64,000 bases of DNA, from the IMG/VR virus record IMGVR_UViG_3300024312_000003, positions 62,001 to 126,000 of that record. One strand, 5' to 3'. Numbering within the stretch: the first letter of the stretch is position 1; every line of letters begins with the position of its first letter. The notes below the pieces were generated by a model. That model did not search any database. It saw only the letters and a program-made list of their open reading frames with translations, and was not told where the DNA came from. Source of the stretch: a virus. Shown here piece after piece: positions 1 through 64,000 of this stretch. Made by a program: the position numbers and the translations under genes.

Positions 1-57
1 GCAGTTCGAGCCATGGATCGAGAAAGAGATGTAAATTTTGGTCAGTTTCTTTGTCAT
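1..57 (-). CDS. Partial CDS at left edge (N-terminus only)
   Basis: An ATG at 57 opens a frame that stays open to the window edge (19 codons, starting MTKKLTKIYISF). It begins 6 bases after the stop of the AAA+ gene on the same strand, and a weak GGATAA stands upstream. The close spacing fits the tight packing of the region. Too little is visible to assign a function. Confidence 0.45.
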   Translation of the reverse strand, partial: MTKKLTKIYISFSIHGSNC

Positions 58-63
58 GTTGTT

Positions 64-1527
64 TTATCCGTTACTAGATGCTAGTGGTTCATCGGGAGCT
101 GGTGGATTAAAGGGAGACGCGTTAATTCTGCTATTTCTTTGAGTTTGAGAAAGATCAAAATCCCAGTTCAAATCTTTATTTGTTTGAAAGGGAATATTTC
201 GATGTCCTACCTCATTACTGATAGACCCATGAATTCCGTGTTGAAACATCTTTACTGAGTCACGCACAATTTCGGCTGCTGACGGCCATCCGGTTGGATA
301 ATGAATATCCTCTGCGTGTGGATGTTCAAGACGTACCGGAGCAATATTGCTCCTGTCGTTAGGATTATGATTCTTCAAACTTTCAGAATCTTTGATGATT
401 GCCTCATCTGATCGATGCTCTGTATCGAAAAGATAATTCTTAGTCTTGAATTTAAGAGTATCAGTCTCAATTTCAAATCCAGAATCACCTAGGGTGATTT
501 TCAATTCAGAAAAATCACCTCTTGTAATTTGAGTAGTTTCAGAGTAGGCAAATTCAAATTCGTTAATTTTTTTAGTTCTCTTAAAGATAGTGTAATAACT
601 ATAATCCCCATTAATCCTTAGGAAATAGGTTTCTTCCTTTTCGTCAAAGCAATTAATGCACGAATATTGATCACCAAATGTGCCGTTTGTTTTAAGCTCA
701 TAAAACACTTCATTGGAAATTGCTTCAATCGAATTCACAATACTTTCGTTATGAATGTTAGATTCAGTAACGTAAGCTTTCAACAAATCGTAAGTGATCT
801 TAATTTGTTGAGTCATGATGGCGAGTTGAATTATTTCTTTTGTGGTCATTCCTCGTTTGTAATTATCTTTGAAATATTCAATCACTTCAGGGAATTTCAA
901 AGATTCGAAGAATTTAGAGTATCGAATTCGACCCGGACGACCTTTCAAGTATTCGTTTACCCGACTGTAATCGTTGGCGCAAATGATTGTCAGCTTCTTA
1001 CCACCACCACACGAACCATCAAGAATGCTCAAAATACCATTTTGAGCAGACGTCTCTTCGTTGAGTTCAGGATTGTAATAATGCTTGTCAAATTCATCAA
1101 ACATCACAACGATGTTTTGCTTGATCTTTGCAAAAAGATTTGCAAGCATATTCAGAGGAATTGCGTGATCAACAATCACCACTGGATAATCCATACCGAG
1201 TGCTGTTTTTGCGATCACCTGCAGCGTGGTTGTTTTACCAGTACCTTTGAGACCGTAGAGGCCAATACCCATGCAGGTGTCTTGGGTTTCAAAAGTCTTG
1301 AGGTATCGAGCTGTGTCTTTGTGGACACTTCCGTAAATCTTGGGAGGTGGGTTTGGAAATTCAGAAAGTTCCAGATAGAGATTTTTCTCCTCACCATCAA
1401 ATCGGATTCGATAAATTCCAGTTGGAATTGCATCATGAATGTTTCCAGGAACCATCGTCATGGCGTCGACGCGGCCATCCGGATGAACATTAAAGGCGAA
1501 CTTACGAAGATTTTGAGTAGAAGTCAT
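64..1527 (-). CDS. AAA+ family ATPase
   Basis: A 487-residue protein with an ATPase core in its first half. The Walker A motif GLKGTGKT lies near residues 92-99, the Walker B stretch VVMFDEFDK near 140-148, and a sensor-1-like ICAND near 182. These are marks of AAA+ remodelling ATPases. The N-terminal 80 residues and the C-terminal half match nothing I recognise; the last 70 residues are polar and rich in N, P and S. The target is unknown. It is the last complete gene of a minus-strand run. A second AAA+ protein is encoded at 56935-58335, but the two are not close copies. The ATPase assignment is firm; the role is open. Confidence 0.85.
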   Translation of the reverse strand: MTSTQNLRKFAFNVHPDGRVDAMTMVPGNIHDAIPTGIYRIRFDGEEKNLYLELSEFPNPPPKIYGSVHKDTARYLKTFETQDTCMGIGLYGLKGTGKTTTLQVIAKTALGMDYPVVIVDHAIPLNMLANLFAKIKQNIVVMFDEFDKHYYNPELNEETSAQNGILSILDGSCGGGKKLTIICANDYSRVNEYLKGRPGRIRYSKFFESLKFPEVIEYFKDNYKRGMTTKEIIQLAIMTQQIKITYDLLKAYVTESNIHNESIVNSIEAISNEVFYELKTNGTFGDQYSCINCFDEKEETYFLRINGDYSYYTIFKRTKKINEFEFAYSETTQITRGDFSELKITLGDSGFEIETDTLKFKTKNYLFDTEHRSDEAIIKDSESLKNHNPNDRSNIAPVRLEHPHAEDIHYPTGWPSAAEIVRDSVKMFQHGIHGSISNEVGHRNIPFQTNKDLNWDFDLSQTQRNSRINASPFNPPAPDEPLASSNG

Positions 1528-1542
1528 TTTTGATCAGTTGAT

Positions 1543-1812
1543 TTATTCAGAAATGTACTTGGTGATGATTTCTTCAAGAGTGTGACTGCGAAGCAAACCT
1601 TCGATTTGACCGACGGCTACGAGCACATCACCCGCGTCCAGATCAGTAGGCGCATCAATTGCCAGACGCTCTTCCCCGTCTTCGTATTTGATTTTTACAA
1701 TTGTGAAAGAGCCGGGATCCCAGTCTAGAAATGTTGAAAACAGTTTATTCAAAAAACTGATGTCAAAAGCAGTGACTGCGCTTGCTTGGATTGGAATGAA
1801 TTTGAGTTCCAT
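1543..1812 (-). CDS. Hypothetical protein, 89 aa
   Basis: A small acidic protein with no motif I recognise. The ATG has GGGTAAATC just upstream. It is the first gene after the promoter and stem-loop at 1842-1881, so it probably heads the short transcript that also carries the AAA+ gene, whose start lies 15 bases beyond its stop. Confidence 0.75.
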   Translation of the reverse strand: MELKFIPIQASAVTAFDISFLNKLFSTFLDWDPGSFTIVKIKYEDGEERLAIDAPTDLDAGDVLVAVGQIEGLLRSHTLEEIITKYISE

Positions 1813-1841
1813 GATTTACCCAAAATAAAAAGAATGTTTTA

Positions 1842-1881
1842 CCTATTACACTTCAGTGATATGTATCTGAAGTGTAATAGG
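1842..1881 (-). promoter_or_regulatory. Phage promoter motif inside a 15-bp stem-loop
   Basis: On the minus strand the motif TTCAGATACATATCAC (1856-1871) is one of seven similar copies in the window. Here it also forms the loop side of a perfect inverted repeat: CCTATTACACTTCAG pairs with CTGAAGTGTAATAGG around ten bases. The stem lies between the stop at 1893 and the start at 1812, so it may act as terminator for the upstream gene and promoter for the downstream one. Promoter function is inferred from recurrence upstream of genes. Confidence 0.6.
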
Positions 1882-1892
1882 TTTTATGTTGT

Positions 1893-2288
1893 TTAGATCA
1901 CGATGTCTTCAGCAAGAACAGGCGCTGGAAAATACTCCATGTAGTTCTTGCCGAGTTTCTCCCAGACCATGTTGATCTTCATCTCCAACTCTTCGATTGT
2001 CGAAGCGTGCGGATAGATCCCGGTGCCAAAGCTGATACTCAGATGTCCGATCGGTTCTTCAGCACTGACTTGCGCACTGAATTCATAAACCACTTTGACA
2101 GGGCAGTTGGCGGGCATGGAATAGCCCTTGACCTGGATGGTGAATCGCTTTCCTTGCGTGTCCTTGATGGGTTTGTAGAATTGACAAACAAGCCCACTCA
2201 TCGAATCGGCAGGGGAAGCGATTTGATGATTGCGACGATAACCTGCTTCAACGAAGTGTTGTTCTGTCAATTGAAATTGATTTTTCAC
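1893..2288 (-). CDS. Hypothetical protein, 131 aa
   Basis: The start is GTG, preceded by a strong TTAGGAGA site. No domain is recognised. The protein has mixed alpha/beta character and ends in a short hydrophobic stretch. It is followed by the promoter stem-loop at 1842-1881, so it probably closes its operon. Confidence 0.75.
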   Translation of the reverse strand: MKNQFQLTEQHFVEAGYRRNHQIASPADSMSGLVCQFYKPIKDTQGKRFTIQVKGYSMPANCPVKVVYEFSAQVSAEEPIGHLSISFGTGIYPHASTIEELEMKINMVWEKLGKNYMEYFPAPVLAEDIVI

Positions 2289-2374
2289 GTCTTTCTCCTA
2301 AGCTGTTGTTTAAAATTAATGATCGAATTATTGGTGGTTTTAGATTTCAACGATGTCTGTGTAAAACGTAGCTT

Positions 2375-2764
2375 TCATGGCGGATTAAATCCATTTTGAA
2401 TTGCCAAGAGTTTAAGTTCGTATTGAATTTTGTCAGAATCCAATACCTTCCACAATTCCATGACCTTGAAATCAACTCCATCAGAATATTGTTCTGGATT
2501 TCGTTGTTTCAAAGTATCGCTGATTCGTTGGGCTTCAGATTCAGCGTACTCTCGAGACGAAAACGTCATGGCCATCAAGGAGTAGTTCTTTGAATCAGTT
2601 GTCGTGACTCGTGCAAGGCGAATATCGAGTTTCTTATCGGAGTTTGGGGGTATAAAAGTGATCGGATCAATGAAACGATCAAAAAACGCCATTCCGGCAA
2701 TGTAGTTTTTCCCAGTGGTTTCAAGAACGTACATGCCTAGTTCCTTATCGAGGAGTTTGCTCAT
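2375..2764 (-). CDS. Hypothetical protein, 129 aa
   Basis: The start is taken at the ATG at 2764 (MSKLLDKEL), not at the longer frame beginning at 2782, because 2764 reduces the overlap with the upstream gene to 20 bases. No domain is recognised. It forms a tightly overlapping trio with the genes at 2745-3104 and 3085-3495, which suggests translational coupling. Confidence 0.7.
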   Translation of the reverse strand: MSKLLDKELGMYVLETTGKNYIAGMAFFDRFIDPITFIPPNSDKKLDIRLARVTTTDSKNYSLMAMTFSSREYAESEAQRISDTLKQRNPEQYSDGVDFKVMELWKVLDSDKIQYELKLLAIQNGFNPP

Positions 2765-3104
2765 TGATGCTTGCAAAAGCAATCTTGCGAGCTTTGTGTT
2801 CTGCCGCCAATCGCATTGCTTTGTCCAGCTCTTCTTGAAAGATTTTGTCGGCGTGATCCTTCATGTATTGTTCCCATTTGGGATCAAGCGCAGTCTCAGT
2901 CAAGTAACCGTTGATTTGCTTGAGAATCAAACCTTCATCAGGATGTTGAAGAGAGTATCCCTTTCGATGCTTGTCGTGAAAGAGAATTCGGATTTGATCC
3001 AGCAATTTCTCTTTGGCGGTAGCCAGCAGAGTCCGTTCAGCATCACCTTGCAGTTTTTGCATCATGGACTCGATGAACTTTTGATCAATTTTGATGAGAG
3101 ACAT
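2745..3104 (-). CDS. Hypothetical protein, 119 aa
   Basis: A charged, mostly helical protein of unknown function. It overlaps both neighbours by 20 bases (3085-3104 and 2745-2764). Overlaps of equal length at each end point to coupled translation of the three genes. Confidence 0.7.
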   Translation of the reverse strand: MSLIKIDQKFIESMMQKLQGDAERTLLATAKEKLLDQIRILFHDKHRKGYSLQHPDEGLILKQINGYLTETALDPKWEQYMKDHADKIFQEELDKAMRLAAEHKARKIAFASINEQTPR

Positions 3105-3495
3105 ATTTTTGATTCAGAATGTGAATTTGATCGATGATCTTTTCTTCAAGAATATCGATGAAAGGTTGTTTTCCTTCCATCGCCAGATGACTCTTAGGTT
3201 GAAGAGATTCCAACCAATTCTTGAATTCATAAACACCATTGAGTGTGGTTCGGAAACTCAACGAATGTACACCACCGTTGTGAGGATAGCCGAAACGACT
3301 CTCCCAAGGAAGTCCAGGCCAGTTGTTTTGACAACTGTAGTACAAATAGCCTAGAAAATAGCCAGCGGGTTCGTGTTGGGGTTGAGACATGTCGATTCGT
3401 ACGATTTTATCGTCGAATACGCCGAGTTGCCAACGAAAGTATTCAGTCATCATGACTGTATGGCCAAGTTCATTGAGTTGTTCGGTAATTTTCAT
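3085..3495 (-). CDS. Hypothetical protein, 136 aa
   Basis: No domain is recognised. The protein is rich in aromatic residues in its middle part (YFLGYLYYSCQNNWPGLPW). The ATG overlaps the stop of a 26-codon zinc-finger-like frame by ATGA, so the two may be translated together. Confidence 0.72.
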   Translation of the reverse strand: MKITEQLNELGHTVMMTEYFRWQLGVFDDKIVRIDMSQPQHEPAGYFLGYLYYSCQNNWPGLPWESRFGYPHNGGVHSLSFRTTLNGVYEFKNWLESLQPKSHLAMEGKQPFIDILEEKIIDQIHILNQKYVSHQN

Positions 3496-3572
3496 GGTGT
3501 ATTTTCTATTGTTTTAATATCGCACAAACGACAAAAGGTGGAATAAATTCCATGCTTTACACAATTACCCAT
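3492..3572 (-). CDS. Putative 26-aa zinc-finger-like microprotein
   Basis: A very short frame reading MGNCVKHGIYSTF then CRLCDIKTIENTP. The pattern C4-H7-C14-C17 could bind one zinc ion. Its ATG follows the stop of the 3574-3882 gene by two bases, and its TGA overlaps the next ATG, so it exactly fills the gap in a coupled operon. There is no strong ribosome site. The zinc role is inferred from residue spacing alone. Confidence 0.5.
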   Translation of the reverse strand: MGNCVKHGIYSTFCRLCDIKTIENTP

Positions 3573-3573
3573 T

Positions 3574-3882
3574 TTAGATGACTGTTGTTTTTCTTGAAAG
3601 TTTAATTACATTACCGTTGTCGTCGATAACCGGTTTTGATTTAGGGAAGAAAATCAAACTGGTAACGGGAAAAGTAATGATGTCTTTCGGTTTAGGTTTT
3701 ACGCCGTTGATGATAACTGCGGATTGTTCAAGCCAGCGACGCACTTCGGAATTGCTTGCAGCAATGCATGGAGTCTCAATGGACATTGGAAGACTCGGAC
3801 GCATCGACAGAAGGAATTCAAAGGCAGTAGTCGGTTTTACTCGATTGATGTGAATGATTTGGTCTTCTGCGATTTGTGTCAT
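3574..3882 (-). CDS. S4-like RNA-binding phage protein
   Basis: A 102-residue protein. Residues 43-62 read SNSEVRRWLEQSAVIINGVK, which resembles the S4 RNA-binding motif (S-x-SE-x-RR, then G/S-x-V-x-ING). It is followed by a beta-rich PKDIITFPVTSLIFF segment. Small S4-like proteins of this type occur in phages. The RNA target is unknown; it could as well be a fold reuse without RNA binding. The resemblance was judged by eye. Confidence 0.55.
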   Translation of the reverse strand: MTQIAEDQIIHINRVKPTTAFEFLLSMRPSLPMSIETPCIAASNSEVRRWLEQSAVIINGVKPKPKDIITFPVTSLIFFPKSKPVIDDNGNVIKLSRKTTVI

Positions 3883-3888
3883 GATTTT

Positions 3889-4647
3889 TCAACTGTTGCT
3901 TGAGATTGAATCCAGAACGTCACCAGTTTGTTTAAAGTACGGACTCATCAAAACTGTTTTTGACTTTCGATCAGCGTTCACATTTGGATTAGATTTTACC
4001 AAAGGACGAAGATGACTAATAGGGTTATCCATTGCAGCAAGATCCGGATACTTCTTAGACCCAGCCTTATAGATTGCTTGCTTAACATTAACGCCTGATT
4101 CTAGAACGATCTGATTGTCGTTCCAGCGAATCTGGTAAAGATTCGTAATACCATTGTCGTACCAAGCAATGTTTTCGATATTCTTTTCAGTATTAAAACC
4201 AGAACGTTCAAGCGCGTGATATAGATCGACACCTTCAACGACAGATCGAGTGTTGTCTTTCCAGTAAACAGTGTATTTTTTGATTTTGAATTTATTACCG
4301 TTTACTACTTTACTTTCCATCCGGTAGATGGCAAATTCTTCATTGACGTATTGGTTAGAAAGCCGTTCAGCTTCCAACTCAGCTTTTGTTTTAGAACTGT
4401 GGACACGGGGACGACTGGTGAATTGAGGAAATCCAGCATCAGTCATGCGCGCAATGATGAAATGCGTTTTTCTTCCATCATTTTGTTTCACATTTCGCAT
4501 TTCAGAAAGCATGAATCCCAACCAATATGCTTGAGTGGTTGGGTTGATGTAGTCGCTTTCTTCATTTTTACGGAAATCGAAATGTCCAATACACACTTTT
4601 TCGAATTCAGGTTGAAATTGTTTCGTCAAGATGGAACTGATCTTCAT
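3889..4647 (-). CDS. Hypothetical protein with two copies of a small YW-D-A-G module
   Basis: The start is set at 4647 (MKISSILTKQF) because CTAAAGGAAA stands just upstream; the frame is open for 11 more codons without a site. In the second half two stretches share a pattern: KYTVYWKDNTRSVVEG...HALERSGF and YQIRWNDNQIVLESG...QAIYKAGS. The same pattern makes up most of the 75-aa protein at 10582-10809. Function is unknown. The module may be a small domain that this phage reuses. Confidence 0.7.
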   Translation of the reverse strand: MKISSILTKQFQPEFEKVCIGHFDFRKNEESDYINPTTQAYWLGFMLSEMRNVKQNDGRKTHFIIARMTDAGFPQFTSRPRVHSSKTKAELEAERLSNQYVNEEFAIYRMESKVVNGNKFKIKKYTVYWKDNTRSVVEGVDLYHALERSGFNTEKNIENIAWYDNGITNLYQIRWNDNQIVLESGVNVKQAIYKAGSKKYPDLAAMDNPISHLRPLVKSNPNVNADRKSKTVLMSPYFKQTGDVLDSISSNS

Positions 4648-4722
4648 GATGATTATTTCCTTTAGTTGTGAAAATAACAAGGTAAGGAGTCTTGTTACTT
4701 ATTTATTCCGGAATAAATAAGA

Positions 4723-4959
4723 TTAATCCGGAATATGGCATACACAAACATACTTCCAATGTCGTGTTGGAACATACATACTTGTTCCAACATTACCTGA
4801 ATGACTCCAACGTTTTGCTCCAGGATTCCATTGCAGAACGATTCGGCCAAAGTAATGGCCGTCACTATCGTAATGATCGAGCCAATGATGATTGGCTAGT
4901 TTTATTTCGTTTCCTGGAGGTTGAGGTTCGTCTTGAAATTCAGAATTTAGATTACCCAT
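4723..4959 (-). CDS. Small conserved-type phage protein, 78 aa
   Basis: A hydrophilic protein rich in W, H and G in the middle (NHHWLDHYDSDGHYFGRI) with a C-terminal WKYVCVCHIPD. It starts immediately after the stop of 4960-5169, with AAGAGG upstream. Between its stop and 4647 lie two inverted repeats (around AACAAG...CTTGTT and TTCCGGA...TCCGGAA) that may end the transcript. No function is known to me. Confidence 0.65.
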   Translation of the reverse strand: MGNLNSEFQDEPQPPGNEIKLANHHWLDHYDSDGHYFGRIVLQWNPGAKRWSHSGNVGTSMYVPTRHWKYVCVCHIPD

Positions 4960-5169
4960 TTAAACCTCTTCAACGACGATATTGACTTGCTTGGCCATTT
5001 CCAAAAGATCAGTGAGATTCATATTCTCAATTTTCTCTTGAATTTTAGCAACCAATTCGTTACGAATTTGATTCTGAGTGATGTGTGCTACTTCATCAGG
5101 GTACGGACGTGAGCCTTCGTCGTAGACAATGTAGGTTTTGTTATCAGAAGTATCAGTGATTTGAGGCAT
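4960..5169 (-). CDS. Hypothetical protein, 69 aa
   Basis: The start chosen is the ATG at 5169 (MPQITDTSDN). A TTG six codons upstream is possible, but neither has a strong ribosome site. The C-terminal half is a predicted amphipathic helix (QIRNELVAKIQEKIENM), perhaps for self-association. It abuts the next gene (TAA then ATG). Confidence 0.65.
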   Translation of the reverse strand: MPQITDTSDNKTYIVYDEGSRPYPDEVAHITQNQIRNELVAKIQEKIENMNLTDLLEMAKQVNIVVEEV

Positions 5170-5212
5170 GTCGAGTCTTTCACTCAATGTGGTTCGTACG
5201 GAGTAAATCGTA

Positions 5213-5797
5213 TTAGTCTTTTATCGATTGAGCATTGTCAATTGACTTAGCGAAGAAATTTCTTTCAGCATCAGCTCCTGGATAAATAGTACCGGCTACG
5301 ATTTGATCGGACGGACATTCATTCTTTTGAATGTATTTATTTACAAACCTTTCATCGACTACACGATCAAACTTGATAGTGTATTGCGATCCATAGATGT
5401 GTTTATAGGTCCATTCTTTGCTGAGAACTGCGAGTTCTCCAGGAACATCTACTGGTTCCAAAGACTTAGCAGTGTATCCAGAAAAGATAGTCGTTGTCAT
5501 TTTTTCGAAATGAGCGTACTGTTTATTCTCAGCACTCTCGTGATTATCAGAGATGATTCTTTCGCATTCTCGAATCTTCTCTACCTTGTTTCGATCAGGA
5601 ACAAGAACATAGAGAGGCTCGCCGTCGCAATCCCTGTTGAGAATTGCGACGTAGGCCAAAATGTGTTGATCCCATTGATCGTGAAAGAAGCGAACTCGAT
5701 CATTGACAGCAAACCCATGTTTGATTTGCATGTTGTTTTCACGAATGGTTTTACCATTCTTTTCAACGAGACGATGAGTAACTTGTACATTAGACAC
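5213..5797 (-). CDS. Hypothetical protein, 194 aa, GTG start
   Basis: The frame is open further upstream, but the start is taken at GTG 5797 (VSNVQVTHRLVEK). AAAAGGAA stands 7 bases before it, and this start also clears the upstream gene's stop at 5811. Residues after 30 are beta-rich (FAVNDRVRFFHDQWDQHILAYVAI), suggesting a small barrel-like N-terminal part. No family is recognised. Confidence 0.7.
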   Translation of the reverse strand: MSNVQVTHRLVEKNGKTIRENNMQIKHGFAVNDRVRFFHDQWDQHILAYVAILNRDCDGEPLYVLVPDRNKVEKIRECERIISDNHESAENKQYAHFEKMTTTIFSGYTAKSLEPVDVPGELAVLSKEWTYKHIYGSQYTIKFDRVVDERFVNKYIQKNECPSDQIVAGTIYPGADAERNFFAKSIDNAQSIKD

Positions 5798-5810
5798 TTT
5801 GATGTTCCTT

Positions 5811-6353
5811 TTAACTGGGGATTTTACACTGTTGATTGGAATTGGCAACCAACTCCATGCTCAAAGCTACCGCGAGTTGTTCGATACCGCCGTGTTGATC
5901 AATGGTGGATTTCATGGCTTCACGATGTTGATTGTCGAAGACAACCACATCATCACCCATTCGATAATCCGAATACCAAACACCACAGTAATCCATGGCC
6001 GCTTGTCGAATTTCTTGACTGTTCTTGATGCGGTATTCGCCTTCGATTTGCTCAACAAATCGAGTGACTGCTTCAGACTTCAGCATTTCGGCGACTCGTT
6101 CATATTGGTGGTTCCAGATGAGGAAGCGAGTCATTTCTTCGAAATGATACGTGATTTTTTGTCCTGTCTGAATTTCCCACATGCTGATGCCGAGAATGTC
6201 TTCAACGATGGCTTCTCGCAGTTCATCGTCGTCCATGGCGTCGATGGACCACATCACTTCACCATCGATGATTTCATGACGCACTGCACGAGAATCAATA
6301 CATTCAAGAAAAGCAGACGAGTTCTTGTGATCGGGATGAAAATCAAAGTTCAT
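5811..6353 (-). CDS. Hypothetical protein, 180 aa
   Basis: A strongly acidic, mainly helical protein with no motif I recognise. It is followed 13 bases later by the GTG-started gene at 5213-5797 and probably shares its transcript. Confidence 0.72.
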   Translation of the reverse strand: MNFDFHPDHKNSSAFLECIDSRAVRHEIIDGEVMWSIDAMDDDELREAIVEDILGISMWEIQTGQKITYHFEEMTRFLIWNHQYERVAEMLKSEAVTRFVEQIEGEYRIKNSQEIRQAAMDYCGVWYSDYRMGDDVVVFDNQHREAMKSTIDQHGGIEQLAVALSMELVANSNQQCKIPS

Positions 6354-6393
6354 GATGGTTTATTCGTTTAAAGTTGAATTAGTTCAGATTGAA

Positions 6394-6840
6394 TCAGTTA
6401 TTCTTGATGATTTCACCAACAACTATTAGGGCGCTACCGAAATCACGATGAAGTGTTCCCTGATCTGAATCATTCCGTTTGATGATTACTTGTTTTTCAT
6501 TTAGAATGATGCTGATCTCAAAATCACCAGATGCGATTTTGATGGTCTTTTCAGTCGGTGTCTGGATCTGATCGACATTGTTGAGTTCGTAATGATTCTT
6601 ACGACTCGCATAGATGTCTTGATTGTGGCTGAACAATTCCCACTTCTTGAAGAAAGTGAAATAAGGAACATCGTTCTCACCCCACTCCACTGTTGCGAAG
6701 TCTTCCCCGCAATAGGTCAATCTACCCTCATTGACCAATACCACTGTTTCGACAATTCGAAGAGGAATGTTAATCGTATCGAGTTGGTGAAGAATTCGAC
6801 CAAGACTGCGACCGCTGTTTTTGTACTGACCGTATGCCAT
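6394..6840 (-). CDS. Hypothetical protein, 148 aa
   Basis: Preceded by a clear TAAAGGAAACTAAA ribosome site. This leader is shared almost letter for letter with the genes at 6953, 9967 and 26530, so it may be a standard strong leader in this phage. The protein is beta-rich, with paired strands in the last 50 residues. No domain is recognised. Confidence 0.75.
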   Translation of the reverse strand: MAYGQYKNSGRSLGRILHQLDTINIPLRIVETVVLVNEGRLTYCGEDFATVEWGENDVPYFTFFKKWELFSHNQDIYASRKNHYELNNVDQIQTPTEKTIKIASGDFEISIILNEKQVIIKRNDSDQGTLHRDFGSALIVVGEIIKNN

Positions 6841-6871
6841 TTTAGTTTCCTTTAGTAGGTGAGCGTTGAAC

Positions 6872-6912
6872 CAATTCTAATGATAATTTAGTATTGATTA
6901 TCATTAGAATTG
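6872..6912 (-). other. 16-bp stem-loop in the leader of the 6394-6840 gene
   Basis: CAATTCTAATGATAAT pairs with ATTATCATTAGAATTG around a nine-base loop. It lies 31 bases upstream of the start at 6840 and directly beyond a terminator-like repeat. It could protect the 5' end of the transcript or be part of a double terminator. Confidence 0.55.
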
Positions 6913-6918
6913 ACTCTT

Positions 6919-6951
6919 AGAGTCTAAGGGTGGAATCCACCCTTAGACTCT
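6919..6951 (-). terminator. Terminator-like inverted repeat
   Basis: AGAGTCTAAGGGTGG pairs with its complement around a short AATCC loop, one base after the stop of the 6953-7264 gene. There is no long T-run, so termination is inferred from the position and the very stable stem. Confidence 0.6.
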
Positions 6952-6952
6952 C

Positions 6953-7264
6953 TTATGTTTGAACCACAAAGACCCCGTCACTGACGCATACGTCCTTGTA
7001 CAGAATCCTGATCTGGTTACGCATGTTTCGAGTGATCACCGCGTAAAGCTTACCAGTTTCACGGCAGTGAATTTCTGCGATGGAAGCGCGATAGTCGTTC
7101 GCCTGCATGTGCTTGATGCAGTTCAGGACTGCCAAATCCACACGGGTGCTCAGATTCACCTTCATGATTTCTCGCTTGAAGGTGTACGTCGTCTCGATCG
7201 TCAAGATCTTCTTTTTGAGACGGTAGTTACCGTTGTGTGGTTTGGTGTCTTTTGCTTTTGCCAT
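6953..7264 (-). CDS. Hypothetical basic protein, 103 aa
   Basis: Its start MAKAKDTKPHNG is preceded by AAGGAAACTAAA. The N-terminal 30 residues are rich in lysine; the rest alternates strands and helices (ETGKLYAVITRNMRNQIRI). It could bind nucleic acid, but no family is recognised. It is followed directly by a strong stem-loop. Confidence 0.72.
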   Translation of the reverse strand: MAKAKDTKPHNGNYRLKKKILTIETTYTFKREIMKVNLSTRVDLAVLNCIKHMQANDYRASIAEIHCRETGKLYAVITRNMRNQIRILYKDVCVSDGVFVVQT

Positions 7265-7349
7265 TTTAGTTTCCTTGTTTGACTATTTTAATAATAGTCC
7301 GGTGGTTGAGTATTTATTATTTTTGTTTTAAAGAACGAAGTGGTGCTTC

Positions 7350-7733
7350 TTAATCTTCGATAGCACTGCGATAACCGGGCACCGAAGAGTACATCTCAGG
7401 AACCATGCCCCAGCGGAACCCAAACTCGGAGACGCAGGAGATGTCTTCCAAGTATTCGTCGATTTCAGAAAAGTCTTTGAAATTGATACTCAGGTATCCA
7501 CCTGTCACTTCGGAGAAATGCATGGGGAAATGCTTGAGTCCTTCAAAACTACTGTTCTTGAGAGGAATCATCTCAGAATGGTTGTTGAGGTAGTCGTAAA
7601 ACTCACCGGAGGTGACTACCACACCAACACTGTCGCCACGGGAAGCATAATGCTTACCCTTACCAACGATCTTGTTATCCTTGATGAAGAGAACTTCACC
7701 ATTCGTCATGTTCGAAAGTGCATTGTGATGCAT
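7350..7733 (-). CDS. Hypothetical protein, 127 aa
   Basis: The ribosome site AAAGGAATAATC stands before the ATG. The protein is beta-rich, with a glycine-containing segment near residue 30 (YASRGDSVGVVVTSGEFYDYL). No recognised domain. It follows the 7757-8320 gene by 23 bases in what looks like one operon. Confidence 0.72.
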   Translation of the reverse strand: MHHNALSNMTNGEVLFIKDNKIVGKGKHYASRGDSVGVVVTSGEFYDYLNNHSEMIPLKNSSFEGLKHFPMHFSEVTGGYLSINFKDFSEIDEYLEDISCVSEFGFRWGMVPEMYSSVPGYRSAIED

Positions 7734-7756
7734 GATTATTCCTTTATGATGATTTA

Positions 7757-8320
7757 TCAGATACTGACCAATCCGTAGTGTTTGATTTCAGGAATGTCCG
7801 GATAAGGACAATTCCATTCCAGTTTCTTGCTGAATCGAGTTGCGATTTCTTGATCGATTTCTTTGATCAAGCGAGCCACTCCCTCAACGATAACTGGCTC
7901 GCGGTCTCGATGAATGTTATCTTTGAGGAACTCGTACTGCTCACTGAGCAGATGATAATGAACCGCCTTGTGTTTCTCGATGGCCTGTGGTAACTTACCG
8001 GGTTCTACAACTACGCGGAACACTCGATCAGCTGTATCAGAGATTTGTCCGTACGATGCGTGTGGATACTGATTGCGGAAGGAGACACCATCGGCAGTCA
8101 GAATGTATCCGTCGTACTTCTTTTCGGGATTCTCCGAAGTATCATTTGCATCACCAACTTTGTGATGTTCGATGACTTCAAGCTCAATGATCTTGAACTT
8201 CCAATTCAAATGGGGGGTTGAAATAACATATCCAATCGAATTGATGATCATTTTAGTAGCTTCATCACTTTCATGATAGAAGCCAATTGCCAAAATCTTT
8301 TCATTGAGTTGATAACGCAT
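7757..8320 (-). CDS. Hypothetical protein, 187 aa (MRYQ-NE family)
   Basis: It starts MRYQLNEKI, close to the MRYQINEQV start of the 12200-12757 protein, which has almost the same length (185 aa). Both have a strand-rich first half and a helical second half, so they may be diverged paralogues, although identity beyond the start is low. Ribosome site AAAAGGAAACAAA. Function unknown. Confidence 0.72.
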   Translation of the reverse strand: MRYQLNEKILAIGFYHESDEATKMIINSIGYVISTPHLNWKFKIIELEVIEHHKVGDANDTSENPEKKYDGYILTADGVSFRNQYPHASYGQISDTADRVFRVVVEPGKLPQAIEKHKAVHYHLLSEQYEFLKDNIHRDREPVIVEGVARLIKEIDQEIATRFSKKLEWNCPYPDIPEIKHYGLVSI

Positions 8321-8331
8321 TTTGTTTCCTT

Positions 8332-9249
8332 TTACAAGAGTTCGCAGTAATAACCGCCGAGTTCACGATAGAGTTGTTCAGCGGTGTCTTGAGCTTCAAC
8401 AAAATCCACAACTGAACCACTTGTATTAATTGGGATTTTGACATCAATCCATTGACCGAGTTTAGAATTCGGGATACGAACTGACATGACCCATTGAAAC
8501 TCGTAACCAAGCTTCATGTCTTTGAAGCTTCGGAAGTCATATTGATCAATGTTGATGAAATACTTGATACCAGTCGAATCTTTGTATTTCTTCTGGTAAC
8601 ACTCAATCAGACCCGGCTTATTGGTGTATTTTCCAATTCCAACGTAGCCGGAGTTAACCAGAAACTCTGGAGTAATGGGTTGTTCTTTTTGTTTCATCAA
8701 CGCCTGAATGGCTTGGATGGACAAACCAGACCATTTGGTGGACGCGCGATACGGTCTGTCTGAATTGATTCGATCCAGGAAACAGTTGATAGCTTCTTGC
8801 AAACCCTTGGGAGTTTGTTGAAAGTATTGAGATTGGCTACTGTAGTATCCGACATTTTTATCATCAATCATTGTTCGTTCACCAAAACGAACAATGTAAC
8901 AGGATGTCTTGTTACCAGAATAACCAGCATTGAGTTCAAGCTCCAGAGTAACGATGTCTCCGGAATCAGAAATCCAAACCAGAAAGTCTTCACTCTTGTA
9001 TTGATCTTCTGGCAAGATTTCATACATGTCACCCTTCTCACGCATTTGGAAAATGATTTTATCATCCACTGTCAGATTGGTGATTTGAATGAACGGAACG
9101 ATGTAGCGCAGGGCTTCGTATTGGGTGGTTGAACATTCAGTTTCAATATCCTTACCATCTTGCATGTTAACAATCCAGTTATTTGTAGAAGGACTGCGAA
9201 CGATAGACTTGATCTTGATGGTCTTTTGAATGAGTTGATTGATATTCAT
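8332..9249 (-). CDS. Hypothetical protein, 305 aa
   Basis: One of the larger proteins of the left part. It is rich in beta strands and aromatic residues, with no motif I can name. The upstream sequence (TTTTAAAAAATC) lacks a clear ribosome site, so translation may depend on the upstream gene at 9275-9493. Confidence 0.72.
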   Translation of the reverse strand: MNINQLIQKTIKIKSIVRSPSTNNWIVNMQDGKDIETECSTTQYEALRYIVPFIQITNLTVDDKIIFQMREKGDMYEILPEDQYKSEDFLVWISDSGDIVTLELELNAGYSGNKTSCYIVRFGERTMIDDKNVGYYSSQSQYFQQTPKGLQEAINCFLDRINSDRPYRASTKWSGLSIQAIQALMKQKEQPITPEFLVNSGYVGIGKYTNKPGLIECYQKKYKDSTGIKYFINIDQYDFRSFKDMKLGYEFQWVMSVRIPNSKLGQWIDVKIPINTSGSVVDFVEAQDTAEQLYRELGGYYCELL

Positions 9250-9274
9250 GATTTTTTAAAAGATAATAGCTAGT

Positions 9275-9493
9275 TTATTGAATGTAAGGATGGAGTTCAG
9301 CGTATTCTGGGTGATTGCGATATTTGTTTTGGAAATTCTCAGCATCTCCAAGATCGGAGAAGTAAGCTTTTAGCAAGTCACCACTGGTTTGATAAGTCAT
9401 GTCCTTTCGATACCAGAAAGTAACAACGTACTTCGTATCTTCTTGCGGAATATCGATTCCACCTAGAGAAATGATGTCTTGATAATAGCTCAT
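9275..9493 (-). CDS. Small ISLGG-family protein, 72 aa
   Basis: It shares an ordered set of residues with the 70-aa protein at 13326-13538: ISLGG near the start, P-x-E-x-T, then AYF and AE-x-F. Both are clear paralogues of similar length. Function is unknown. It is the first gene after the promoter motif at 9570-9585. Confidence 0.72.
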   Translation of the reverse strand: MSYYQDIISLGGIDIPQEDTKYVVTFWYRKDMTYQTSGDLLKAYFSDLGDAENFQNKYRNHPEYAELHPYIQ

Positions 9494-9536
9494 GATTTAT
9501 ACTTAATTTTAAACAAATGAAATATGCATACGGACT

Positions 9537-9585
9537 AAATTGGAATAAGATTAATCTTATTCCAATTTAGTTATATGTATCTGAA
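9537..9585 (-). promoter_or_regulatory. Phage promoter motif followed by a 34-base palindrome
   Basis: On the minus strand the motif TTCAGATACATATAAC (9570-9585) is followed at once by a perfect palindrome, TAAATTGGAATAAGATT and its complement (9537-9570). If transcription starts near the end of the motif, the RNA would begin with this hairpin. The start of the first gene (9493) lies about 44 bases further on. The motif also covers the end of the gap after the 9593-9886 gene. Confidence 0.6.
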
Positions 9586-9592
9586 ATTAATT

Positions 9593-9886
9593 TCATTGAA
9601 TTGGATTGTTTTTGAACATCTCCTTCACTTCATCAATTGTTTTATCGATAAAGATGGAAATAACTTTAAAATGCCATTCTTCCTGAGGAGGAAAAGGAAT
9701 GTTTGTGTTGAATATTTCTGTGAATGTTTTCCATCTCAGAGGAATCAGTTCAGGAGAAGAATAAGAGATAGATGATTTCAAACTTTCCAATTGATGAATG
9801 AAATCATTATTTTCCCCAGGAATTTCTTTCAAAATACTTTCGACAACATCCTCGATTTTTCTGTCAGACGGTGTTTGTTGTGTCAT
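9593..9886 (-). CDS. Hypothetical protein, 97 aa
   Basis: The start is set at 9886 (MTQQTPSDRK), preceded by TTGGAAATTAGA, rather than at an upstream codon. The protein is acidic and helical with no known motif. Confidence 0.68.
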   Translation of the reverse strand: MTQQTPSDRKIEDVVESILKEIPGENNDFIHQLESLKSSISYSSPELIPLRWKTFTEIFNTNIPFPPQEEWHFKVISIFIDKTIDEVKEMFKNNPIQ

Positions 9887-9966
9887 TCTAATTTCCAATT
9901 AAATTGGTTGGTGATAGGGCTGGATTCAAATCCAGATTACCCCAAATGATGTTTTTCACAATTACC

Positions 9967-10200
9967 TCACTGAGTCATGTCGGTTCGAGAACGAACCATG
10001 GCTTTTGCTTTCTCATCGCTCTTTTCATTGTAGAGTCGATCGAGGAAGTTCTTGTCAGTATTGCAGCGCTCGAGTTTCATGAACTGATGAAAGCCCTGAC
10101 CCCAGCGCAAATGCTTGTTGTTGTGATGGTATTGCTGCACCATCGAATTGCTGAAAGTCACCATGCCGGTGTTGGAGATGTTGAAGTTTTCTTTTGCCAT
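9967..10200 (-). CDS. Hypothetical basic protein, 77 aa
   Basis: It carries the strong AAAGGAAACTAAA leader seen elsewhere. The sequence is rich in N, H, Q and K (YHHNNKHLRWGQGFHQF). It may be a small nucleic-acid-associated protein, but nothing specific is recognised. Confidence 0.65.
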   Translation of the reverse strand: MAKENFNISNTGMVTFSNSMVQQYHHNNKHLRWGQGFHQFMKLERCNTDKNFLDRLYNEKSDEKAKAMVRSRTDMTQ

Positions 10201-10235
10201 TTTAGTTTCCTTTGATGTTTGTTTGGATTTCTGGA

Positions 10236-10559
10236 TTAATCGTCAATGAACTTAATCCAAGACTCACCAATTGGTTTGTAAATGTCGATCTTATCGAAGT
10301 ACTTGTTTCCTCGATGATCTTCCTTGGGAATGTCGTGAAAACCAATCAACTCCTTAGGAGCGTCACTGGTTTGATGATGATTCTCGTCGTAACCATTGGT
10401 GGTGTCAACCGAATGATAGACGTCAAGTTTTGCCTTACAATGCGGACAGATTCGGGTCTGAAACATCGATTCTGGCATGTGGTAGTTTGACAATGTTGCG
10501 TTTTCGGTGAAGTAGTGACCATTGACACAAATCACTTCTTCGTAACCGCGATATCCCAT
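10236..10559 (-). CDS. Small zinc-ribbon phage protein, 107 aa
   Basis: The start is taken at 10559 (MGYRGYEEVICVNGHY), where AACGAGGTTAAA precedes the ATG; the longer open frame only shadows the next gene. Cysteine pairs lie at ICVNGH near residue 10 and ICPHCKAKL near 37, a zinc-ribbon-like arrangement common in small phage proteins that begin with a CxNGHY motif. The partner is unknown. Confidence 0.65.
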   Translation of the reverse strand: MGYRGYEEVICVNGHYFTENATLSNYHMPESMFQTRICPHCKAKLDVYHSVDTTNGYDENHHQTSDAPKELIGFHDIPKEDHRGNKYFDKIDIYKPIGESWIKFIDD

Positions 10560-10581
10560 TTTAACCTCGTTGTACGTTTGA

Positions 10582-10809
10582 TCAGTTCGGATTGAAGACG
10601 GGAGTGGTACGAACCCACTCTTTACCAATTCGCTCGTAATTGGTATCTTCACCATTTGCGTAAAAGTCAATGGCTCGAGCTGCGCCAGCGCCGTAACCTG
10701 CCTTGGTGAACGCATCTTCAATGGTTTCACCGGTCACGACTTCTCGCTTACCATCCAGCCAGTAGATGGTGAATTTGTTCAGAGGCTTTTCTTCAGTATT
10801 AGTATTCAT
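10582..10809 (-). CDS. Single-module YW-D-A-G protein, 75 aa
   Basis: The start at 10809 (MNTNTEEKPLNKF) is chosen over a longer frame because that extension runs through a stem-loop. The body reads FTIYWLDGKREVVTGETIED then AFTKAGYGAGAARAIDFYANG, and matches the repeated module in the 3889-4647 protein. It therefore looks like a stand-alone copy of the same small domain. Function unknown. Confidence 0.68.
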   Translation of the reverse strand: MNTNTEEKPLNKFTIYWLDGKREVVTGETIEDAFTKAGYGAGAARAIDFYANGEDTNYERIGKEWVRTTPVFNPN

Positions 10810-10871
10810 GATTTTTCTTAAGAGATGTCTAAAATTCAAACGATGAGTCAGATGGATGAAATCATACAGCA

Positions 10872-10898
10872 GGAGAATACATGTATCGAGTATTCTCC
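10872..10898 (-). terminator. Stem-loop between operons
   Basis: GGAGAATAC pairs with GTATTCTCC around a nine-base loop, 23 bases beyond the stop of the 10921-11421 gene. On the minus strand the stem is not followed by a T-run. Confidence 0.45.
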
Positions 10899-10920
10899 TT
10901 TTTATGCTGTAAATCATGAT

Positions 10921-11421
10921 TTACATGATTGCTTCAATCCAAGGATTCACATTGAAAAGATCGAGATCTTCATTTTCCAACCAAGGTTCAACCGTGGACA
11001 GGAGGAAATTGTTGATCTTGTCGAAATTGACAGAAGCAATGAATTTTGGTTCAGCCAAAATCAACAATTTAACGACTTGAAGACGATTGAGTTCATGATT
11101 GAATCGATAACGAACGTGTTCGTCATTGATCGGATTGGTGAACTTCCAATACGCTGACTTAGGAGATTCCTTCCGAGGAAGCAACTTACGCTGCGAATCG
11201 ATGCCTTGAAACTTCTCGCTGATAATGCCCCAGTTGAACTGCTTTTGCAAACAATCAACAGGCATGGTTGTGAATGAACTGATTTCGGTGATCGAGTACG
11301 ATTTCACATCATGATTCTTTTCGACCATCATGATGACTTCGAACAAAGAGCTTTTATCCGAAACGCTGAGGTGATAACCAATGTTACCAACCCCACTTTG
11401 AATGTGAATGATGTATTGCAC
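10921..11421 (-). CDS. Hypothetical protein, 166 aa, GTG start
   Basis: The initiation codon is GTG with CAAGGAGTAATTATC upstream. No domain is recognised; the protein is mixed alpha/beta. It starts 5 bases after the stop of the upstream gene, whose last codons contain part of its ribosome site, so the two are coupled. Confidence 0.7.
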   Translation of the reverse strand: MQYIIHIQSGVGNIGYHLSVSDKSSLFEVIMMVEKNHDVKSYSITEISSFTTMPVDCLQKQFNWGIISEKFQGIDSQRKLLPRKESPKSAYWKFTNPINDEHVRYRFNHELNRLQVVKLLILAEPKFIASVNFDKINNFLLSTVEPWLENEDLDLFNVNPWIEAIM

Positions 11422-11426
11422 GATAA

Positions 11427-11888
11427 TTACTCCTTGAGTTTGGATTCGATGATTTTAACGAACTTATCTGTGAAATAAAATTCGTATTGAATTTCCTGAG
11501 ATGGGAGGTAACCGCATTCGCCAAAACAGAACAGAGTCTCTTTTGTGAATCGCATGGATCCGTGAATTCGTAAAATTTCGTTAGTAAATACAACGTCATC
11601 GTACGATCTCTCATAATGGTACGTTCTGGGAGATTTGAACATCTCAAAGAAGACAACCAGTTCTTTACCGAATTCCTTCTTCAAATCAAACACCACAGTT
11701 TTTGTTTCACTGTAGGGTCTGATACGGGATTGCATGTCTCCAGTGGCCTGGTAAAAACCATGTTCCGGAGTCATGAACATCACAAGACTTTTGTACAGCT
11801 TGATCTTTTGTTCGTCATTCAAAATACTCAGTCGTTGTGAGAGAGTGCCGTTCTCAGAAATGGCTTTGGAGAGTGCGTTTTTGAACAC
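11427..11888 (-). CDS. Hypothetical protein, 153 aa, GTG start
   Basis: The start is set at GTG 11888 (VFKNALSKAISEN), preceded by AGAAGGACAATC. It contains YERSYDDVVFTNE near residue 95, similar to YRDRSYDDCVFRRE in the 13543-14043 protein. The two may share a domain, but the match is short. Function unknown. Confidence 0.68.
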   Translation of the reverse strand: MFKNALSKAISENGTLSQRLSILNDEQKIKLYKSLVMFMTPEHGFYQATGDMQSRIRPYSETKTVVFDLKKEFGKELVVFFEMFKSPRTYHYERSYDDVVFTNEILRIHGSMRFTKETLFCFGECGYLPSQEIQYEFYFTDKFVKIIESKLKE

Positions 11889-11901
11889 GATTGTCCTTCT
11901 A

Positions 11902-12186
11902 TTAAAGATTAACGATTTGCAGCAAACCGTTTTTGATGTTGATCTGCAACCATGTCCGAACATTGTCGGGACCATCAATGGACATCATGGCCTGGATGTC
12001 TTTATGGTAATAAGTTGGGTGTGTTTGATCGATTTCCGGATAAATGGTCTTCATGATCCATTGGCCGAAAGTCAGATCGAGGTTTTCGTTCTTACAAATA
12101 GCTTGTTCGAACAACTCAAGAAGCTTTTGAGAGAACTTGATTCGGGCGTCAAGCTTTTCCACCGTGTCTTCGTTACTGTTATTCAT
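11902..12186 (-). CDS. Hypothetical protein, 94 aa
   Basis: The start is at 12186 (MNNSNEDTVEKL), with CTAAGGAGAAAACC upstream; an earlier in-frame ATG lies inside the preceding gene. The first 50 residues form a likely helix. No function is recognised. Confidence 0.68.
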   Translation of the reverse strand: MNNSNEDTVEKLDARIKFSQKLLELFEQAICKNENLDLTFGQWIMKTIYPEIDQTHPTYYHKDIQAMMSIDGPDNVRTWLQINIKNGLLQIVNL

Positions 12187-12199
12187 GATGGTTTTCTCC

Positions 12200-12757
12200 T
12201 TAGATCGGTTCGAACGTGGCTTTCGGAATGTGCGATACTCGATCGCCGAATTTGTAATACCCGGCAATGACCTTGAGCTTCAGCTCCTTAGCTACGAGTT
12301 CAACCATGTCATCGTAGTGCTTTTGCAAAGCAGGAAGCCAGTTCTTTGCATTGGTTCGCTCTTCGACGGAATCTGACGATTCCGATTGTTCTTTGAAGTC
12401 TCGCAAACCACGCAGGATCGTGCCGAAGAATTCCTGCAATGTCTCCATGTTGGCGATGGTGTTTTCATCATCCCAATCGATCTGGCGATCAACCTTAAGT
12501 TTGGTCAGATGCGCTCGATCACCGGAATAATGCATTTGAAACTCATCGCCATTTTGACGAATGAATTTGTGAACAAACACTTCGGTACCTGGTTCGGAGT
12601 CAACCTGAACCTTTCCGACAAAAGTCAACATCTCAAGATGGATCTTGATGATCTTGTCTTCAGGTTCCCAGGGGTAATACAGATTACCAAACCGAGGACT
12701 GCTGGTTTTGAACTTGAAAGAAATGAATGGGACTTGTTCGTTGATTTGATAACGCAT
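12200..12757 (-). CDS. Hypothetical protein, 185 aa (MRYQ-NE family)
   Basis: It starts MRYQINEQVPFIS, like the 7757-8320 protein (MRYQLNEKILAIG), and has nearly the same length. Each of the two lies a few genes from one member of the ISLGG pair, so a block duplication with later divergence is possible. No function is known. Confidence 0.72.
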   Translation of the reverse strand: MRYQINEQVPFISFKFKTSSPRFGNLYYPWEPEDKIIKIHLEMLTFVGKVQVDSEPGTEVFVHKFIRQNGDEFQMHYSGDRAHLTKLKVDRQIDWDDENTIANMETLQEFFGTILRGLRDFKEQSESSDSVEERTNAKNWLPALQKHYDDMVELVAKELKLKVIAGYYKFGDRVSHIPKATFEPI

Positions 12758-12799
12758 GATGGTTCCTTTAAGATTTATGTTTAGTTTGAAAATAATTAT

Positions 12800-13324
12800 T
12801 TATTTCTTGGAGTATTGGTCAGAAATGGCACGTTCAAAAATGTCGTTCGAGTAACGATCGCGATCGACGTGCTGACCTTCTTTATCAAAGACCAACCAAA
12901 GACCGCCTTTCTCGATGTCTTCACGCTTACAGCGATAGTGAAGATCACCGTCGATCCAGATCTCGAATTCCTGATCGTCGATTTCTTTTCGAAATTCATG
13001 ACGCGACAGTGAATCCAAAGCCTGCTTTACCGGACCATCTTGGGTGATTTGTTTGATCAACCACTCTTCAATAGACACCCAGCCGGATTCTGTTTGTCGA
13101 ACAGTCTGTGACCAGGGATACTCGTAAGACAGCAGATAGACCAGCAGAATCTTGCCGTACGAAATATTGTTTTCTTTTCCAAGACCAGAGTATTGACGAG
13201 CCTTATCTCCGTGAGCGGTCAGCATCAAAGACAAAGGTTGCTTGATGTTGAGTTGTTGACAGAACTTGACAGAAACGTCTTCAACGTACTGATAGGGAAC
13301 GTTGAGAAAAGGAGTGTGTTTCAT
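12800..13324 (-). CDS. Hypothetical protein, 174 aa
   Basis: The start is placed at 13324 (MKHTPFLNVPYQY), one base after the stop of the upstream gene and with AAGG nearby. The longer frame overlaps that gene fully. The middle shows alternating strands and charged turns (EFEIWIDGDLHYRCKREDI). No family is recognised. Confidence 0.7.
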   Translation of the reverse strand: MKHTPFLNVPYQYVEDVSVKFCQQLNIKQPLSLMLTAHGDKARQYSGLGKENNISYGKILLVYLLSYEYPWSQTVRQTESGWVSIEEWLIKQITQDGPVKQALDSLSRHEFRKEIDDQEFEIWIDGDLHYRCKREDIEKGGLWLVFDKEGQHVDRDRYSNDIFERAISDQYSKK

Positions 13325-13325
13325 C

Positions 13326-13538
13326 TTAAGCCTTGTAAGGAATGATGATTGCCAGTTGTTCAGAACGACAGCTCTTGAAGAATTTTTCAGCATTTTCAAT
13401 GCAGTCGAAGTATGCATTGACTGGATATGCCATTTCGTAATCGTAGCCACCGGGAATGTGGTAGTAACTCACCAGGTGAGACGTATTTTCTTCAGGGTTG
13501 ATTGTTCCACCCAAAGAAATAGCGGTTTGAATATTCAT
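13326..13538 (-). CDS. Small ISLGG-family protein, 70 aa
   Basis: Paralogue of the 72-aa protein at 9275-9493: both carry ISLGG, a P-x-E-x-T turn, AYF and AE-x-F in the same order and spacing. The shared pattern is strong evidence that both are real genes. Function unknown. Confidence 0.72.
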   Translation of the reverse strand: MNIQTAISLGGTINPEENTSHLVSYYHIPGGYDYEMAYPVNAYFDCIENAEKFFKSCRSEQLAIIIPYKA

Positions 13539-13542
13539 GATC

Positions 13543-14043
13543 TTACTTGTTAAAGTTTCGGATCATCAAATCCAATTCAATACTGGATTCAGTATTGAGA
13601 CCAATCAGTGTGGTTGACACAATCGGTCGCTCGATTGGTACGTCAAACAGCTTGTGACTGCTGGTCCGGATTTGAATGACACATTTGAATTCGCAGCGTT
13701 CACGGCGAAACACGCAGTCGTCATAAGAGCGATCGCGATAAACTGCCTGAGTTACCGGAAGAATCCAGATGCTGGTATAGGTGATGTCTTGACGACCAAG
13801 ATCATCGTTTTGCCGATTTCCGATGAACATCTCTTGATTTTTGATGACATCGTAAATCTCAGGACTGAGTTGGATTCCTTTGACTTCCAACTCAGTCAAC
13901 TGGACAAAACTGGCTTTCTTGATGATCTCGTGTTTGAGCCACTTGATGATCTGTTGGCGTTGTTCAACAGGAATTTCTTCAAAACACTGATGTGTTGTTT
14001 TATCAGTGATCTGACTGATAAGCTCTTTTTGGCTTTCGCTCAT
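13543..14043 (-). CDS. Hypothetical protein, 166 aa
   Basis: The ATG is preceded by AGGGAGAAACACA and overlaps the TGA of the upstream gene by four bases. The RSYDDCVF segment resembles one in the 11427-11888 protein. Otherwise it is unrecognised. Confidence 0.7.
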   Translation of the reverse strand: MSESQKELISQITDKTTHQCFEEIPVEQRQQIIKWLKHEIIKKASFVQLTELEVKGIQLSPEIYDVIKNQEMFIGNRQNDDLGRQDITYTSIWILPVTQAVYRDRSYDDCVFRRERCEFKCVIQIRTSSHKLFDVPIERPIVSTTLIGLNTESSIELDLMIRNFNK

Positions 14044-14486
14044 TGTGTTTCTCCCTGATTGTTGAAGATCTCACGAAACATCTTTTGCATGAATGCAAGT
14101 CCAATGACTGCCGCTACTTTAGAGATTGCTATGGATGTGTCGTGATAAAGTCTATGAGGTTTGCTATTATTAACGAGCAAATCGTATTCATTTTGCAGAA
14201 GATAATCACCGAGTTCATCGACGTGATCTTCGTTGATTTTGATACCGATGTTACCGTGACTGTACTGAATGTTCAGTCGGAGATCCACCGCCAGCATTTG
14301 CGCTTGAACTGGATCATATGTTGGATACCAGTAGAGACCTCGAATATGATCGATGTCGACCAGCAAATTATCCAGCTCTTTTAAAAAACTATTTTTGTAT
14401 TGAGCATTATCGAACATCTCTCGATTATGAGCAATCGCAGTCAGGGCGAGAATTTCAATATTCGAAAAGTTATTGAGTTCGTTCAT
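14040..14486 (-). CDS. Hypothetical protein, 148 aa
   Basis: An alpha-helical protein of unknown function. It is translationally coupled to the next gene through a four-base ATGA overlap. Confidence 0.7.
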   Translation of the reverse strand: MNELNNFSNIEILALTAIAHNREMFDNAQYKNSFLKELDNLLVDIDHIRGLYWYPTYDPVQAQMLAVDLRLNIQYSHGNIGIKINEDHVDELGDYLLQNEYDLLVNNSKPHRLYHDTSIAISKVAAVIGLAFMQKMFREIFNNQGETQ

Positions 14487-14490
14487 GATT

Positions 14491-14832
14491 TCAGTAGCTA
14501 AAAAGGTTGTCGATTTCTTCCTTGCTCAAAACTCGATATTTGCAAGGAGTGTTGATCTGGGCTTTTTGCTTATCAGCAGAAGTCCACGAGTTTTCTTTTT
14601 TATGCTCGCAAACCCCAGAAGCCTGAAAGTAAGAAGAATCTTTGAGTTCACCATCGTATTCAATCTCGATGATGACTGCTTCACCATGACGAATGTGTCT
14701 GGATGCACCTTTGTTCTTCTTGGACGAGATTCGTTCGTACCAAGTAAAAGCTTCCATGAACTTGTTGGTAACAGTTCCAGGAATATAGTTGTTCTTCAAG
14801 TCATTCTTGAGAACGCCTTTGTAGAATTTCAT
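14491..14832 (-). CDS. Hypothetical basic protein, 113 aa
   Basis: The start is put at ATG 14832 (MKFYKGVLKNDLK), with GAG seven bases upstream; a TTG four codons earlier is the alternative. The protein is lysine-rich and partly beta. The start lies 7 bases from a perfect ten-base stem-loop (14840-14866), so the leader hairpin may affect translation. Confidence 0.68.
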   Translation of the reverse strand: MKFYKGVLKNDLKNNYIPGTVTNKFMEAFTWYERISSKKNKGASRHIRHGEAVIIEIEYDGELKDSSYFQASGVCEHKKENSWTSADKQKAQINTPCKYRVLSKEEIDNLFSY

Positions 14833-14839
14833 TTTGAAA

Positions 14840-14866
14840 CTCAAGAAGGTTATTAGCCTTCTTGAG
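14840..14866 (-). terminator. Ten-base perfect stem-loop in the leader
   Basis: CTCAAGAAGG pairs with CCTTCTTGAG around a seven-base loop. It lies between the stop at 14901 and the start at 14832, so it may end the upstream transcript or form a 5' hairpin of the downstream one. Confidence 0.5.
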
Positions 14867-14900
14867 TAATTAAAGTCTGTCTATTTTTAATTAGACACTG

Positions 14901-15035
14901 TTATTCAAACCGACTTGTGGGATCGGAAGAGAGCCAAGAATTGGTACAAAGATTAATGAATTGCCATGTGAATTCAGGAAAGTCTGGTTCACAAAACTCA
15001 CGAGTCAGATCGTAGATTCGATAAATGTCAACCAC
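14901..15035 (-). CDS. Small protein, 44 aa, GTG start
   Basis: A short frame starting VVDIYRIYDLTREF and ending SSDPTSRFE, opened by GTG two bases after the stop of the 15038-15409 gene. Composition is protein-like: aromatic residues are regularly spaced and the codons resemble the neighbours. The ribosome site is weak, so re-initiation is likely. Confidence 0.55.
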   Translation of the reverse strand: MVDIYRIYDLTREFCEPDFPEFTWQFINLCTNSWLSSDPTSRFE

Positions 15036-15037
15036 GA

Positions 15038-15409
15038 TTATTTACCCATGCTTTCTTCAATGATCACGTTCAGAATGATGGACACCTCCACTGGGTCATT
15101 GATGTACCCGACCACTTCGGAGTAACCCATTTTCTCAGAAACGATTTGGGTAAATCGTTCGGTGACATCTTGTTTGTAATGCAGATCGTTTTCGTCCGCG
15201 CGTTTGAAGACACGAACTTCAGTGCGCGTCAAGTCACCATCGCCGTGACTGGAATCCATGGCAATGGAGATCTGATAGTCACCGATGGTCATGACTGTGT
15301 TGGTCTGACGCATTTTACTGCGACGCAGCTCCTCATTGTTTTCGATCATGTTGTAATGAGCGCGAGGAGTATAAATTTGGCGGTTACCGATGATGCGATT
15401 GTAGTTCAT
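15038..15409 (-). CDS. Hypothetical protein, 123 aa
   Basis: No domain is recognised. After a basic N-terminus the protein is beta-rich (VMTIGDYQISIAMDSSHGDG), and it ends in a helix. CAGGTAATAATC precedes the ATG. Confidence 0.7.
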   Translation of the reverse strand: MNYNRIIGNRQIYTPRAHYNMIENNEELRRSKMRQTNTVMTIGDYQISIAMDSSHGDGDLTRTEVRVFKRADENDLHYKQDVTERFTQIVSEKMGYSEVVGYINDPVEVSIILNVIIEESMGK

Positions 15410-15414
15410 GATTA

Positions 15415-15981
15415 TTACCTGTTTCTGATTCGATTAATGATTTCGTCACGACCAAAGCCAGTGACACGATTTTGTCGGTAGAAAAACTTTTTGAGAAATT
15501 GAAAAGGAGAAATCAGTTTTTGAATGGTGGAAGCTTGCTTGTGTTTGATGATCTGGACGTGAGTTTGCAAACTTGCAAAATGAATTTCTTGTACCAAGTC
15601 ATCAAAAGGAGTAGCCCAGTACCATTGGAATTCAGACTTAATAGCCTGCGCATCGATTATCTGATCGACTTCAGAATCAATCAGTTTTTGATTAATACCG
15701 TTGACCTGATTGTTTGTGTTTTTGTATTTTGTTTTCGAAGCCGGAATCAGAATTCGACTCATGTTGAGTTTTTCTTCAAATGAGACGATGATGGTGTAGA
15801 TTGGCAAATCGGTGATGGATTCAATCACTGAGATGCTGAGGCCGGCTTCGTCGAAAATCAAGTTTACATCGACGAGTCTGGAATCAGTGTTCCAAATGAC
15901 GGCGTCTTGCAAACGCATCAGGAGTTGTGTCAGTTTCTGAGTCTTGAAAAATGGATGGCAAGAATAGGAATTGTATTGCAT
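15415..15981 (-). CDS. Hypothetical protein, 188 aa
   Basis: An unrecognised protein with a basic C-terminus (FYRQNRVTGFGRDEIINRI). It is the first gene after the stem-loop at 16037-16064. The upstream AATTTAAAATC gives no clear ribosome site. Confidence 0.68.
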   Translation of the reverse strand: MQYNSYSCHPFFKTQKLTQLLMRLQDAVIWNTDSRLVDVNLIFDEAGLSISVIESITDLPIYTIIVSFEEKLNMSRILIPASKTKYKNTNNQVNGINQKLIDSEVDQIIDAQAIKSEFQWYWATPFDDLVQEIHFASLQTHVQIIKHKQASTIQKLISPFQFLKKFFYRQNRVTGFGRDEIINRIRNR

Positions 15982-16036
15982 GATTTTAAATTGATTAGTT
16001 TGTTTATGTTGAAGCTAACTCGTAATCCCAACATAA

Positions 16037-16064
16037 ACAGAGAGTGGAATAGTCCACTCTCTGT
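16037..16064 (-). terminator. Terminator-like inverted repeat
   Basis: ACAGAGAGTGG pairs with its complement around a five-base loop, just beyond the stop of the 16078-16281 gene on the minus strand. Confidence 0.55.
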
Positions 16065-16077
16065 AATCACGATTAGC

Positions 16078-16281
16078 TTATGGCTTGTGAATTAATTGAC
16101 GGGGCTTGCGAACGCCTGAATTATGAATTTCAGGAATATACACAACCACATCAACTCCGCCAGCTACAGTGTGTGACTTACGTGTTTCAATCACAACACC
16201 AGCTGGATAACTGGTTTGCAAAAGAATACGAGAGGCCAGAGTACTGGTTCGCCGACGGACGCCAACTCGAGTGTCACTCAT
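16078..16281 (-). CDS. Small basic protein, 67 aa
   Basis: It has one of the best ribosome sites in the window (AAAGGAGCCAAT before the ATG). The protein starts MSDTRVGVRRRTSTLASRIL and is very basic, with valine-rich strands (VAGGVDVVVYIPE). A plus-strand frame over the same bases lacks such a site and was rejected. Nucleic-acid binding is possible but unproven. Confidence 0.65.
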   Translation of the reverse strand: MSDTRVGVRRRTSTLASRILLQTSYPAGVVIETRKSHTVAGGVDVVVYIPEIHNSGVRKPRQLIHKP

Positions 16282-16347
16282 ATTGGCTCCTTTCTTATTT
16301 GTTGCTTCATCAGATACATGACTCTGATAAAAAACTCATAGGTGGGG

Positions 16348-16872
16348 TTAAACTACTAGTTTTTCTCCTTTTGAAATGTGTTTCACAACTGATTGACTCG
16401 GATTATACATCCGAATACAGATCAGAGCGGAAAGTACTGTATTCTTGTCTTTATTCTTGATTCCTTTTCGAAGAATCCTCAGACTCCTAGCGATGTCCGT
16501 CGTGATGGAGATGATCAAGTTTTGATATGCTCGACCTTTTTCGCAAACACATTCTTCGTTAAAGATTTGTTGTTTTTCTTGTTCAAGAATTTTCCACATT
16601 CTTTTGTACGTGATACCGTCTTCTACGAACGTGGCTGCGACTTTAGAATACTCTGGAGGTATCATGTCGCTACTGCTGAAATCTGAAATGATTTCAAACA
16701 GTTTGTCTTCTACTTGTTGTAATTTCTGAAAAAACTCTTCATACATCGTCATAGAGACAAAAGGTTTCTTCAGTTCCAGATTGATGCTTTTCAAACCCTG
16801 ATGAAGTTTCACGATGTTCCGGCGCAATGCGTCGGTGGGTTTGAACATCGCTTCAAATTCTGCGTTTGGCAT
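16348..16872 (-). CDS. Hypothetical helical protein, 174 aa
   Basis: Long amphipathic helices run through most of the protein (residues 30-75 and 105-140), suggesting a coiled-coil or bundle. GGGAAAAGAAATAAGA precedes the ATG. No family is recognised. Confidence 0.7.
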   Translation of the reverse strand: MPNAEFEAMFKPTDALRRNIVKLHQGLKSINLELKKPFVSMTMYEEFFQKLQQVEDKLFEIISDFSSSDMIPPEYSKVAATFVEDGITYKRMWKILEQEKQQIFNEECVCEKGRAYQNLIISITTDIARSLRILRKGIKNKDKNTVLSALICIRMYNPSQSVVKHISKGEKLVV

Positions 16873-16898
16873 TCTTATTTCTTTTCCCTGATGGCTCT

Positions 16899-17336
16899 TT
16901 ATGAGCCGGATGGAATTAGACCATTGATTGTTGATGTACTTCGGATTTTCTTACCGCCAGCATCACCACAGATTTCAAGAGTGAAAACATCTGTTTTATC
17001 CACGTTGCCTTTGTAAGTAATCCAAACTGATCGATCTTGTTTTTGCAGATTGGGATCACGAATGATCTCATATGCTACAACCATTGCTTGTAGAAATGGT
17101 CGTACATTCATTTCAAAAGAAGGATCAATACCAAGCCCTTCTTTAACCTTTGCCCTGGAATGGTCAATTCGTTTATTGACCATTTCAAACAAATGAAAGT
17201 TCTTGGTTGTGATCTTGGAACGACGAATGACTGGATAATCTTCATCATGTTCCTTGCGCCATTGATGAGCAAACTCTAGCAAAGCAGCATTGAGTCCTCC
17301 ATCAATGAACTTATTAAAAATACGCAACTTATTCAT
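16899..17336 (-). CDS. Hypothetical protein, 145 aa
   Basis: An unrecognised protein with a helical first two thirds and a beta C-terminal part. The start follows GAGAGGACAAT. It is the first gene downstream of the promoter at 17462-17477 and its two leader hairpins. Confidence 0.7.
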   Translation of the reverse strand: MNKLRIFNKFIDGGLNAALLEFAHQWRKEHDEDYPVIRRSKITTKNFHLFEMVNKRIDHSRAKVKEGLGIDPSFEMNVRPFLQAMVVAYEIIRDPNLQKQDRSVWITYKGNVDKTDVFTLEICGDAGGKKIRSTSTINGLIPSGS

Positions 17337-17354
17337 ATTGTCCTCTCAGTACTG

Positions 17355-17477
17355 CCTTTTATAGCTCAAAGCTTAAAATAAACGCTCAGCTATAAAAGGA
17401 CTTAGAAAAAAGAAAAGCTAAATAAAGAAATACACTAAGCTAATGCTTAGTGTTCAATGTAGTTATATGTAACTGAA
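17355..17477 (-). promoter_or_regulatory. Promoter motif with two leader hairpins
   Basis: The motif TTCAGTTACATATAAC occupies 17462-17477 on the minus strand. Downstream come two stems: ACACTAAG/CTTAGTGT (17432-17453) and CCTTTTATAGCT with its complement (17355-17399). The gene start follows at 17336. The 200-base gap has no frame of its own, so it is read as a leader. Confidence 0.6.
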
Positions 17478-17499
17478 ATTTTTTTCATTAGAACGGCAT

Positions 17500-17527
17500 A
17501 AGAGGTAGGGTAATTACCCTACCTCTT
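17500..17527 (-). terminator. Perfect 28-base palindrome, likely terminator
   Basis: AAGAGGTAGGGTAA and its exact complement lie 10 bases beyond the stop of the 17538-18008 gene. The next promoter motif begins soon after. Confidence 0.6.
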
Positions 17528-17537
17528 ATATTGCTTT

Positions 17538-18008
17538 TTAGCGAGCCACTGGATCAAAACGGCTAACACCACTCACACGACTCGTTGAAACATGTTGGTA
17601 CGTGTGAGAATTGTTTTCGATTCGCTTTTCAATATCCGCCAAAGACGTACCCTTGGCAAGCTCATCGAGCATGAACTTCATCTTGACTTCAGCCTTGACC
17701 GTCTCTTCATAAATTAGAGCCAATTCGTTACGCATGACTTCACTGCGAGCGGCATCAGCACGCATGATTGCAGCGTGTCGCAAACTCGAGATACGAGCAT
17801 GTTCTTGCTTCAAAATCTGATCTGCCAGCTGTTGCTGAATCGTAGGTTGACGACGATTAAAAACCATCGCAAGCCAGGTGAACGGAAAGATTACCACTTC
17901 CATGATTTTTTCAACAGGACCAATCTTTCGCATTTGATCATTGTTGATCAATTCGTCCTGACGAAGGAAAGAGCGATGTGCAAAAACAGAAGTATTGGAA
18001 GTATTCAT
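17538..18008 (-). CDS. Hypothetical protein with one hydrophobic segment, 156 aa
   Basis: After a polar N-terminus comes a hydrophobic stretch near residues 34-50 (IMEVVIFPFTWLAMVF), followed by a long charged helix and a serine-rich tail. This suggests a membrane-associated or membrane-anchored coiled-coil protein. No family is recognised. Confidence 0.68.
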   Translation of the reverse strand: MNTSNTSVFAHRSFLRQDELINNDQMRKIGPVEKIMEVVIFPFTWLAMVFNRRQPTIQQQLADQILKQEHARISSLRHAAIMRADAARSEVMRNELALIYEETVKAEVKMKFMLDELAKGTSLADIEKRIENNSHTYQHVSTSRVSGVSRFDPVAR

Positions 18009-18047
18009 TTATTACTCGCTATTCTCTTTAAAGAGGTTGAGGATTGA

Positions 18048-18686
18048 TTATTCACACACAAGAGTATCACAATCTTCTTGAACGATCGCTTTACTCGTTT
18101 TCTTTTGAAACCAAGAAACAGGGATGCTTATTGTCATCTCTTCTTTTCCAGAAACAAAAACAGTTATTTTGATATTTCGAGTTTGAACCTCGATGTTGAA
18201 GTTTGTGTTCTTCTCACCTGCATGATGCGTGATGACTTCGAAAATAGCTTTTGCCAAGTTCTTAGTCTTAGGTTTAAGAAGCTCGCCGCTGTTTCGAAGA
18301 AGAGCATTCATTCGAAGCGGACAGATATTCGAGATTTTAGACCCAGGAGAAGAAAACGGAATCAATTCATGGTTTATTTCTTGTTCGTACGTTTGGTGAG
18401 TCAGTTGTTTATTCCTGTAGTACAACTGTTGTTGACCCAAAACCACACCGCTATTGTTCAAGAACAGAACGATGATTGATTCATCTTGTCCTTTACCATG
18501 AACGTAATTTGTTTGAAATGCTGCGACCAACTTATTTGTTTTCTGGTCTTCAAATTCTTTGCACTTTGAGAAAAGAAAACCAATGATCTCTGATGCTTTT
18601 TCTTCAGTACAAAAATCAATGATTGCGGATCTCAGATTAAAGAGTCCTTTGAATTGAGTCTTGTCCAGGGACTGCAAAGTAGACAT
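18048..18686 (-). CDS. Hypothetical protein, 212 aa
   Basis: An alpha/beta protein with a helical first third and a strand-rich end. It is preceded by TAGGATCAAGT. Upstream lie the promoter motif at 18835-18850 and two leader hairpins. No domain is recognised. Confidence 0.72.
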   Translation of the reverse strand: MSTLQSLDKTQFKGLFNLRSAIIDFCTEEKASEIIGFLFSKCKEFEDQKTNKLVAAFQTNYVHGKGQDESIIVLFLNNSGVVLGQQQLYYRNKQLTHQTYEQEINHELIPFSSPGSKISNICPLRMNALLRNSGELLKPKTKNLAKAIFEVITHHAGEKNTNFNIEVQTRNIKITVFVSGKEEMTISIPVSWFQKKTSKAIVQEDCDTLVCE

Positions 18687-18773
18687 ACTTGATCCTATTG
18701 CTTAACGTTATTTTGTTTAACACTCACAGCAATACTGATGATTTTTACTCACCAGTGACTCATTGGAATAGTT

Positions 18774-18850
18774 GTCTGTGTAAAAAATAAATAAGCACAC
18801 AGACAAGTGACATAGATTACTCCATGTCACTGAAGTCATATGTGTTTATA
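18774..18850 (-). promoter_or_regulatory. Promoter-like motif with two hairpins
   Basis: A divergent copy of the phage motif (TATAAACACATATGAC, 18835-18850) is followed on the minus strand by stems AGTGACAT/ATGTCACT (18806-18831) and GTCTGTGT/ACACAGAC (18774-18804). The first gene start is at 18686. The motif lies 12 bases beyond the stop of the damaged frame at 18863. Confidence 0.5.
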
Positions 18851-18862
18851 AATCTTTTGATT

Positions 18863-19032
18863 TCAGTTTGTATACAGTTCGTCCATTTTTGAATAAACTG
18901 CCAATCCATGAATGCGTTTGTAATTCTGAAGCAGTTCACCGAGCTTAGGAAAGCCTTGCGGTTTACCTCCGCAATCATTTGCTAATTCAACAATCTTAAC
19001 TGCGAATTCATCGGGTGAATAAACTTACCCAT
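18863..19032 (-). pseudogene. Small gene with frame broken near the start
   Basis: Codons 18863-19024 encode a protein-like stretch (SPDEFAVKIVELANDCGGK, later GLAVYSKMDELYTN) but have no start codon; the frame opens right after the TAA of the preceding gene. An ATG at 19032 lies in another frame and would enter this one if one T were added to the TTT at about 19021-19023, giving MGKFYSPDEF. This is either a decayed gene, an indel error, or a frame that uses an unusual start. Confidence 0.5.
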
Positions 19033-19219
19033 TAATAGAAGCTTCTGCCGATTGACAGTTAGATTTCTTATCTTTGAGAAGTTGTTTCAGTTCATCGATC
19101 GTCAAAACAAAATCACCTACTTTGAATCGCTTGTTTTTCAACTCTTGTGAATTGAAAAACTCATTATCAAACAATTCAATTATTGTCGACAGAAAAGCAA
19201 TGTTATCGCCATTGGTCAT
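19025..19219 (-). CDS. Hypothetical protein, 64 aa
   Basis: The start is set at 19219 (MTNGDNIAFLSTI), with TTAAGGAAGCTAAA upstream, rather than 25 codons earlier. It is a helical acidic protein with a lysine-rich KQLLKDKKSN segment. Its stop overlaps the possible ATG of the broken gene downstream. Confidence 0.65.
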   Translation of the reverse strand: MTNGDNIAFLSTIIELFDNEFFNSQELKNKRFKVGDFVLTIDELKQLLKDKKSNCQSAEASING

Positions 19220-19260
19220 TTTAGCTTCCTTAATAAAAGCGGCATAAAAGAAGGAGTTAA

Positions 19261-19288
19261 GAGACGAGTAGTTGCCGCTACTCGTCTC
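19261..19288 (-). other. Stem-loop in a 200-base gap
   Basis: GAGACGAGTAG pairs with CTACTCGTCTC around a six-base loop, 42 bases upstream of the start at 19219. A second, weaker stem (GTAGAGA/TCTCTAC) lies near 19365-19392. The gap 19220-19419 holds only a 29-codon frame of doubtful value. Confidence 0.45.
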
Positions 19289-19419
19289 CCCCACGTCGGC
19301 AATTTAACCTTCCCAGGTATTGATCCAGCATTCCTTCTGGACTTGATTACGACGATTACTGTTTGTAGAGACTTTTGGCCGTTCTCTACACATTAGTTAC
19401 TGATGTGGTAAATAAATAC

Positions 19420-19761
19420 TCACATGCGATAACTGAAACCAAGAATTGAGTTTTTAGTTTCAATAGTCAGCATGATTTGTTGCCCAACAAAATGAATGGA
19501 TATGATCCTCACACCTTCAACGTGTTTAACAGATTCATTGAGCTTATTCATCGCTTCCTTTTGATCTACGTTGTTGAGGATAGATCGAAAGTATTTCTGA
19601 ACACCACAATATTGTTCATAGACTTTACTCAGTAGTCCATAAACTTTCAAATATACGAATTCTGGAATTTCCAATTTCTGTACTTTTCCAGTCTTCATGA
19701 TTTCGACTTCAGAGGCAGCGTTATCGATGTCTCGGATTCGATTAGTCAATTCACAATGCAT
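19420..19761 (-). CDS. Hypothetical protein, 113 aa
   Basis: A helical protein with a beta-rich C-terminus (ISIHFVGQQIMLTIETKNSI). It overlaps the upstream gene by 11 bases. Unrecognised. Confidence 0.68.
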   Translation of the reverse strand: MHCELTNRIRDIDNAASEVEIMKTGKVQKLEIPEFVYLKVYGLLSKVYEQYCGVQKYFRSILNNVDQKEAMNKLNESVKHVEGVRIISIHFVGQQIMLTIETKNSILGFSYRM

Positions 19762-20251
19762 TATTTTTCTTATGGACGATGTTATCGGGGGTTATGTATT
19801 CATTATTCAAATATGCGATCTGACAAATATCTGAACGAAATAATTGAAGATACATACATACCTGATTAAGAATCTTCAATAATTCTTCGTAACCAGACAC
19901 TTCTTCTGTTAAACTATTGTTCTTGTCCTGAGCTTTCTTGTGCAACAGTTGAATTTTACCAGAAATATAGTTTACTTCTAAAACACGATTTATGCGTTTA
20001 ATAATGCATTGTAGGTGATGCTTATGCTCGATGTCATTATATCGAGAATGCAGAGCCATTGCGATTAAATATAGACTGTGTAGTCTATTATGGATGTCTA
20101 ATTCAACTGAAACACACCGACGTTTCAAATTATTCAAGTCATTAATTTTTTGAATTTTACCACATTCAAAAAGATAAGCTTTATACCGATTATCTTGCTT
20201 TTGTTTTTCAAGATCACCGGTTATCGTACCTGTTGTATTTTGAGTTTCCAT
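19751..20251 (-). CDS. Hypothetical helical protein, 166 aa
   Basis: Mostly alpha-helical, with many H, N and L residues. It lies between an 88-aa gene (2-base gap) and a 113-aa gene (11-base overlap), so the three form one coupled operon behind the promoter at 20537-20552. Function unknown. Confidence 0.68.
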   Translation of the reverse strand: METQNTTGTITGDLEKQKQDNRYKAYLFECGKIQKINDLNNLKRRCVSVELDIHNRLHSLYLIAMALHSRYNDIEHKHHLQCIIKRINRVLEVNYISGKIQLLHKKAQDKNNSLTEEVSGYEELLKILNQVCMYLQLFRSDICQIAYLNNEYITPDNIVHKKNNAL

Positions 20252-20253
20252 TT

Positions 20254-20520
20254 CTAATTCAATTTTCGATTATTGTAAGTTTGATTACACTCATCTTGAT
20301 GATAGTAATCCTCGGCATAGCTTACAGCGGACGCTCTACCAGTTAAGACTAGCCATGCGTGATATAGTCTTTCTTTAAGAGTAAGCCAGCCTCCGTATTC
20401 TACCGGCTTAGCAATAAACCAAACGTATCTACATTGAGATGGTTTGCTTTTGTCAGTCACACACAACTGAACTGAACAATTTGAATCTTTTAAAGAATCA
20501 ATTAGTTGAGGTTTTCGCAT
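20254..20520 (-). CDS. Hypothetical protein, 88 aa
   Basis: The start follows GGAGATACCT. The sequence has strand-forming runs with W and Y (RYVWFIAKPVEYGGWLTLK) and ends in a polar tail. It is the first gene of its operon; the promoter motif ends only 17 bases upstream, so the leader must be very short. Confidence 0.68.
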   Translation of the reverse strand: MRKPQLIDSLKDSNCSVQLCVTDKSKPSQCRYVWFIAKPVEYGGWLTLKERLYHAWLVLTGRASAVSYAEDYYHQDECNQTYNNRKLN

Positions 20521-20536
20521 AGGTATCTCCAGTATT

Positions 20537-20552
20537 GTGATATGTGACTGAT
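20537..20552 (-). promoter_or_regulatory. Phage promoter motif
   Basis: Minus-strand copy ATCAGTCACATATCAC of the recurrent element. It stands between the gene ending at 20559 and the start at 20520, closer to its gene than any other copy. This suggests that transcription starts inside or just after the motif. Confidence 0.55.
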
Positions 20553-20558
20553 ATATTT

Positions 20559-20888
20559 TTAATACCTATTAGTACCTTCTACTGCACGCTCTAGTCTGTC
20601 TTTAGTTCTTTTTGCAAAAGCTTCATTTGCTTTGTTCAGGTGAAAGATAGCTTCGTCATTCTCACAACAAGGAAGAATGTTGTTCAAAATCTTTGTTCGA
20701 TCAAGCAAAATCTCAAGAAGAATTTCATTAGTCAAACCATTCAATCCAGCATTATCGATTGGACCTGATTGAAAATTTAATTTGATCTCTGTCCTATTAG
20801 CAAGATTGACAGTGTAATTAGTTCCTTGCTTACCTTTGCTTTCATCAAGAATTACAGTATCACAAGTTTCGTAAACCAAACGAGGCAT
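20559..20888 (-). CDS. Hypothetical protein, 109 aa
   Basis: A good ribosome site (TTAAGGAAATATC) precedes the ATG. The first half is beta-rich, the second helical and charged. It follows the DNA ligase gene by 9 bases and is probably co-transcribed with it. Unrecognised. Confidence 0.7.
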   Translation of the reverse strand: MPRLVYETCDTVILDESKGKQGTNYTVNLANRTEIKLNFQSGPIDNAGLNGLTNEILLEILLDRTKILNNILPCCENDEAIFHLNKANEAFAKRTKDRLERAVEGTNRY

Positions 20889-20897
20889 GATATTTCC

Positions 20898-22907
20898 TTA
20901 AGATAATAATTGATTGAACTCGGTTTCACTCAAAATGGGAACTCCGAGTTTCTCGGCTTTTTGATACTTTGACTTTGGGTTTAATCCAGCAATCAAATAT
21001 GAAGTGTTTTTAGAAACAGATCCCGACACTTCACCACCATTGGACTTAATGATGGATTCATAACTTAGTCTTGGTTTGGATAAAGTTCCGGTTATAACAA
21101 ATGATTTACCAGAGAAGATATTGCTTACAGTTTCAACCTTGTCATATTGAATATTAACCAGGTTACTTAGTTCAACAATCTTATCCAGATTGTTTTTGAT
21201 GTAATTGATTACACTTGTTACTCTAGCTGGTCCAAAGCTATCAACCAAAGACAATTCATCTGCAGTTGTATTGATAAGCTCATCGACATGCTTAAAACGA
21301 TCTGCTAGTTTTTCAGAATATCCTTTATTGATACCGTCTATTGCTAGGGAGCAAATAAATCTAGAGAAAGAAACATCTCTGGATTTGTTAACCTGATCAA
21401 TTATGTTCTGAATTGTTTTATGTCCGTAACCAGCCAGTCTTCCAAGTACATTGTAATCAACTTTATAGATATCATTAGGCTCAGCAATAGCGTTTAAATC
21501 GATCAGATCGCTTATGGTTGCTTCTCCGAGACCATCTATGTCCATACACTGCTTCGATACGAAATAACTCAACCTGGTGAGTTTTTGATCGGGACACTTA
21601 AGATTGCCTGTACAGTAATGATCTGCTCCATCTTTTATAACAGCAGAACCACAAGACGGGCAACCGATTGGCGGAGTGTAGATTACCTCAGATCCATTAC
21701 GCATGTGTGTAACCGGCTCAACGACTTCAGGAACAACATCGCCCGCTCTTTGAACCACCACCCAATCGCCGATTCTCAAATCTTTTCTCAAAATTTCACC
21801 TTCATTGTGCAGTGTGCAATTGCTAACCGTCACACCGCCAACAAACACAGGTTCCAATTTAGCAACAGGATTAATTGTTCCTGTTCTTCCGACTTGATGA
21901 TCGATAGATAGTAGTTTTGTAATTACCTTCTGAGGCTCAAACTTATAAGCGAATGCCCATCTCGGAGCTGTTAGAGTATTACCCATCAGTTGCCGATGGT
22001 GTAAATTATCGATCTTGTAAACAATACCGTCTATTTCAAATGGTAAATCATTTCTGATTTCTTCTTGTGTTTTGAAATAACTCAAACAATCATCAATGCC
22101 TCTGAGTAGACGACTGTGTTTTTCAACATCTTCAAATCCGAGTAGTGAAAACAACCGAATATTGATGTGGTGTGATGTAACAGCAATATCCAAATCACTT
22201 CCACGAGTGTTCATTGCGTAAGGCATGAACATGGCGTCAGACATTTCTGCGTATTTTGTATCGAGTTGTCTGATAACACCAGCAATTGCGTTTCTGGTGT
22301 TCTTATATGGTTTTTGTTTATCTTTTTCTCTCTCAGCATTTAGAATACTCATACTGGACTTTGGTAGAATTATCTCACCAATAATTTCCAATATAGAATA
22401 TTCCGAACCTTCTTTTATATTTTTTATTTTCTTAGGAACATTTTTTATTTTGCTAACGGTGTGTGTTACGTTTTCACCTTCGACACCATTACCTCTTGTG
22501 ATTGCTTGCGATAGTACTCCATTGACGTAAATTAACTTACAAGATAATCCGTCATACTTTAGCTCAGCAACCATGTCGACAAAACTAGGTTGAATTTTAA
22601 GCAGATTGCAAATTGCAATAATTTTAGAAAATGCTTCGTCACGATTGAGAGCATTATCAAGGGACAGCATGGGTGTCTCGTGTTTGACTGCTTCTAGTTT
22701 CGTGGTGAAATCAGAACCCACCAACTGAGTAGGGCTATCGCTATCAATCAATTCAGGATGCTGTCTTTCGATTGACTCTAGTCTTTTCTTAAGCGAGTCG
22801 AATTCTTCATCACTGATGACGGGATCATTTAGATCGTAGTATTGTTTACTGAAATGAATCAGATTTGATTTCAGTTCTTTGTACTCTTTAGAAATTGATC
22901 CCGTCAT
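20898..22907 (-). CDS. ligA: NAD-dependent DNA ligase
   Basis: Seals nicks in double-stranded DNA with NAD+ as cofactor. The start is taken at ATG 22907, seven bases after GTGAG; a GTG four codons upstream is possible. The product is 669 residues, the usual bacterial LigA length. In order: an N-terminal Ia-type helical region, the adenylation motif ELKYDG with the nucleophilic lysine near residue 117, OB region, a four-cysteine zinc finger (CPSCG...YCTGNLKC), helix-hairpin-helix repeats and a C-terminal BRCT domain (FSGKSFVITGTL onwards). All modules appear intact. Many phages carry shorter or ATP-dependent ligases, so a full bacterial-type enzyme points to acquisition from a bacterium. Confidence 0.96.
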   Translation of the reverse strand: MTGSISKEYKELKSNLIHFSKQYYDLNDPVISDEEFDSLKKRLESIERQHPELIDSDSPTQLVGSDFTTKLEAVKHETPMLSLDNALNRDEAFSKIIAICNLLKIQPSFVDMVAELKYDGLSCKLIYVNGVLSQAITRGNGVEGENVTHTVSKIKNVPKKIKNIKEGSEYSILEIIGEIILPKSSMSILNAEREKDKQKPYKNTRNAIAGVIRQLDTKYAEMSDAMFMPYAMNTRGSDLDIAVTSHHINIRLFSLLGFEDVEKHSRLLRGIDDCLSYFKTQEEIRNDLPFEIDGIVYKIDNLHHRQLMGNTLTAPRWAFAYKFEPQKVITKLLSIDHQVGRTGTINPVAKLEPVFVGGVTVSNCTLHNEGEILRKDLRIGDWVVVQRAGDVVPEVVEPVTHMRNGSEVIYTPPIGCPSCGSAVIKDGADHYCTGNLKCPDQKLTRLSYFVSKQCMDIDGLGEATISDLIDLNAIAEPNDIYKVDYNVLGRLAGYGHKTIQNIIDQVNKSRDVSFSRFICSLAIDGINKGYSEKLADRFKHVDELINTTADELSLVDSFGPARVTSVINYIKNNLDKIVELSNLVNIQYDKVETVSNIFSGKSFVITGTLSKPRLSYESIIKSNGGEVSGSVSKNTSYLIAGLNPKSKYQKAEKLGVPILSETEFNQLLS

Positions 22908-22921
22908 TTTAAAACTCACTT

Positions 22922-23356
22922 TTAAATCGTTCCATAAAGTCCAATTAGTCTCTGGACAGCTCGTTGATCTTCAGGATCACAATTCTTACTGGCTTGCTGA
23001 AGCAGTGATCCGTTCTCATGTTCCAGCGTGATTGTAAACTTTGTGATTTTTGAAGCCATTGTTCGAATGTAGTGACAAATCACAACTCTATTGACAACAT
23101 CCATGCTATACGACAAACCCGAACACAGAAGAGCCTCATCGTCTCTTTGGAATTTGGTTAAAGTTTCATCGTTGTGTAGTTCTACCAAACGCTGATAGGT
23201 GGGTTCGTATTTTTGTCTCAGCTCTTGAGCTGGATTTAATTCAGCATTAAAATTACTGCATTCTAGAGCAGTCTTATTAAGCAAAGTAACTAGTTGACGA
23301 AATGCCGAATCAGTCAACATCAGCTTCTTGGTGACTCTGGAAGGAATTTTAAGCAT
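22922..23356 (-). CDS. Hypothetical protein, 144 aa
   Basis: A helical protein with a basic start (MLKIPSRVTKKLM). Eight bases of overlap couple it to the upstream DUF488-like gene, and the ligase follows after 14 bases. Its function may be linked to that operon, but no domain is recognised. Confidence 0.7.
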   Translation of the reverse strand: MLKIPSRVTKKLMLTDSAFRQLVTLLNKTALECSNFNAELNPAQELRQKYEPTYQRLVELHNDETLTKFQRDDEALLCSGLSYSMDVVNRVVICHYIRTMASKITKFTITLEHENGSLLQQASKNCDPEDQRAVQRLIGLYGTI

Positions 23357-23762
23357 GTTGGTAAATCGTATCGTTATTAGGATGCGGAATTAATTCACCT
23401 TTGTATTCAACAGTCCGCCCATTCTGCTGAAGGTAACTAACCAATAAGTTTGTAAAAAGATATCGATGACAAAAGTTTCCAGCCGGACAATAGCAACCAA
23501 GTACTATATCTTTTTTATTTAGAAATTGATCCCACAATGACCTGTCTGTTTGCAGACTATGCATCATTTTCTCATGGTATCTTCTGGAATACTCTAACAT
23601 TCCTATTTGACCGCGTCTGTATTCGTAGAGGTCTTCCCAAGTTGGTGAAAAGGCTTGTATTCCTGATTTAACAGTTATATCAGTTATTTGAAGACCGAGA
23701 TCTTTAGCATATCTCCATCTGGCCATTTGTATGGTCCAGATCCATATAACATCATTACTCAT
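23349..23762 (-). CDS. DUF488-like phage protein, 137 aa
   Basis: It opens with IWTIQMARWRYAKDLGL and carries ITDITVKSG, then GCYCPAGNFCHRYLF near residues 89-103. This order (RW-x-A, TVKSG, C-x-CxxGxxCHR) matches small phage proteins placed in the DUF488 group. The clustered cysteines and histidine may bind metal or act in catalysis; the biochemical role is unknown. Confidence 0.7.
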   Translation of the reverse strand: MSNDVIWIWTIQMARWRYAKDLGLQITDITVKSGIQAFSPTWEDLYEYRRGQIGMLEYSRRYHEKMMHSLQTDRSLWDQFLNKKDIVLGCYCPAGNFCHRYLFTNLLVSYLQQNGRTVEYKGELIPHPNNDTIYQHA

Positions 23763-23826
23763 GATTGCTTGTATAGTTAACTATACTAATTGAGCAATCT
23801 GTAAAAAGTAACGAAATGAGCAGCAT

Positions 23827-23851
23827 AAAAGAGAGGATAACCCTCTCTTTT
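23827..23851 (-). terminator. Terminator-like inverted repeat
   Basis: AAAAGAGAGG pairs with CCTCTCTTTT around a five-base loop, directly after the stop of the 23854-24381 gene on the minus strand. Confidence 0.6.
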
Positions 23852-23853
23852 AT

Positions 23854-24381
23854 TTATTTTGGACTAACGTTAACTTCACTGACGTCGTCGGGATATATAT
23901 TTGAAAATTCCCAATTTGGAAATAGAAGATCAATACCAGCCCAATTAACACTCAATGAGATTTGCCAGTCATTAAAAGAAATATCGTAGACGTACCGAAT
24001 ATGTGAATCTTCGGAATCAGAATCATCACAGTATCTAAATCCTTCTACTTTAAATCCTGGATTTGTTCTACATATCTCATTGAAATATCCATGAATACCA
24101 AATCTACCGCTTGAATAGATAAGCTTACTAAAAACAATACTTAGATTATCTTCAATGTTTTCAAAAGTATCTGAACTTTTAAGATTATGAATCTGAGCAT
24201 TTCTCAATCGGATACTAGGAATAATTTTCCTTTTTTTGATATCCGTAAGCGATCTTAAACTATCTAGAACTTGTTTTAAATTGCTAAGATAGGTTCTGTC
24301 GGTTTCTGAAATATACCGATCAGGAAACTTGATTCTATATGTGATGTTCTTGATAACATCAGTGGCATTAGTTGTCAACAT
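23854..24381 (-). CDS. Hypothetical protein, 175 aa
   Basis: The first half is helical and basic, the second beta-rich with aromatic residues (YVYDISFNDWQISLSVNW). It closes a four-gene run that begins at 25290. Unrecognised. Confidence 0.7.
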   Translation of the reverse strand: MLTTNATDVIKNITYRIKFPDRYISETDRTYLSNLKQVLDSLRSLTDIKKRKIIPSIRLRNAQIHNLKSSDTFENIEDNLSIVFSKLIYSSGRFGIHGYFNEICRTNPGFKVEGFRYCDDSDSEDSHIRYVYDISFNDWQISLSVNWAGIDLLFPNWEFSNIYPDDVSEVNVSPK

Positions 24382-24383
24382 TT

Positions 24384-24599
24384 CTATTCTTGTTTAAATT
24401 CAGTTACAAACTTACCGTAATTGTCAACACCAAGTTTCTTCAGATCAGTCATCACTCCATTATCAGAATCAACTACTTTGAACGCTTTAGCATAAGCGCT
24501 TGATTCCAATAATTTACACATGTTATCCAAATCTCTGGATGATGCGCAAGAATATTCAGATCTGTTGTTTTCTATGGTTTGTACAATGATGGTTAACAT
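24384..24599 (-). CDS. Hypothetical protein, 71 aa
   Basis: A small protein with an SSRDLDNMCKLLESS helix and no known motif. It is packed between neighbours with 2-base gaps, so it relies on coupled translation; no ribosome site is evident. Confidence 0.62.
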   Translation of the reverse strand: MLTIIVQTIENNRSEYSCASSRDLDNMCKLLESSAYAKAFKVVDSDNGVMTDLKKLGVDNYGKFVTEFKQE

Positions 24600-24601
24600 A
24601 T

Positions 24602-25051
24602 TTAAATTTTCGTTACTCCGGAGTCTGACGATAATCGATCATGAATGATGTCAGTTGCTTTACGGATGTGTTTAGCAGGAACGTTAAAGATTACATCCAT
24701 GTATAGATCCAAAAGCATGTTCATGGCATGTTTGTCATCGTCTGGAATAATGTAATCTTTATTCTTTGCTTGGTTTTTAATGGTGTTCTTGATGACTTCA
24801 CAGATTTCAATACAGAATTCATTGGCTTGACCGCCAAGAATACCTGGAACACTAACTAGCGCATTGATTGTGTTGTAGACATCAAGCAGTTGATTTCTTT
24901 TAGTCAAATCTAGTTTATTGGATAACAAACTAGTAATTGCTTCTTGAGCTATTTCTACTCTTTTTAATTGTTCCGATTGACTTAACAAAGCAACTGATTG
25001 TTTTGCCAGTTCTATCGTTGATTTATAGTTTGCAATTTTTATATTTGACAT
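24602..25051 (-). CDS. Hypothetical helical protein, 149 aa
   Basis: The start is at 25051 (MSNIKIANYKSTIEL), after the upstream stop, not the ATG nine codons earlier. The protein is almost all helix. Unrecognised. Confidence 0.68.
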   Translation of the reverse strand: MSNIKIANYKSTIELAKQSVALLSQSEQLKRVEIAQEAITSLLSNKLDLTKRNQLLDVYNTINALVSVPGILGGQANEFCIEICEVIKNTIKNQAKNKDYIIPDDDKHAMNMLLDLYMDVIFNVPAKHIRKATDIIHDRLSSDSGVTKI

Positions 25052-25059
25052 ATTTCTAA

Positions 25060-25290
25060 TTATTTTAGTACAATGCAATCTTTGATTTCTTCAGGGAAAT
25101 AAAACTTTTTGTTGTTCTTAAAGTTAGAGTCAAGAATGATGGTGATGTTTTTAATATTACCATCTATGTTAGTCAGTGTAGATACAATGCCCTCGTGCCA
25201 AATACTACTTTGTTTTAAACAGAATTTAACCAATGTACCTACTAAAGGTATTTTACACTCTTGTCTAATCTCTTCGAAAACAGCAGCCAT
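25060..25290 (-). CDS. Hypothetical protein, 76 aa
   Basis: The start at 25290 (MAAVFEEIRQECKI) has CACGGAGTTAAC upstream. The rest is strand-rich. It is the first gene of the run and is divergent from the holin-like gene; the 90-base gap between them must carry promoters for both directions. Confidence 0.65.
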   Translation of the reverse strand: MAAVFEEIRQECKIPLVGTLVKFCLKQSSIWHEGIVSTLTNIDGNIKNITIILDSNFKNNKKFYFPEEIKDCIVLK

Positions 25291-25380
25291 GTTAACTCCG
25301 TGAGAATAAGTCACATTAAATGGTGAAGTAATAAAAACTATTTTATGAGTTGTTTTGATTCAACTTCTAAGGAAATAAAA

Positions 25381-25674
25381 ATGCTGAATATTACTCTTAT
25401 TGACAACTGGAAATCTGCTTATCGTTTTTACACGATTTGGATTTATTCTTTTATTATTGGTTTTCCAAGTCTTTGGAATGAATTGGTTGCGGCTGGCGTT
25501 ATTCAGAGCGACACATTGCCTGCTGAATTTAAGGCTGCCTTAGCTGTCATTGGTACAATCGGTATTGCTTCTCGAATAGTGAAGCAAAATTTAGAGAAGA
25601 TTACACAAGACGCTGCTGCTAAACTGCAAGCAGAGCAAGCCGATTCTGGATCTTCAGAATCAAGCTCTAAGTAA
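25381..25674 (+). CDS. Holin-like protein, 97 aa (plus strand)
   Basis: One of only two plus-strand genes. The start at 25381 (MLNITLIDNWKSAYRFYTIW) follows CTAAGGAAATAAAA. The LID-x-W-x-A pattern, an aromatic hydrophobic segment (YTIWIYSFIIGFPSLW), a second hydrophobic segment (AALAVIGTIGIASRI) and a charged, serine-rich cytoplasmic tail are typical of small phage holins of the DUF7940 type. A holin would make inner-membrane holes that let the transglycosylase encoded at 29058-29606 reach the wall. The opposite orientation to all neighbours may allow separate timing. The call is by pattern, not by a search. Confidence 0.75.
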   Translation: MLNITLIDNWKSAYRFYTIWIYSFIIGFPSLWNELVAAGVIQSDTLPAEFKAALAVIGTIGIASRIVKQNLEKITQDAAAKLQAEQADSGSSESSSK

Positions 25675-25704
25675 AAAAAAAAGAGAGGGAGCAATCCCTC
25701 TCTT
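25673..25704. terminator. Shared terminator between convergent genes
   Basis: AAAGAGAGGGA and its complement form a stem at 25680-25704. A run of ten A (25673-25682) gives a ten-T tract on the minus strand, so it is a classic intrinsic terminator for the dCTP deaminase operon. It can also stop the plus-strand holin gene. Confidence 0.8.
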
Positions 25705-25719
25705 TATGCCTGAGGCATT

Positions 25720-26526
25720 TTAAGTCTTTGGTAGAGTTACTTCAGGTTTTTGTCCCTGATATTTACCACCTCGATCAGAATAAGTTACTCTCGGTCGTTT
25801 GCCTCGATAGAACTGAATCTGAAGCCCGCCTTCATTAGCGTAAAGCTTAGCAGGTAGTGGAGTGGTGTTAGCAAATTCCAAAGTCAAATAACCATTCCAT
25901 CCTGGCTCAACAGGAGTTACGAGACAGTTAATCCCAACTCGCGCAATGGTTGACTTACCCACACAAATACCAACGACATCATCAGGCATGTGGAACATTT
26001 CCACAGTTCTGGCCAATACAAAGGAGTTTGGTGGAATGATGCAAACATCACCTTCGTGATGGACAAAAGCTTTTTCATCAAAAGCTTTTGGATCAACAAT
26101 TGTGTTGTTGATATTCGTAAAGATTTTGAATTCAGGAGCAATTCTGAAATCATATCCAAACGAAGAAAGTCCATAACTTAGAATTTTCTCATTCTTTTCA
26201 TTCCTATTTACAGAATGATTAACAAATGGGAAAATCATTGGTTTTGTTTCGAGTTTTAAAACATTATCTAAATTCAAATCTACCAATTTAATACTGGTGA
26301 TTTCATCTTGAAATGATTTTCCAACTCGATTAGATAACTCTAATGTGAAAAGGTGTTCAAACTTATCAGACGTTATCTTTTCATTGTAAGGTATCTTTTC
26401 TAGAAACCATTTCAATTGAAAATCTTCTAGTCCGATATAAGTAGACTCTTGTCCAGATTGTTCTACTTCCAATACGGCGGATACTTGACAAAGTTGTTCA
26501 ATCTCATGATCGCAAAGAATAGTCAT
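25720..26526 (-). CDS. dcd: dCTP deaminase / dUTPase family protein with an N-terminal insertion
   Basis: The C-terminal two thirds match dCTP deaminase: [12 protein letters not shown], then [12 protein letters not shown] (conserved S and R), [18 protein letters not shown] with the catalytic glutamate, and LQIQFYRG near the end. Such enzymes deaminate dCTP to dUTP (some also release dUMP), feeding thymidylate synthesis. The family is normally about 190 residues; this one has 268, because roughly 80 residues are inserted between the usual LCDHEI start and the MIFPF segment. The insert has no motif I know. Whether it deaminates or is a dUTPase cannot be told here. Confidence 0.88.
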
Positions 26527-26529
26527 GAT

Positions 26530-28176
26530 TTATTCAAGTCCATTAATAAAATATTTAGTTTTGAATTTACCAGACGTAACAATCACTGTTGCTCCTTCAA
26601 CGTAATAGCCAAGAATAATCTTTTCTTCGTCCGTGCGAATCATGTTCTGTCGGCAATATTGTTCAATTACTGAACGATAAGAGTGCAGTTCATGGAGAAT
26701 TACTTCCGGGAACAAAGGAGTTGGGACTTCAAGTATTGCTTTCTCGCTGATGAATGCAAAATATTCATGATTGTTAAGTTCAGAATTACGAATACCGACA
26801 ACATCAACCTTTTCGGGAAGATTAAAAACGTGACGATCGATCGGATGAACAAAACTAAAGGAGCAAGTGGTCTTCCGATTGTCGATTTGATCATACCTAA
26901 AAATAGGTTTAGCTTCTTGATTAACCATTTGAGAAATCATCTCAAAATTTTTACAAGTGCTATTCAAAACCAATTCAATAGAATCCGCTTTATTGAGAAC
27001 ATCTCTTTTAAAGACATTCCAAGTAATGGAACCACCATCAGTAATGTTGATTTGCTTATCGTCAATTTTCTTATCTTCTTTAGAAGTTAGGTTGTCAAAT
27101 GGAGTGCCTGAAACAACAGGTTCTTCGATTTTCTTTGGAGTCCAACTATAATCATTGACGTCCTCAGGGGTAGCGAAACGCTGAGGGAGAGAGTCAAACA
27201 AACCCAGTTCAATAAATTCCTTTTTAGCTTGTTCGATCAGTTGTTGAGAAGGCGCTACAGTTGGACGAAGATAGTTCTCAGGTTTTGTGTTTGTCAGGAA
27301 TGAATTAATAGCGTAGTTATTGGTAAGAGTTTTAAGACGGATAGAGTCTTGCAGATCTTCAATAAATTGTCCAATAACTCCGTTCTTAAAATTAATAACA
27401 TCAGGAGTATTGTTGGTAACAATTTCCCAAATCAGATTTGATTTTTGTTTTGAAGACTGCTTCGAGCGATCCCATTCTTCAAAAATAGCTAGGAATTTCT
27501 GAAGAGTAGCTTTATGTTTTTGTCGAGTTTTGATTTCGGCGTGATTTTCGAATAGATGGGTAGCTAGTTCAAGTGCTTCTTTATAGTGCGGACTTGACTT
27601 ATAGATGCCGAAAGTATTTGTTACAAACTTATGATCCTGAATGGTTTTAGAAATCATCTTACCGATTTCGCGTTCACCATTTGTAAATGTTTTAAGTTTT
27701 GCATTAAAATTCAGGTGATTAAAACCATCCCATACTTTAAAACCAAACTGAGTTTCATTTGAAGTATAGCCAAAACGAATCTTAGAAGATTCGACAGTAT
27801 TCTTCATTGACTCGAACGACTTTTCAAACTTTGGGTCTTCTGAATAGTTAGACCAAATCAGAGATTTGATTTTGTACTCACCATCAAGATATGCAAGAGA
27901 TCCAAACTTCTTGATGAAGTGATAACAACAATCACAATTGAATCGTTGTCGATGTTCTTCAGGAATACCCATCAGATATTCCACGAACAATGGATTCTTT
28001 GCGTATTTCTTACCAACGATTGGAACGATGCCAGGAATAACAGGTTCTTCATCCAAATGTTTAATATCAACAGAATAAACAGATAGATTAGGATTCAGAT
28101 CAAAAATATCACGAACAGCATTGGTGATCATGGTATCGAGCTTATCGTGATTAAAATCAATAACGATGTCAGTCAT
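26530..28176 (-). CDS. Large hypothetical protein, 548 aa
   Basis: The start is preceded by AAAGGAAACTAAA. A CDCC cluster occurs near residue 80 (RFNCDCCYHFIKKFG) and a mostly helical middle follows; the end is strand-rich. No known domain is seen. It lies three bases upstream of the dCTP deaminase gene and is surely co-transcribed with it. It may act in nucleotide or DNA metabolism, but that is only context. Confidence 0.75.
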   Translation of the reverse strand: MTDIVIDFNHDKLDTMITNAVRDIFDLNPNLSVYSVDIKHLDEEPVIPGIVPIVGKKYAKNPLFVEYLMGIPEEHRQRFNCDCCYHFIKKFGSLAYLDGEYKIKSLIWSNYSEDPKFEKSFESMKNTVESSKIRFGYTSNETQFGFKVWDGFNHLNFNAKLKTFTNGEREIGKMISKTIQDHKFVTNTFGIYKSSPHYKEALELATHLFENHAEIKTRQKHKATLQKFLAIFEEWDRSKQSSKQKSNLIWEIVTNNTPDVINFKNGVIGQFIEDLQDSIRLKTLTNNYAINSFLTNTKPENYLRPTVAPSQQLIEQAKKEFIELGLFDSLPQRFATPEDVNDYSWTPKKIEEPVVSGTPFDNLTSKEDKKIDDKQINITDGGSITWNVFKRDVLNKADSIELVLNSTCKNFEMISQMVNQEAKPIFRYDQIDNRKTTCSFSFVHPIDRHVFNLPEKVDVVGIRNSELNNHEYFAFISEKAILEVPTPLFPEVILHELHSYRSVIEQYCRQNMIRTDEEKIILGYYVEGATVIVTSGKFKTKYFINGLE

Positions 28177-28206
28177 TTTAGTTTCCTTTATTTAAAAGAT
28201 ATAAAT

Positions 28207-28235
28207 AAGAGTAATGGGTCAATCCCATTACTCTT
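28207..28235 (-). terminator. Terminator-like inverted repeat
   Basis: AAGAGTAATGGG pairs with CCCATTACTCTT around a five-base loop, 9 bases beyond the stop of the Nudix gene. On the minus strand it is followed by an AT-rich run. Confidence 0.65.
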
Positions 28236-28244
28236 ATATGTTTC

Positions 28245-28988
28245 TTACTTATTCAGAAGCATTTCTAGGACAATCTTAGTCCAAGGTTCGGCTTTACCAG
28301 TGTCAAGAATCTCCTGCATATCCATGTCACCAATCATCTCAATACCTTCATTTTCTTCATTGGACTTGAAGGTAACATTTTCATCAATGTCAAATACAGT
28401 GACAAGTGCGAAATGATAGATGCCAACGTCCTTATCGTTATCGATAAGAATGAATTGCGGGACAGAATCAAAAAGCAGATGAGAAATGGTTTCATCACTC
28501 ATCTCGTCAGATTGAGAAGATAGCTCTTCGCGAATCTCGCGACATTTAGATTGTTGAATAGTCAGGAACAAATCAATTGAACCCGGCACTGCTTCGAAAC
28601 CGATGGTTCCTTCAACCGGAACACCCTTAGGCATGACGTCATCAATTTCAATATGACCTCCAAACCCAACACTATAGTTACCGAGAAGTCGCTCTTCTCC
28701 CAAGCCCTTTGCTCGACGATAGGTAACAAGCTTGTTACCTTTACGGAAAACAGTGTAAGGTAGAATTTGACGGAACTGACTGTTCTTTTCAAGACCAGCG
28801 CGTCGGCCGATGAAAAGGTGGTCTTCAAGTTGTTCTGTGAATTCTTCAAAATCAAGACCAAGAATCTCTTTCTTTTCTTGAATCTGATATCGTTCATGAA
28901 GAGTTTCAAAATAACTCACCAGTGCGCTTGACTGAATTGCGAGAATGAATTCTTGATGCTTTTTTGCAGGTTGTTGATTTTGCGACAT
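28245..28988 (-). CDS. Nudix hydrolase-like protein, 247 aa
   Basis: The segment SVGFGGHIEIDD near residues 106-117 and CREIREELSS near 149-158 correspond to the two parts of the Nudix box (GG...REUxEE), which binds a divalent metal and the diphosphate of a nucleoside derivative. About 30 residues are inserted between the two halves compared with the standard box. The preceding ILPYTVFR and LVTYRRAKG fit the usual strand before it. The substrate is unknown: an NTP, ADP-ribose or an RNA cap are options in this family. Confidence 0.8.
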   Translation of the reverse strand: MSQNQQPAKKHQEFILAIQSSALVSYFETLHERYQIQEKKEILGLDFEEFTEQLEDHLFIGRRAGLEKNSQFRQILPYTVFRKGNKLVTYRRAKGLGEERLLGNYSVGFGGHIEIDDVMPKGVPVEGTIGFEAVPGSIDLFLTIQQSKCREIREELSSQSDEMSDETISHLLFDSVPQFILIDNDKDVGIYHFALVTVFDIDENVTFKSNEENEGIEMIGDMDMQEILDTGKAEPWTKIVLEMLLNK

Positions 28989-29016
28989 GTGTGGCTTTCG
29001 TGCAATCGGGTTTAAA

Positions 29017-29045
29017 CAGGACTACCATGTCATATGGTAGTCCTG
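29017..29045 (-). terminator. Terminator-like inverted repeat
   Basis: CAGGACTACCAT pairs with ATGGTAGTCCTG around a few bases, between the lytic transglycosylase stop at 29058 and the Nudix start at 28988. Confidence 0.6.
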
Positions 29046-29057
29046 TATTTTTTAGCA

Positions 29058-29606
29058 CTAGTTCATAGCCATAAGAAGTAATGTCGGGAAGCTATCTTGC
29101 TTAACAGCTACCTGAAATTTCTTTTGGTGATTTGTGACTTTACGATAGTATTGGTTAGCGCCACCTGAATAACAAGACACCGCTTTGCGGATATTATTCT
29201 TGTTTTTCTGAATACACTCAACCAAGACGTCAACACCAACATCCACATTCACCACCGGATTATAGATGTTACGATTTCCTATCTTGTCACGATGCCAACG
29301 CGGAATAACCTGCATTAGCCCAGCGGCACCAGCAAATGATTTAGCGCGAGTATTGAACTCACTTTCTTGCAAAATCATGCCGAGCACAAAGTGTGGGTCA
29401 AGCCCATTTGTTTGCGATTTCGCATACACCATCCGAACTGTTTCTCGAATCCTTTCTTCGTTCATGTTCGTTTTGGTGTTCTCGGTAATCCAAATCACAA
29501 TCTTTTCTTGTTCTGTATAAGAATCAATGAAGTTTGCAATTGGATCAGCCAAGACTGTCATTGAAATAAAAAACCCAATGACAAAAGCTAAAGTTTTTTT
29601 CATCAT
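29058..29606 (-). CDS. Lytic transglycosylase (SLT type) with signal peptide
   Basis: Cleaves the glycan strands of peptidoglycan. The start is at 29606 (MMKKTLAFVIGFF), or one codon later. Residues 1-20 form a signal peptide ending VLA before DP, so the protein is exported by Sec. The SLT domain carries ILQESEF with the catalytic glutamate near residue 81, then GAAGLMQVIP and a late AVSCYSGG motif, all in the usual order. At 182 residues it is a compact single-domain enzyme. It may be the phage endolysin, or a spanin-era helper. The holin-like gene lies 4 kb away. Confidence 0.88.
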   Translation of the reverse strand: MMKKTLAFVIGFFISMTVLADPIANFIDSYTEQEKIVIWITENTKTNMNEERIRETVRMVYAKSQTNGLDPHFVLGMILQESEFNTRAKSFAGAAGLMQVIPRWHRDKIGNRNIYNPVVNVDVGVDVLVECIQKNKNNIRKAVSCYSGGANQYYRKVTNHQKKFQVAVKQDSFPTLLLMAMN

Positions 29607-29847
29607 ACTTTCTATAACCTTAAGGTTTTGGGAACACTGATGAAAGTTCCCGTTTGAAAAATACTTCCGAAGAAGCCCAAGAGCTGAATTGCATCTCAAT
29701 CCAAACTTAGTATCTTTCGATGTTTGAATTATGCTGGAGTGCCTTTACTGATCGTGGTTTTAGCACTCATTCAGGTTGTGATCGTTTTAAGTCAGATCAA
29801 AGACTTTTAACAGACTGTTTATCTGTCAGTTTTTTGGTAAATTTTGT

Positions 29848-30027
29848 TCACCAAATTTTGCCAATCAGATACGAAGTCATAGTCATCGAATTCACGACGT
29901 AGTGATCATTTACGTCACGAACTTTAAATCCTCCATCGTATCGCATTTTGATATTTGCAACCACATCAGGAGTGACGGTTCCGACATAACAGACTTCGTT
30001 ACCGATTTGCATGAAAGTTGATTTCAT
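29848..30027 (-). CDS. Small protein, 59 aa
   Basis: A short frame starting MKSTFMQIGNEVCYVG and ending SYLIGKIW, with TAGGAGATTCGTAAA before the ATG. Its start overlaps the stop of the 251-aa gene by ATGA. The sequence is beta-rich (FKVRDVNDHYVVNSM). Good ribosome site and coupling make it a convincing gene. The 240 bases after it, up to 29606, hold no frame that I trust; they include a TTTGGT/ACCAAA stem at about 29833-29855. Confidence 0.7.
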   Translation of the reverse strand: MKSTFMQIGNEVCYVGTVTPDVVANIKMRYDGGFKVRDVNDHYVVNSMTMTSYLIGKIW

Positions 30028-30779
30028 TTTACGAATCTCCTAATAAATCTCTTTAAAAGAGAGGGTTTTTCTCGCTCAAGTTTTATTTCTTGAACAAGTT
30101 CTTTGATTGAAGAGTTAAGATTCTGTAACTCTTCAACGATTTCTGATCTCATACTTGAGACAGAATCAGTAATGGTGGAATGTCCTGAAGTCAACACTGA
30201 TGCTGTTAATGTTTGTTCTAGTTTACCAGTTGATACAGTATCGTTTACTAGTTGTGAAAAAGCATCATCTCCAGATTGAGTTAATTCAAAATGAACGGGC
30301 TTGTATGTTTTAAGACTATCATTACTATTGATAATACTAATTGTGGATAAATTAGAAATTATAGATTCGATATTCTCTTGTTTGTCTTCTGGTTTTGAGT
30401 CGTACTTTTTCATGATGTCTTTAAGTATGTTTTCGACATCATGATCTGGTTTATTCTTTGATTCAATCTTTTTGAGATTACTGTATAAAGTAACCCAAGC
30501 TCTGTGCTTCAATTCCCAGAATGCTTCGATTGGTTGATTTGTTTGATCATTGAAATCTTCGAAGTCGAAAGGAAGATTCAAAGATATCGAATAAACGATC
30601 TTGTCATTTACGATACTTGAATCTACTTTAAACGATACCTGAAAAACAAACTCATTAGACTGAACTTGCATGTGGATTTTAGTATCATCCAACGTTACAT
30701 GATTCAGTCTGTTTTCTTGATAAATCAATTGTCTGATGTTATTAATCGAAGATTTGTATTTTTCGATTTTTTCAAACAT
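30024..30779 (-). CDS. Hypothetical protein with C-terminal basic tail, 251 aa
   Basis: An N-terminal helical region, a strand-rich middle, and a late coiled-coil-like helix (IVEELQNLNSSIKELVQEI) before a basic end (LLKRFIRRFVK). The tail could bind membrane or nucleic acid. It starts inside the preceding gene (55-base overlap), with AAGGAAGACGAGC upstream. Confidence 0.7.
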   Translation of the reverse strand: MFEKIEKYKSSINNIRQLIYQENRLNHVTLDDTKIHMQVQSNEFVFQVSFKVDSSIVNDKIVYSISLNLPFDFEDFNDQTNQPIEAFWELKHRAWVTLYSNLKKIESKNKPDHDVENILKDIMKKYDSKPEDKQENIESIISNLSTISIINSNDSLKTYKPVHFELTQSGDDAFSQLVNDTVSTGKLEQTLTASVLTSGHSTITDSVSSMRSEIVEELQNLNSSIKELVQEIKLEREKPSLLKRFIRRFVK

Positions 30780-30952
30780 TGCTCGTCTTCCTTTTTAACA
30801 ATATTTGTTTTTGGTTTACTCTTGACTTGGTATTTGTACATTAAAGACTTAACATCAGAAGTTACAATTCCAAAAAAGAATATCTCACCATTGAGCATAC
30901 AGAGTTTTTGAGTATTTGGAATATTTGGAAGATAGACTAATTGCGAGATCAT
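30725..30952 (-). CDS. Hypothetical protein, 75 aa
   Basis: GGAAGGTAGAAT precedes the ATG. The first half is hydrophobic and strand-like (GEIFFFGIVTSDVKSLMY), the second lysine-rich. Its last 18 codons overlap the start of the next gene in another frame, one of the longest overlaps in the window. Confidence 0.65.
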   Translation of the reverse strand: MISQLVYLPNIPNTQKLCMLNGEIFFFGIVTSDVKSLMYKYQVKSKPKTNIVKKEDEQCLKKSKNTNLRLITSDN

Positions 30953-30964
30953 ATTCTACCTTCC

Positions 30965-31354
30965 TTAATCTTCTAACAAAGGCTGCCATTCTTGCGGGAA
31001 TGAACAATTAACAGCCGTCTTAAACAATGGTGCAATATGGCGGTCTTTATAACCAGCCAACCCGCATCCCACTGCTGTAACAAAGAACTTCTTACCATCT
31101 CCGTAATTGCGAGTGTAGTCGCAAAATTCTTTGATTCTGAATTCGATGTCTTCGAGTGGCAGAGTCTGGATGTATTGATCTTTTGTAGGTATGGCGTAGG
31201 TATTGCCTCGCAAACCAATACCTACGCCATACTTGGCTCCAAACCTAATAGCTGCTTTGGCAGCACCAGCACCATGAATGCCTGCTAGATTAGATCCAAA
31301 TACGAATATCTCACCGTTCTGTGGTAGTGTGCCATTTTGATGATAAGTTCTCAT
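30965..31354 (-). CDS. A1S_2505-like phage protein, 129 aa
   Basis: It carries GEIFVFGSNLAGIHGAGAAK, YAIPTKDQYIQTLPL and FFVTAVGCGLAGYKDRHIAP, the ordered signature of a widespread phage and bacterial group named after Acinetobacter A1S_2505. The glycine-rich loops resemble a macro-like nucleotide-binding fold; that is an inference. No enzyme activity is established to my knowledge. It is followed closely by a strong stem-loop. Confidence 0.8.
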   Translation of the reverse strand: MRTYHQNGTLPQNGEIFVFGSNLAGIHGAGAAKAAIRFGAKYGVGIGLRGNTYAIPTKDQYIQTLPLEDIEFRIKEFCDYTRNYGDGKKFFVTAVGCGLAGYKDRHIAPLFKTAVNCSFPQEWQPLLED

Positions 31355-31367
31355 TGTTTATTCTCCG

Positions 31368-31407
31368 ACATAAGTGACTGGTCTTTTTAGTTACCAGTCA
31401 CTTATGT
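31368..31407 (-). terminator. Inverted repeat between genes
   Basis: ACATAAGTGACTGGT pairs with ACCAGTCACTTATGT around a loop with a T-run, between the stop at 31417 and the start at 31354. Confidence 0.6.
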
Positions 31408-31416
31408 TTTTATTAA

Positions 31417-32061
31417 TTAATTAGATTGTGACAAAACAGTTGGAGCGGGAGGAACGAAAGATTTAGGTCCATCAAGACGCTTCTTCTTTGGTTGAAACTC
31501 ACCTTTTCGTTCAAACTTTTTAGGTTGCTTTGACTTCTTTGGTTCTTTCACATCATCGGGTTTAGAAGTCTTGGCTTCGACCGTTTGTGTGTTATCCAAT
31601 TCAGCTCGTTCACGACGTGCTCGTTCTTCACGATAGAATGGATATCCGTGAGGATAGTGTTGGTACTTACGACACATCTTCACCACAAACTTATCCGGGA
31701 TACCAATGGTCGATTTCCCTTCATGATGATTTTCCATGGACATCACATGAACAGTGTATCCATTATTTCGACCGCGAGTGATGTAACTTGCGTACTCAGA
31801 GAAATGTCCGTTGATATTCGTTACAATGATGACTTCAGTTTTCTTTTCTAGAAGTTCATTGAATCGAACATAACATTGAGAAAAAGACTTACTAACATTC
31901 TCCTGCACGAATTCGTATTGTTTCGTTTCAGGATTGATCATGAAGTCATTTGCTTCAATGATTTCAACTGTCTTACCGATGCCTTTGTACAGAGCAAGGA
32001 GTTCGTTAGCCAGAGTAGTGCGACCAGAACCAGGAGTACCTTTGATGATGAAGATTTTCAT
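31417..32061 (-). CDS. P-loop kinase-like protein, 214 aa
   Basis: Starts at 32061 (MKIFIIKGTPGSGRTTL) with AAGTGAGCTAT upstream. The Walker A sequence GTPGSGRTT lies at residues 8-16. The spacing and later IIVTNINGHFSEYASYI resemble small AAA_33-type nucleotide or polynucleotide kinases, which phosphorylate nucleosides or nucleic-acid ends. The last 60 residues form a basic, K/P-rich tail, perhaps for binding nucleic acid. The substrate is not evident. It lies just downstream of the tRNA-like element at 32091-32235. Confidence 0.72.
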   Translation of the reverse strand: MKIFIIKGTPGSGRTTLANELLALYKGIGKTVEIIEANDFMINPETKQYEFVQENVSKSFSQCYVRFNELLEKKTEVIIVTNINGHFSEYASYITRGRNNGYTVHVMSMENHHEGKSTIGIPDKFVVKMCRKYQHYPHGYPFYREERARRERAELDNTQTVEAKTSKPDDVKEPKKSKQPKKFERKGEFQPKKKRLDGPKSFVPPAPTVLSQSN

Positions 32062-32090
32062 ATAGCTCACTTAAGTAGAACTGTTTACGA

Positions 32091-32235
32091 TGGTGGAGTG
32101 TCTAAAGATTCGAACTTTAGTAAGTGCTTGTAGATTACTCTATCAAATTGCACACAGGAATCATTTACACCTATTTCTAATCCCGTCGAATTAGAAAATT
32201 GGAGACCTGCTAGTTTTCCAATTCCATACCACTCC
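32091..32235 (-). ncRNA. tRNA-like / tmRNA-like element, 145 nt
   Basis: On the minus strand the 3' part has a T-arm with loop TTCGAAT inside a six-base stem (CTAAAG/CTTTAG) and ends ACACTCCACCA, with CCA encoded. The 5' end GGAGTG pairs with CACTCC. Between them lie a GAATTGG D-loop-like segment and ATTCGACGGGAT (32180-32191), the block conserved near the 5' end of tmRNA, closed by a TCTAAT/ATTAGA stem. At 145 nt it is too long for a tRNA and too short for a normal tmRNA, and no tag frame was found. It could be a reduced tmRNA, a tRNA with an insertion, or a relic. Confidence 0.45.
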
Positions 32236-32260
32236 AAAATATTGAATTACTTTGTAAAAA

Positions 32261-32776
32261 TTAATCTACATTCTCTAAACAACCACATCTACAACACATT
32301 GATTCTGTTGCTCGAAATGACTGAATGGTCTTACTTGATTCATCGAGAGAAATTTCTTGTCCTGGATTAAAAAAAGAATGTTCACAATCAGGGTATAGGT
32401 GTGCTACGAGATGGATGAATATGTCCTTACGCAATGATTCTGAATAAACAGTCATGTGTAAATCATCTTTCACTCCAAGATAACTAGTTATAAAACGAAT
32501 GTCTGTAAGCTCTTTGTGTTTGAAGACATGTTTAAATGGATTTTTATCTGAGAAAATTTTAACCAATTCTCTCTTGTGATTGATCCATTTATGACTGTTG
32601 TATATATTCTCAGGATATCGACCATACATGCCAGAGTCAAATTTTTCAACAACACTAGAAAGACTAATCTTCCAACCAGGCTGAGGAGCTTCTAGATAGA
32701 AACCATTTTTTCCAACATACAGATCAAAAGCATACCTTCCGTCTATAGGTATGTTTAAATATCCTGAGAATCTCAT
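32261..32776 (-). CDS. Hypothetical protein, 171 aa
   Basis: Unrecognised; mixed alpha/beta, ending in MCCRCGCLENVD, a cysteine cluster that could bind metal. GTAGGATATT precedes the ATG. It follows the 32783-33172 gene by six bases. Confidence 0.7.
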   Translation of the reverse strand: MRFSGYLNIPIDGRYAFDLYVGKNGFYLEAPQPGWKISLSSVVEKFDSGMYGRYPENIYNSHKWINHKRELVKIFSDKNPFKHVFKHKELTDIRFITSYLGVKDDLHMTVYSESLRKDIFIHLVAHLYPDCEHSFFNPGQEISLDESSKTIQSFRATESMCCRCGCLENVD

Positions 32777-32782
32777 AATATC

Positions 32783-33172
32783 CTACTTTCCAGTTAAACG
32801 ATCAATTCGTTTCAGAATTTTATCATCTTTTTTCTTTTGACGTTTTTCATCCACGGCTCGATTCCATTCTTCAATTTCCAATTGTTCTTTTGTTTTGAAG
32901 AATGGATTTGTCTTATATGATCTTGTTTGTTTATTGAGTTTCACGATTTGATTAGTTCCAGTAATTGCATCGGATTCTTTATGCTCAATTGTAATTTTAT
33001 TGGCATCAGAATTGTTACGCAAGTCAGCAATTTCTGAGATCTTTTTGAGTTTTTGAGAATCGTCACATTCAATATCAACAACATCATAACCTGTCTTAGA
33101 CAGAACAGATGCAATTGTTGAACCTAATAGTCCAGAATTCCCACCTCCTAAAACCACGACTCGTTTATTCAT
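32783..33172 (-). CDS. Hypothetical protein with Rossmann-like N-terminus, 129 aa
   Basis: The start MNKRVVVLGGGNSGLLGSTI looks like the beginning of a dinucleotide-binding fold (GGGNSG then helix, then DVVDIE). After about 35 residues the resemblance ends, and a charged, lysine-rich helical tail follows. It may be a shortened binding protein, or the glycine motif may be chance. It overlaps the preceding gene by eight bases. Confidence 0.65.
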   Translation of the reverse strand: MNKRVVVLGGGNSGLLGSTIASVLSKTGYDVVDIECDDSQKLKKISEIADLRNNSDANKITIEHKESDAITGTNQIVKLNKQTRSYKTNPFFKTKEQLEIEEWNRAVDEKRQKKKDDKILKRIDRLTGK

Positions 33173-33440
33173 TCCGACTATTTCCTTGAATCAGTTTATA
33201 AACACTATTTGGAATTTCTTCACCAAAATGATTTCGGTAGATGTTATCAAACACTCTGGTTCTAATCAACCTTGTCTTTGCGATTTTAGCAGACGAAGAG
33301 TAAGCATCTGGAATATATAACAACTCCGATACGGCATGTGCTTTACAGAAAATTAAATCAAGAAGTAAATTCCATGATAGTTTAATCATGGGAGTTTTTT
33401 CTTTATGTTCGTCGTTTATCATTTCTGGAATTTCTTGCAT
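33165..33440 (-). CDS. Hypothetical protein, 91 aa
   Basis: A helical protein with a basic middle (SSSAKIAKTRLIRTRVFDNI). It is the first gene after tRNA-Asn and a strong stem-loop, and is coupled to the next gene by overlap. Unrecognised. Confidence 0.65.
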   Translation of the reverse strand: MQEIPEMINDEHKEKTPMIKLSWNLLLDLIFCKAHAVSELLYIPDAYSSSAKIAKTRLIRTRVFDNIYRNHFGEEIPNSVYKLIQGNSRNE

Positions 33441-33464
33441 TATAATTTCCTAGATACGTCATAA

Positions 33465-33495
33465 ATAGGTAGTGTGGACTATCCACACTACCTAT
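33465..33495 (-). terminator. Inverted repeat after tRNA-Asn
   Basis: ATAGGTAGTGTGG pairs with CCACACTACCTAT around a short loop, 5 bases beyond the tRNA-Asn 3' end on the minus strand. It probably ends the tRNA transcript. Confidence 0.65.
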
Positions 33496-33499
33496 GAAT

Positions 33500-33575
33500 T
33501 GGCTCCTCGACCTGGGCTCGAACCAGGGACCTGCGGATTAACAGTCCGACGCTCTACCAACTGAGCTATCGAGGA
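33500..33575 (-). tRNA. tRNA-Asn (GTT)
   Basis: A complete 76-base cloverleaf: acceptor TCCTCGA/TCGAGGA, D-arm with AGTTGGTAGAGC, anticodon loop CTGTTAA (anticodon GTT), T-loop TTCGAGC and encoded CCA. Confidence 0.95.
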
Positions 33576-33582
33576 ATGGCTA

Positions 33583-33780
33583 TCAATATTTAATCAGATA
33601 TGGACCAAATGTTCCAGTACAAACAATATATCTGATTTTTCGTATATCGTAATATTTCTTCTTGATATTAAATCTTGCTTTATCAGCCAGAATTACCATC
33701 TCAAACAATGGAGCAATTACGAGTACAACTAAAATGTTCATCACTAATTTAAAAATCAGCTCTTTTAGTCGATTCACCAT
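33583..33780 (-). CDS. Small membrane protein, 65 aa
   Basis: A hydrophobic segment near residues 12-32 (LVMNILVVLVIAPLFEMVIL) is flanked by basic residues. This predicts a single membrane helix with a basic C-terminal side. Its ATG overlaps the stop of the preceding gene (ATGGTGA). Unrecognised. Confidence 0.65.
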   Translation of the reverse strand: MVNRLKELIFKLVMNILVVLVIAPLFEMVILADKARFNIKKKYYDIRKIRYIVCTGTFGPYLIKY

Positions 33781-34334
33781 TTGAGATAATCAGGTAAGAG
33801 TATTTGTGATTCTTGAGATGGTTTGAATTCAATCCCGAACTTCTTGAGATTGGATATCTGTTGTTCGTCTCCGAACTTTTTAGAACTATCCCAAGCCCAT
33901 TGAAGTAGACCTTGTCTCTGAACAGGTCTACAATCTTTATTCTTCAGATCACAATTTGCATTGATCTGACCCATGTGGCGAGCAACGAATGAACGCCATC
34001 TACCTATTTGCCATTTGTCTTCTTTCTCCAGTCTTCGACCGTAGAAATACTTAGCATACCATTCCCACCAACCTAATGGAGAATCCTTCGTAGTCCAACC
34101 ATTCTTCTCCCATTCTTTAAGGGACTGTCTTGATTTTACTCCGAAGTGATTTTTCTCAACATCAGGTTCTTTACTTCTAGGAAATACGTTAGGATGTTTA
34201 TACCAAGAAGCAGGTAATCCTTTTATGGCTACGTTATAATGACAATCCATGAATACACCTAAATCCAACATTTCTTCAGGAGTATAGCATGGATAGAAAG
34301 ATGTATTCCATGTATCTGAATTCTTTACCTTCAT
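33774..34334 (-). CDS. Conserved phage-type protein, 186 aa
   Basis: It contains YTPEEMLDLGVFMDCHYN, HFGVKSRQSLKEWEKNGW, LGWWEWYAKYFYGRR and CRPVQRQGLLQWAWDS. This order (W-rich GRR motif followed by QRQ-LLQWA) recurs in uncharacterised proteins of large phages and other large DNA viruses. No function is known. It lies between tRNA-Leu and tRNA-Asn. Confidence 0.75.
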   Translation of the reverse strand: MKVKNSDTWNTSFYPCYTPEEMLDLGVFMDCHYNVAIKGLPASWYKHPNVFPRSKEPDVEKNHFGVKSRQSLKEWEKNGWTTKDSPLGWWEWYAKYFYGRRLEKEDKWQIGRWRSFVARHMGQINANCDLKNKDCRPVQRQGLLQWAWDSSKKFGDEQQISNLKKFGIEFKPSQESQILLPDYLKW

Positions 34335-34379
34335 GACTCTTTCCCATAAATGTTATTCATAAGAAAGATGTGTAGTTTC

Positions 34380-34464
34380 TGGTGGCCGGGACGGGGGTCG
34401 AACCCGTATACCCTAAAGCGGGGGATTTTAAGTCCCCTGTGTCTACCAATTTCACCACCCGGCC
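34380..34464 (-). tRNA. tRNA-Leu (TAA)
   Basis: An 85-base class II tRNA: acceptor GGCCGGG/CCCGGCC, D-loop AAATTGGTAGAC, anticodon loop CTTAAAA (anticodon TAA), long variable arm, T-loop TTCGACC and encoded CCA. Confidence 0.95.
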
Positions 34465-34475
34465 ATCTTCACTAC

Positions 34476-34497
34476 ATAAGTTAAATGACTTATGTAA
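34476..34497 (-). terminator. Stem-loop before tRNA-Leu
   Basis: ACATAAGT pairs with ACTTATGT around a six-base loop, between the regulator gene stop at 34527 and the tRNA. It may end the regulator transcript. Confidence 0.45.
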
Positions 34498-34526
34498 ATT
34501 AATACCTAAGTCATTTTAGTAATATA

Positions 34527-35240
34527 TCATTGAATTTTGTTTAAAACATTATTCTTTACACAATGTTCGTAAAATTCTTCAGATATGAGTATCTCTCTGC
34601 CGTCCTTTATAACTAATCCGTTTTGTTGAAATTTCTTGAAAACCCTAGAAGCCATTTCTCTTGAACAAGACGATAGTTCAGATATTTTACTAATCGTCAT
34701 GTTTCCCATGGTAATTACTCCTATTTTTCTTTCAGAGTATCTACCTATCGAAACCATTATTCTTTCTTCAACATTTAATGCTGGTAAAATAGCCGATCTT
34801 GTAATTATCTTATTATTTAAATTAGCCAGTTCAGAATAAATGGCGTTTCTGAATTGTCTATTAACATTCATCATGTCTGCTATAACTGATGATGGTATTT
34901 TTACAACATCGGTATTTTGAATACATCTAATATCAGTAATTGATTTTGTTTGACCAATTACGCTTCTTAGATTTATAACTTCTAGCATTGAGTAGAAATC
35001 AATTACCGACTTTCTATTGTATTTAGGTTCTTTTCTGATCTCAGAATAAAGAACAGTCATACTGGCTTCTACTTTACCATTTAGTATAAAAAATAGATTT
35101 GAATTATCTTCATCTTTTTCAATGATTAATTCATTCCTAGCATATTTTGTCTTTATCAAATTTTTAGCAATTTGATCTAATTCCAATGCAGTTAGGTTTT
35201 GAAATAAATGATTTCTTTTAAGAACGTCTTGAATTTTCAT
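34527..35240 (-). CDS. CRP/FNR-family transcription regulator, 237 aa
   Basis: The N-terminal 130 residues show the cyclic-nucleotide-binding-like beta-roll of this family (LFQNLTALELDQIA, then NLFFILNGKVEAS), a long dimer helix follows, and a winged HTH ends the protein (MTISKISELSSCSREMASRVF, then FKKFQQNGLVI). No FNR cysteine cluster is visible in the first residues, and the usual cAMP phosphate-binding RxS motif is not obvious, so the ligand is unknown. A phage copy may redirect host or phage promoters. It stands alone between an intrinsic-type terminator and tRNA-Leu, so it has its own promoter. Confidence 0.88.
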   Translation of the reverse strand: MKIQDVLKRNHLFQNLTALELDQIAKNLIKTKYARNELIIEKDEDNSNLFFILNGKVEASMTVLYSEIRKEPKYNRKSVIDFYSMLEVINLRSVIGQTKSITDIRCIQNTDVVKIPSSVIADMMNVNRQFRNAIYSELANLNNKIITRSAILPALNVEERIMVSIGRYSERKIGVITMGNMTISKISELSSCSREMASRVFKKFQQNGLVIKDGREILISEEFYEHCVKNNVLNKIQ

Positions 35241-35299
35241 AATAGAATGTTTATATAGTTAGAGTATAAATACGGCATAATAAATCAATTATAGGTAAT

Positions 35300-35332
35300 A
35301 AAAAAGTACAGGATTATATCCTGTACTTTTTT
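35300..35332. terminator. Bidirectional intrinsic terminator
   Basis: AAAAAAGTACAGGAT pairs with its complement, which ends in TTTTTT on either strand. It ends the 35348-35782 transcript on the minus strand. The 60 bases between it and the regulator start carry AT-rich promoter-like sequence only. Confidence 0.75.
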
Positions 35333-35347
35333 ATTTATTTTAATGTT

Positions 35348-35782
35348 TTAACTTTTATTCAATTTAAGACCAAAAGAACCATACGGTCTCCATCCTGCGT
35401 AAAAGCTATATTTTCCCTTATAGCTTATAAGAGGTAGTGGAAATTTAATAGTAGGAGTGGGAGTAATATGGAATGTCCATTTATTTGGAGTACCCCATTC
35501 GGCTGTAGAATACACTGTTCTTGCGTGATCAGCAATACCGATTGTATAAAAGCAAAGATTGTGAGCGGGATTTCGAAGCCACCAAAGTATTGCTAACTTT
35601 AGAGTCTTATCCCGGCCTTTTCTCCAATTGTCATCACCATAATAGCCATCGTCATCATTTCCAAATATAGCCCAAAATGGATACAGTCGTTGGATGAAGT
35701 TTCTATCTATCTTTCTTCGCGCAGGTAATGTTTCTACATGAGGAAATATTTTAATAAAAATAGATTGGATTAATTTAAACAT
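35348..35782 (-). CDS. DUF7338-like phage protein, 144 aa
   Basis: It contains PARRKIDRNFIQRLYPFWAI, NDDDGYYGD, LAILWWLRNPAHNLCFYTIG and a final FYAGWRPYGSFGLKL. This set is typical of a small phage family (DUF7338) often found among lysis or tail-end genes. The WWLRNP-HNL segment is hydrophobic and may touch the membrane. Biochemical role unknown. Confidence 0.75.
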   Translation of the reverse strand: MFKLIQSIFIKIFPHVETLPARRKIDRNFIQRLYPFWAIFGNDDDGYYGDDNWRKGRDKTLKLAILWWLRNPAHNLCFYTIGIADHARTVYSTAEWGTPNKWTFHITPTPTIKFPLPLISYKGKYSFYAGWRPYGSFGLKLNKS

Positions 35783-35805
35783 GTTTATTCTTTCTTTTCA
35801 AAAAA

Positions 35806-35833
35806 CATAAAGAGGGGAATTCCCCTCTTTATG
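35806..35833 (-). terminator. Terminator after adhesin gene 3
   Basis: A perfect 28-base palindrome, CATAAAGAGGGGAA and its complement, stands 4 bases beyond the stop at 35837 and is followed on the minus strand by TTTTT. Nearly the same element follows the other two giant genes. Confidence 0.75.
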
Positions 35834-35836
35834 CCG

Positions 35837-38800
35837 TTATAACCAATATTCCCCGGAAGGATTATAAGTCCAATAATCAACTCTTGTCATTTCGTCAGAT
35901 CCTGAATTCATTGTAAAACCAGGGTGACCGCCGGACAGCGGAGTTGGATCAGTGTAAGTTGTAAACAGAACACCGTTTATATAAACCTCAAAGGTATCGT
36001 TAGCAGTAGGTACAACTTTAAGAATTGTATCGGCTGTTAAAGTATAAGGTATTGATGTTTGTTCAACCCAATTTCTGGTTATTCTTAAATTAGAAGAATT
36101 GAAGAAGAATCCATAAGCTTGAGTCATTGTTGCTCTGAGCACAGCACCAACTTCAAAATTGAATGTGGTTTGAAGCGGTTGTTTTATCCTCATTTCTACT
36201 TGGGACATCGGACCTGTTTCAGCATCTACAAACCAGCAGTATCCTCCGGCGTTTTTAGAAACATAACTGCCTCTAAGATATCCTTCTCCATCGCAATAGA
36301 AATAGTCTAAAGCTGGATAACTACCGAAGGCTAAAGAGCCAGCCCATCTAGAATCTAATGTTCTAACAGCAGTACCTGATGAAGCTGAGAAATTAAACTT
36401 TCTATAAGCGTCCGGATCAGCTGTGGCTGCCTTAACATAAACAGTTTCAGAGTACTCAGACCACGATTCTCCTATAGAGTTCGTCGCAGTAATTAAACAT
36501 CTTAGTCCAGCACCAACCATATCTAGCGTTGGGGTAGTCTCGTAAGTGTTTTGACCTATCAGTAAAGTATTACCAGCATACCACTGATAGGTGTAACCAA
36601 CAGGACTGTTCGTCCATGTACCAGTTGTTACTCTTACTGGGAATCCGGATTGTTTAGATCCAGATATTGTTGCCAAAGTAACAATTTGAGGAGTGGTAGC
36701 CGATACAATAACTATACCTGCTGATATGGCTGTAGTTAAGCCGGCATCGTTAACTGCTGTTTCTACGAAATAAACCTCATAACCTATATCGTCGTTGGTA
36801 CTAGTGTATGTATCGCTAGTTTCACCGACAATTAAAGAAGATATTCCGTTTAATTTTCGCATCCATTGAATTGTACTTGAATCAGCTTTAGGACTATATC
36901 TGGCCTTATTAGCTGTTAGTACATTTCCTATTACTCTGTTACCGGTGACATAAGCTTGCGAAATAGCTTTAGGGGGAGGCATCTCCATATAAGGATAATT
37001 GATGGGATCTCCTTGTGGAGTAAGTCCTCTTTCAGTTATCATTGGATGATACTGCGCGTTTAGATTGTAATAAACGCTTGTGGGTAGCAGACTTACATCA
37101 TCATCATCGTAAGATACAAAGCCGGGATCGACATCTTGATTAGTGATGTTTAGATCCACTAAAGATCCTTTATAAGAAATACCCTGTAGAACAGATATGC
37201 CATCTCTGTTTGCAGTAGCTGGATCATAAGCCGTAGGCACAACGTTTCTTGCAAAGTTCGTATCGCTAGCTTCTAATACCCCAGCGTACGCAAAGAAACC
37301 TAACTTGGGAAGTTTACCAGTTGGAGTTCTTTTACCAGAGTAAAGTATGTTATTCTTAGCATAGAACTTCATTGGTTCTCTGGTATTCCATGCGCTGAAT
37401 AATGAGGAATTAAAACTATCGTAATAAACGTTATTAAAGAAACCGGAAGATGAGTCGGCTCTTATTGCGACGACATTCTTATAAAAGAAAACAATGCCCC
37501 CGCCAGTTACTTGATTGTGCTCTGAATAGAACGGACCATCGCCGTGACCTATTACATTAGCAACATTGTCCATGAAGAATGTATTGCCGTAAATGTAAGG
37601 GAAATTAGCTAACTTAATTCCAAATACATCAGTAATAGTTAGAGCATCCACATACGTTGCTTGAGGCTCTCTTAAAGATATGCAGTTTTGTGGACCAGAG
37701 CGAATATGGTTGTATCTGAATATCTGACCAGTCGATCTATCTTTGATAGAGTCGCCTGCGTTACCGTTCTTATTTGCACCTATGTAGTTGAATTCATAAA
37801 TGGTGTTAGTTGATTCAGAATAACTATTGTGCGTACCGGTATCACCAACTTCACCATTATCATAGATGTAGTTAAAGAGTATATGTAAATTCTTTAGCTG
37901 AAATCTAGGACCGTTATTAGGATTAGAGTTAGCAAATATACCACAACTATTATCGTGAATTTCACAACCAGAAATGGTAATGTAATCCCCACCCATGACC
38001 TTAATGCCAGCGCTGAAATGACCCCAACGTGTTTGTTGGCCATACATGTTGATAAATTCATTATCCTTATAGGCGGCCGTAATCTTTAGTCCATGGATAT
38101 GGATGTATCCTGGCCGATAAGATGTACTAGCACCGATACCTAATGGTTGAATGATGTTAATTAAACCAGCCCCAGTGTGGGTATCGTTAAGTCTGGAATT
38201 AACCGGATCGTTTTCAGCTCCGATACCATTTAGTTCAGGTAATTGACCTTGTGGTCCTCTGACTCCAATGATTTCAATCCATCTGGTTATTTCACCCCTA
38301 ACATGTACTGGTAGTACGTGTCTGTAAGGTTGTGCTCTCCAATAAACAAATACTCTATCACCAGGTCTGAGGTTTAACCAAGGAACTTCGCTTAATTCAG
38401 CATATTCCATTCCTGGACCTACTCTGAAATCATAACTTGTTAAATCAACACCGATTCGGTTTGGAAGAACGTGATAGTACTTCCAATTTATGTCAGTTAT
38501 ATCGACTGCATTGAAAACAGGCTGATCTCTTAAATTAAAAGGATTAGGAGCTATCTGTCCTGGTGTAAATTCACCATTGCGATACTTCTTAAACCAAGTT
38601 ATGGTATCTTGTCTGGTTGGCACTGGTGGCAATATACTCATGATTAAGTTAGCGTTAGATTCACTAACTCCATCACTTATTCGATACGTCACCATTGGAA
38701 TAAGACCGTAATAACCATTGGTTGGACTTACAGACCAGGCGCCATTTGAATCTAATGAGAATAAACCGGCAGCTCCAAAATCAATAACATCCCCAGGCTG

Positions 38801-39463
38801 ATATGTGGTGGCATGACCTGAAACCGTAAGAGACACCACTGTCAGTGGAGATCCTTCGTAATCAAAGTCGTTAGTTAAGACATTGCCGGTAGAAGTTACA
38901 TTAGGTGGTAATGCAACAGAATCAGTCATACCGACAGGACCTTGATTGGTGCCTGTTATGTTAATTGTTAGCTTTTCTAATTTAGAACCAGTTGATCTAG
39001 CATCCAATACTCTGTAGTAAATTTCTTCACTTGCGACCTGTCCTTGAGTCAGAGCACTACCTGCAGATCCAATTGTAAAAATCCAAGCACCGTCGCTGTT
39101 TAGTCTGAAAGTTCCATAAACGGTATTGAAAGTAGTACCAACAGAACGATTTCCTCCAGAATAAACTATTTCATTAACGGATATGAAATCTCCCTCTGGA
39201 TCGCTATCGTTGGTTAAAACGTTGCCTGTTATTATTCTATTTGCATCAATAAGAGTTGCGGTATCCGGATTAGTAACCGGCATTTTATTAATGTTCTGTA
39301 ATTGCTGGAATACTGAGTTACCGGCAATTGGTTTTACTTCTCCGTTTGGATACTTTATGTATAAAGTTTCAGTAACAAAAGAATATCCTAATTCTTTCAA
39401 TAATAGATCTGACGGATCAGGCTGTGCCTTTGTCTCCGAAGATCTTATGGTAAATCTACTCAT
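35837..39463 (-). CDS. Tail-fibre/adhesin-like protein 3, 1208 aa
   Basis: The start is at 39463 (MSRFTIRSSETK), with AAGGACGATC upstream. Domains in order: a short N-terminal block shared by all three giant proteins (DPSDLLLKELGYSF, YPNGEVKPI); two cadherin/VCBS-like repeats (GNVLTNDSDPEGDF and GNVLTNDFDYEGSP); a DFRVGPGMEYAE block followed by a right-handed beta-helix with pectate-lyase-like repeats; an Ig-like domain (TGTWTNSPVGYTYQWYAG); and a C-terminal LamG-like part ending VYINGVLF...PLSGGHPGF. The N-terminal block probably binds the virion and the rest touches the cell surface. Catalytic residues for sugar cleavage cannot be told by eye. Confidence 0.8.
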   Translation of the reverse strand: MSRFTIRSSETKAQPDPSDLLLKELGYSFVTETLYIKYPNGEVKPIAGNSVFQQLQNINKMPVTNPDTATLIDANRIITGNVLTNDSDPEGDFISVNEIVYSGGNRSVGTTFNTVYGTFRLNSDGAWIFTIGSAGSALTQGQVASEEIYYRVLDARSTGSKLEKLTINITGTNQGPVGMTDSVALPPNVTSTGNVLTNDFDYEGSPLTVVSLTVSGHATTYQPGDVIDFGAAGLFSLDSNGAWSVSPTNGYYGLIPMVTYRISDGVSESNANLIMSILPPVPTRQDTITWFKKYRNGEFTPGQIAPNPFNLRDQPVFNAVDITDINWKYYHVLPNRIGVDLTSYDFRVGPGMEYAELSEVPWLNLRPGDRVFVYWRAQPYRHVLPVHVRGEITRWIEIIGVRGPQGQLPELNGIGAENDPVNSRLNDTHTGAGLINIIQPLGIGASTSYRPGYIHIHGLKITAAYKDNEFINMYGQQTRWGHFSAGIKVMGGDYITISGCEIHDNSCGIFANSNPNNGPRFQLKNLHILFNYIYDNGEVGDTGTHNSYSESTNTIYEFNYIGANKNGNAGDSIKDRSTGQIFRYNHIRSGPQNCISLREPQATYVDALTITDVFGIKLANFPYIYGNTFFMDNVANVIGHGDGPFYSEHNQVTGGGIVFFYKNVVAIRADSSSGFFNNVYYDSFNSSLFSAWNTREPMKFYAKNNILYSGKRTPTGKLPKLGFFAYAGVLEASDTNFARNVVPTAYDPATANRDGISVLQGISYKGSLVDLNITNQDVDPGFVSYDDDDVSLLPTSVYYNLNAQYHPMITERGLTPQGDPINYPYMEMPPPKAISQAYVTGNRVIGNVLTANKARYSPKADSSTIQWMRKLNGISSLIVGETSDTYTSTNDDIGYEVYFVETAVNDAGLTTAISAGIVIVSATTPQIVTLATISGSKQSGFPVRVTTGTWTNSPVGYTYQWYAGNTLLIGQNTYETTPTLDMVGAGLRCLITATNSIGESWSEYSETVYVKAATADPDAYRKFNFSASSGTAVRTLDSRWAGSLAFGSYPALDYFYCDGEGYLRGSYVSKNAGGYCWFVDAETGPMSQVEMRIKQPLQTTFNFEVGAVLRATMTQAYGFFFNSSNLRITRNWVEQTSIPYTLTADTILKVVPTANDTFEVYINGVLFTTYTDPTPLSGGHPGFTMNSGSDEMTRVDYWTYNPSGEYWL

Positions 39464-39518
39464 GATCGTCCTTGTTTTTTGGGTTGACTGTATCACACAC
39501 GATACTTCAAAAAATACA

Positions 39519-39548
39519 GCATAAAGAGGGGAGATCCCCTCTTTATGC
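39519..39548 (-). terminator. Terminator after adhesin gene 2
   Basis: GCATAAAGAGGGG pairs with CCCCTCTTTATGC around a short loop, reaching to the edge of the stop at 39550. The stem is nearly the same as those at 35806 and 46610. Confidence 0.7.
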
Positions 39549-39549
39549 T

Positions 39550-42500
39550 TTAGGCGTTATCAGTCCAGTATGTGAATTCATTAGGTAAGTCGTTATCGCC
39601 TATACCTATTGACAATCCAGGATACCCTCCAGACAATGGGGAAGGATCATCATAAGTACTGAGTAATGCATCATTTACATAAATGCTGATGACACTACCA
39701 GATCTAGTTGCTCTTAGCTTATTAAGAGTTGCTTGACCATGATTCCATGCATTGATATAAGTTCCATTGCGATGGAGAGTTACCTCAGTTGTACCGCAAT
39801 TTATTTCATATCCTTGCACAGCATCAAAGTTCAAGACTACTCCTAAATTACCGCCAGAGTTCCTGAAGTTCATTCCTATTTCAACAGACACATTATTGCC
39901 TTGAGAATTTTCATACCAAGCTACACCACCATTCCAAAGTGAAACGTATGAGGCAGTTAATGCTCCATTCCCAGTACAGAAACAGTAATCGTGAGGATAT
40001 TGTCCTGCAGTTTGTCTGCTGTTCCACTTGGAATTTAGAGTCTTAAGACTGGTTCCATTTAATGCGCTGAAATTAAACTTACCAGTGGCATCAGGGTCAG
40101 TTATGGCCGTTATAACCGTTATCAGATTAGAGTCAGCTTCACCAAATTCACCACCAGAATTAGTTGCTTTAATTCTAGCAAAAATACTCTTTCCAATATA
40201 AGAATTGTCTGGAGTAAATGAAGTTGAAGTCTGTCCTGCTATTAGTGTTGAACTACCGTTGGTCTCTCTAACATACCACTGAACAGCGTAACTAATTGGA
40301 GTATTGGTCCAGTTACCATTATTACTTACAGTAACAGCAGAACCACTCTGACCACTTCCAGTTATAGTCGGTGCTGTTGTATTTTGAGGAGTAGTGGTTG
40401 TGGCTATATGGAATAAATCCGATTCAGATACAATGGTAGTCGATCCATAATGGAAAGTACATCTGAATTTAAGATCCATACCTCCGTCATCACTCACAAC
40501 TGTGTAGCTTAATGATGTCTGTCCGGCAATAGGATTTGTTCCACGATACCATTGATAATCAACAGAATCAAACTGAGGGCCTATTATTGCAGGTATTGCG
40601 GTGAGTACTGATCCAATTCCATGCGAGCCAGTTATACTCGGAACAGCATGAACAACAGGTGTTCTTTTCTTACCATAGGGTGCTTGTACTGGTAATCCTA
40701 ATGGCGTTAGTGCTCTAAGAATGACTTCGTTTTTGTGCGCCCCGTTTAAAGTAAAATACGGGCTCGTATTCATTATGCTAAAGTCATTATTTTGAATACT
40801 AGCAAATCCTGGATCAGCATTACTTAACGTTACATTCAGATCAGTTAGAGTTCCAGTGTATGGATTACCTTGGTTAACACTACCCGCATTTGGAGTTGCA
40901 GCTGGGTTAATCTCAGTAGGTTTAAAACTGTTTGTGAAATTGGAATAGAAATCAGCAATACCCTGATATCGGAAAGCCGAGAAAGGAGGAACAGTTCCGC
41001 CTTGAGTAGCTGCCTTAGAGTAATACAAATTATTGTAAGAAACTCCGGTTTGTAATGTTCTGGTATTCCAGAAATCAAATGTCGGAACCCCACCAGCATC
41101 GGTGTGTGCGCCAGCATAATCATATCCCGCTGCATCAAAATTAGCAACGCAGATATTATTGTAGAAGAAACACTTACCGTTTCCTCTTACTTGATTTTCG
41201 AATCCACCATATACGAAAATACCATCGCCGTGAGCAACCATACTTGCTTCGTTTATGAACTCAAATTGATTTGCATAAACGTAACTATAGTTAGCACAAT
41301 TAACTCCTAAAGAGTCTACTTGAGTAAAGCCTATGCTAACAGTTGCTTGTGGATCACGCAAAGACATTGCATTTGCAGAGCCGCTCTTGAAATAATTGTA
41401 TCGGAAAATATGTCCAGTCGATCTATCTTTGATCGAATCACCGGCATTACCTGGTTTATTAGGTTCAAAGTAGTTAAATTCATAAATCATACTTATTGCT
41501 TCAGTGTATGAATTATGAGTACCATAAGCCTCCTGTCCAGTCGCACCGTTATTGCCAAAACGATTAAACAACATATGGCAGAATCTAGACACCAATCTTT
41601 CTCCGTTACCTGGAGTTGAATTGATGAATACTCCAATTCCGTTATCATGGAAATAACAACCGGAAACAATCAGATAATCAACTCCAGCGACCTTGATACC
41701 GGCTACAAACTCACCCCAATCTTTATTAGCACCGGTGTAGTCCGTTATTCTTGAAGGAGTCATTGTATTTCTAATTTCTAAACCATGGATATGGATATAA
41801 CCTGGTTTAAAGAAATTATTAGACCTACCGTCTAGTGGTGGTACGATAACTATCATACCTGAACTAGAGTGAGTGCTGTTCAAAGAACTTGTACTGGCTA
41901 CTTCAATAGCGTTTGTTGCGTCCAATATTGGTTTGTTACCGTTAGAATCTTTAACACCAATAATTTCAATCCACTTTGCAGACGTTCCTCTGTTTTGCAG
42001 AGTGATAACATGATTATACGGCGTGGCTCTATAGTAGACAAATACTCTATCACCAGGAAGCAATTTATCCCAAGGAATATCTCCGATTTCAGCATATTCC
42101 ATTCCTGGACCTACTCTGAAGTCAAGACAGCTGGAATCAGCAGCATTTCTATTTGGGAACCATGGTCTATAGTCCCAATCTGGATAGGTCCAATTTACAG
42201 CGTATGATGGATCGACTCTTACTTGAACTGGATTGGTAGCAATGTTTACCGGGGTAACGTCACCATTCTCATATTGATTAAACCAATTAACAGCTTGAGT
42301 ATATTCGTTACTAACGTTAGGCAAGACAGTAACAACAATGCTTCCAGAAGTAACTGTCGCATTTCCATCTGTTACCGAGTACTGTATTGTTGGGAAGTAA
42401 CCAGAATAATCAGGATCGGCAGTAATAGACCACGTTCCATTAGCATTTACTGTAACACTACCAACGTCAGTTAAATTAACTGTAGAACCCGGAGTTCTGT

Positions 42501-43221
42501 TAGTCGGATCACCACCAACTCTAAATGACGAAATAACCAATGAATCACCATCAGCATCAGTGTCATTGAGAAGAGCATTTCCTGAAACTGTACTGCCTGC
42601 AACAACCGTACCGGAATCAGCAACAACTATAGGTGATTCATTTCCACCCAGTATGTTTATTGTTAAAACTGACAGAGTCGATTGATTTGCATTTGAATCT
42701 ACGATTCCGTATTGGATGGTTTCTGTAACACTATCTCCAATCTTCATTGTTCTGGAAGCTTGATTCAGTGTGAAAGTCCACGAACCATTTGATTGAATCG
42801 TAAAAGTACCGTGGGTTGTTGTAAATGCTTGCCCGACTGTTCTTGATTGTAGTGCGTAACTTACACGATTAACAGTGCGAGTATCATTTTCCGCATCAGT
42901 GTCGTTGGTTAAAACGTTACCAGTAACTTGACCGTTATTTGATTCAGTTATACTGGCCGAATCCGGGTTAGCTACTGGGTTTTGATTAATTGGGCCGGCT
43001 CCTTCTAGTACACTTACTCTTCCTGTCAAATCAGCTATGGCTGTTTGATGTTGTTGAACTAATTGTGTAAAGTAATTACCGCCTATTTCTCTAACTACCC
43101 CGTCAGGATATCTCAAAAAAAGTTTATCTGATAGATACGAGTATCCTTGTTCGTTTCTTAACAAGTCAGTTGGAGCGGGCGCTGTTTTATTTGCTGTGGT
43201 TCTTAATAATGGTCTTGACAT
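39550..43221 (-). CDS. Tail-fibre/adhesin-like protein 2, 1223 aa
   Basis: The closest paralogue of protein 3: same N-terminal block (APTDLLRNEQGYSY, YPDGVVREIGGN), then a short coiled-coil (LTGRVSVLEG), two cadherin/VCBS-like repeats (GNVLTNDTDAENDT and GNALLNDTDADGDS), the DFRVGPGMEYAEI block, a beta-helix, two Ig-like domains and a LamG-like end (PLSGGYPGLSIG). One more Ig-like domain than protein 3. GAGAGAAAAT precedes the ATG. Likely a receptor-binding or surface-adhering virion protein. Confidence 0.8.
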   Translation of the reverse strand: MSRPLLRTTANKTAPAPTDLLRNEQGYSYLSDKLFLRYPDGVVREIGGNYFTQLVQQHQTAIADLTGRVSVLEGAGPINQNPVANPDSASITESNNGQVTGNVLTNDTDAENDTRTVNRVSYALQSRTVGQAFTTTHGTFTIQSNGSWTFTLNQASRTMKIGDSVTETIQYGIVDSNANQSTLSVLTINILGGNESPIVVADSGTVVAGSTVSGNALLNDTDADGDSLVISSFRVGGDPTNRTPGSTVNLTDVGSVTVNANGTWSITADPDYSGYFPTIQYSVTDGNATVTSGSIVVTVLPNVSNEYTQAVNWFNQYENGDVTPVNIATNPVQVRVDPSYAVNWTYPDWDYRPWFPNRNAADSSCLDFRVGPGMEYAEIGDIPWDKLLPGDRVFVYYRATPYNHVITLQNRGTSAKWIEIIGVKDSNGNKPILDATNAIEVASTSSLNSTHSSSGMIVIVPPLDGRSNNFFKPGYIHIHGLEIRNTMTPSRITDYTGANKDWGEFVAGIKVAGVDYLIVSGCYFHDNGIGVFINSTPGNGERLVSRFCHMLFNRFGNNGATGQEAYGTHNSYTEAISMIYEFNYFEPNKPGNAGDSIKDRSTGHIFRYNYFKSGSANAMSLRDPQATVSIGFTQVDSLGVNCANYSYVYANQFEFINEASMVAHGDGIFVYGGFENQVRGNGKCFFYNNICVANFDAAGYDYAGAHTDAGGVPTFDFWNTRTLQTGVSYNNLYYSKAATQGGTVPPFSAFRYQGIADFYSNFTNSFKPTEINPAATPNAGSVNQGNPYTGTLTDLNVTLSNADPGFASIQNNDFSIMNTSPYFTLNGAHKNEVILRALTPLGLPVQAPYGKKRTPVVHAVPSITGSHGIGSVLTAIPAIIGPQFDSVDYQWYRGTNPIAGQTSLSYTVVSDDGGMDLKFRCTFHYGSTTIVSESDLFHIATTTTPQNTTAPTITGSGQSGSAVTVSNNGNWTNTPISYAVQWYVRETNGSSTLIAGQTSTSFTPDNSYIGKSIFARIKATNSGGEFGEADSNLITVITAITDPDATGKFNFSALNGTSLKTLNSKWNSRQTAGQYPHDYCFCTGNGALTASYVSLWNGGVAWYENSQGNNVSVEIGMNFRNSGGNLGVVLNFDAVQGYEINCGTTEVTLHRNGTYINAWNHGQATLNKLRATRSGSVISIYVNDALLSTYDDPSPLSGGYPGLSIGIGDNDLPNEFTYWTDNA

Positions 43222-43248
43222 ATTTTCTCTCTATTTAAACTTTAAACT

Positions 43249-43275
43249 TAAGAGGAGGGAAATTCCCTCCTCTTA
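43249..43275 (-). terminator. Terminator after adhesin gene 1
   Basis: TAAGAGGAGGGAA pairs with its complement directly beyond the stop at 43277 on the minus strand. Confidence 0.7.
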
Positions 43276-43276
43276 C

Positions 43277-46200
43277 TTATAACGGATCCAATATAACGGC
43301 TATTTTAACAAGATATTGCTGTCCACCATATACTGCAGTTAATGTAGTATTACCAACATCTGGAGACACTCCGTGTGCTACCAAATGAGTTGGATCTACT
43401 TGACTTAACAGTAGTCTGGCCCCAACTATCCACGGACTGCTTATTGTCGGGGCTTCATTACCCCACGATCTACCTGCGGAGAATCCAGCAATTACTCTTT
43501 GATTTGCAGATGTTGCTGATATGGTTATTTCTCCATTCACACCCGATGCACCTTGTGAATCACCAACGCTGTTAACATAAGTACCAGCCACTTCATAAAC
43601 AACAACGCTACATGTATCTTGAACATTAGACGTTCCAGTTACTGTAAAGTTAGAGCCAGTATTTGTGACAACACAAGTATATAGTTGATAAAAAGCAGAA
43701 TTATATCCAATAGAAATATCTTGTCTCTTTACCCATGCATTACCAAAATTATCACCGATACTCTGCCCATTCATTACAAAAGCAACAAGAGTGTTACCTA
43801 CTACAGGCGCAATGCTCATGACAACTGCGGCAGTCATTGCTGGAGTCGGCCATGTGTCTGATCCAGATGCAATTTGAACAATTTCTGCTGCTGATGCATT
43901 TGTAACTGTCCTAACATCGGAATAAACAACGGTCGTACCTACAACATTAGTTGCATCATATCTGACTCTTATTTGTCCAAGATGTGATGCTGTCAGTAAC
44001 AATGTTGGACCGTTTTCACCAACAATATCGCTCCAGCCTGAACCAGTATTTACTTGCCACTGTCTGATTACTGTATCTGGATTATAAAGCCAAGACGGAT
44101 CAGTGACTGATACTGTTTCACCAGGGACGTATATATCTAAAGAATCTAAAGCCGGTTGTTGAGCAGCCACAGGAGCAACCCTAGGAGGAGCTGTAGGATC
44201 TCTTTCTAAAGCTCCTAAGTCAGTTGATCCAATATTAGTCGGTCTTAAAGATATACCATTTGTTCTTGGATTAGGTTGTCCTTGAACAGGGTGATCTGTA
44301 CCGACACTGGCAGGAATACCAGCAGGTAATGAACTATATATGTCTATTGCAGGTGATCCTGCTCCAAGTGACAAGTCGTGAAATTCTTTATTGATAAATA
44401 CTGGATCAGAAGCAATAATTGTTCCTAATCTATTAACAGCGTGGGATGATGAAGTAGCACCACGAGCAGCACTGGCATCTAGGATGGTGGTATATCCCTG
44501 TATTAGGTTTGTACCTCTCAAATTGAGAGTACCTGCCAAATACAGTAGATTCAATCTGGCGATAGAACCATCAAACAAAATCACATTACCCCATGCTTCA
44601 CACACTGTTTCAGGCCATGATAGCTGTATGAAGAATTGGTCGGCTTGATTGTAATTACTGTTATGGTAGTAAGTATTGCTAAAGAAATACAATTTCTTTC
44701 TGTGATTTACAGCAGCTGATCCACTGCCTTCCCACTCACCACCGCCTTCTGACCCATCTGATCCAAAGTGAATAGGTCTCCAAGCATTACCTGATAAATT
44801 CTCATCATTGATCAGAACATTACCATAAACGTAGTCAATGCCAAAATCAGGATATTCGACAAACGCATCTGTAAATTCAGGATGCACCATGTCAATCATT
44901 CTGGATGTAGACTCTATCCAATTATAACGAATGACTTCTTTACCGACTCTACTCTTATAGGTAGATCCACCAGCTCCATTGCGACCTCTGCCAAGGTAGT
45001 TACCTTCTATTAAAGCGTCGTAGCCTTGAATGTAACATCCGTGTTCATAACCGCTACCATTTACACCATTACCGTAAATGCGGTTATATTGTATTTTAAT
45101 TCTCTGACAAGATTCACCAATACCGCCTGGTTTTGACATGGTGAATATGCCTTGAGAATTATCGTATATGACGCAATTTCTAACAGTCACATCACTGGTA
45201 GGTTGTATCCAAATACCTGCGGAGAATCCATACTGTACAGTAGCACCTAGTGAATTGGTATAGGAAGCATCAGCAGCAGCTCCTCTTATTTCCAAATTCT
45301 GGATAATGATCCATTCTGGATTTTCACTAGTTGGAGTTCCAGGTCTTCTTTTTATCGTAATTAGACCAAAGCCTTGATTATCTGTAGTAAATATGTCGGT
45401 ATCATTACCAGGCATGCTTCCTACAGCAGTCGTCGCATTTCTACCATCGATGATTGGTCTATTACCATCCTCATCAGTTACACCGTTTATGATGAAAGGT
45501 GCACTAGCTGTCGCCTTAACGGCAAAAGCAAATTTCGTCTTGTAAGGTAAGGCTCTGTGGTGTATGTTAACAACATCACCAGCCATCATACTCGCCCAAG
45601 GTACAGTGTCTAATTCTTCATACGGAAAATCTGGACCAACATCGAATGTTCTTGTTCCAGTTATTCTGGTTGTAACTGGATTGCTATCGATGTTTATCAA
45701 ACCACCTTGCAATACAATTGTAAGTATTCCAGTTCTCGAATCCGTTCCATCGGTTACTAAATATCTGATAATTATGTTGCCAGACATTTCAGAACCAGTT
45801 CTGTTACGAATCCAAGTTCCATCTGCGTTAAGTCTGAAGTTACCATAATCAGGAACTATAACAGTGGTTCCCGGAGAATGAGTACCAGCAACGCCATCAA
45901 TTGTAAATGACACTATGGATAAAGTATCTGATTCATAATCTGAATCGTTACTCAAGACATTACCTTGCTGTGATGTTGCTCCTTGAGTAGATACTAAAGT
46001 ATCATTAGATACAACGGGAGAACTATTTGTGCCGATTATGTTTACTTCTAATTCGCTGAATTTTCTACCACCAGATGTGTCTTCAACAGCGCATAGGAAA
46101 AATTCACTTACAGACTCACCTATTTTTAAAGCACGAGCAGCATTGTTTGGCGTGAAAGAGAAACTACCGTTTCTATTAATAATCATACTACCATAAGCAG

Positions 46201-46564
46201 TACTAAAAGAAACTCCAACATTTCTCGTAATAGAGTTGTTTTCGACATACGTTACATACAGCTCATCTCCGACGTCCGCATCGCTGTCATTCATCAGAAT
46301 ATTACCGTTTATGGTGTTATCTGAATCATTACCGCTGAATAAATCATCAATTGCGTTTGGTAATTTGTTTATTTGAAGAAGAGCTTGTTCTAGCGATGAT
46401 ACTCTGCTAAGTAACTCCTCACCACCAATTTGTACAATACTTCCGTCTGGTTTCTTTATGACTAATTTACCAGATACAAAAGAATATCCCATCTCTCTGA
46501 TAAGCATGTCAGTAGGATCTATATTTGGTTTATTTTCTGTAGACCTTGTTAAAAATCTATTCAT
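43277..46564 (-). CDS. Tail-fibre/adhesin-like protein 1, 1095 aa
   Basis: Shares the N-terminal block (DPTDMLIREMGYSF, KPDGSIVQIGGEE, followed by a VSSLEQALLQI coiled coil), two cadherin/VCBS-like repeats (NGNILMNDSDADVGD and GNVLSNDSDYESD), DVGPDFPYEELDTVPWAS, and a beta-helix. The C-terminal third differs from the other two: one Ig-like domain (SWLYNPDTVIRQWQVNTG) and then a serine- and glycine-rich beta domain in place of the LamG-like part. The swapped end suggests a different target. Confidence 0.8.
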   Translation of the reverse strand: MNRFLTRSTENKPNIDPTDMLIREMGYSFVSGKLVIKKPDGSIVQIGGEELLSRVSSLEQALLQINKLPNAIDDLFSGNDSDNTINGNILMNDSDADVGDELYVTYVENNSITRNVGVSFSTAYGSMIINRNGSFSFTPNNAARALKIGESVSEFFLCAVEDTSGGRKFSELEVNIIGTNSSPVVSNDTLVSTQGATSQQGNVLSNDSDYESDTLSIVSFTIDGVAGTHSPGTTVIVPDYGNFRLNADGTWIRNRTGSEMSGNIIIRYLVTDGTDSRTGILTIVLQGGLINIDSNPVTTRITGTRTFDVGPDFPYEELDTVPWASMMAGDVVNIHHRALPYKTKFAFAVKATASAPFIINGVTDEDGNRPIIDGRNATTAVGSMPGNDTDIFTTDNQGFGLITIKRRPGTPTSENPEWIIIQNLEIRGAAADASYTNSLGATVQYGFSAGIWIQPTSDVTVRNCVIYDNSQGIFTMSKPGGIGESCQRIKIQYNRIYGNGVNGSGYEHGCYIQGYDALIEGNYLGRGRNGAGGSTYKSRVGKEVIRYNWIESTSRMIDMVHPEFTDAFVEYPDFGIDYVYGNVLINDENLSGNAWRPIHFGSDGSEGGGEWEGSGSAAVNHRKKLYFFSNTYYHNSNYNQADQFFIQLSWPETVCEAWGNVILFDGSIARLNLLYLAGTLNLRGTNLIQGYTTILDASAARGATSSSHAVNRLGTIIASDPVFINKEFHDLSLGAGSPAIDIYSSLPAGIPASVGTDHPVQGQPNPRTNGISLRPTNIGSTDLGALERDPTAPPRVAPVAAQQPALDSLDIYVPGETVSVTDPSWLYNPDTVIRQWQVNTGSGWSDIVGENGPTLLLTASHLGQIRVRYDATNVVGTTVVYSDVRTVTNASAAEIVQIASGSDTWPTPAMTAAVVMSIAPVVGNTLVAFVMNGQSIGDNFGNAWVKRQDISIGYNSAFYQLYTCVVTNTGSNFTVTGTSNVQDTCSVVVYEVAGTYVNSVGDSQGASGVNGEITISATSANQRVIAGFSAGRSWGNEAPTISSPWIVGARLLLSQVDPTHLVAHGVSPDVGNTTLTAVYGGQQYLVKIAVILDPL

Positions 46565-46609
46565 GATTGTTCCACGGTTAATCTTAACACATTATAATTC
46601 AGCATAACA

Positions 46610-46639
46610 GCATAAAGAGGGGAATTCCCCTCTTTATGC
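46610..46639 (-). terminator. Terminator before adhesin genes
   Basis: A perfect palindrome, GCATAAAGAGGGGAA and its complement, follows the stop at 46644. It separates the small-gene operon from the first giant gene. Confidence 0.7.
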
Positions 46640-46643
46640 TTTA

Positions 46644-47042
46644 CTATTTGTTCATATATGCGTTTAAAGTGCGCTTAAAGCAATCATATCTTTCCATCGG
46701 TGTTTTAAGATGATCTTTCTGATAACGCAAATAATCCAAAGTATTAGTTACGTGATCAAAATTGGAAGAAAGATAAACTCTGACTACGCAACTTTTACAC
46801 AGCCTGTTATATACAAAGCAATAACATTGTTCAAATAATTCATTTGTAGATTTAACTGATTTAAATCCTAGTAGTTCGAGATATTCTTTTACATTAAGAT
46901 TATCGTCAGCCACAAATGAGTAACCTTTATTTGACTCATTAGACTCAAAATCATCTAAATCAAAAATCTCAAAGAAATGAAAAGGATTACTATTTAGTCT
47001 TTGAATAACTTGAGGAAATAAACTATCAATGTGTCTAATCAT
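46644..47042 (-). CDS. Hypothetical protein, 132 aa
   Basis: An unrecognised protein with a Cys-containing middle (EQCYCFVYNRLCKSCVVRV). Its ATG overlaps the stop of the damaged small gene at 47039-47272 by four bases. Confidence 0.7.
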   Translation of the reverse strand: MIRHIDSLFPQVIQRLNSNPFHFFEIFDLDDFESNESNKGYSFVADDNLNVKEYLELLGFKSVKSTNELFEQCYCFVYNRLCKSCVVRVYLSSNFDHVTNTLDYLRYQKDHLKTPMERYDCFKRTLNAYMNK

Positions 47043-47272
47043 TTTGTTTCTCTCATTTTAATAAAGGCTTGCTCTCTACAGTATTCAACAACTTGAGCGA
47101 CGGTATATCCGTCAGCATTGATGATTGATTGATTGATTGAGTAGTTCTGGTCAATCGATAAGTATTTTGTATTCTTTAAATTCACCACCGTTTAAACTTA
47201 AATATAGATTATCGCCTATTTCTAAATTATCGAATGATTTTATTTCTTTAAGACAAAATGAGTTGATGACAT
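47039..47272 (-). pseudogene. Small gene split into two frames
   Basis: Two protein-like frames lie end to end. 47151-47285 reads LKEIKSFDNLEIGDNLYLSL then GGEFKEYKILID and has no start; 47039-47188 ends NADGYTVAQVVEYCREQAF. One added T at the TTTT near 47258 would link an ATG at 47272 to the first frame, and one A removed from AAAA near 47170 would join the frames through KEYKYLSIDQNYS. The restored protein would be about 77 residues and overlap the next ATG. Two indels mean real decay or sequence errors. Confidence 0.5.
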
Positions 47273-47316
47273 CGATGTTATCACTTTAGACAAAAAAAAA
47301 ATAAGATAGCAACATA

Positions 47317-47353
47317 TTTAGCAATGATGGTTACAAACGCCATCATTGCTAAA
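47317..47353 (-). terminator. Intrinsic terminator after tRNA-Arg
   Basis: TTTAGCAATGATGG pairs with CCATCATTGCTAAA around a nine-base loop. On the minus strand a ten-T run (A run at 47292-47301) follows 15 bases later. It would end the tRNA-Arg transcript. Confidence 0.7.
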
Positions 47354-47370
47354 CTGCTTAATGAAAGATG

Positions 47371-47447
47371 TGGTGGGTCCGGAGGGACTCGAACCCCCGA
47401 CCTGCTGCTTAGAAGGCAGCTGCTCTATCCAGTTGAGCTACGGACCC
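47371..47447 (-). tRNA. tRNA-Arg (TCT)
   Basis: A 77-base cloverleaf: acceptor GGGTCCG/CGGACCC, D-arm AACTGGATAGAGC, anticodon loop CTTCTAA (anticodon TCT, reading AGA/AGG), T-loop TTCGAGT and encoded CCA. Confidence 0.95.
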
Positions 47448-47488
47448 ATTACCATTCTTTCTACATAACCTAGGTTGGTTGTGTAAAA

Positions 47489-48211
47489 TTATACAGCATC
47501 ATGTACTTTCAATCCAAATGTCTTTGGGAAATCATCCATTAACATTAGAAATTTATCTCTGATGAAATCCATATCCTCTTCAATTTCTTTCAATGTCTTT
47601 ACAACAAAAGGATCGTTTTTATCAATTTCACTCTTAGCTATTTCCTCTTCAACTTTATTTTTTCGATCAAGTAAATCTGATATTTTAATCTCGACTTGTT
47701 CGTTCAGAATGTCGATGACCTCAGTAACAGTTTGAATGTTACCAACATAAAAAGGAGGGTTCGAATGCCCGCATGCTTTAAAAGCTTCTTTATAGATCTT
47801 AGCCACATCATCGTAAATATGCAAACCAGCGTTTGCGGCGGATTCAAGATGATAACTTTTAGATCTAGAAAAACGAGCATCTAAACTCCAAAGAGATCGA
47901 GGAATATAAATCGATCCATTATCCTCACCTGAAACATTATATTCTGAAAATCCATAATTGCAGATGGAGTGTCCAATTACGCCAGTCAAGACATATTTTT
48001 TTGTACCGGCATCCTGGAGTTCAGAATCATCTGCATCTTTTACAATCAAATTAGAATTACAACTCATCGGAATGATGAATCGTTTATCTGCAATAGAAAA
48101 CATCTTTTGCAGAGGCAAAACCATATATGTTCCATTAGGCTTTGCTTGATAGTTAGAGAATGCAAAATGTTTTCCACTAACAACAATCAGATCTGCACGA
48201 AGATCAGTCAT
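47489..48211 (-). CDS. Hypothetical protein, 240 aa
   Basis: The first 130 residues are beta-rich and the last 90 form charged helices with coiled-coil character (DLLDRKNKVEEEIAKSEI). It overlaps the HslV-like gene by four bases, so the two are probably made together and may work as partners. No domain is recognised. Confidence 0.7.
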   Translation of the reverse strand: MTDLRADLIVVSGKHFAFSNYQAKPNGTYMVLPLQKMFSIADKRFIIPMSCNSNLIVKDADDSELQDAGTKKYVLTGVIGHSICNYGFSEYNVSGEDNGSIYIPRSLWSLDARFSRSKSYHLESAANAGLHIYDDVAKIYKEAFKACGHSNPPFYVGNIQTVTEVIDILNEQVEIKISDLLDRKNKVEEEIAKSEIDKNDPFVVKTLKEIEEDMDFIRDKFLMLMDDFPKTFGLKVHDAV

Positions 48212-48750
48212 TTCTTGTACCAGTGTGAATTAACGACATTCTTCAATTCAATCAGTTCAAAATCAGATGAAACGAGCCGATCCGACATGCTGACAATTTT
48301 GAAGAACCTTTCCTGATCAATTGGTTGTTCACTGTTGGCCAGAACTCTGGCTGCAAATTGACCAGTCCCAAAAAAGTAATGTGATTCAAAATCAACATCA
48401 TTAATGGTGACTGGATTTTCTTTATCAACTGGCTCAAAATCAATAATTAGATTTTGATCACCATAGATAACAATCACGGAACAATGGATTTTGATTCTTT
48501 CGAATAAAGCTCCCAAGTCTTTTTGAAGATCGCTGCCGATGCCATTTTTCATCACATGAACATCAATGATATTGCGAACATCATTCCAGTCTTTCTTGCT
48601 GAGAATGTGACCGCAACAAGCACCAGCGAACTTATTGTCTTCAGATAGATGGAGTTTCGAAAGTTTAGAATCAATCAAAACATGACCACGAAGATCACAT
48701 ACTTGCTTATCTGCTGCAAGACATGACCTATAAAGCATGACTAATGACAT
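48208..48750 (-). CDS. Proteasome/HslV-like Ntn-hydrolase-type protein, 180 aa
   Basis: The N-terminus MLYRSCLAADKQV, followed by SKLSKLHLSEDNKFAGACCG, resembles the start of 20S proteasome beta/HslV-like proteins (catalytic residue next to Met, then LAAD and K-x-x-KL, then AG-G). Later FFGTGQFAARVLAN resembles their GSG helix. Here residue 2 is serine in place of the usual threonine. Phage members are thought to act as proteases or scaffolds; activity is unproven. The similarity was judged by eye. Confidence 0.5.
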   Translation of the reverse strand: MSLVMLYRSCLAADKQVCDLRGHVLIDSKLSKLHLSEDNKFAGACCGHILSKKDWNDVRNIIDVHVMKNGIGSDLQKDLGALFERIKIHCSVIVIYGDQNLIIDFEPVDKENPVTINDVDFESHYFFGTGQFAARVLANSEQPIDQERFFKIVSMSDRLVSSDFELIELKNVVNSHWYKK

Positions 48751-48759
48751 AATGGCATA

Positions 48760-48782
48760 AGGAGTGGGAATTACCCACTCCT
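48760..48782 (-). terminator. Inverted repeat between operons
   Basis: AGGAGTGGG pairs with CCCACTCCT around AATTA, between the stop at 48793 and the start at 48750. Confidence 0.6.
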
Positions 48783-48792
48783 GTTATGTTGT

Positions 48793-49107
48793 TTACATGT
48801 TGATGGGGGCGCGAGAACAGCCTTGACCAGAAACCTTAACAGTTTTGGCTGGCTTGGACGTTTGCTGCTCAACAGCCACGCCTTCTTCATTGAAAGTCAA
48901 AATGTCTCCAACGGAAAGTCCGGACTTGGAGATAAATTCAGCTTCAATCAAGGAACCATTGATTTGTTCAGACTTCGATTCATCCTTGATTCGAAGAATG
49001 ACAGTATCGTTCAGAGCAATTACTTCAGCTTTGACTGCGGATTGGAAATCAAAGGCGCCTGGCTTCTTAATGAGTTTGATTCGTTGCAGATTAGGTTTGC
49101 TCAACAT
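48793..49107 (-). CDS. Hypothetical protein, 104 aa
   Basis: A lysine-rich, beta-rich protein (AVKAEVIALNDTVILRI, then GLSVGDILTFNEEGVA). CAAAAAGGAAATTACC and the promoter motif at 49149 stand upstream, and a terminator follows, so it is a single-gene transcript. It may be well expressed. Unrecognised. Confidence 0.72.
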   Translation of the reverse strand: MLSKPNLQRIKLIKKPGAFDFQSAVKAEVIALNDTVILRIKDESKSEQINGSLIEAEFISKSGLSVGDILTFNEEGVAVEQQTSKPAKTVKVSGQGCSRAPINM

Positions 49108-49148
49108 GGTAATTTCCTTTTTGAAAATATGTACGAGAGTACACTATT

Positions 49149-49164
49149 GTGATATGTGTTTAAA
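49149..49164 (-). promoter_or_regulatory. Phage promoter motif
   Basis: Minus-strand TTTAAACACATATCAC, one of the seven better copies. It lies 42 bases upstream of the start at 49107, inside the gap after the gene ending at 49171. Confidence 0.6.
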
Positions 49165-49170
49165 AAACTT

Positions 49171-49581
49171 TTACTTTTTAACTTCCATGTTTATTCCGCA
49201 TTTAGCTAACATGCTAAGAATTATTTTAGAATTAGAAGTAGCTTGATCGAAGAAAATATATCCAGTATCGTCGTTTTCTTCTATTTTATTCAAATCTCGA
49301 ACCGCGCATATGTGATATGTTGAGTTGGGAAGTGATAAAACTAAAAACGTCCTGATAGATTGTTGCCAGATATTTGGATTGTTTATCTGGATGGATTCCA
49401 AAGCTGCAGCGCTACCTGCGCAGTCATCCATTATTGGTAATGCTAAATCAATACCTAATACAATCCCATGTGGAATTTTTTGTCCATTTATATCGACACC
49501 ATATACATAATTCATTAATTCAATTTTTTTATCCTCGAGATCAGGATATGTGTATTGCGGATCTGCTGGAGTTCTAAACAT
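49171..49581 (-). CDS. Hypothetical protein, 136 aa
   Basis: Mixed alpha/beta, with YGVDINGQKIPHGIVLGIDL in the middle. It starts two bases after the stop of the 49584-50189 gene. Unrecognised. Confidence 0.7.
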   Translation of the reverse strand: MFRTPADPQYTYPDLEDKKIELMNYVYGVDINGQKIPHGIVLGIDLALPIMDDCAGSAAALESIQINNPNIWQQSIRTFLVLSLPNSTYHICAVRDLNKIEENDDTGYIFFDQATSNSKIILSMLAKCGINMEVKK

Positions 49582-49583
49582 TT

Positions 49584-50189
49584 TTAATCAAGTAAAGTTG
49601 TTGAAATCAAGCTAAGTACTTTATGTTTCTTAGTAAACTCACCATATTTTACAAGATGTTTAACATTAGACTTGTCGTTTGAAATGACTCCTTTATCCAA
49701 ATTATCATTCCAAGCAATGTATAGACTTTCGTTATCTAATTTCAAATCAAACATCTCGGTATTGGCGGATTTATCAACAATTAAACTTATTGTATCTGCC
49801 AACAGTTTAAGTCCTTCCGGTGTATCTACATGATAGAATCCACACCCTAATCCTTTATAAAACAAACGAGGATTAGGAGAAGTACAATCACCACCAACGC
49901 GAATAGATTTATCTGTATTCCACAATCTTTCGGCTGTCAGAGCATCAATACCTGGTCCTTTACAGATCCAGTAACTCCAGGCTCGTTTAAATTCCCATCC
50001 GTGATGAGTTCCGTAAACGCAAGTCTTTACTTCTCCTGACTGAGATTTGATTGCTTTACAAATAGTACTGTCAGGATCATAAACATAATCATTTCCTTGG
50101 TATATGTTTTTAATCCCAGCCGCTTTTAACTCAGCCATTATTTTTTGATCGTTATCGGGACGATCGCCGGCTAGATTTTCAAAGCTCAT
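49584..50189 (-). CDS. Conserved-type phage protein, 201 aa
   Basis: It contains GTHHGWEFKRAWSYWICKGP, GIDALTAERLW and GCGFYHVDTPEGLKLLADTI. The WxxKRxWxYW and YHVDTxEGL segments resemble a widespread phage family of unknown role. It probably forms one operon with the genes on both sides. Confidence 0.7.
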   Translation of the reverse strand: MSFENLAGDRPDNDQKIMAELKAAGIKNIYQGNDYVYDPDSTICKAIKSQSGEVKTCVYGTHHGWEFKRAWSYWICKGPGIDALTAERLWNTDKSIRVGGDCTSPNPRLFYKGLGCGFYHVDTPEGLKLLADTISLIVDKSANTEMFDLKLDNESLYIAWNDNLDKGVISNDKSNVKHLVKYGEFTKKHKVLSLISTTLLD

Positions 50190-50195
50190 ATTTAT

Positions 50196-50732
50196 TTAGC
50201 TCAAAATTTTACCAGTACCAGTACTAGCAATTTCCGGTAGACTAAGATTCTGTACGAGACTCATACTACAAATAGGACATCTAGGACGATTCATTGAATT
50301 TACTGGATGATTTTCCAGTTTCAGAAATGTATGACCGAGATCACACTTATCAATTACTGGATTTAAAGCCAATACTTGTTTCGAATGCTCGCTTAGTTCT
50401 TTGTATTCTGATTTAGATGCATTATCAGTCAAAGATAGAATTCGATAAGCTGTAGATCCCTTATATGTCAAAGCATAGTATCCTTCTTCAGCCTTAACGA
50501 CAATAGGACACATGTATCCAAGACTGATCAGTCTAGAATTACCTGATTTAGACGGTACATCGCCCGCACCAAGAGGACCATTCTTAAATGCGGCTCTGAT
50601 GACATCTCTTTCAGCAGACGTAAAGTCCTCTACTTCCTGAATGATTTTCAAGGCAGCATTAATTTCCTCTTGAGAAGATAGCTTTGTTGAGACATGAATG
50701 ATCTCGAATAGGTCTTTGAGTTTATAAGTCAT
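50196..50732 (-). CDS. Hypothetical protein with C-terminal zinc-ribbon-like motif, 178 aa
   Basis: Mainly helical at first; near residues 130-160 it has CDLGHTFLKLE and PRCPICSM, a possible zinc-binding pair of knuckles. Four bases of overlap couple it to the 69-aa gene. Function unknown. Confidence 0.68.
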   Translation of the reverse strand: MTYKLKDLFEIIHVSTKLSSQEEINAALKIIQEVEDFTSAERDVIRAAFKNGPLGAGDVPSKSGNSRLISLGYMCPIVVKAEEGYYALTYKGSTAYRILSLTDNASKSEYKELSEHSKQVLALNPVIDKCDLGHTFLKLENHPVNSMNRPRCPICSMSLVQNLSLPEIASTGTGKILS

Positions 50733-50938
50733 TTAGATTGCCTAACTGGAATTGAAATAATCTTACCACTACCTTGATCAATAATAGACCCGTCGACTTG
50801 TTTGATATGAACTGGGATGTCTTCCCAGTCAGTAGCTATTTCCATAGTAATGTTATTTTCATAAAGAGTTCTAAATTGAAGTTTATCAGGTTCTTCACTA
50901 TTTTCTACTCTCAAGTAACGCAGTTGACATTTAAGCAT
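50729..50938 (-). CDS. Hypothetical protein, 69 aa
   Basis: A small beta-rich protein (KLQFRTLYENNITMEIATDW). It starts the operon that ends at 49171. No motif recognised. Confidence 0.65.
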   Translation of the reverse strand: MLKCQLRYLRVENSEEPDKLQFRTLYENNITMEIATDWEDIPVHIKQVDGSIIDQGSGKIISIPVRQSK

Positions 50939-50968
50939 TAGAAATAAATAAAGTTAGTTTACGACATA

Positions 50969-51000
50969 TACAGTGGTAGGAATAACTTCCTACCACTGTA
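50969..51000 (-). terminator. Perfect inverted repeat after tRNA-Ser
   Basis: TACAGTGGTAGGAA pairs with TTCCTACCACTGTA around TAAC, 8 bases beyond the tRNA-Ser(GCT) 3' end on the minus strand. Confidence 0.65.
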
Positions 51001-51008
51001 TGTTGTTT

Positions 51009-51099
51009 TGGCGGAGAGTGAGAGATTCGAACTCTCGATACACTTTTGGTGTATGCTCCCTTAGCAGGGGAGTACCATCGGCCACTCGGTCAACTCTCC
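51009..51099 (-). tRNA. tRNA-Ser (GCT)
   Basis: A 91-base class II tRNA: acceptor GGAGAGT/ACTCTCC, D-arm with GAGTGGCCGA, anticodon loop CTGCTAA (anticodon GCT), long variable arm (ATACACCAAAAGTGTAT), T-loop TTCGAAT and encoded CCA. Confidence 0.95.
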
Positions 51100-51102
51100 A
51101 AA

Positions 51103-51273
51103 TCAATGTTTGTAGAAAAGCTTTCTTGCTTTTCTAATTTTCACTTCAGTGAATTTCTTAGCGTGTTTATTCCAGCCAGAAGCTATCATCTCATCACTGA
51201 CTGTCTTTAAACAATTTTGCCATCTCCTAGGATCAATGTCACTTGGCTTAGCACACACTAGTAAAGTAGGCAT
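51103..51273 (-). CDS. Small basic protein between two tRNA genes, 56 aa
   Basis: The start at 51273 (MPTLLVCAKPSDIDPRRW) has TTAGGAAAAAAAGAA upstream; the longer frame runs through the tRNA and was rejected. The protein is basic and helical (FTEVKIRKARKLFYKH). It sits between tRNA-Ser(TGA) and tRNA-Ser(GCT) on one transcript. Unrecognised. Confidence 0.65.
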   Translation of the reverse strand: MPTLLVCAKPSDIDPRRWQNCLKTVSDEMIASGWNKHAKKFTEVKIRKARKLFYKH

Positions 51274-51293
51274 TTCTTTTTTTCCTAAAATGT

Positions 51294-51383
51294 TGGCGGA
51301 AGCGGTGAGATTCGAACTCACGGTAGGATCTCTCCTACACCGGTTTTCAAGACCGGGGCCATAAACCACTCGACCACGCTTCC
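51294..51383 (-). tRNA. tRNA-Ser (TGA)
   Basis: A 90-base class II tRNA: acceptor GGAAGCG/CGCTTCC, D-arm with GAGTGGTTTATGG, anticodon loop CTTGAAA (anticodon TGA), variable arm GTAGGAGAGATCCTAC, T-loop TTCGAAT and encoded CCA. Confidence 0.95.
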
Positions 51384-52247
51384 TAATCTCTTCTATTTTA
51401 ACTCAGCAATCCGACGCCAAGTCTATGGTCAATTCCATACAGCAACCCAAGGGAGTGAGAAGCCTGTTAGTCGAGGAATGAGTACTTTTCTCAAATGAAG
51501 GTAATTAGCCTTCACGGTCCTGATATTTCTATCGTTCAATCCAAGAACTGTGTTGCAGAGGCTCCACTTTTGGAACTTACAGAGCACGTCAAACGCTTCC
51601 GAGCTTGACTGGTATAACATTCTCTTGATACTCGACTCATTCATTAAAATCGTAGGCAATTATTCTGCGTTACCCCATTGCCAGGTCTCTATCACACGCA
51701 GCCTTTGGCTAGTCATTAGTTTCGATAAGTATTCTTATCTAAGCATCATCCGTCAGACTATTATGGCGATCGATTATCCGATAACCCACAGCTATCGCTT
51801 TGGAATTACCATTTACGGATAGTATTTCTACAAAGAATATCCTTGTCCGTCGACTCGTTTATTCTCATCATCGAATTCAGTTACAGAACCGCTGCAACCT
51901 CAACGACACGCCTGCAATTGTTGATGACACTTATTCGCAATCTATAGAGGAATCTGTGGTGCCGGGCTTCATGCGAAGCCATTCCGTTGATTGATCCCAT
52001 CAGAGTCAAAACTCTTCCAATCTCTATAAATCACTACAATACACGCCTATACCAACGCTTTCCTGTTCCGGAACAGTTATACGTTGACAGAGTATTCTCT
52101 CTGTGACAGTATTGCTAGTTTATGCCCTTATTCTGGTATTCGGGCTCAATATGTTGTCTACCAGACTGACAAGAAGAAGTTGATAACGACTCGAGATGTT
52201 GTTAATCAGTTTCTCCAAAACATACATAGATTGTGTAAAATATTACA
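51384..52247 (-). ncRNA. Candidate large structured RNA, about 860 nt
   Basis: No convincing gene fills this stretch, the longest such gap in the window; open frames on both strands lack ribosome sites and neighbour-like composition. Read on the minus strand it holds many local stems, e.g. GGCTTC/GAAGCC with a GCAT loop, GATAAG/CTTATC, GAAGG/CCTTC, GTCAA/TTGAC closed by a GGAA loop, ACAGAG/CTCTGT, and the palindrome CTGTTCCGGAACAG. It lies directly upstream of tRNA-Ser(TGA). Size and tRNA neighbourhood recall phage-borne GOLLD or ROOL RNAs. No covariance check was possible, so the class is a hypothesis. Confidence 0.45.
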
Positions 52248-52460
52248 TCAATCGCTCAATTTCTTTATTTCAACAGTATGGAATCGGTGAGGTTCATATT
52301 GTAAATTTACAGTATGAATTCGACCGTCATCACAAAGTATGATTACTGATGGAACTTGTAAATAAACTTCACCAAAACGTTCAACTGACGATGTCCATTT
52401 CAGAACTTCGCCAGAGACAGTTATACATGTTCTACCAATTAGATTAATTTGAATCTTCAC
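52248..52460 (-). CDS. Hypothetical protein, 70 aa
   Basis: A beta-rich small protein (KIQINLIGRTCITVSGEVL, then VPSVIILCDDGRIHTVNL). It follows a membrane protein gene by six bases. Unrecognised. Confidence 0.65.
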   Translation of the reverse strand: MKIQINLIGRTCITVSGEVLKWTSSVERFGEVYLQVPSVIILCDDGRIHTVNLQYEPHRFHTVEIKKLSD

Positions 52461-52466
52461 GATTAG

Positions 52467-52721
52467 TTACTGTTTAAAGATTTGATTAGACCAGTAATAA
52501 GGAAATGCTACTGCAGATACTAGTGCTAGAAATTCAATGGTTTCATTTTCACGTTGATGAGTCCAGCATTCTTTATTATTGATATTACATTCAATCGCTG
52601 TCTTATCAATGTTATTGATAGCGTGACCAAAAGTAATCACAGACATGAAGATATAAAGAAATACAGAAAATGATTTCCAGAACTTAAAAAATCCAGTATC
52701 TCGAAAACGGATTGACATCAT
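52467..52721 (-). CDS. Small membrane protein, 84 aa
   Basis: Two hydrophobic segments, near residues 15-36 (FWKSFSVFLYIFMSVITFG) and 66-80 (FLALVSAVAFPYYW), flank a polar loop with two cysteines (CNINNKECW) that could form a disulphide if outside. A hairpin inner-membrane topology is likely. ATAAAGGAAATC precedes the start. Role unknown. Confidence 0.68.
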   Translation of the reverse strand: MMSIRFRDTGFFKFWKSFSVFLYIFMSVITFGHAINNIDKTAIECNINNKECWTHQRENETIEFLALVSAVAFPYYWSNQIFKQ

Positions 52722-52738
52722 GATTTCCTTTATGTAAT

Positions 52739-53098
52739 TTAAGTGTTCTTAAGACCACTATTCCGAACTTGTTTAATCGCCACTATTAGTTCTTTAGAAT
52801 TATCAATTGGAGGAATGCTACCAACTTGTTCAATAGGGATGGTTGTTTGTTGAACTGGAGTTTTTACATAAGCGGTATTATTAGCCATTTCATCCAACAC
52901 ACTATTAACCCAATCGTGCCTAGAAACAATTGCTACTTTTTTATTTTTTAACTGAGGTGATTGTAGTGAATAATAATCTTCTATTCGTTCGACATAGAGT
53001 ATCTCGTCTGGAACATCGCCAACATTCATGTTGTGTAATTCCGCTCTAACAGTTTTGGTCTGACCAAATAAAGTACAAGTTATGTTAGATTTTAACAT
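52739..53098 (-). CDS. Hypothetical protein, 119 aa
   Basis: A beta-rich first half (NITCTLFGQTKTVRAELHN) and a Q/T/P-rich linker near residue 80. CTAGGAGAACATA precedes the ATG. It lies just downstream of the strong stem-loop at 53115-53159. Confidence 0.68.
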   Translation of the reverse strand: MLKSNITCTLFGQTKTVRAELHNMNVGDVPDEILYVERIEDYYSLQSPQLKNKKVAIVSRHDWVNSVLDEMANNTAYVKTPVQQTTIPIEQVGSIPPIDNSKELIVAIKQVRNSGLKNT

Positions 53099-53114
53099 TA
53101 TGTTCTCCTAGACT

Positions 53115-53159
53115 TTCACTAATCAATATAAAGAAAAAAAAAATATATTGATTAGTGAA
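53115..53159 (-). terminator. Long AT-rich stem-loop
   Basis: TTCACTAATCAATATA pairs with TATATTGATTAGTGAA around a T-rich loop (minus strand). It separates the possible RNA at 53160-53490 from the gene starting at 53098, so it could end that RNA. Confidence 0.55.
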
Positions 53160-53490
53160 CAACATATAGCCCGAAGGCTGGTGATTCGAGTCTCCACAAT
53201 GATTCATTAATCAGTACTAAATATGTTTACTTAGTATTTAGCACCGTATTACTGAATCATGAAAAGGGAAACCTCGAATCACCCATCATCGTTGCGAACA
53301 TTTACACAAATCCATCAGAGTTCTATACTCTGAATAATTTAGAATTGTGCATTCTCATTGTCGACTTGATGATGTATTGGTTGTTTTCATCAGACTTTCT
53401 TGAAACAACCCAATGATGGAGATGAATCTTAAAAGCTTTAGATCCGGTAACCAACCGGTTATATAGTACAAAAGTAATTGTAAAGCGTAG
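53160..53490 (-). ncRNA. Candidate structured RNA, about 330 nt
   Basis: On the minus strand the region folds by eye into paired blocks: GGTGATTCGAG with CTCGAATCACC enclosing ATGATTCA/TGAATCAT; TTGGGTTGTTT with AAACAACCAA; CAGAGT/ACTCTG; and a final AGCCTTCGGGCT with a UUCG loop. Such nested long-range pairing is unusual for coding DNA. One frame (53323-53526) encodes a plausible KAFKIHLHHWVVSRKSDENN stretch but lacks a start with a ribosome site. The region may therefore be an RNA gene or a gene remnant. Confidence 0.4.
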
Positions 53491-53514
53491 TACGAGAGGA
53501 TTTCTCCTCTCGTA
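53491..53514 (-). terminator. Inverted repeat after the 53551 gene
   Basis: TACGAGAGGA pairs with TCCTCTCGTA around a TTTC loop, 37 bases beyond the stop at 53551. Confidence 0.6.
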
Positions 53515-53550
53515 ACCTTGACTCACACAAGGTCGTACCTAGCCAACTAC

Positions 53551-53997
53551 TTAAGCGCTGCGCTTGCGAGTGGTCGTTGTGGTTTTGGTCTCCGAAGAGT
53601 CCTTCTTGATTTGATCTTCCAGATCTTGCTCGATCTTCTTGATCTCATCAATGCTGAAACCGCTGGTGCCGTGAACCACCAACACCAGAGGTGCGAAGTT
53701 ACCTGAGTTGGCCAGTTGTTCAGCAGCATGAAAGCGCTTCACATTGGCGATGGCCGCATTCATTTGAGCCCGCGAAATACGGCTCATTTGGAGATGGTGT
53801 TTCTTTCGACCTTCCGCGAGATCGAGCAGCGTGATCAGTTGGTCAGCGATTTTCTCACTGGCTTCTTGCTGACGAGTAGCCATCTTGCGAGTCATCGCTT
53901 CCTTGATGTTTGCAGGCATCTGCTCGAAGCGAGAGAGTTCATCCTTTTGTTCAGTACCCGAGATGACACGGATGGCCTGAATGAGATCTTGAGACAT
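53551..53997 (-). CDS. 148-aa protein from an internal start
   Basis: ATG 53997 (MSQDLIQAIRVISG) has TAAAAAGGAAACCAAC upstream and a promoter motif 55 bases further. The protein is helical and charged, contains LVLVVHGTSGF near residue 100, and ends in a basic T/K/R tail (TKTTTTTRKRSA). It shares its frame with a longer protein that starts at 54345. The strong start signals and own promoter suggest that this short form is the main product. Role unknown. Confidence 0.72.
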   Translation of the reverse strand: MSQDLIQAIRVISGTEQKDELSRFEQMPANIKEAMTRKMATRQQEASEKIADQLITLLDLAEGRKKHHLQMSRISRAQMNAAIANVKRFHAAEQLANSGNFAPLVLVVHGTSGFSIDEIKKIEQDLEDQIKKDSSETKTTTTTRKRSA

Positions 53998-54345
53998 GTT
54001 GGTTTCCTTTTTAGGTGTAAAAGAATAGTACAGAGCACGTATTCCAATATCGTGATATGTGTCTGAAATGTTTTTCAATCCAGATTTTCTAGCTTTTAGA
54101 ATAACGGTCTTTGTACAATTCGGTAGTGGGTCATTTCGAATGAGTACTAGACTGTCTAAATTGAAATCGTTTTGACGAGGAAATGGGAGCGTAGATTTAT
54201 ACGTCTTTTCAAATTCTCGACCATCGCTGAATGCTTTAGGTGTGATAAAGTTAACTTTAGTTTTTCTAGCTAAAGACATTAACTCTAAATCAGAGCGTAA
54301 GTTATCTAAATCTAATTCAGTAAACAGCACTCGATCAAAAGACAT
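53551..54345 (-). CDS. 264-aa in-frame long form
   Basis: The frame stays open upstream of 53997 for 116 codons, beginning MSFDRVLFTELDLDNLRSDL and containing SLVLIRNDPLPNCTKTVIL, both protein-like. It runs through the promoter motif (read as SDTYHDIG) and the ribosome site of the short form. Either a long and a short isoform are made, or the stop codon of a separate upstream gene has been lost. Confidence 0.5.
   Translation of the reverse strand: MSFDRVLFTELDLDNLRSDLELMSLARKTKVNFITPKAFSDGREFEKTYKSTLPFPRQNDFNLDSLVLIRNDPLPNCTKTVILKARKSGLKNISDTYHDIGIRALYYSFTPKKETNMSQDLIQAIRVISGTEQKDELSRFEQMPANIKEAMTRKMATRQQEASEKIADQLITLLDLAEGRKKHHLQMSRISRAQMNAAIANVKRFHAAEQLANSGNFAPLVLVVHGTSGFSIDEIKKIEQDLEDQIKKDSSETKTTTTTRKRSA
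54052..54067 (-). promoter_or_regulatory. Phage promoter motif inside a reading frame
   Basis: Minus-strand TTCAGACACATATCAC, a full match to the consensus, 55 bases upstream of the start at 53997. It lies within the long-form reading frame. Confidence 0.6.
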
Positions 54346-54386
54346 CTGTTATTTCCTACATTAATTATGTTGGTAGTAAAAAATGA

Positions 54387-54707
54387 TCAAGTAATAGACC
54401 TGATTTTAAAAGGATCAGAAGTTATTACTTTTGGATTATGTGGAAAACTAATCCACGACAATTCATCTACAGCAAAATGAGATTTGGTAAGTCCTCTACC
54501 GATTGAAATTGAATCTCCATCAAAATCACCAGCAAATTTCTTAATGAATGTTTGTCCATCCATCGACACTAGCTCACCAGCATTTTGAGGAATGATAACT
54601 CCTCCTGCTGATAGTTTCATGATATTGCTGGCTTTTACAATTGCTGGGGCGCAAGCAGCTCCCAAAAGAGCAGACATAAAACCGCGACGTGTAATGTGTT
54701 TAGTCAT
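54387..54707 (-). CDS. Tat-signal protein, 106 aa
   Basis: The start is at 54707 (MTKHITRRGFMSALLGAACA); a longer frame lacks support. TRRGF followed by a hydrophobic stretch and APAIVKA is a twin-arginine-type export signal, so a cleaved product of about 80 residues could be sent folded across the inner membrane. Small phage proteins with RRGF and APAIV-ASN are common, and their role is unknown. No cofactor motif is seen. Confidence 0.7.
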   Translation of the reverse strand: MTKHITRRGFMSALLGAACAPAIVKASNIMKLSAGGVIIPQNAGELVSMDGQTFIKKFAGDFDGDSISIGRGLTKSHFAVDELSWISFPHNPKVITSDPFKIRSIT

Positions 54708-54759
54708 GATATTTCTAATATAGTGTTCGTTATTTGAATTGAATAAATCGTTTACACAC

Positions 54760-55197
54760 TCAATTGGAATCAATACAATAATAATCGAATACTGAAATAT
54801 GAATTACTTTTGTCTGAGCTTTCTTTTCACTTCTTGTGGATTTCAATCCAAGTTTTTCCCAGAAATACGAATGTGGTAGACCAACATCAGAGCCTCCAGC
54901 TCTAACCACAAGAGCAGATAGATGGGGGCGAGAATGTTTAAATTCCCAATCTGTTATTCTAGCCACGCAATCATGCATCCATTCTTCAATGTCTTTCTTT
55001 TTACAAACATCAGAATAATGGATAAATGTTTGTTTATACTTATTTTCAATAAAAGATGAAATTTCAACCAAATCGGTTGTTAGACACATTACTGCCTTAG
55101 AAACCAAGTAACCAGTAATTTCAGAGATTACTTCGTCTTGAATTCTCAATTGCCAATCAATGAATGCTTTTTCCATTGAAACGAACTTAATAGTCAT
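54760..55197 (-). CDS. Hypothetical protein, 145 aa
   Basis: The start at 55197 (MTIKFVSMEKAFID) follows ATAAGGAAAGTCCA. It carries the segment SALVVRAGGSDVGLPHSYFW near residue 100. Unrecognised. Confidence 0.68.
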   Translation of the reverse strand: MTIKFVSMEKAFIDWQLRIQDEVISEITGYLVSKAVMCLTTDLVEISSFIENKYKQTFIHYSDVCKKKDIEEWMHDCVARITDWEFKHSRPHLSALVVRAGGSDVGLPHSYFWEKLGLKSTRSEKKAQTKVIHISVFDYYCIDSN

Positions 55198-55243
55198 TGG
55201 ACTTTCCTTATGTCGGTGGACACGAAATAATAAACAACATATA

Positions 55244-55269
55244 GAGGAGGGAGATTTCTCTCCCTCCTC
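55244..55269 (-). terminator. Inverted repeat, likely terminator
   Basis: GAGGAGGGAGA pairs with TCTCCCTCCTC around a TTTC loop, between the damaged frame at 55300 and the start at 55197. Confidence 0.6.
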
Positions 55270-55299
55270 GCATTCCTGCTCTTTCCTCAATCAAAGAAT

Positions 55300-55384
55300 T
55301 TAACTGTCTTTTTCAAATCCATTACAGATTTGATACTCATCAATTAAATCGGCAGGAATATCAGATTCAATAGGTTCGGATCAT
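55300..55384 (-). pseudogene. Tiny gene with broken frame
   Basis: ATG 55384 has a good site (AAGTAGGTGATA) but stops after five codons. If one C of ATGATCC were missing it would read on as M-I-EPIESDIPADLIDEYQIC then NGFEKDS and stop at 55300. It lies directly after the tmRNA gene. It may be a remnant, an indel error or chance; the evidence is moderate. Confidence 0.35.
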
Positions 55385-55402
55385 TATCACCTACTTGTTA
55401 TT

Positions 55403-55697
55403 AAACCTGATAACTAGGTTTTGCTCAAGCGGCCAGGCGCTGAGCAAACGTGCTGTCGTTTGCGGCAGTTAAATTGAGATTTGTATGTTTCGATTGATTT
55501 CTCAATCTCTAACGGAGTTCTCATACTTACTCCGAGTAGTAATCTCCACTAGCTCACCCTGTCGAAACCAGATCTGGCCCACCTAAACAAACACAATATT
55601 GAATCTGCTTAGGTGGACCAGGTGGGAATCGAACCCACGTCCAGAATGCATTTGCTTTGATTTTCAGTTTCGGTATTTCTACCTCTACACACTACCA
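55403..55697 (-). ncRNA. ssrA: Circularly permuted tmRNA (two-piece type)
   Basis: On the minus strand the 3' half comes first: a GGTAGAAATACC hairpin, GGACGTGGGTTCGATTCCC (T-arm) and CTGGTCC with A73, ending at 55614. A 33-base linker follows; its ends pair (CCACCTAA/TTAGGTGG). The 5' half then begins with GGGCCAG at 55580. It pairs with CTGGTCC and gives the G3:U70 alanine signal. GGTTTCGACAGGG follows, then a pseudoknot-like GAGATT/AATCTC block, and the tag frame 55425-55463: A-N-D-S-T-F-A-Q-R-L-A-A then TGA. A final hairpin lies at 55403-55421. tmRNA frees stalled ribosomes and tags the product for proteolysis. CCA is not fully encoded (CCT). Confidence 0.92.
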
Positions 55698-55698
55698 T

Positions 55699-56196
55699 TT
55701 ATACTTCAGTCCAAGTTCTGCCATTTCTAATATCAGAAACAGTTGATTTGGATATGTTGTATTTATCAACATAGTAACTGTATGGTTCTTTTCCGTATTT
55801 GATGTTACTAACCTGCTCTATTGTCAAATGCGAATTATTTCTAACATTAATACCTTTAGCAGATCGACCTTTATTTACCATATCATCCATATTGTCTTGA
55901 TGAGTGCCTGCAAATAAATGATCAGGAGCAACACATTTACGATTATCACAATGATGACAAATCATAATACTGGGGTCAAGAATCTGACCACCAATAAATA
56001 ATTGAAAAGCCCATCTATGAGCGCGTATTTTAGACTGTTCCTCTCTAGATCCAACTGATATCTGACCGTATCCATCTTGATTGAGTTTACCTGTCCACTC
56101 TATACAATCATTATTTGGATTAAGTTGAAGTTTGTCTATAAAACGTTTTAAGACTTTTTCATCAAATACGATATCTGGATCTAGAGAATTTGACAT
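55699..56196 (-). CDS. HNH endonuclease, homing type, 165 aa
   Basis: The start at 56196 (MSNSLDPDIVF) follows TTGGACGCATC. The HNH core reads ICHHCDNRKCVAPDHLFAGT at residues 79-98, with catalytic H in HH, N and a late H, and cysteines that bind zinc. A RAHRWAF segment before it and a C-terminal HTH-like SYYVDKYNISKSTVSDIR (DNA recognition) are typical of free-standing phage homing enzymes. Its stop lies two bases before the tmRNA gene, so the pair is likely co-transcribed and may move together. Confidence 0.88.
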   Translation of the reverse strand: MSNSLDPDIVFDEKVLKRFIDKLQLNPNNDCIEWTGKLNQDGYGQISVGSREEQSKIRAHRWAFQLFIGGQILDPSIMICHHCDNRKCVAPDHLFAGTHQDNMDDMVNKGRSAKGINVRNNSHLTIEQVSNIKYGKEPYSYYVDKYNISKSTVSDIRNGRTWTEV

Positions 56197-56395
56197 GATG
56201 CGTCCAAGAATTATTGTACGGAATTGTGCCACCCCCGTACGGGAGGCGCAAGGAGATCGAGGGTTTCTAACTCAATCATCGGCGCCCGCTAAAGAGTCCT
56301 TTCGAGACTCTACCTACCACGACTTTACGACCAACTGCAACATCGACGTAAACTTGTTGATTTCTCTCTACAACAAGTAGTGATGTTGTAATTTA
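56197..56395 (-). other. Structured non-coding leader of the HNH gene
   Basis: This 199-base gap has no frame. On the minus strand it holds AGAGTC/GACTCT with a TCGAAAG loop, GGCGC/GCGCC, the palindrome CCCGTACGGG, and complementary CCGTAC/GTACGG pieces. GC content is visibly above that of the neighbours. It may be a structured RNA or a control element of the endonuclease. Confidence 0.4.
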
Positions 56396-56875
56396 TTACC
56401 AAAAAGGATGTTGATATCCTGGATGAAACGGCGTGTTATAGAAAGAATGTGGATTAGGAATGTTAAAAATACTACGACTACACAAATTCAAATAACGATA
56501 AAAACCATTTAGCAAATCACGAGATTGTGATGTAAATTGAGTATATGGGTTACCATTGGGTTCAAAAGGTTTATTTAAGAAATTAATAAACTCATTGAGA
56601 AGTTCAGCGAGTTTATCTTCATTCTCAGTTTTGACACCTACATGAAATCCATAAGTTACAAGTACATTCTGCAGCATATCGACATGTCTGTATACAATCG
56701 ATGGGTTTACCCTCATAACGCTGCATCGCTCCACAATACCGTTAATTGTCAATTCATTATCAAGAAGAGATTGATCAATACTTAAATATGGTCTTTCTCG
56801 CATGCTTTGTTCCATCAAGAACAAAACAGCATGAAAAATAGTATTATAGGTGGTTGCATTCTTTACATTAAACAT
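56396..56875 (-). CDS. Hypothetical protein, 159 aa
   Basis: A helical protein whose last 20 residues are rich in H, P and F (NPHSFYNTPFHPGYQHPFW). Unrecognised. It follows the second AAA+ gene and a stem-loop. Confidence 0.7.
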   Translation of the reverse strand: MFNVKNATTYNTIFHAVLFLMEQSMRERPYLSIDQSLLDNELTINGIVERCSVMRVNPSIVYRHVDMLQNVLVTYGFHVGVKTENEDKLAELLNEFINFLNKPFEPNGNPYTQFTSQSRDLLNGFYRYLNLCSRSIFNIPNPHSFYNTPFHPGYQHPFW

Positions 56876-56893
56876 TTTAATTTCCTACGAATC

Positions 56894-56923
56894 ATAAGAG
56901 ACAGGCTTAAGCCTGTCTCTTAT
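56894..56923 (-). terminator. Terminator after the second AAA+ gene
   Basis: ATAAGAGACAGGC pairs with GCCTGTCTCTTAT around TTAA, 11 bases beyond the stop at 56935. Confidence 0.65.
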
Positions 56924-56934
56924 ATGTTGTTTAC

Positions 56935-58335
56935 TTAATTACCAGTAAAACCAAACGTACGATTGCGATTGTTATTCAACACATCGTCATCCTTACACAG
57001 TACATCAGCCAGAACTCCACTCTTATCAAAATCGATGAGAGGCAATCCAGAAGCTTTACGCGCAGTAATTGATTCTTCAATGGATAGTTCTCGGAACTCA
57101 ATGATGTCGTAGCAGCGACCTTTACGAAGTAGTGCAGGATCAACCTTATTCAGTGATGACAAGTTAGTGGAGATGATCACCTTCTTATCAGGATCGTTTA
57201 CAACACCATCGACGAAATTCAACAAACTAGCCAGATCTTTATTTCCTTCTTCACGGCGTGTCAGGAAAGCGTCAGCGTCTTCCAGAACCAAAAGATCGTG
57301 ACCAGAACTATAGAAATAATTCATGAGTTCAACCGATCGCATGGTTGGTTCATCGTAAACAGTACAGACTTCTTTACCTGAGTGAATAGCGAGGCTACGA
57401 ACAAAAGAAGACTTGCCAGTACCTGCTGGTCCAATCAAGAAAAGAATTCCAGATTTGCTTTTGATATAAGAATCAAAATACTCTTCAGGAGTTTTATTGA
57501 GGAATGGGTAATATTCTTTCTTTGCAACTTCTGCTGTTGATTTACGAATCGAGCGACGAGTGCTTTGAATACCTTGTTGAGTAATATTCAGAGTAAAAGC
57601 GGGATGTTGGTCGTCGTAAATGTGTTCAAGCAATACCTTTTCAATGGTTTCATGGTATTGCTGAATACAGGTAACCGTAGCTTTTGTCTTATCAGAAGAA
57701 ACAGTGACAAGGATAATCGCCACAGTATTGTCACCAGTTTTAACCAGTTTATCACTGATGAAGATATAACAATTAACATCATTCTTACTGCCAGTGACGT
57801 GTGTACGAATATGACACCAGTCACCTAGATTCTTGATGTCTTCAATCATCTTGCGATAATTAAAGTTATCTCGAAGACCGACTTGGGCTTCGATGAATCG
57901 AGTCTCCACACATTGATTCGAGTCAAGAGCTTTGATCTCAAAGATATCTGCAAGACCAATTTGAACATTGGCTTTCAAGTAGTGAGAAAACAATTCTTTG
58001 GTAGAAATACCGTGAGTTTCATTTTGTTCGATCAAAGACATTTCAGTTTCCTTATTGATGTTAATGTTACTACAAGTAGCAAGTAATTTAGAAAGAGTAT
58101 TATGAAATATGAATTCTGTATTAAAAGTTTTAATTCTTATTCTTGTATTTTTAGTTCCAAAATAAGACCTAATAAATTGTCTTTGTTTAATTGGTGGGTT
58201 TATGGTTTCAAATATATGATAAGCTGAACCTGAAGTATCGTAACATGTTAAAAGGGCAGTCCATTTATAAAGTACTATGGATATATTGTCTTCTTTTGGA
58301 ATACTAAACTTATCAAGATTTCTGTAAAGATGCAT
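56935..58335 (-). CDS. AAA+ ATPase (BCS1/CDC48-like core), long or internal start
   Basis: A strong start at 58041 (MSLIEQNETHG, after ATAAGGAAACTGAA) gives 368 residues. The same frame is open to ATG 58335 (466 residues); the extra 98 codons look protein-like (KWTALLTCYDTSGSAYHIF). In the short form: Walker A GPAGTGKS at 204-211, Walker B LLVLEDAD near 250-257, sensor-1 ISTN near 290, and RKGR near 306-309 as a possible arginine finger. It is a ring-type remodelling ATPase of unknown target. A divergent promoter-like motif lies within the long form near 58110. Confidence 0.85.
   Translation of the reverse strand: MHLYRNLDKFSIPKEDNISIVLYKWTALLTCYDTSGSAYHIFETINPPIKQRQFIRSYFGTKNTRIRIKTFNTEFIFHNTLSKLLATCSNININKETEMSLIEQNETHGISTKELFSHYLKANVQIGLADIFEIKALDSNQCVETRFIEAQVGLRDNFNYRKMIEDIKNLGDWCHIRTHVTGSKNDVNCYIFISDKLVKTGDNTVAIILVTVSSDKTKATVTCIQQYHETIEKVLLEHIYDDQHPAFTLNITQQGIQSTRRSIRKSTAEVAKKEYYPFLNKTPEEYFDSYIKSKSGILFLIGPAGTGKSSFVRSLAIHSGKEVCTVYDEPTMRSVELMNYFYSSGHDLLVLEDADAFLTRREEGNKDLASLLNFVDGVVNDPDKKVIISTNLSSLNKVDPALLRKGRCYDIIEFRELSIEESITARKASGLPLIDFDKSGVLADVLCKDDDVLNNNRNRTFGFTGN
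58101..58120 (-). promoter_or_regulatory. Weak promoter-like motif upstream of the internal AAA+ start
   Basis: Minus-strand TACAGAATTCATATTTCATA resembles the phage consensus (CAGA...CATAT..CA) at the same distance (about 60 bases) from a strong internal start as at 54052. The match is partial. Confidence 0.3.
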
Positions 58336-58621
58336 CGTCCAGTTGATCCTTGTTAAGCATCGGGTATACTCTTACAAGATACGCCATATCGTAATTCATT
58401 GTTCTAAATTTATTAGGTTCTTCTATAAAACCGTGTCTTTTAGTTATTCGCTTTCCGTAACAATCACTCGGAATTGGTGCTAATTTAGTACAATTAGAAA
58501 CCACCCCAAACCTTGCATCCGCATAACGGGCATAGCTGTGTAGTTTATGAATGTTAACTTCCCTAATGGGGCGTCTGAATGATTTAAATATCGGAACTTC
58601 GTGTTTGTTACTGAATATCAT
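58313..58621 (-). CDS. Hypothetical protein, 102 aa
   Basis: The start is placed at 58621 (MIFSNKHEVPIFKSFRRPIR), after GAGAAATTGAAA. The protein is basic with several tyrosines. It overlaps the next gene by 14 bases and the long AAA+ form by 23. Unrecognised. Confidence 0.65.
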   Translation of the reverse strand: MIFSNKHEVPIFKSFRRPIREVNIHKLHSYARYADARFGVVSNCTKLAPIPSDCYGKRITKRHGFIEEPNKFRTMNYDMAYLVRVYPMLNKDQLDDASLQKS

Positions 58622-58940
58622 TTTCAATTTCTCTGATATGAGTAAAAACTCTGAGAGTTTGATGAGAATATATTGGCAATCTCTCTACCGGAGTTGGTCT
58701 TCTTAACAATTTGGCTTTAATAGATAATTCTCTAAACAACATCGGATCTGTTGTGAGTTTGTATCTGTGAAAGTCAGCATGCTTTATGTTGAATCTGAAT
58801 GATTCAGTACAATTCATATCCTCAATACCGTTGTAATAAATCATACTGAGTATACTGAACAAATGAATTTGACTAGCTCTATGATTAGGGTCCAGTAATG
58901 GATTTTCTGAAAACTTTCTCTCTGTTTTAAATAACGCCAT
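58608..58940 (-). CDS. Hypothetical protein, 110 aa
   Basis: A basic, partly helical protein. It lies in a run of four small coupled genes (58313 to 59487) with gaps of 2 bases or overlaps. No domain recognised. Confidence 0.65.
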   Translation of the reverse strand: MALFKTERKFSENPLLDPNHRASQIHLFSILSMIYYNGIEDMNCTESFRFNIKHADFHRYKLTTDPMLFRELSIKAKLLRRPTPVERLPIYSHQTLRVFTHIREIENDIQ

Positions 58941-58942
58941 AT

Positions 58943-59128
58943 TTAATCATCATTCTTCAAAATTGATAAACATGTTTTATGTCTATCAGAATTAACTGAT
59001 ACTATTTCAATCTTACTACCTAAATCTAAGATAGTAAATGTTTTATCAGAATCAGGAATGGATATATCCAATCCCTTTGATTCTTTGAGTGGTTCAATTT
59101 TAAAACCATTAATGATAACATTATTCAT
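58943..59128 (-). CDS. Hypothetical protein, 61 aa
   Basis: A small beta-rich protein (VIINGFKIEPL, then TFTILDLGSKIEIVSV). Two-base gaps on both sides indicate coupled translation. Unrecognised. Confidence 0.62.
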   Translation of the reverse strand: MNNVIINGFKIEPLKESKGLDISIPDSDKTFTILDLGSKIEIVSVNSDRHKTCLSILKNDD

Positions 59129-59130
59129 GA

Positions 59131-59487
59131 TTAATTATTAGGATATGGATTATCAAGAGGTTGGTTTGATTCATAGTACCATCTACCAGCAGCCACTTCT
59201 TGAGCACGTTCATCTAGCTCTGCATTTAATTTTTCAGCTAGTTTCTCAAGTAGTAATGGATGATATAGATGATCTACCCAAAGACATGGATTTTCTTTGG
59301 ATTGGTATTGTGAAGCTGTTTCAAAGATAACATCGCTATCAACTGTAGTAACGCCACCATCAGGCATTACCATGTAAACATCGTACCATTTTGTATAATT
59401 CTCCATTGTAATAATTGGTTTGTCTGACGGCTTACCAATATACAAAAGAGAAATATTACGCTTAGATAAATAAATTGTGTTATCCAT
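59131..59487 (-). CDS. Hypothetical protein, 118 aa
   Basis: A mixed alpha/beta protein with a helical KLAEKLNAELDERAQEV segment. It heads the four-gene run and is divergent from the plus-strand DUF6527-like gene starting 20 bases away. Unrecognised. Confidence 0.66.
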   Translation of the reverse strand: MDNTIYLSKRNISLLYIGKPSDKPIITMENYTKWYDVYMVMPDGGVTTVDSDVIFETASQYQSKENPCLWVDHLYHPLLLEKLAEKLNAELDERAQEVAAGRWYYESNQPLDNPYPNN

Positions 59488-59506
59488 AACTAGAAAGGTG
59501 ATTTAA

Positions 59507-59909
59507 ATGAAAATAAAAAAGACTTAAAAGTGATCTTGTAGGCGGATACTCATTTTGGTGCCCGGCTTGCAATGAGCGACATGTCTATTATACTGAACGC
59601 TATGATGGGAAACAACATCCGATCTGGGGATTCAATAACAACGAAGAATGTCCCACATTCACGCCTAGTTTAAACATGACTTCTATCAGGCATAAAACAA
59701 TGACTGATGAAGATTGGATTGAATACGACAAATTAGTAGCTGAACAAGGTGAAAGAGCACCATTAAACCATCCTAAGTTCAGATATGTCTGCCATCTTTT
59801 CATTACTGATGGTAAAATCATTTATTGCGGAGATTGTACGCACGAATATGCTGGTAAAACAATAGACTTACCAGATATTCCTGAGCACACTCAAAAAATT
59901 AAATCGTGA
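59507..59909 (+). pseudogene. DUF6527-like gene with a frameshift near the start (plus strand)
   Basis: ATG 59507 has GAAAGGTGATTTAA upstream, but its frame stops after six codons (MKIKKT). Another frame, open from 59517 to 59909 without a start, encodes GGYSFWCPACNERHVYY, WGFNNNEECPTFTPSL and HLFITDGKIIYCGDCTHEYA, the ordered signature of DUF6527. Removing one A from the six-A run at 59515-59520 joins start and body (MKIKRLKSDLVGGYSFW). So the gene is either interrupted, mis-sequenced, or read by slippage on the A run. The cysteines may bind zinc; the role is unknown. Confidence 0.7.
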
Positions 59910-59919
59910 TATAAAATAA

Positions 59920-59953
59920 TAAAAGAGGTAGGGATTTCTCCCTACCTCTTTTA
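59920..59953. terminator. Shared terminator between convergent genes
   Basis: TAAAAGAGGTAGGGA pairs with TCCCTACCTCTTTTA between the plus-strand gene ending at 59909 and the minus-strand gene ending at 59957. Both flanks are AT-rich, so it can act in both directions. Confidence 0.7.
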
Positions 59954-59956
59954 TGT

Positions 59957-60319
59957 TTACCACATCAACCATTCACGCCACTGACAGGGAAACTTAGCGA
60001 TGAAAACAGGATCGTATTCACCACCAGAGTTCACCAACTTCAAAGCTTCACGCACGTTGTGACTCTCGTTCTCACGATTCCACTTCTTGCGATAGAACTT
60101 GGCGGGAGACCAAGCGTTGTAGTGTTTGGACTCACCGTGAATGGTGTGGTACTTCTCATTCTTCTCGCGTTCAGTCATCGGACGATACACGCAGTATCCA
60201 GCGTGACCGTTACCGGTGTGGATGAACTTGTCGTATTCAGTGTAGAACCCGTTGACCTTCGAACCATACTTGTTCGGGTGTTCGAGTTCCCAGTTCTTGC
60301 GACGGAAAGTGCGACTCAT
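59957..60319 (-). CDS. Small basic phage-type protein, 120 aa
   Basis: Very rich in K, R, H, N, W and Y (MSRTFRRKNWELEHPNKYG, later NAWSPAKFYRKKWNRENESH). Proteins with an SRTFR start are found in other phages, without known function. A nucleic-acid-binding role is possible from charge only. TAGGAGAATCAAAG precedes the start. Confidence 0.68.
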   Translation of the reverse strand: MSRTFRRKNWELEHPNKYGSKVNGFYTEYDKFIHTGNGHAGYCVYRPMTEREKNEKYHTIHGESKHYNAWSPAKFYRKKWNRENESHNVREALKLVNSGGEYDPVFIAKFPCQWREWLMW

Positions 60320-60392
60320 CTTTGATTCTCCTATGTGATCTACATAGGCGAGTCGTGACGTATTGTTTCATCAGAAATTTTTTCATACTGTT

Positions 60393-61052
60393 TTACTTCA
60401 CAACGATTTGATCTCCACAATAGGAGCGAATGATGTGGTTGCCTTTATCGCGTCCATACGAAATCCCAATTTGCTTGATCCAGTCTTTGTAAGACCCATC
60501 AAACTTTGTAAAGGTGTTATCACCTTTGTAATCTGGATCAGACCAAACAAAATTACCATGAGGAGTTTCAACAAAGAACTTTTGGCCAAAGTCCCATGAG
60601 AAATGACCGACGGAGTTCAAGAGTTGTTCGCGGTTGATTTCAGTTTGAGCTGTTTTGATTTCCATTTCTTTTCCTTCGATTGCTTTAACCATCTTAAGAG
60701 TGGTCTCGAATATGGGGTTTTCGTAAAGCTTGTCCTGCGCAAACTTTAGAAGAGATAGAACTGCTCTCAATGAACCAGTGGCGTGATCGAATGGAATATA
60801 TCCATCTGTTCGATGATCTAGTTCGCTTAGATTGGCTGGATTATGAAATTCATGATTTTGTGCAAGAACATTCCAACACAGAACCGCATCTTCCCATAAA
60901 TCGTAAGACTTAGGATCGGTTATATCAACACCTACCCCAGAAGCTTGGCTTGCTACGCAATCTGCAAGATATGGTAGTTTATGTCCTGTTGACAAAGCGA
61001 CGACTACCGTGTTATTCGTGATGTAAACTGAATATGGTTTGATTTCTTTCAT
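60393..61052 (-). CDS. Hypothetical protein, 219 aa
   Basis: The start at 61052 (MKEIKPYSVYITNN) has TTTTGGAGTTAAAG upstream. Unrecognised; alpha/beta, with WSDPDYKGDNTFTKFDGSYK near the end. It has its own gap upstream of about 30 bases. Confidence 0.7.
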   Translation of the reverse strand: MKEIKPYSVYITNNTVVVALSTGHKLPYLADCVASQASGVGVDITDPKSYDLWEDAVLCWNVLAQNHEFHNPANLSELDHRTDGYIPFDHATGSLRAVLSLLKFAQDKLYENPIFETTLKMVKAIEGKEMEIKTAQTEINREQLLNSVGHFSWDFGQKFFVETPHGNFVWSDPDYKGDNTFTKFDGSYKDWIKQIGISYGRDKGNHIIRSYCGDQIVVK

Positions 61053-61083
61053 CTTTAACTCCAAAAGTAATATACTATTATAA

Positions 61084-61404
61084 TTAAGATGTAAGATCAG
61101 ATTCAGAAATTGGTCTTTTTTGAATCATTATCAGTTTCATTGTTGCAGAATACTTTTCTACATCAAAAACATTTTGACGATAATTTGGATGACGGTGTGT
61201 TATGATGTTTATAACTGTTTGTCCGAACTCATCTATTTCAACATCCTGATCTTCGAGACTAATGTTCTCATCATTAGCCATTTGAAGAATCATTGTTTTA
61301 TCATCATTACTTGATATTTTACCACGAAATGATTCAACCTCTATATTGTCAATATAGATTTCGTCCGCAACATCGATTGCTTTAAAAAGAGTGGTTTTAA
61401 TCAT
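61084..61404 (-). CDS. Hypothetical protein, 106 aa
   Basis: A beta-rich first half with acidic turns and a basic end (MIQKRPISESDLTS). It overlaps the XRE-regulator gene by 8 bases, so it may be an antitoxin-like or regulated partner, but nothing supports that beyond position. Confidence 0.65.
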   Translation of the reverse strand: MIKTTLFKAIDVADEIYIDNIEVESFRGKISSNDDKTMILQMANDENISLEDQDVEIDEFGQTVINIITHRHPNYRQNVFDVEKYSATMKLIMIQKRPISESDLTS

Positions 61405-61747
61405 TTTTAAAAATCATTGTTAATTTTAAACGTCTTCCACTATTAATCAGATTTAATACTTCATCATCTTTAGTGGAAAGATTATCAAGAATAAGCCAAC
61501 CCTTTGAACTCAATCTCAACGAATAGACACTAACTTCTTGCAATAGGTCGCTGGGATTAACTTTCAAACTTTGACATATTTTGATAAAATCAGAAAAGCT
61601 TAATGATGAGTTTCCATTTTCTATTTTGCAATACGCTGAAGTTTGTTTACCTAGAAACTCAGCAATGTATTTTTGACTTAGCTTTCTAGCTAACCGGTAT
61701 TCTCGGATAACTAAAAGAGTTATAGAAGTCATTGATGTTTTAAACAT
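61397..61747 (-). CDS. XRE-family HTH regulator, 116 aa
   Basis: Residues 9-67 form a Cro/C1-type helix-turn-helix: LLVIREYRLARKLSQKYIAE, FLGKQTSAYCKIENG, and a fourth-helix SFSDFIKICQSLKVNPSDLL. A 50-residue C-terminal part may serve for dimers. Such proteins bind operators and switch genes. No ribosome site is clear; the start could also be the second ATG five codons later. Target genes are unknown. Confidence 0.82.
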   Translation of the reverse strand: MFKTSMTSITLLVIREYRLARKLSQKYIAEFLGKQTSAYCKIENGNSSLSFSDFIKICQSLKVNPSDLLQEVSVYSLRLSSKGWLILDNLSTKDDEVLNLINSGRRLKLTMIFKND

Positions 61748-61750
61748 ATG

Positions 61751-61975
61751 TCAAATATTGGAGTCTGGATTGTTATTGCTTTTTACAGTGTCAGCTGTAT
61801 GGGTGATTAATTCTTTACCCAGAACAACTCGATACATTTGAATCTTCCGATTTGAATCTTCACTCATTCTATCATTAATAAATTGATTTGCTTGATCAAT
61901 TGTATCAAAATCTTTAAAATCAACACCGCCGTCTTCGTAATAACCGTCGTTGTGGAATACAAAAACTTTAGACAT
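61751..61975 (-). CDS. Hypothetical protein, 74 aa
   Basis: An acidic protein (MSKVFVFHNDGYYEDGGVDF), with the regulator gene starting 4 bases after its stop. Unrecognised. Confidence 0.66.
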   Translation of the reverse strand: MSKVFVFHNDGYYEDGGVDFKDFDTIDQANQFINDRMSEDSNRKIQMYRVVLGKELITHTADTVKSNNNPDSNI

Positions 61976-61987
61976 AGTGATTTCAAC

Positions 61988-62560
61988 TCATTTGTTTTTA
62001 ACAACATGTCCGTCATTTGAAATTACTTCACGACCAGACATGAATTGAATAATGTCGTCTTCGGTGAACAATTTGTATTCACCAAAAACATTAAGAGAGT
62101 TATCTAGACCAACATCAAGGATTCGACCTTGTCCTTGGTATGAACCGTGGCAATGCCCGTGCGCATGGTAACTACCATAATGTTGCCTATGCCAAACATG
62201 CATTGGAAAATGGAACATGCACAGATGTTGTCCATCTTTTAATTTCATTTCTTTATAGTCTTGAAATGAAATTACTTTATTCGTTTTTACTTTCTTCCAA
62301 GTAGTATTACTGTCATGATTGCCCTTAATGCAAACCACATGACAATTTATTCTTTCAATTATTTCTACAATTTCATTAGGGTCTTTGCAGAAAATAAAAT
62401 CACCCAATTCAAAAAGAAAGTCATTTCGTTTGACTGTTGAATTAATAAGATCAATGACCCAATCGGTATGATCTTCAAGAGTCGTGACTGTGCTTCTTTT
62501 TGTATAGTCGAGAATTCTTTTATGCTCGATGTGTAAATCTGATGTAAAGTAATTAGCCAT
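61988..62560 (-). CDS. Metallophosphoesterase, 190 aa
   Basis: Has all five blocks of the calcineurin-like family: D-x-H in YFTSDLHIEH, GD in FELGDFIF, GNHD in CIKGNHDSNT, a mid histidine in MFHFPMHVWH, and GHCHG near residue 136. These bind two metals for phosphoester cleavage. Its size and compact form fit the small phage and bacterial phosphoesterases (MPP superfamily). The substrate is unknown. The gene is followed by the small acidic protein and the XRE regulator. Confidence 0.9.
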   Translation of the reverse strand: MANYFTSDLHIEHKRILDYTKRSTVTTLEDHTDWVIDLINSTVKRNDFLFELGDFIFCKDPNEIVEIIERINCHVVCIKGNHDSNTTWKKVKTNKVISFQDYKEMKLKDGQHLCMFHFPMHVWHRQHYGSYHAHGHCHGSYQGQGRILDVGLDNSLNVFGEYKLFTEDDIIQFMSGREVISNDGHVVKNK

Positions 62561-62586
62561 GATATTTCATTTATTATTTCTAAGAC

Positions 62587-62617
62587 ATAAAAGAGTGGAA
62601 TTACTCCACTCTTTTAT
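62587..62617 (-). terminator. Terminator-like inverted repeat
   Basis: ATAAAAGAGTGGA pairs with TCCACTCTTTTAT around ATTAC, between the stop at 62645 and the start at 62560. Confidence 0.65.
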
Positions 62618-62644
62618 ACCCTATCTATCCTGATTTGAACTCAG

Positions 62645-63187
62645 TCATGTAACTGGATTCTCAGTACTAAAACTTCTTTCTTCAGCAATCTTTGTTTGTA
62701 TTGCAAAATTTGCATATAGCTTAAGATCTTGATGAATTTGTTCTTGAGTACTAATGCCTTGTTCTGACAACGCTAGCTCCCATGTCCAAGACTTATCAAT
62801 TGGTAGATCACTATATAGTTCATGATTCTTGGTAGTGACGTGCAGTCTACCAGACGGAGTTTGAATCATTAGACCAATCGTATCTCCATTTTGAAGACCG
62901 CTAAGTCTCGTAGCTCCATACTCAGCGACCAATAGTGAAATGTAAAAATTATTTAAGGTTTTTGCATCTTCTATTTCTTTATACAGTTTATTTCGCAAAT
63001 CTAAAACATGATTCAGTAAATCATTTTTACAACAAAGCTGTTCGAATAGTTTATGGTTTTCTTTTTCTAATCTTGCTTCTTTGTCTGATTGAGTCTTATT
63101 TTTATTTGAATTAATGATCAAATAATGACCCAGTAATCCAGCTAAGAACATCAAAAATGCAAAAATCAAAAAGCTGTCGGTATTCAT
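62645..63187 (-). CDS. Membrane-anchored protein with coiled coil, 180 aa
   Basis: Residues 5-26 form a hydrophobic helix (FLIFAFLMFLAGLLGHYLII), and a long charged coiled coil follows to about residue 80 (KEARLEKENHKLFEQL). This Nin-Cout layout with coiled coil also occurs in i-spanins (Rz-like), but no partner gene or other evidence is present, and the C-terminal part looks globular. The role is open. Confidence 0.68.
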   Translation of the reverse strand: MNTDSFLIFAFLMFLAGLLGHYLIINSNKNKTQSDKEARLEKENHKLFEQLCCKNDLLNHVLDLRNKLYKEIEDAKTLNNFYISLLVAEYGATRLSGLQNGDTIGLMIQTPSGRLHVTTKNHELYSDLPIDKSWTWELALSEQGISTQEQIHQDLKLYANFAIQTKIAEERSFSTENPVT

Positions 63188-63206
63188 TTTATCTCCAATG
63201 CATATT

Positions 63207-63246
63207 TGCGCTAAGAACAGTCTGATAAATAGACCGTCTTAGCACA
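63207..63246 (-). other. Stem-loop before the cyclophilin stop
   Basis: TGTGCTAAGA...GTCT pairs with AGAC...TCTTAGCGCA (minus strand) around an AT-rich loop, between the cyclophilin stop at 63252 and the next start at 63187. Likely a terminator. Confidence 0.55.
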
Positions 63247-63251
63247 AATAA

Positions 63252-63755
63252 TCAGATAACAATAGCTTTGTTAATAACCACATCCTCGACAGGAACATCC
63301 ATATGCATTCCACGCCGACCTGTCTTGACTTTTTCAATTTGGTCAACAACTTCGAAACCGCTGATGACTTTACCGAAAACAGCGTAACCCCATCCTTGCT
63401 GTGTCTCAGACTTGAAGTTCAGAAAATCATTATTGGCTGTATTAATGAAAAACTGAGCCGAAGCAGAATGTGGGTCTGAAGTACGAGCCATTGAAATGGT
63501 GTACTTTTCATTTCCCAAACCATTGTTTGCTTCGTTCTTAATAGGTTCTTTAGATGGAAGTTTATCCTTCATTCCAGAAAGAAAACCACCTGCCTGAATC
63601 ATGAAACCTTTGATGACTCGATGAAAGGTGACTCCTTCATAGAATCCCTTTTCCACATAATCGATGAAATTAGAAACAGAACTAGGAGCTGCTTCTTCAT
63701 TCAGTTCAATTTGGATGTTACCAACATTGGTTTGCAATTCTACAATCTTTGTCAT
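63252..63755 (-). CDS. ppiB: Cyclophilin-type peptidyl-prolyl isomerase
   Basis: A 167-residue single-domain cyclophilin: [32 protein letters not shown] and [18 protein letters not shown] in order, the standard bacterial PpiB length. The catalytic Arg (in FHRV) and the Q-x-G/F-x-N residues are present. No signal peptide, so it acts in the host cytoplasm, isomerising proline bonds. Few phages carry one; it was probably taken from a bacterium. Confidence 0.94.
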
Positions 63756-64000
63756 TACTATCTTTCAGTGAAAAGGAAACGGTTCTCGGATTGACACCAC
63801 GAGGCCAATCTTGACATCAACCCGGCAACCGTCGACTGTTACTTCTATTTGCAAAGATAGGTGATAACTCACCTGTTGTATATAAGGTCACATCTCTTTA
63901 CTGATGCTTCTCCGCTACCTGCAGATAAAGGGCTATTCTAGCTTCTAAGGGAACTGGCATTATTCCCTCCACCGTCAACCAATCACAAGGTAAGTCAACC
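63756..64000 (-). other. Non-coding right end, structured leader or RNA
   Basis: No convincing frame is seen in these 245 bases on either strand. On the minus strand there are short stems such as GGTGA/TCACC and CGACGG/CCGTCG, and GC content is above that of neighbouring genes. It could be a long leader of the cyclophilin gene or the end of an RNA gene that extends beyond the window. Confidence 0.35.

Follow-up and report, generated by a model that had tools for sequence, protein, structure and literature searches.

Does the minus strand of this phage DNA carry a complete circularly permuted tmRNA gene, and what would a phage use it for? A preliminary description of the window (the whole 64,000-nucleotide stretch that was analysed) had claimed such a gene at positions 55403-55697, and had named a covariance and ARAGORN search as its check.

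The permuted tmRNA gene

Permuted matches were obtained, and the claim of a phage-encoded permuted tmRNA was borne out by ARAGORN, by the RF04321 (tmRNA_permuted) model and by the beta_tmRNA (RF01850) model. ARAGORN reported a permuted tmRNA at 55334-55703 (minus strand) with the tag AANDSTFAQRLAA. The RF04321 match covered the full model (positions 1-213 of 213) with 76.3 bits and an E value of 7.6e-13. This exceeds the curated cut-off of 47 bits; the score (76) is lower than those of relatives scored with the same model (79-162). The beta_tmRNA model gave a local match to the tRNA-like domain only, with 91.4 bits (cut-off 84 bits) and an E value of 2.7e-26. Although above the cut-off, it spans only model positions 75-172 of 331, so that the mRNA-like part diverges from that of the bacterial model and the gene as a whole was not assigned to the betaproteobacterial subtype. 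The 295-nt stretch had a precursor folding energy of -99.6 kcal/mol compared with -74.8 ± 4.4 for shuffled sequences (z = -5.6). No second permuted-tmRNA match was present within the 180,490-bp record. The gene and its parts are as follows.

55371-55697, minus strand: permuted tmRNA gene, approximate limits (ARAGORN, RF04321 at 55425-55683, RF01850 at 55550-55649, fold z-score)
55612-55697, minus strand: acceptor (3') piece, transcribed first, ending ...CTGGTCC-ACC; 5' end approximate
55642-55648, minus strand: 3' strand of P2a, CATTCTG, with its partner CAGGGTG at 55555-55561, 7/7 pairs (beta_tmRNA alignment)
55622-55638, minus strand: T-arm, GTGGG-TTCGATT-CCCAC
55615-55621, minus strand: 3' strand of the acceptor stem, CTGGTCC, bearing U70 of G3:U70
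55581-55611, minus strand: linker, 31 nt
55574-55580, minus strand: 5' strand of the acceptor stem, GGGCCAG; the mRNA-like piece begins here
55557-55570, minus strand: conserved TGGTTTCGACAGGG of the tRNA-like domain, overlapping the 5' strand of P2a (CAGGGTG, 55555-55561)
55483-55534, minus strand: candidate PK1, CGGAGT (55529-55534)/ACTCCG (55513-55518) plus GTATG (55522-55526)/CATAC (55483-55487) (shuffle test)
55492-55507, minus strand: hairpin GATTGA/TCAATC inserted within candidate PK1
55425-55466, minus strand: tag frame GCC GCA AAC GAC AGC ACG TTT GCT CAG CGC CTG GCC GCT TGA, encoding AANDSTFAQRLAA and a stop (ARAGORN and A86 rule)
55383-55421, minus strand: candidate PK2, after the tag, AAACCT (55416-55421)/AGGTTT (55403-55408) plus loop GTTATC (55409-55414)/GATAAT (55383-55388) (shuffle test)
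55244-55269, minus strand: terminator-like hairpin downstream of the tmRNA, 11 bp with a weak T run, a possible transcript end

The acceptor half comes first, the 5' half second, and the linker lies between them, which is the permuted, two-piece layout. All 19 pairs of the three helices in the tRNA-like domain form: 7/7 in the acceptor stem, including G3:U70, 5/5 in the T-stem and 7/7 in P2a. The seven-base acceptor stem with the alanine identity signal, as described earlier, was thereby recovered. Across 28 distinct permuted genes (this one and 27 others) G3:U70 was invariant and helix pairing was kept nearly throughout, with up to 7 two-sided changes per gene relative to the present gene. 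At the 3' end the gene encodes ACC and then a T, so that the last A of CCA must be added; the beta model consensus also ends without it. A linker had been predicted correctly, as had the pairing of its ends, which together with the preceding ACC prolong the acceptor helix in the precursor fold; its length, counted after ACC, is 31 nt and not 33.

Four H-type pseudoknot candidates with 6+5 Watson-Crick stems were observed, a number reached in 0.8% of 500 shuffles. PK1 and PK2 were assigned by eye and are candidates, flanking the tag frame on both sides. The upper part of the earlier limits was retained, but the gene continues past 55403 because candidate PK2 reaches 55383. No promoter was identified for the tmRNA gene. 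Judged by its predicted helices and tag frame, the locus is a complete permuted tmRNA gene in a phage context.

Resume codon and tag

The choice of frame in tmRNA depends on A86, four bases upstream of the resume codon, beside U85 (PMC2481249). The bases before GCC at 55466 are U-A-A-C-U, giving the required U at -5 and A at -4, whereas position -4 before GCA at 55463 is U, a base that abolished activity at this position in E. coli (PMC2481249). Because only GCC has the U-5/A-4 context, it is most likely the resume codon and AANDSTFAQRLAA the tag. The alanine of the charged tmRNA would precede it, so that A+AANDSTFAQRLAA is the most likely addition; a start at GCA would give A+ANDSTFAQRLAA. 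The preliminary description had the frame and its L-A-A end before TGA right but began at GCA, and the tag is probably one alanine longer. Its description of the tag as novel-looking still applies, with 13 codons instead of the usual ten residues. From the GCC in its U-5/A-4 context, the frame runs to a hydrophobic -AA end and a stop.

The gene could in principle be a decaying, host-derived copy, in which drift has left the mRNA-like part non-functional while the tRNA-like domain is still recognisable. Such decay would agree with a beta_tmRNA match that scores the tRNA-like domain only and with an RF04321 score below that of the relatives. It would also agree with the search results for the mRNA-like part: no close homologue of this part or of the whole gene was found in the searches, and no exact match to 22 bases of the 5' half was obtained. 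However, the tag frame is intact from its U-5/A-4 context to the LAA-stop end, as are the candidate pseudoknots flanking it, and the three tRNA-domain helices pair in full; we consider decay unlikely.

Phage context and proposed function

The record is phiKZ-like. It encodes a major capsid protein (PF25620, E 8e-189), a homologue of PHIKZ123 (phiKZ gp123 RNA-polymerase, E 3e-69), a PHIKZ128 homologue, a DnaB-like helicase and an SbcC-like subunit. The phiKZ-type capsid protein together with its own RNA-polymerase subunits places the phage in the phiKZ-like (Chimalliviridae-type) group. For chimallin and PhuZ, the single candidate protein examined gave no match. Among cultured phages, Burkholderia phage FLC9 has the closest capsid (47%) and is also nearest by SbcC. 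On the basis of this proximity and of the beta-type tRNA-like domain, the host is probably betaproteobacterial. The complete permuted tmRNA described here belongs to a phiKZ-like jumbo phage. None of 8 tested isolates of this group was positive: neither a permuted tmRNA nor a standard tmRNA above cut-off was found in them with stricter filters, under which weak matches can be missed. A weak tmRNA match in FLC9 was rejected as tRNA-Phe. The phiKZ capsid was absent from 16/16 other tmRNA-bearing viral contigs tested.

The gene directly upstream lies on the same strand:

55699-56232, minus strand: HNH endonuclease gene, ending two bases before the tmRNA region (PHROG phrog_59, E 3.8e-30; Pfam HNH_3, E 2e-8)

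Short stretches of this gene share 75-81% identity with Cronobacter phage Ss1 and Acinetobacter phage Petty, as expected of a mobile endonuclease gene. Elsewhere in the window, three consecutive large genes at 35837-46564 (minus strand; 1219, 1223 and 1095 aa) encode cadherin-like and bacterial Ig domains, with an additional NosD match in the third. No PHROG match was obtained for any of them; the products are possibly virion surface or adhesion proteins. A 704-aa protein at record position 41864-43978 (minus strand) matches the solved structure 9rp3, named Gp316/JADA (E 3e-7).

Because ssrA often serves as an integration site (PMC11915505), the locus might be an attachment-site remnant, that is, the gene part with which a temperate element integrating into ssrA restores its target. 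This origin is extremely improbable: the contig has no tyrosine integrase, the gene is complete and stands among same-strand phage genes, and the phage is phiKZ-like. No SmpB was found on the contig, which may be a fragment, so that SmpB could be encoded elsewhere. The lack of SmpB would suit an inhibitor whose tRNA-like domain titrates host SmpB. In mycobacteriophage DS6A, an RNA with a tRNA-like domain only inhibits endogenous tmRNA (PMC4131195, PMC11915505). Unlike the DS6A RNA, the present gene has kept a full tag frame that includes the resume context and a stop, and we regard an inhibitory role as very unlikely.

With high probability, then, a phiKZ-like phage, probably of a betaproteobacterium, carries a complete permuted ssrA that is processed, charged and used with host factors for ribosome rescue and tagging. 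We infer expression, two-piece processing, charging, tagging, host and benefit as follows. A single transcript would be made, in which the linker helix prolongs the acceptor stem. The 31-nt linker would be excised by host RNase P and tRNA 3'-trimming enzymes, the host nucleotidyltransferase would complete CCA, and the acceptor and P2 helices would hold the two pieces together. The RNA would be charged by host AlaRS via G3:U70, and host SmpB would bring it to stalled ribosomes. Translation would resume at GCC, appending A+AANDSTFAQRLAA, and host ClpXP, probably with SspB, would degrade the tagged protein. The benefit to the phage may be that ribosomes are kept free late in infection, while mRNAs are degraded.

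Relatives and known systems

Pattern scans of IMG/VR detected permuted tmRNAs in many viral contigs, some of which could be proviral or bacterial. The nearest tRNA-like domains (83-84% identity over 119 nt) were those of IMG/VR L019, L024, L037, L041 and L042, with the tag ANDERYALAA. Their acceptor stem GGGCCAG/CTGGTCC is identical to that of the present gene, but they differ in their ten-residue tag and in PK1. A capsid-alignment search and a structural-protein search of IMG/VR gave no relatives. In two strict contig pattern scans, no bacterial gene was found that shares the acceptor stem or the T-arm, and a bacterial donor was not identified. These patterns would miss even the nearest phage relatives, which have TTCGACTCCC; therefore, the empty scans do not show absence in bacteria. 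Cupriavidus megaplasmids (L053, 1501-1606) carry the tRNA-like domain of a permuted tmRNA, for which ARAGORN gave a tag without an LAA end. Permuted tmRNAs with the tag ANSDSFRLVA were seen at L072 681-756 and L075 3141-3216; the contigs are 234,547 and 331,776 bases long and gave no phiKZ capsid match.

Cultured phages of Acinetobacter (two), Stenotrophomonas and Synechococcus also carry permuted tmRNAs. No tmRNA feature is listed at these loci, and the genes are apparently unannotated.

L052, 1438-1755: permuted tmRNA of Acinetobacter phage vB_AbaM_3098, with hypothetical proteins annotated across the locus
L063, 785-1118: permuted tmRNA of Acinetobacter phage BUCT628
L065, 762-1105: permuted tmRNA of Stenotrophomonas phage DLP6
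L064, 601-1019: permuted tmRNA of Synechococcus phage BUCT-ZZ01

Acinetobacter and Stenotrophomonas have a one-piece tmRNA, so their phages may differ from the hosts in tmRNA form. The gene of vB_AbaM_3098 resembles the present one in being permuted and in its tag ANDSTFGTRALAA, in which ANDSTF at the start is separated from LAA by a long spacer. However, vB_AbaM_3098 is a 55-kb phage and not a phiKZ-like jumbo phage, and the tmRNA identity is only 71% over 93 nt.

Tags of ten residues are the most frequent in the tmRNA database (PMC11915505). In 7 distinct permuted phage tags, this one included, ANDxx(F/Y) and (L/I)AA are separated by 3-4 residues compared with 1 in ten-residue tags, a comparison that takes no account of relatedness among the phages. 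The spacers in the longer phage tags are AQR, GTRA, GAKT, APMA, GEMR and GEDR; the comparison leaves out L018, L049 and SAR11-type loci, for which ARAGORN gave long tags with probably wrong resume codons. Ten-residue tags also occur in phages, and the long spacer is not a phage-only rule. The ANDxx(F/Y) end of the tag binds SspB in the E. coli system. Phage permuted tmRNAs might repeatedly evolve a modified degron, with the AANDxx(F/Y) adaptor end and the LAA ClpX end kept and a spacer of 3-4 residues, a spacing seen also across unrelated phages, that passes phage-tagged proteins to host ClpXP differently from host-tagged ones. We find this doubtful. Adding a SENY linker to an ALAA-ended tag left KM with SspB unchanged in E. 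coli assays (PMC8512704), which speaks for a modest spacer effect at best. Recurrent longer tags in unrelated phages would offer a cheap test of whether protein degradation is retuned in infection or ribosomes are merely kept free.

Phages have been known to carry tmRNAs for a long time, and permuted ones are already published, for Methylophilales phage Melnitz and about 50 others (PMC9004378), which makes the original claim less surprising. The Melnitz report gave tmRNA in 402 of 18,146 phage genomes, with two-piece forms making up 53 of 133 unique structures (PMC9004378). SmpB and tmRNA have been reported for huge phages (PMC7162821). On its sequence features, the present locus adds a beta-type gene to the known phage examples, from a phage group that yielded no other. 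Melnitz likewise has a permuted ssrA in a phage genome, with proposed ribosome rescue or tagging through host proteins (PMC9004378). It is a myophage of the SAR11/OM43 type, has a glutamine riboswitch and carries a gene of alphaproteobacterial type, whereas the present gene has a beta-type domain and belongs to a phiKZ-like phage. With the betaproteobacterial RF01850 and the merged RF04321 (PMC11915505) the gene shares the gene order, the acceptor and P2a helices, the pairing linker and the ACC end without an encoded A; it departs from them in its mRNA-like part, in a 13-codon tag compared with the typical 10, and in the PK1 insertion.
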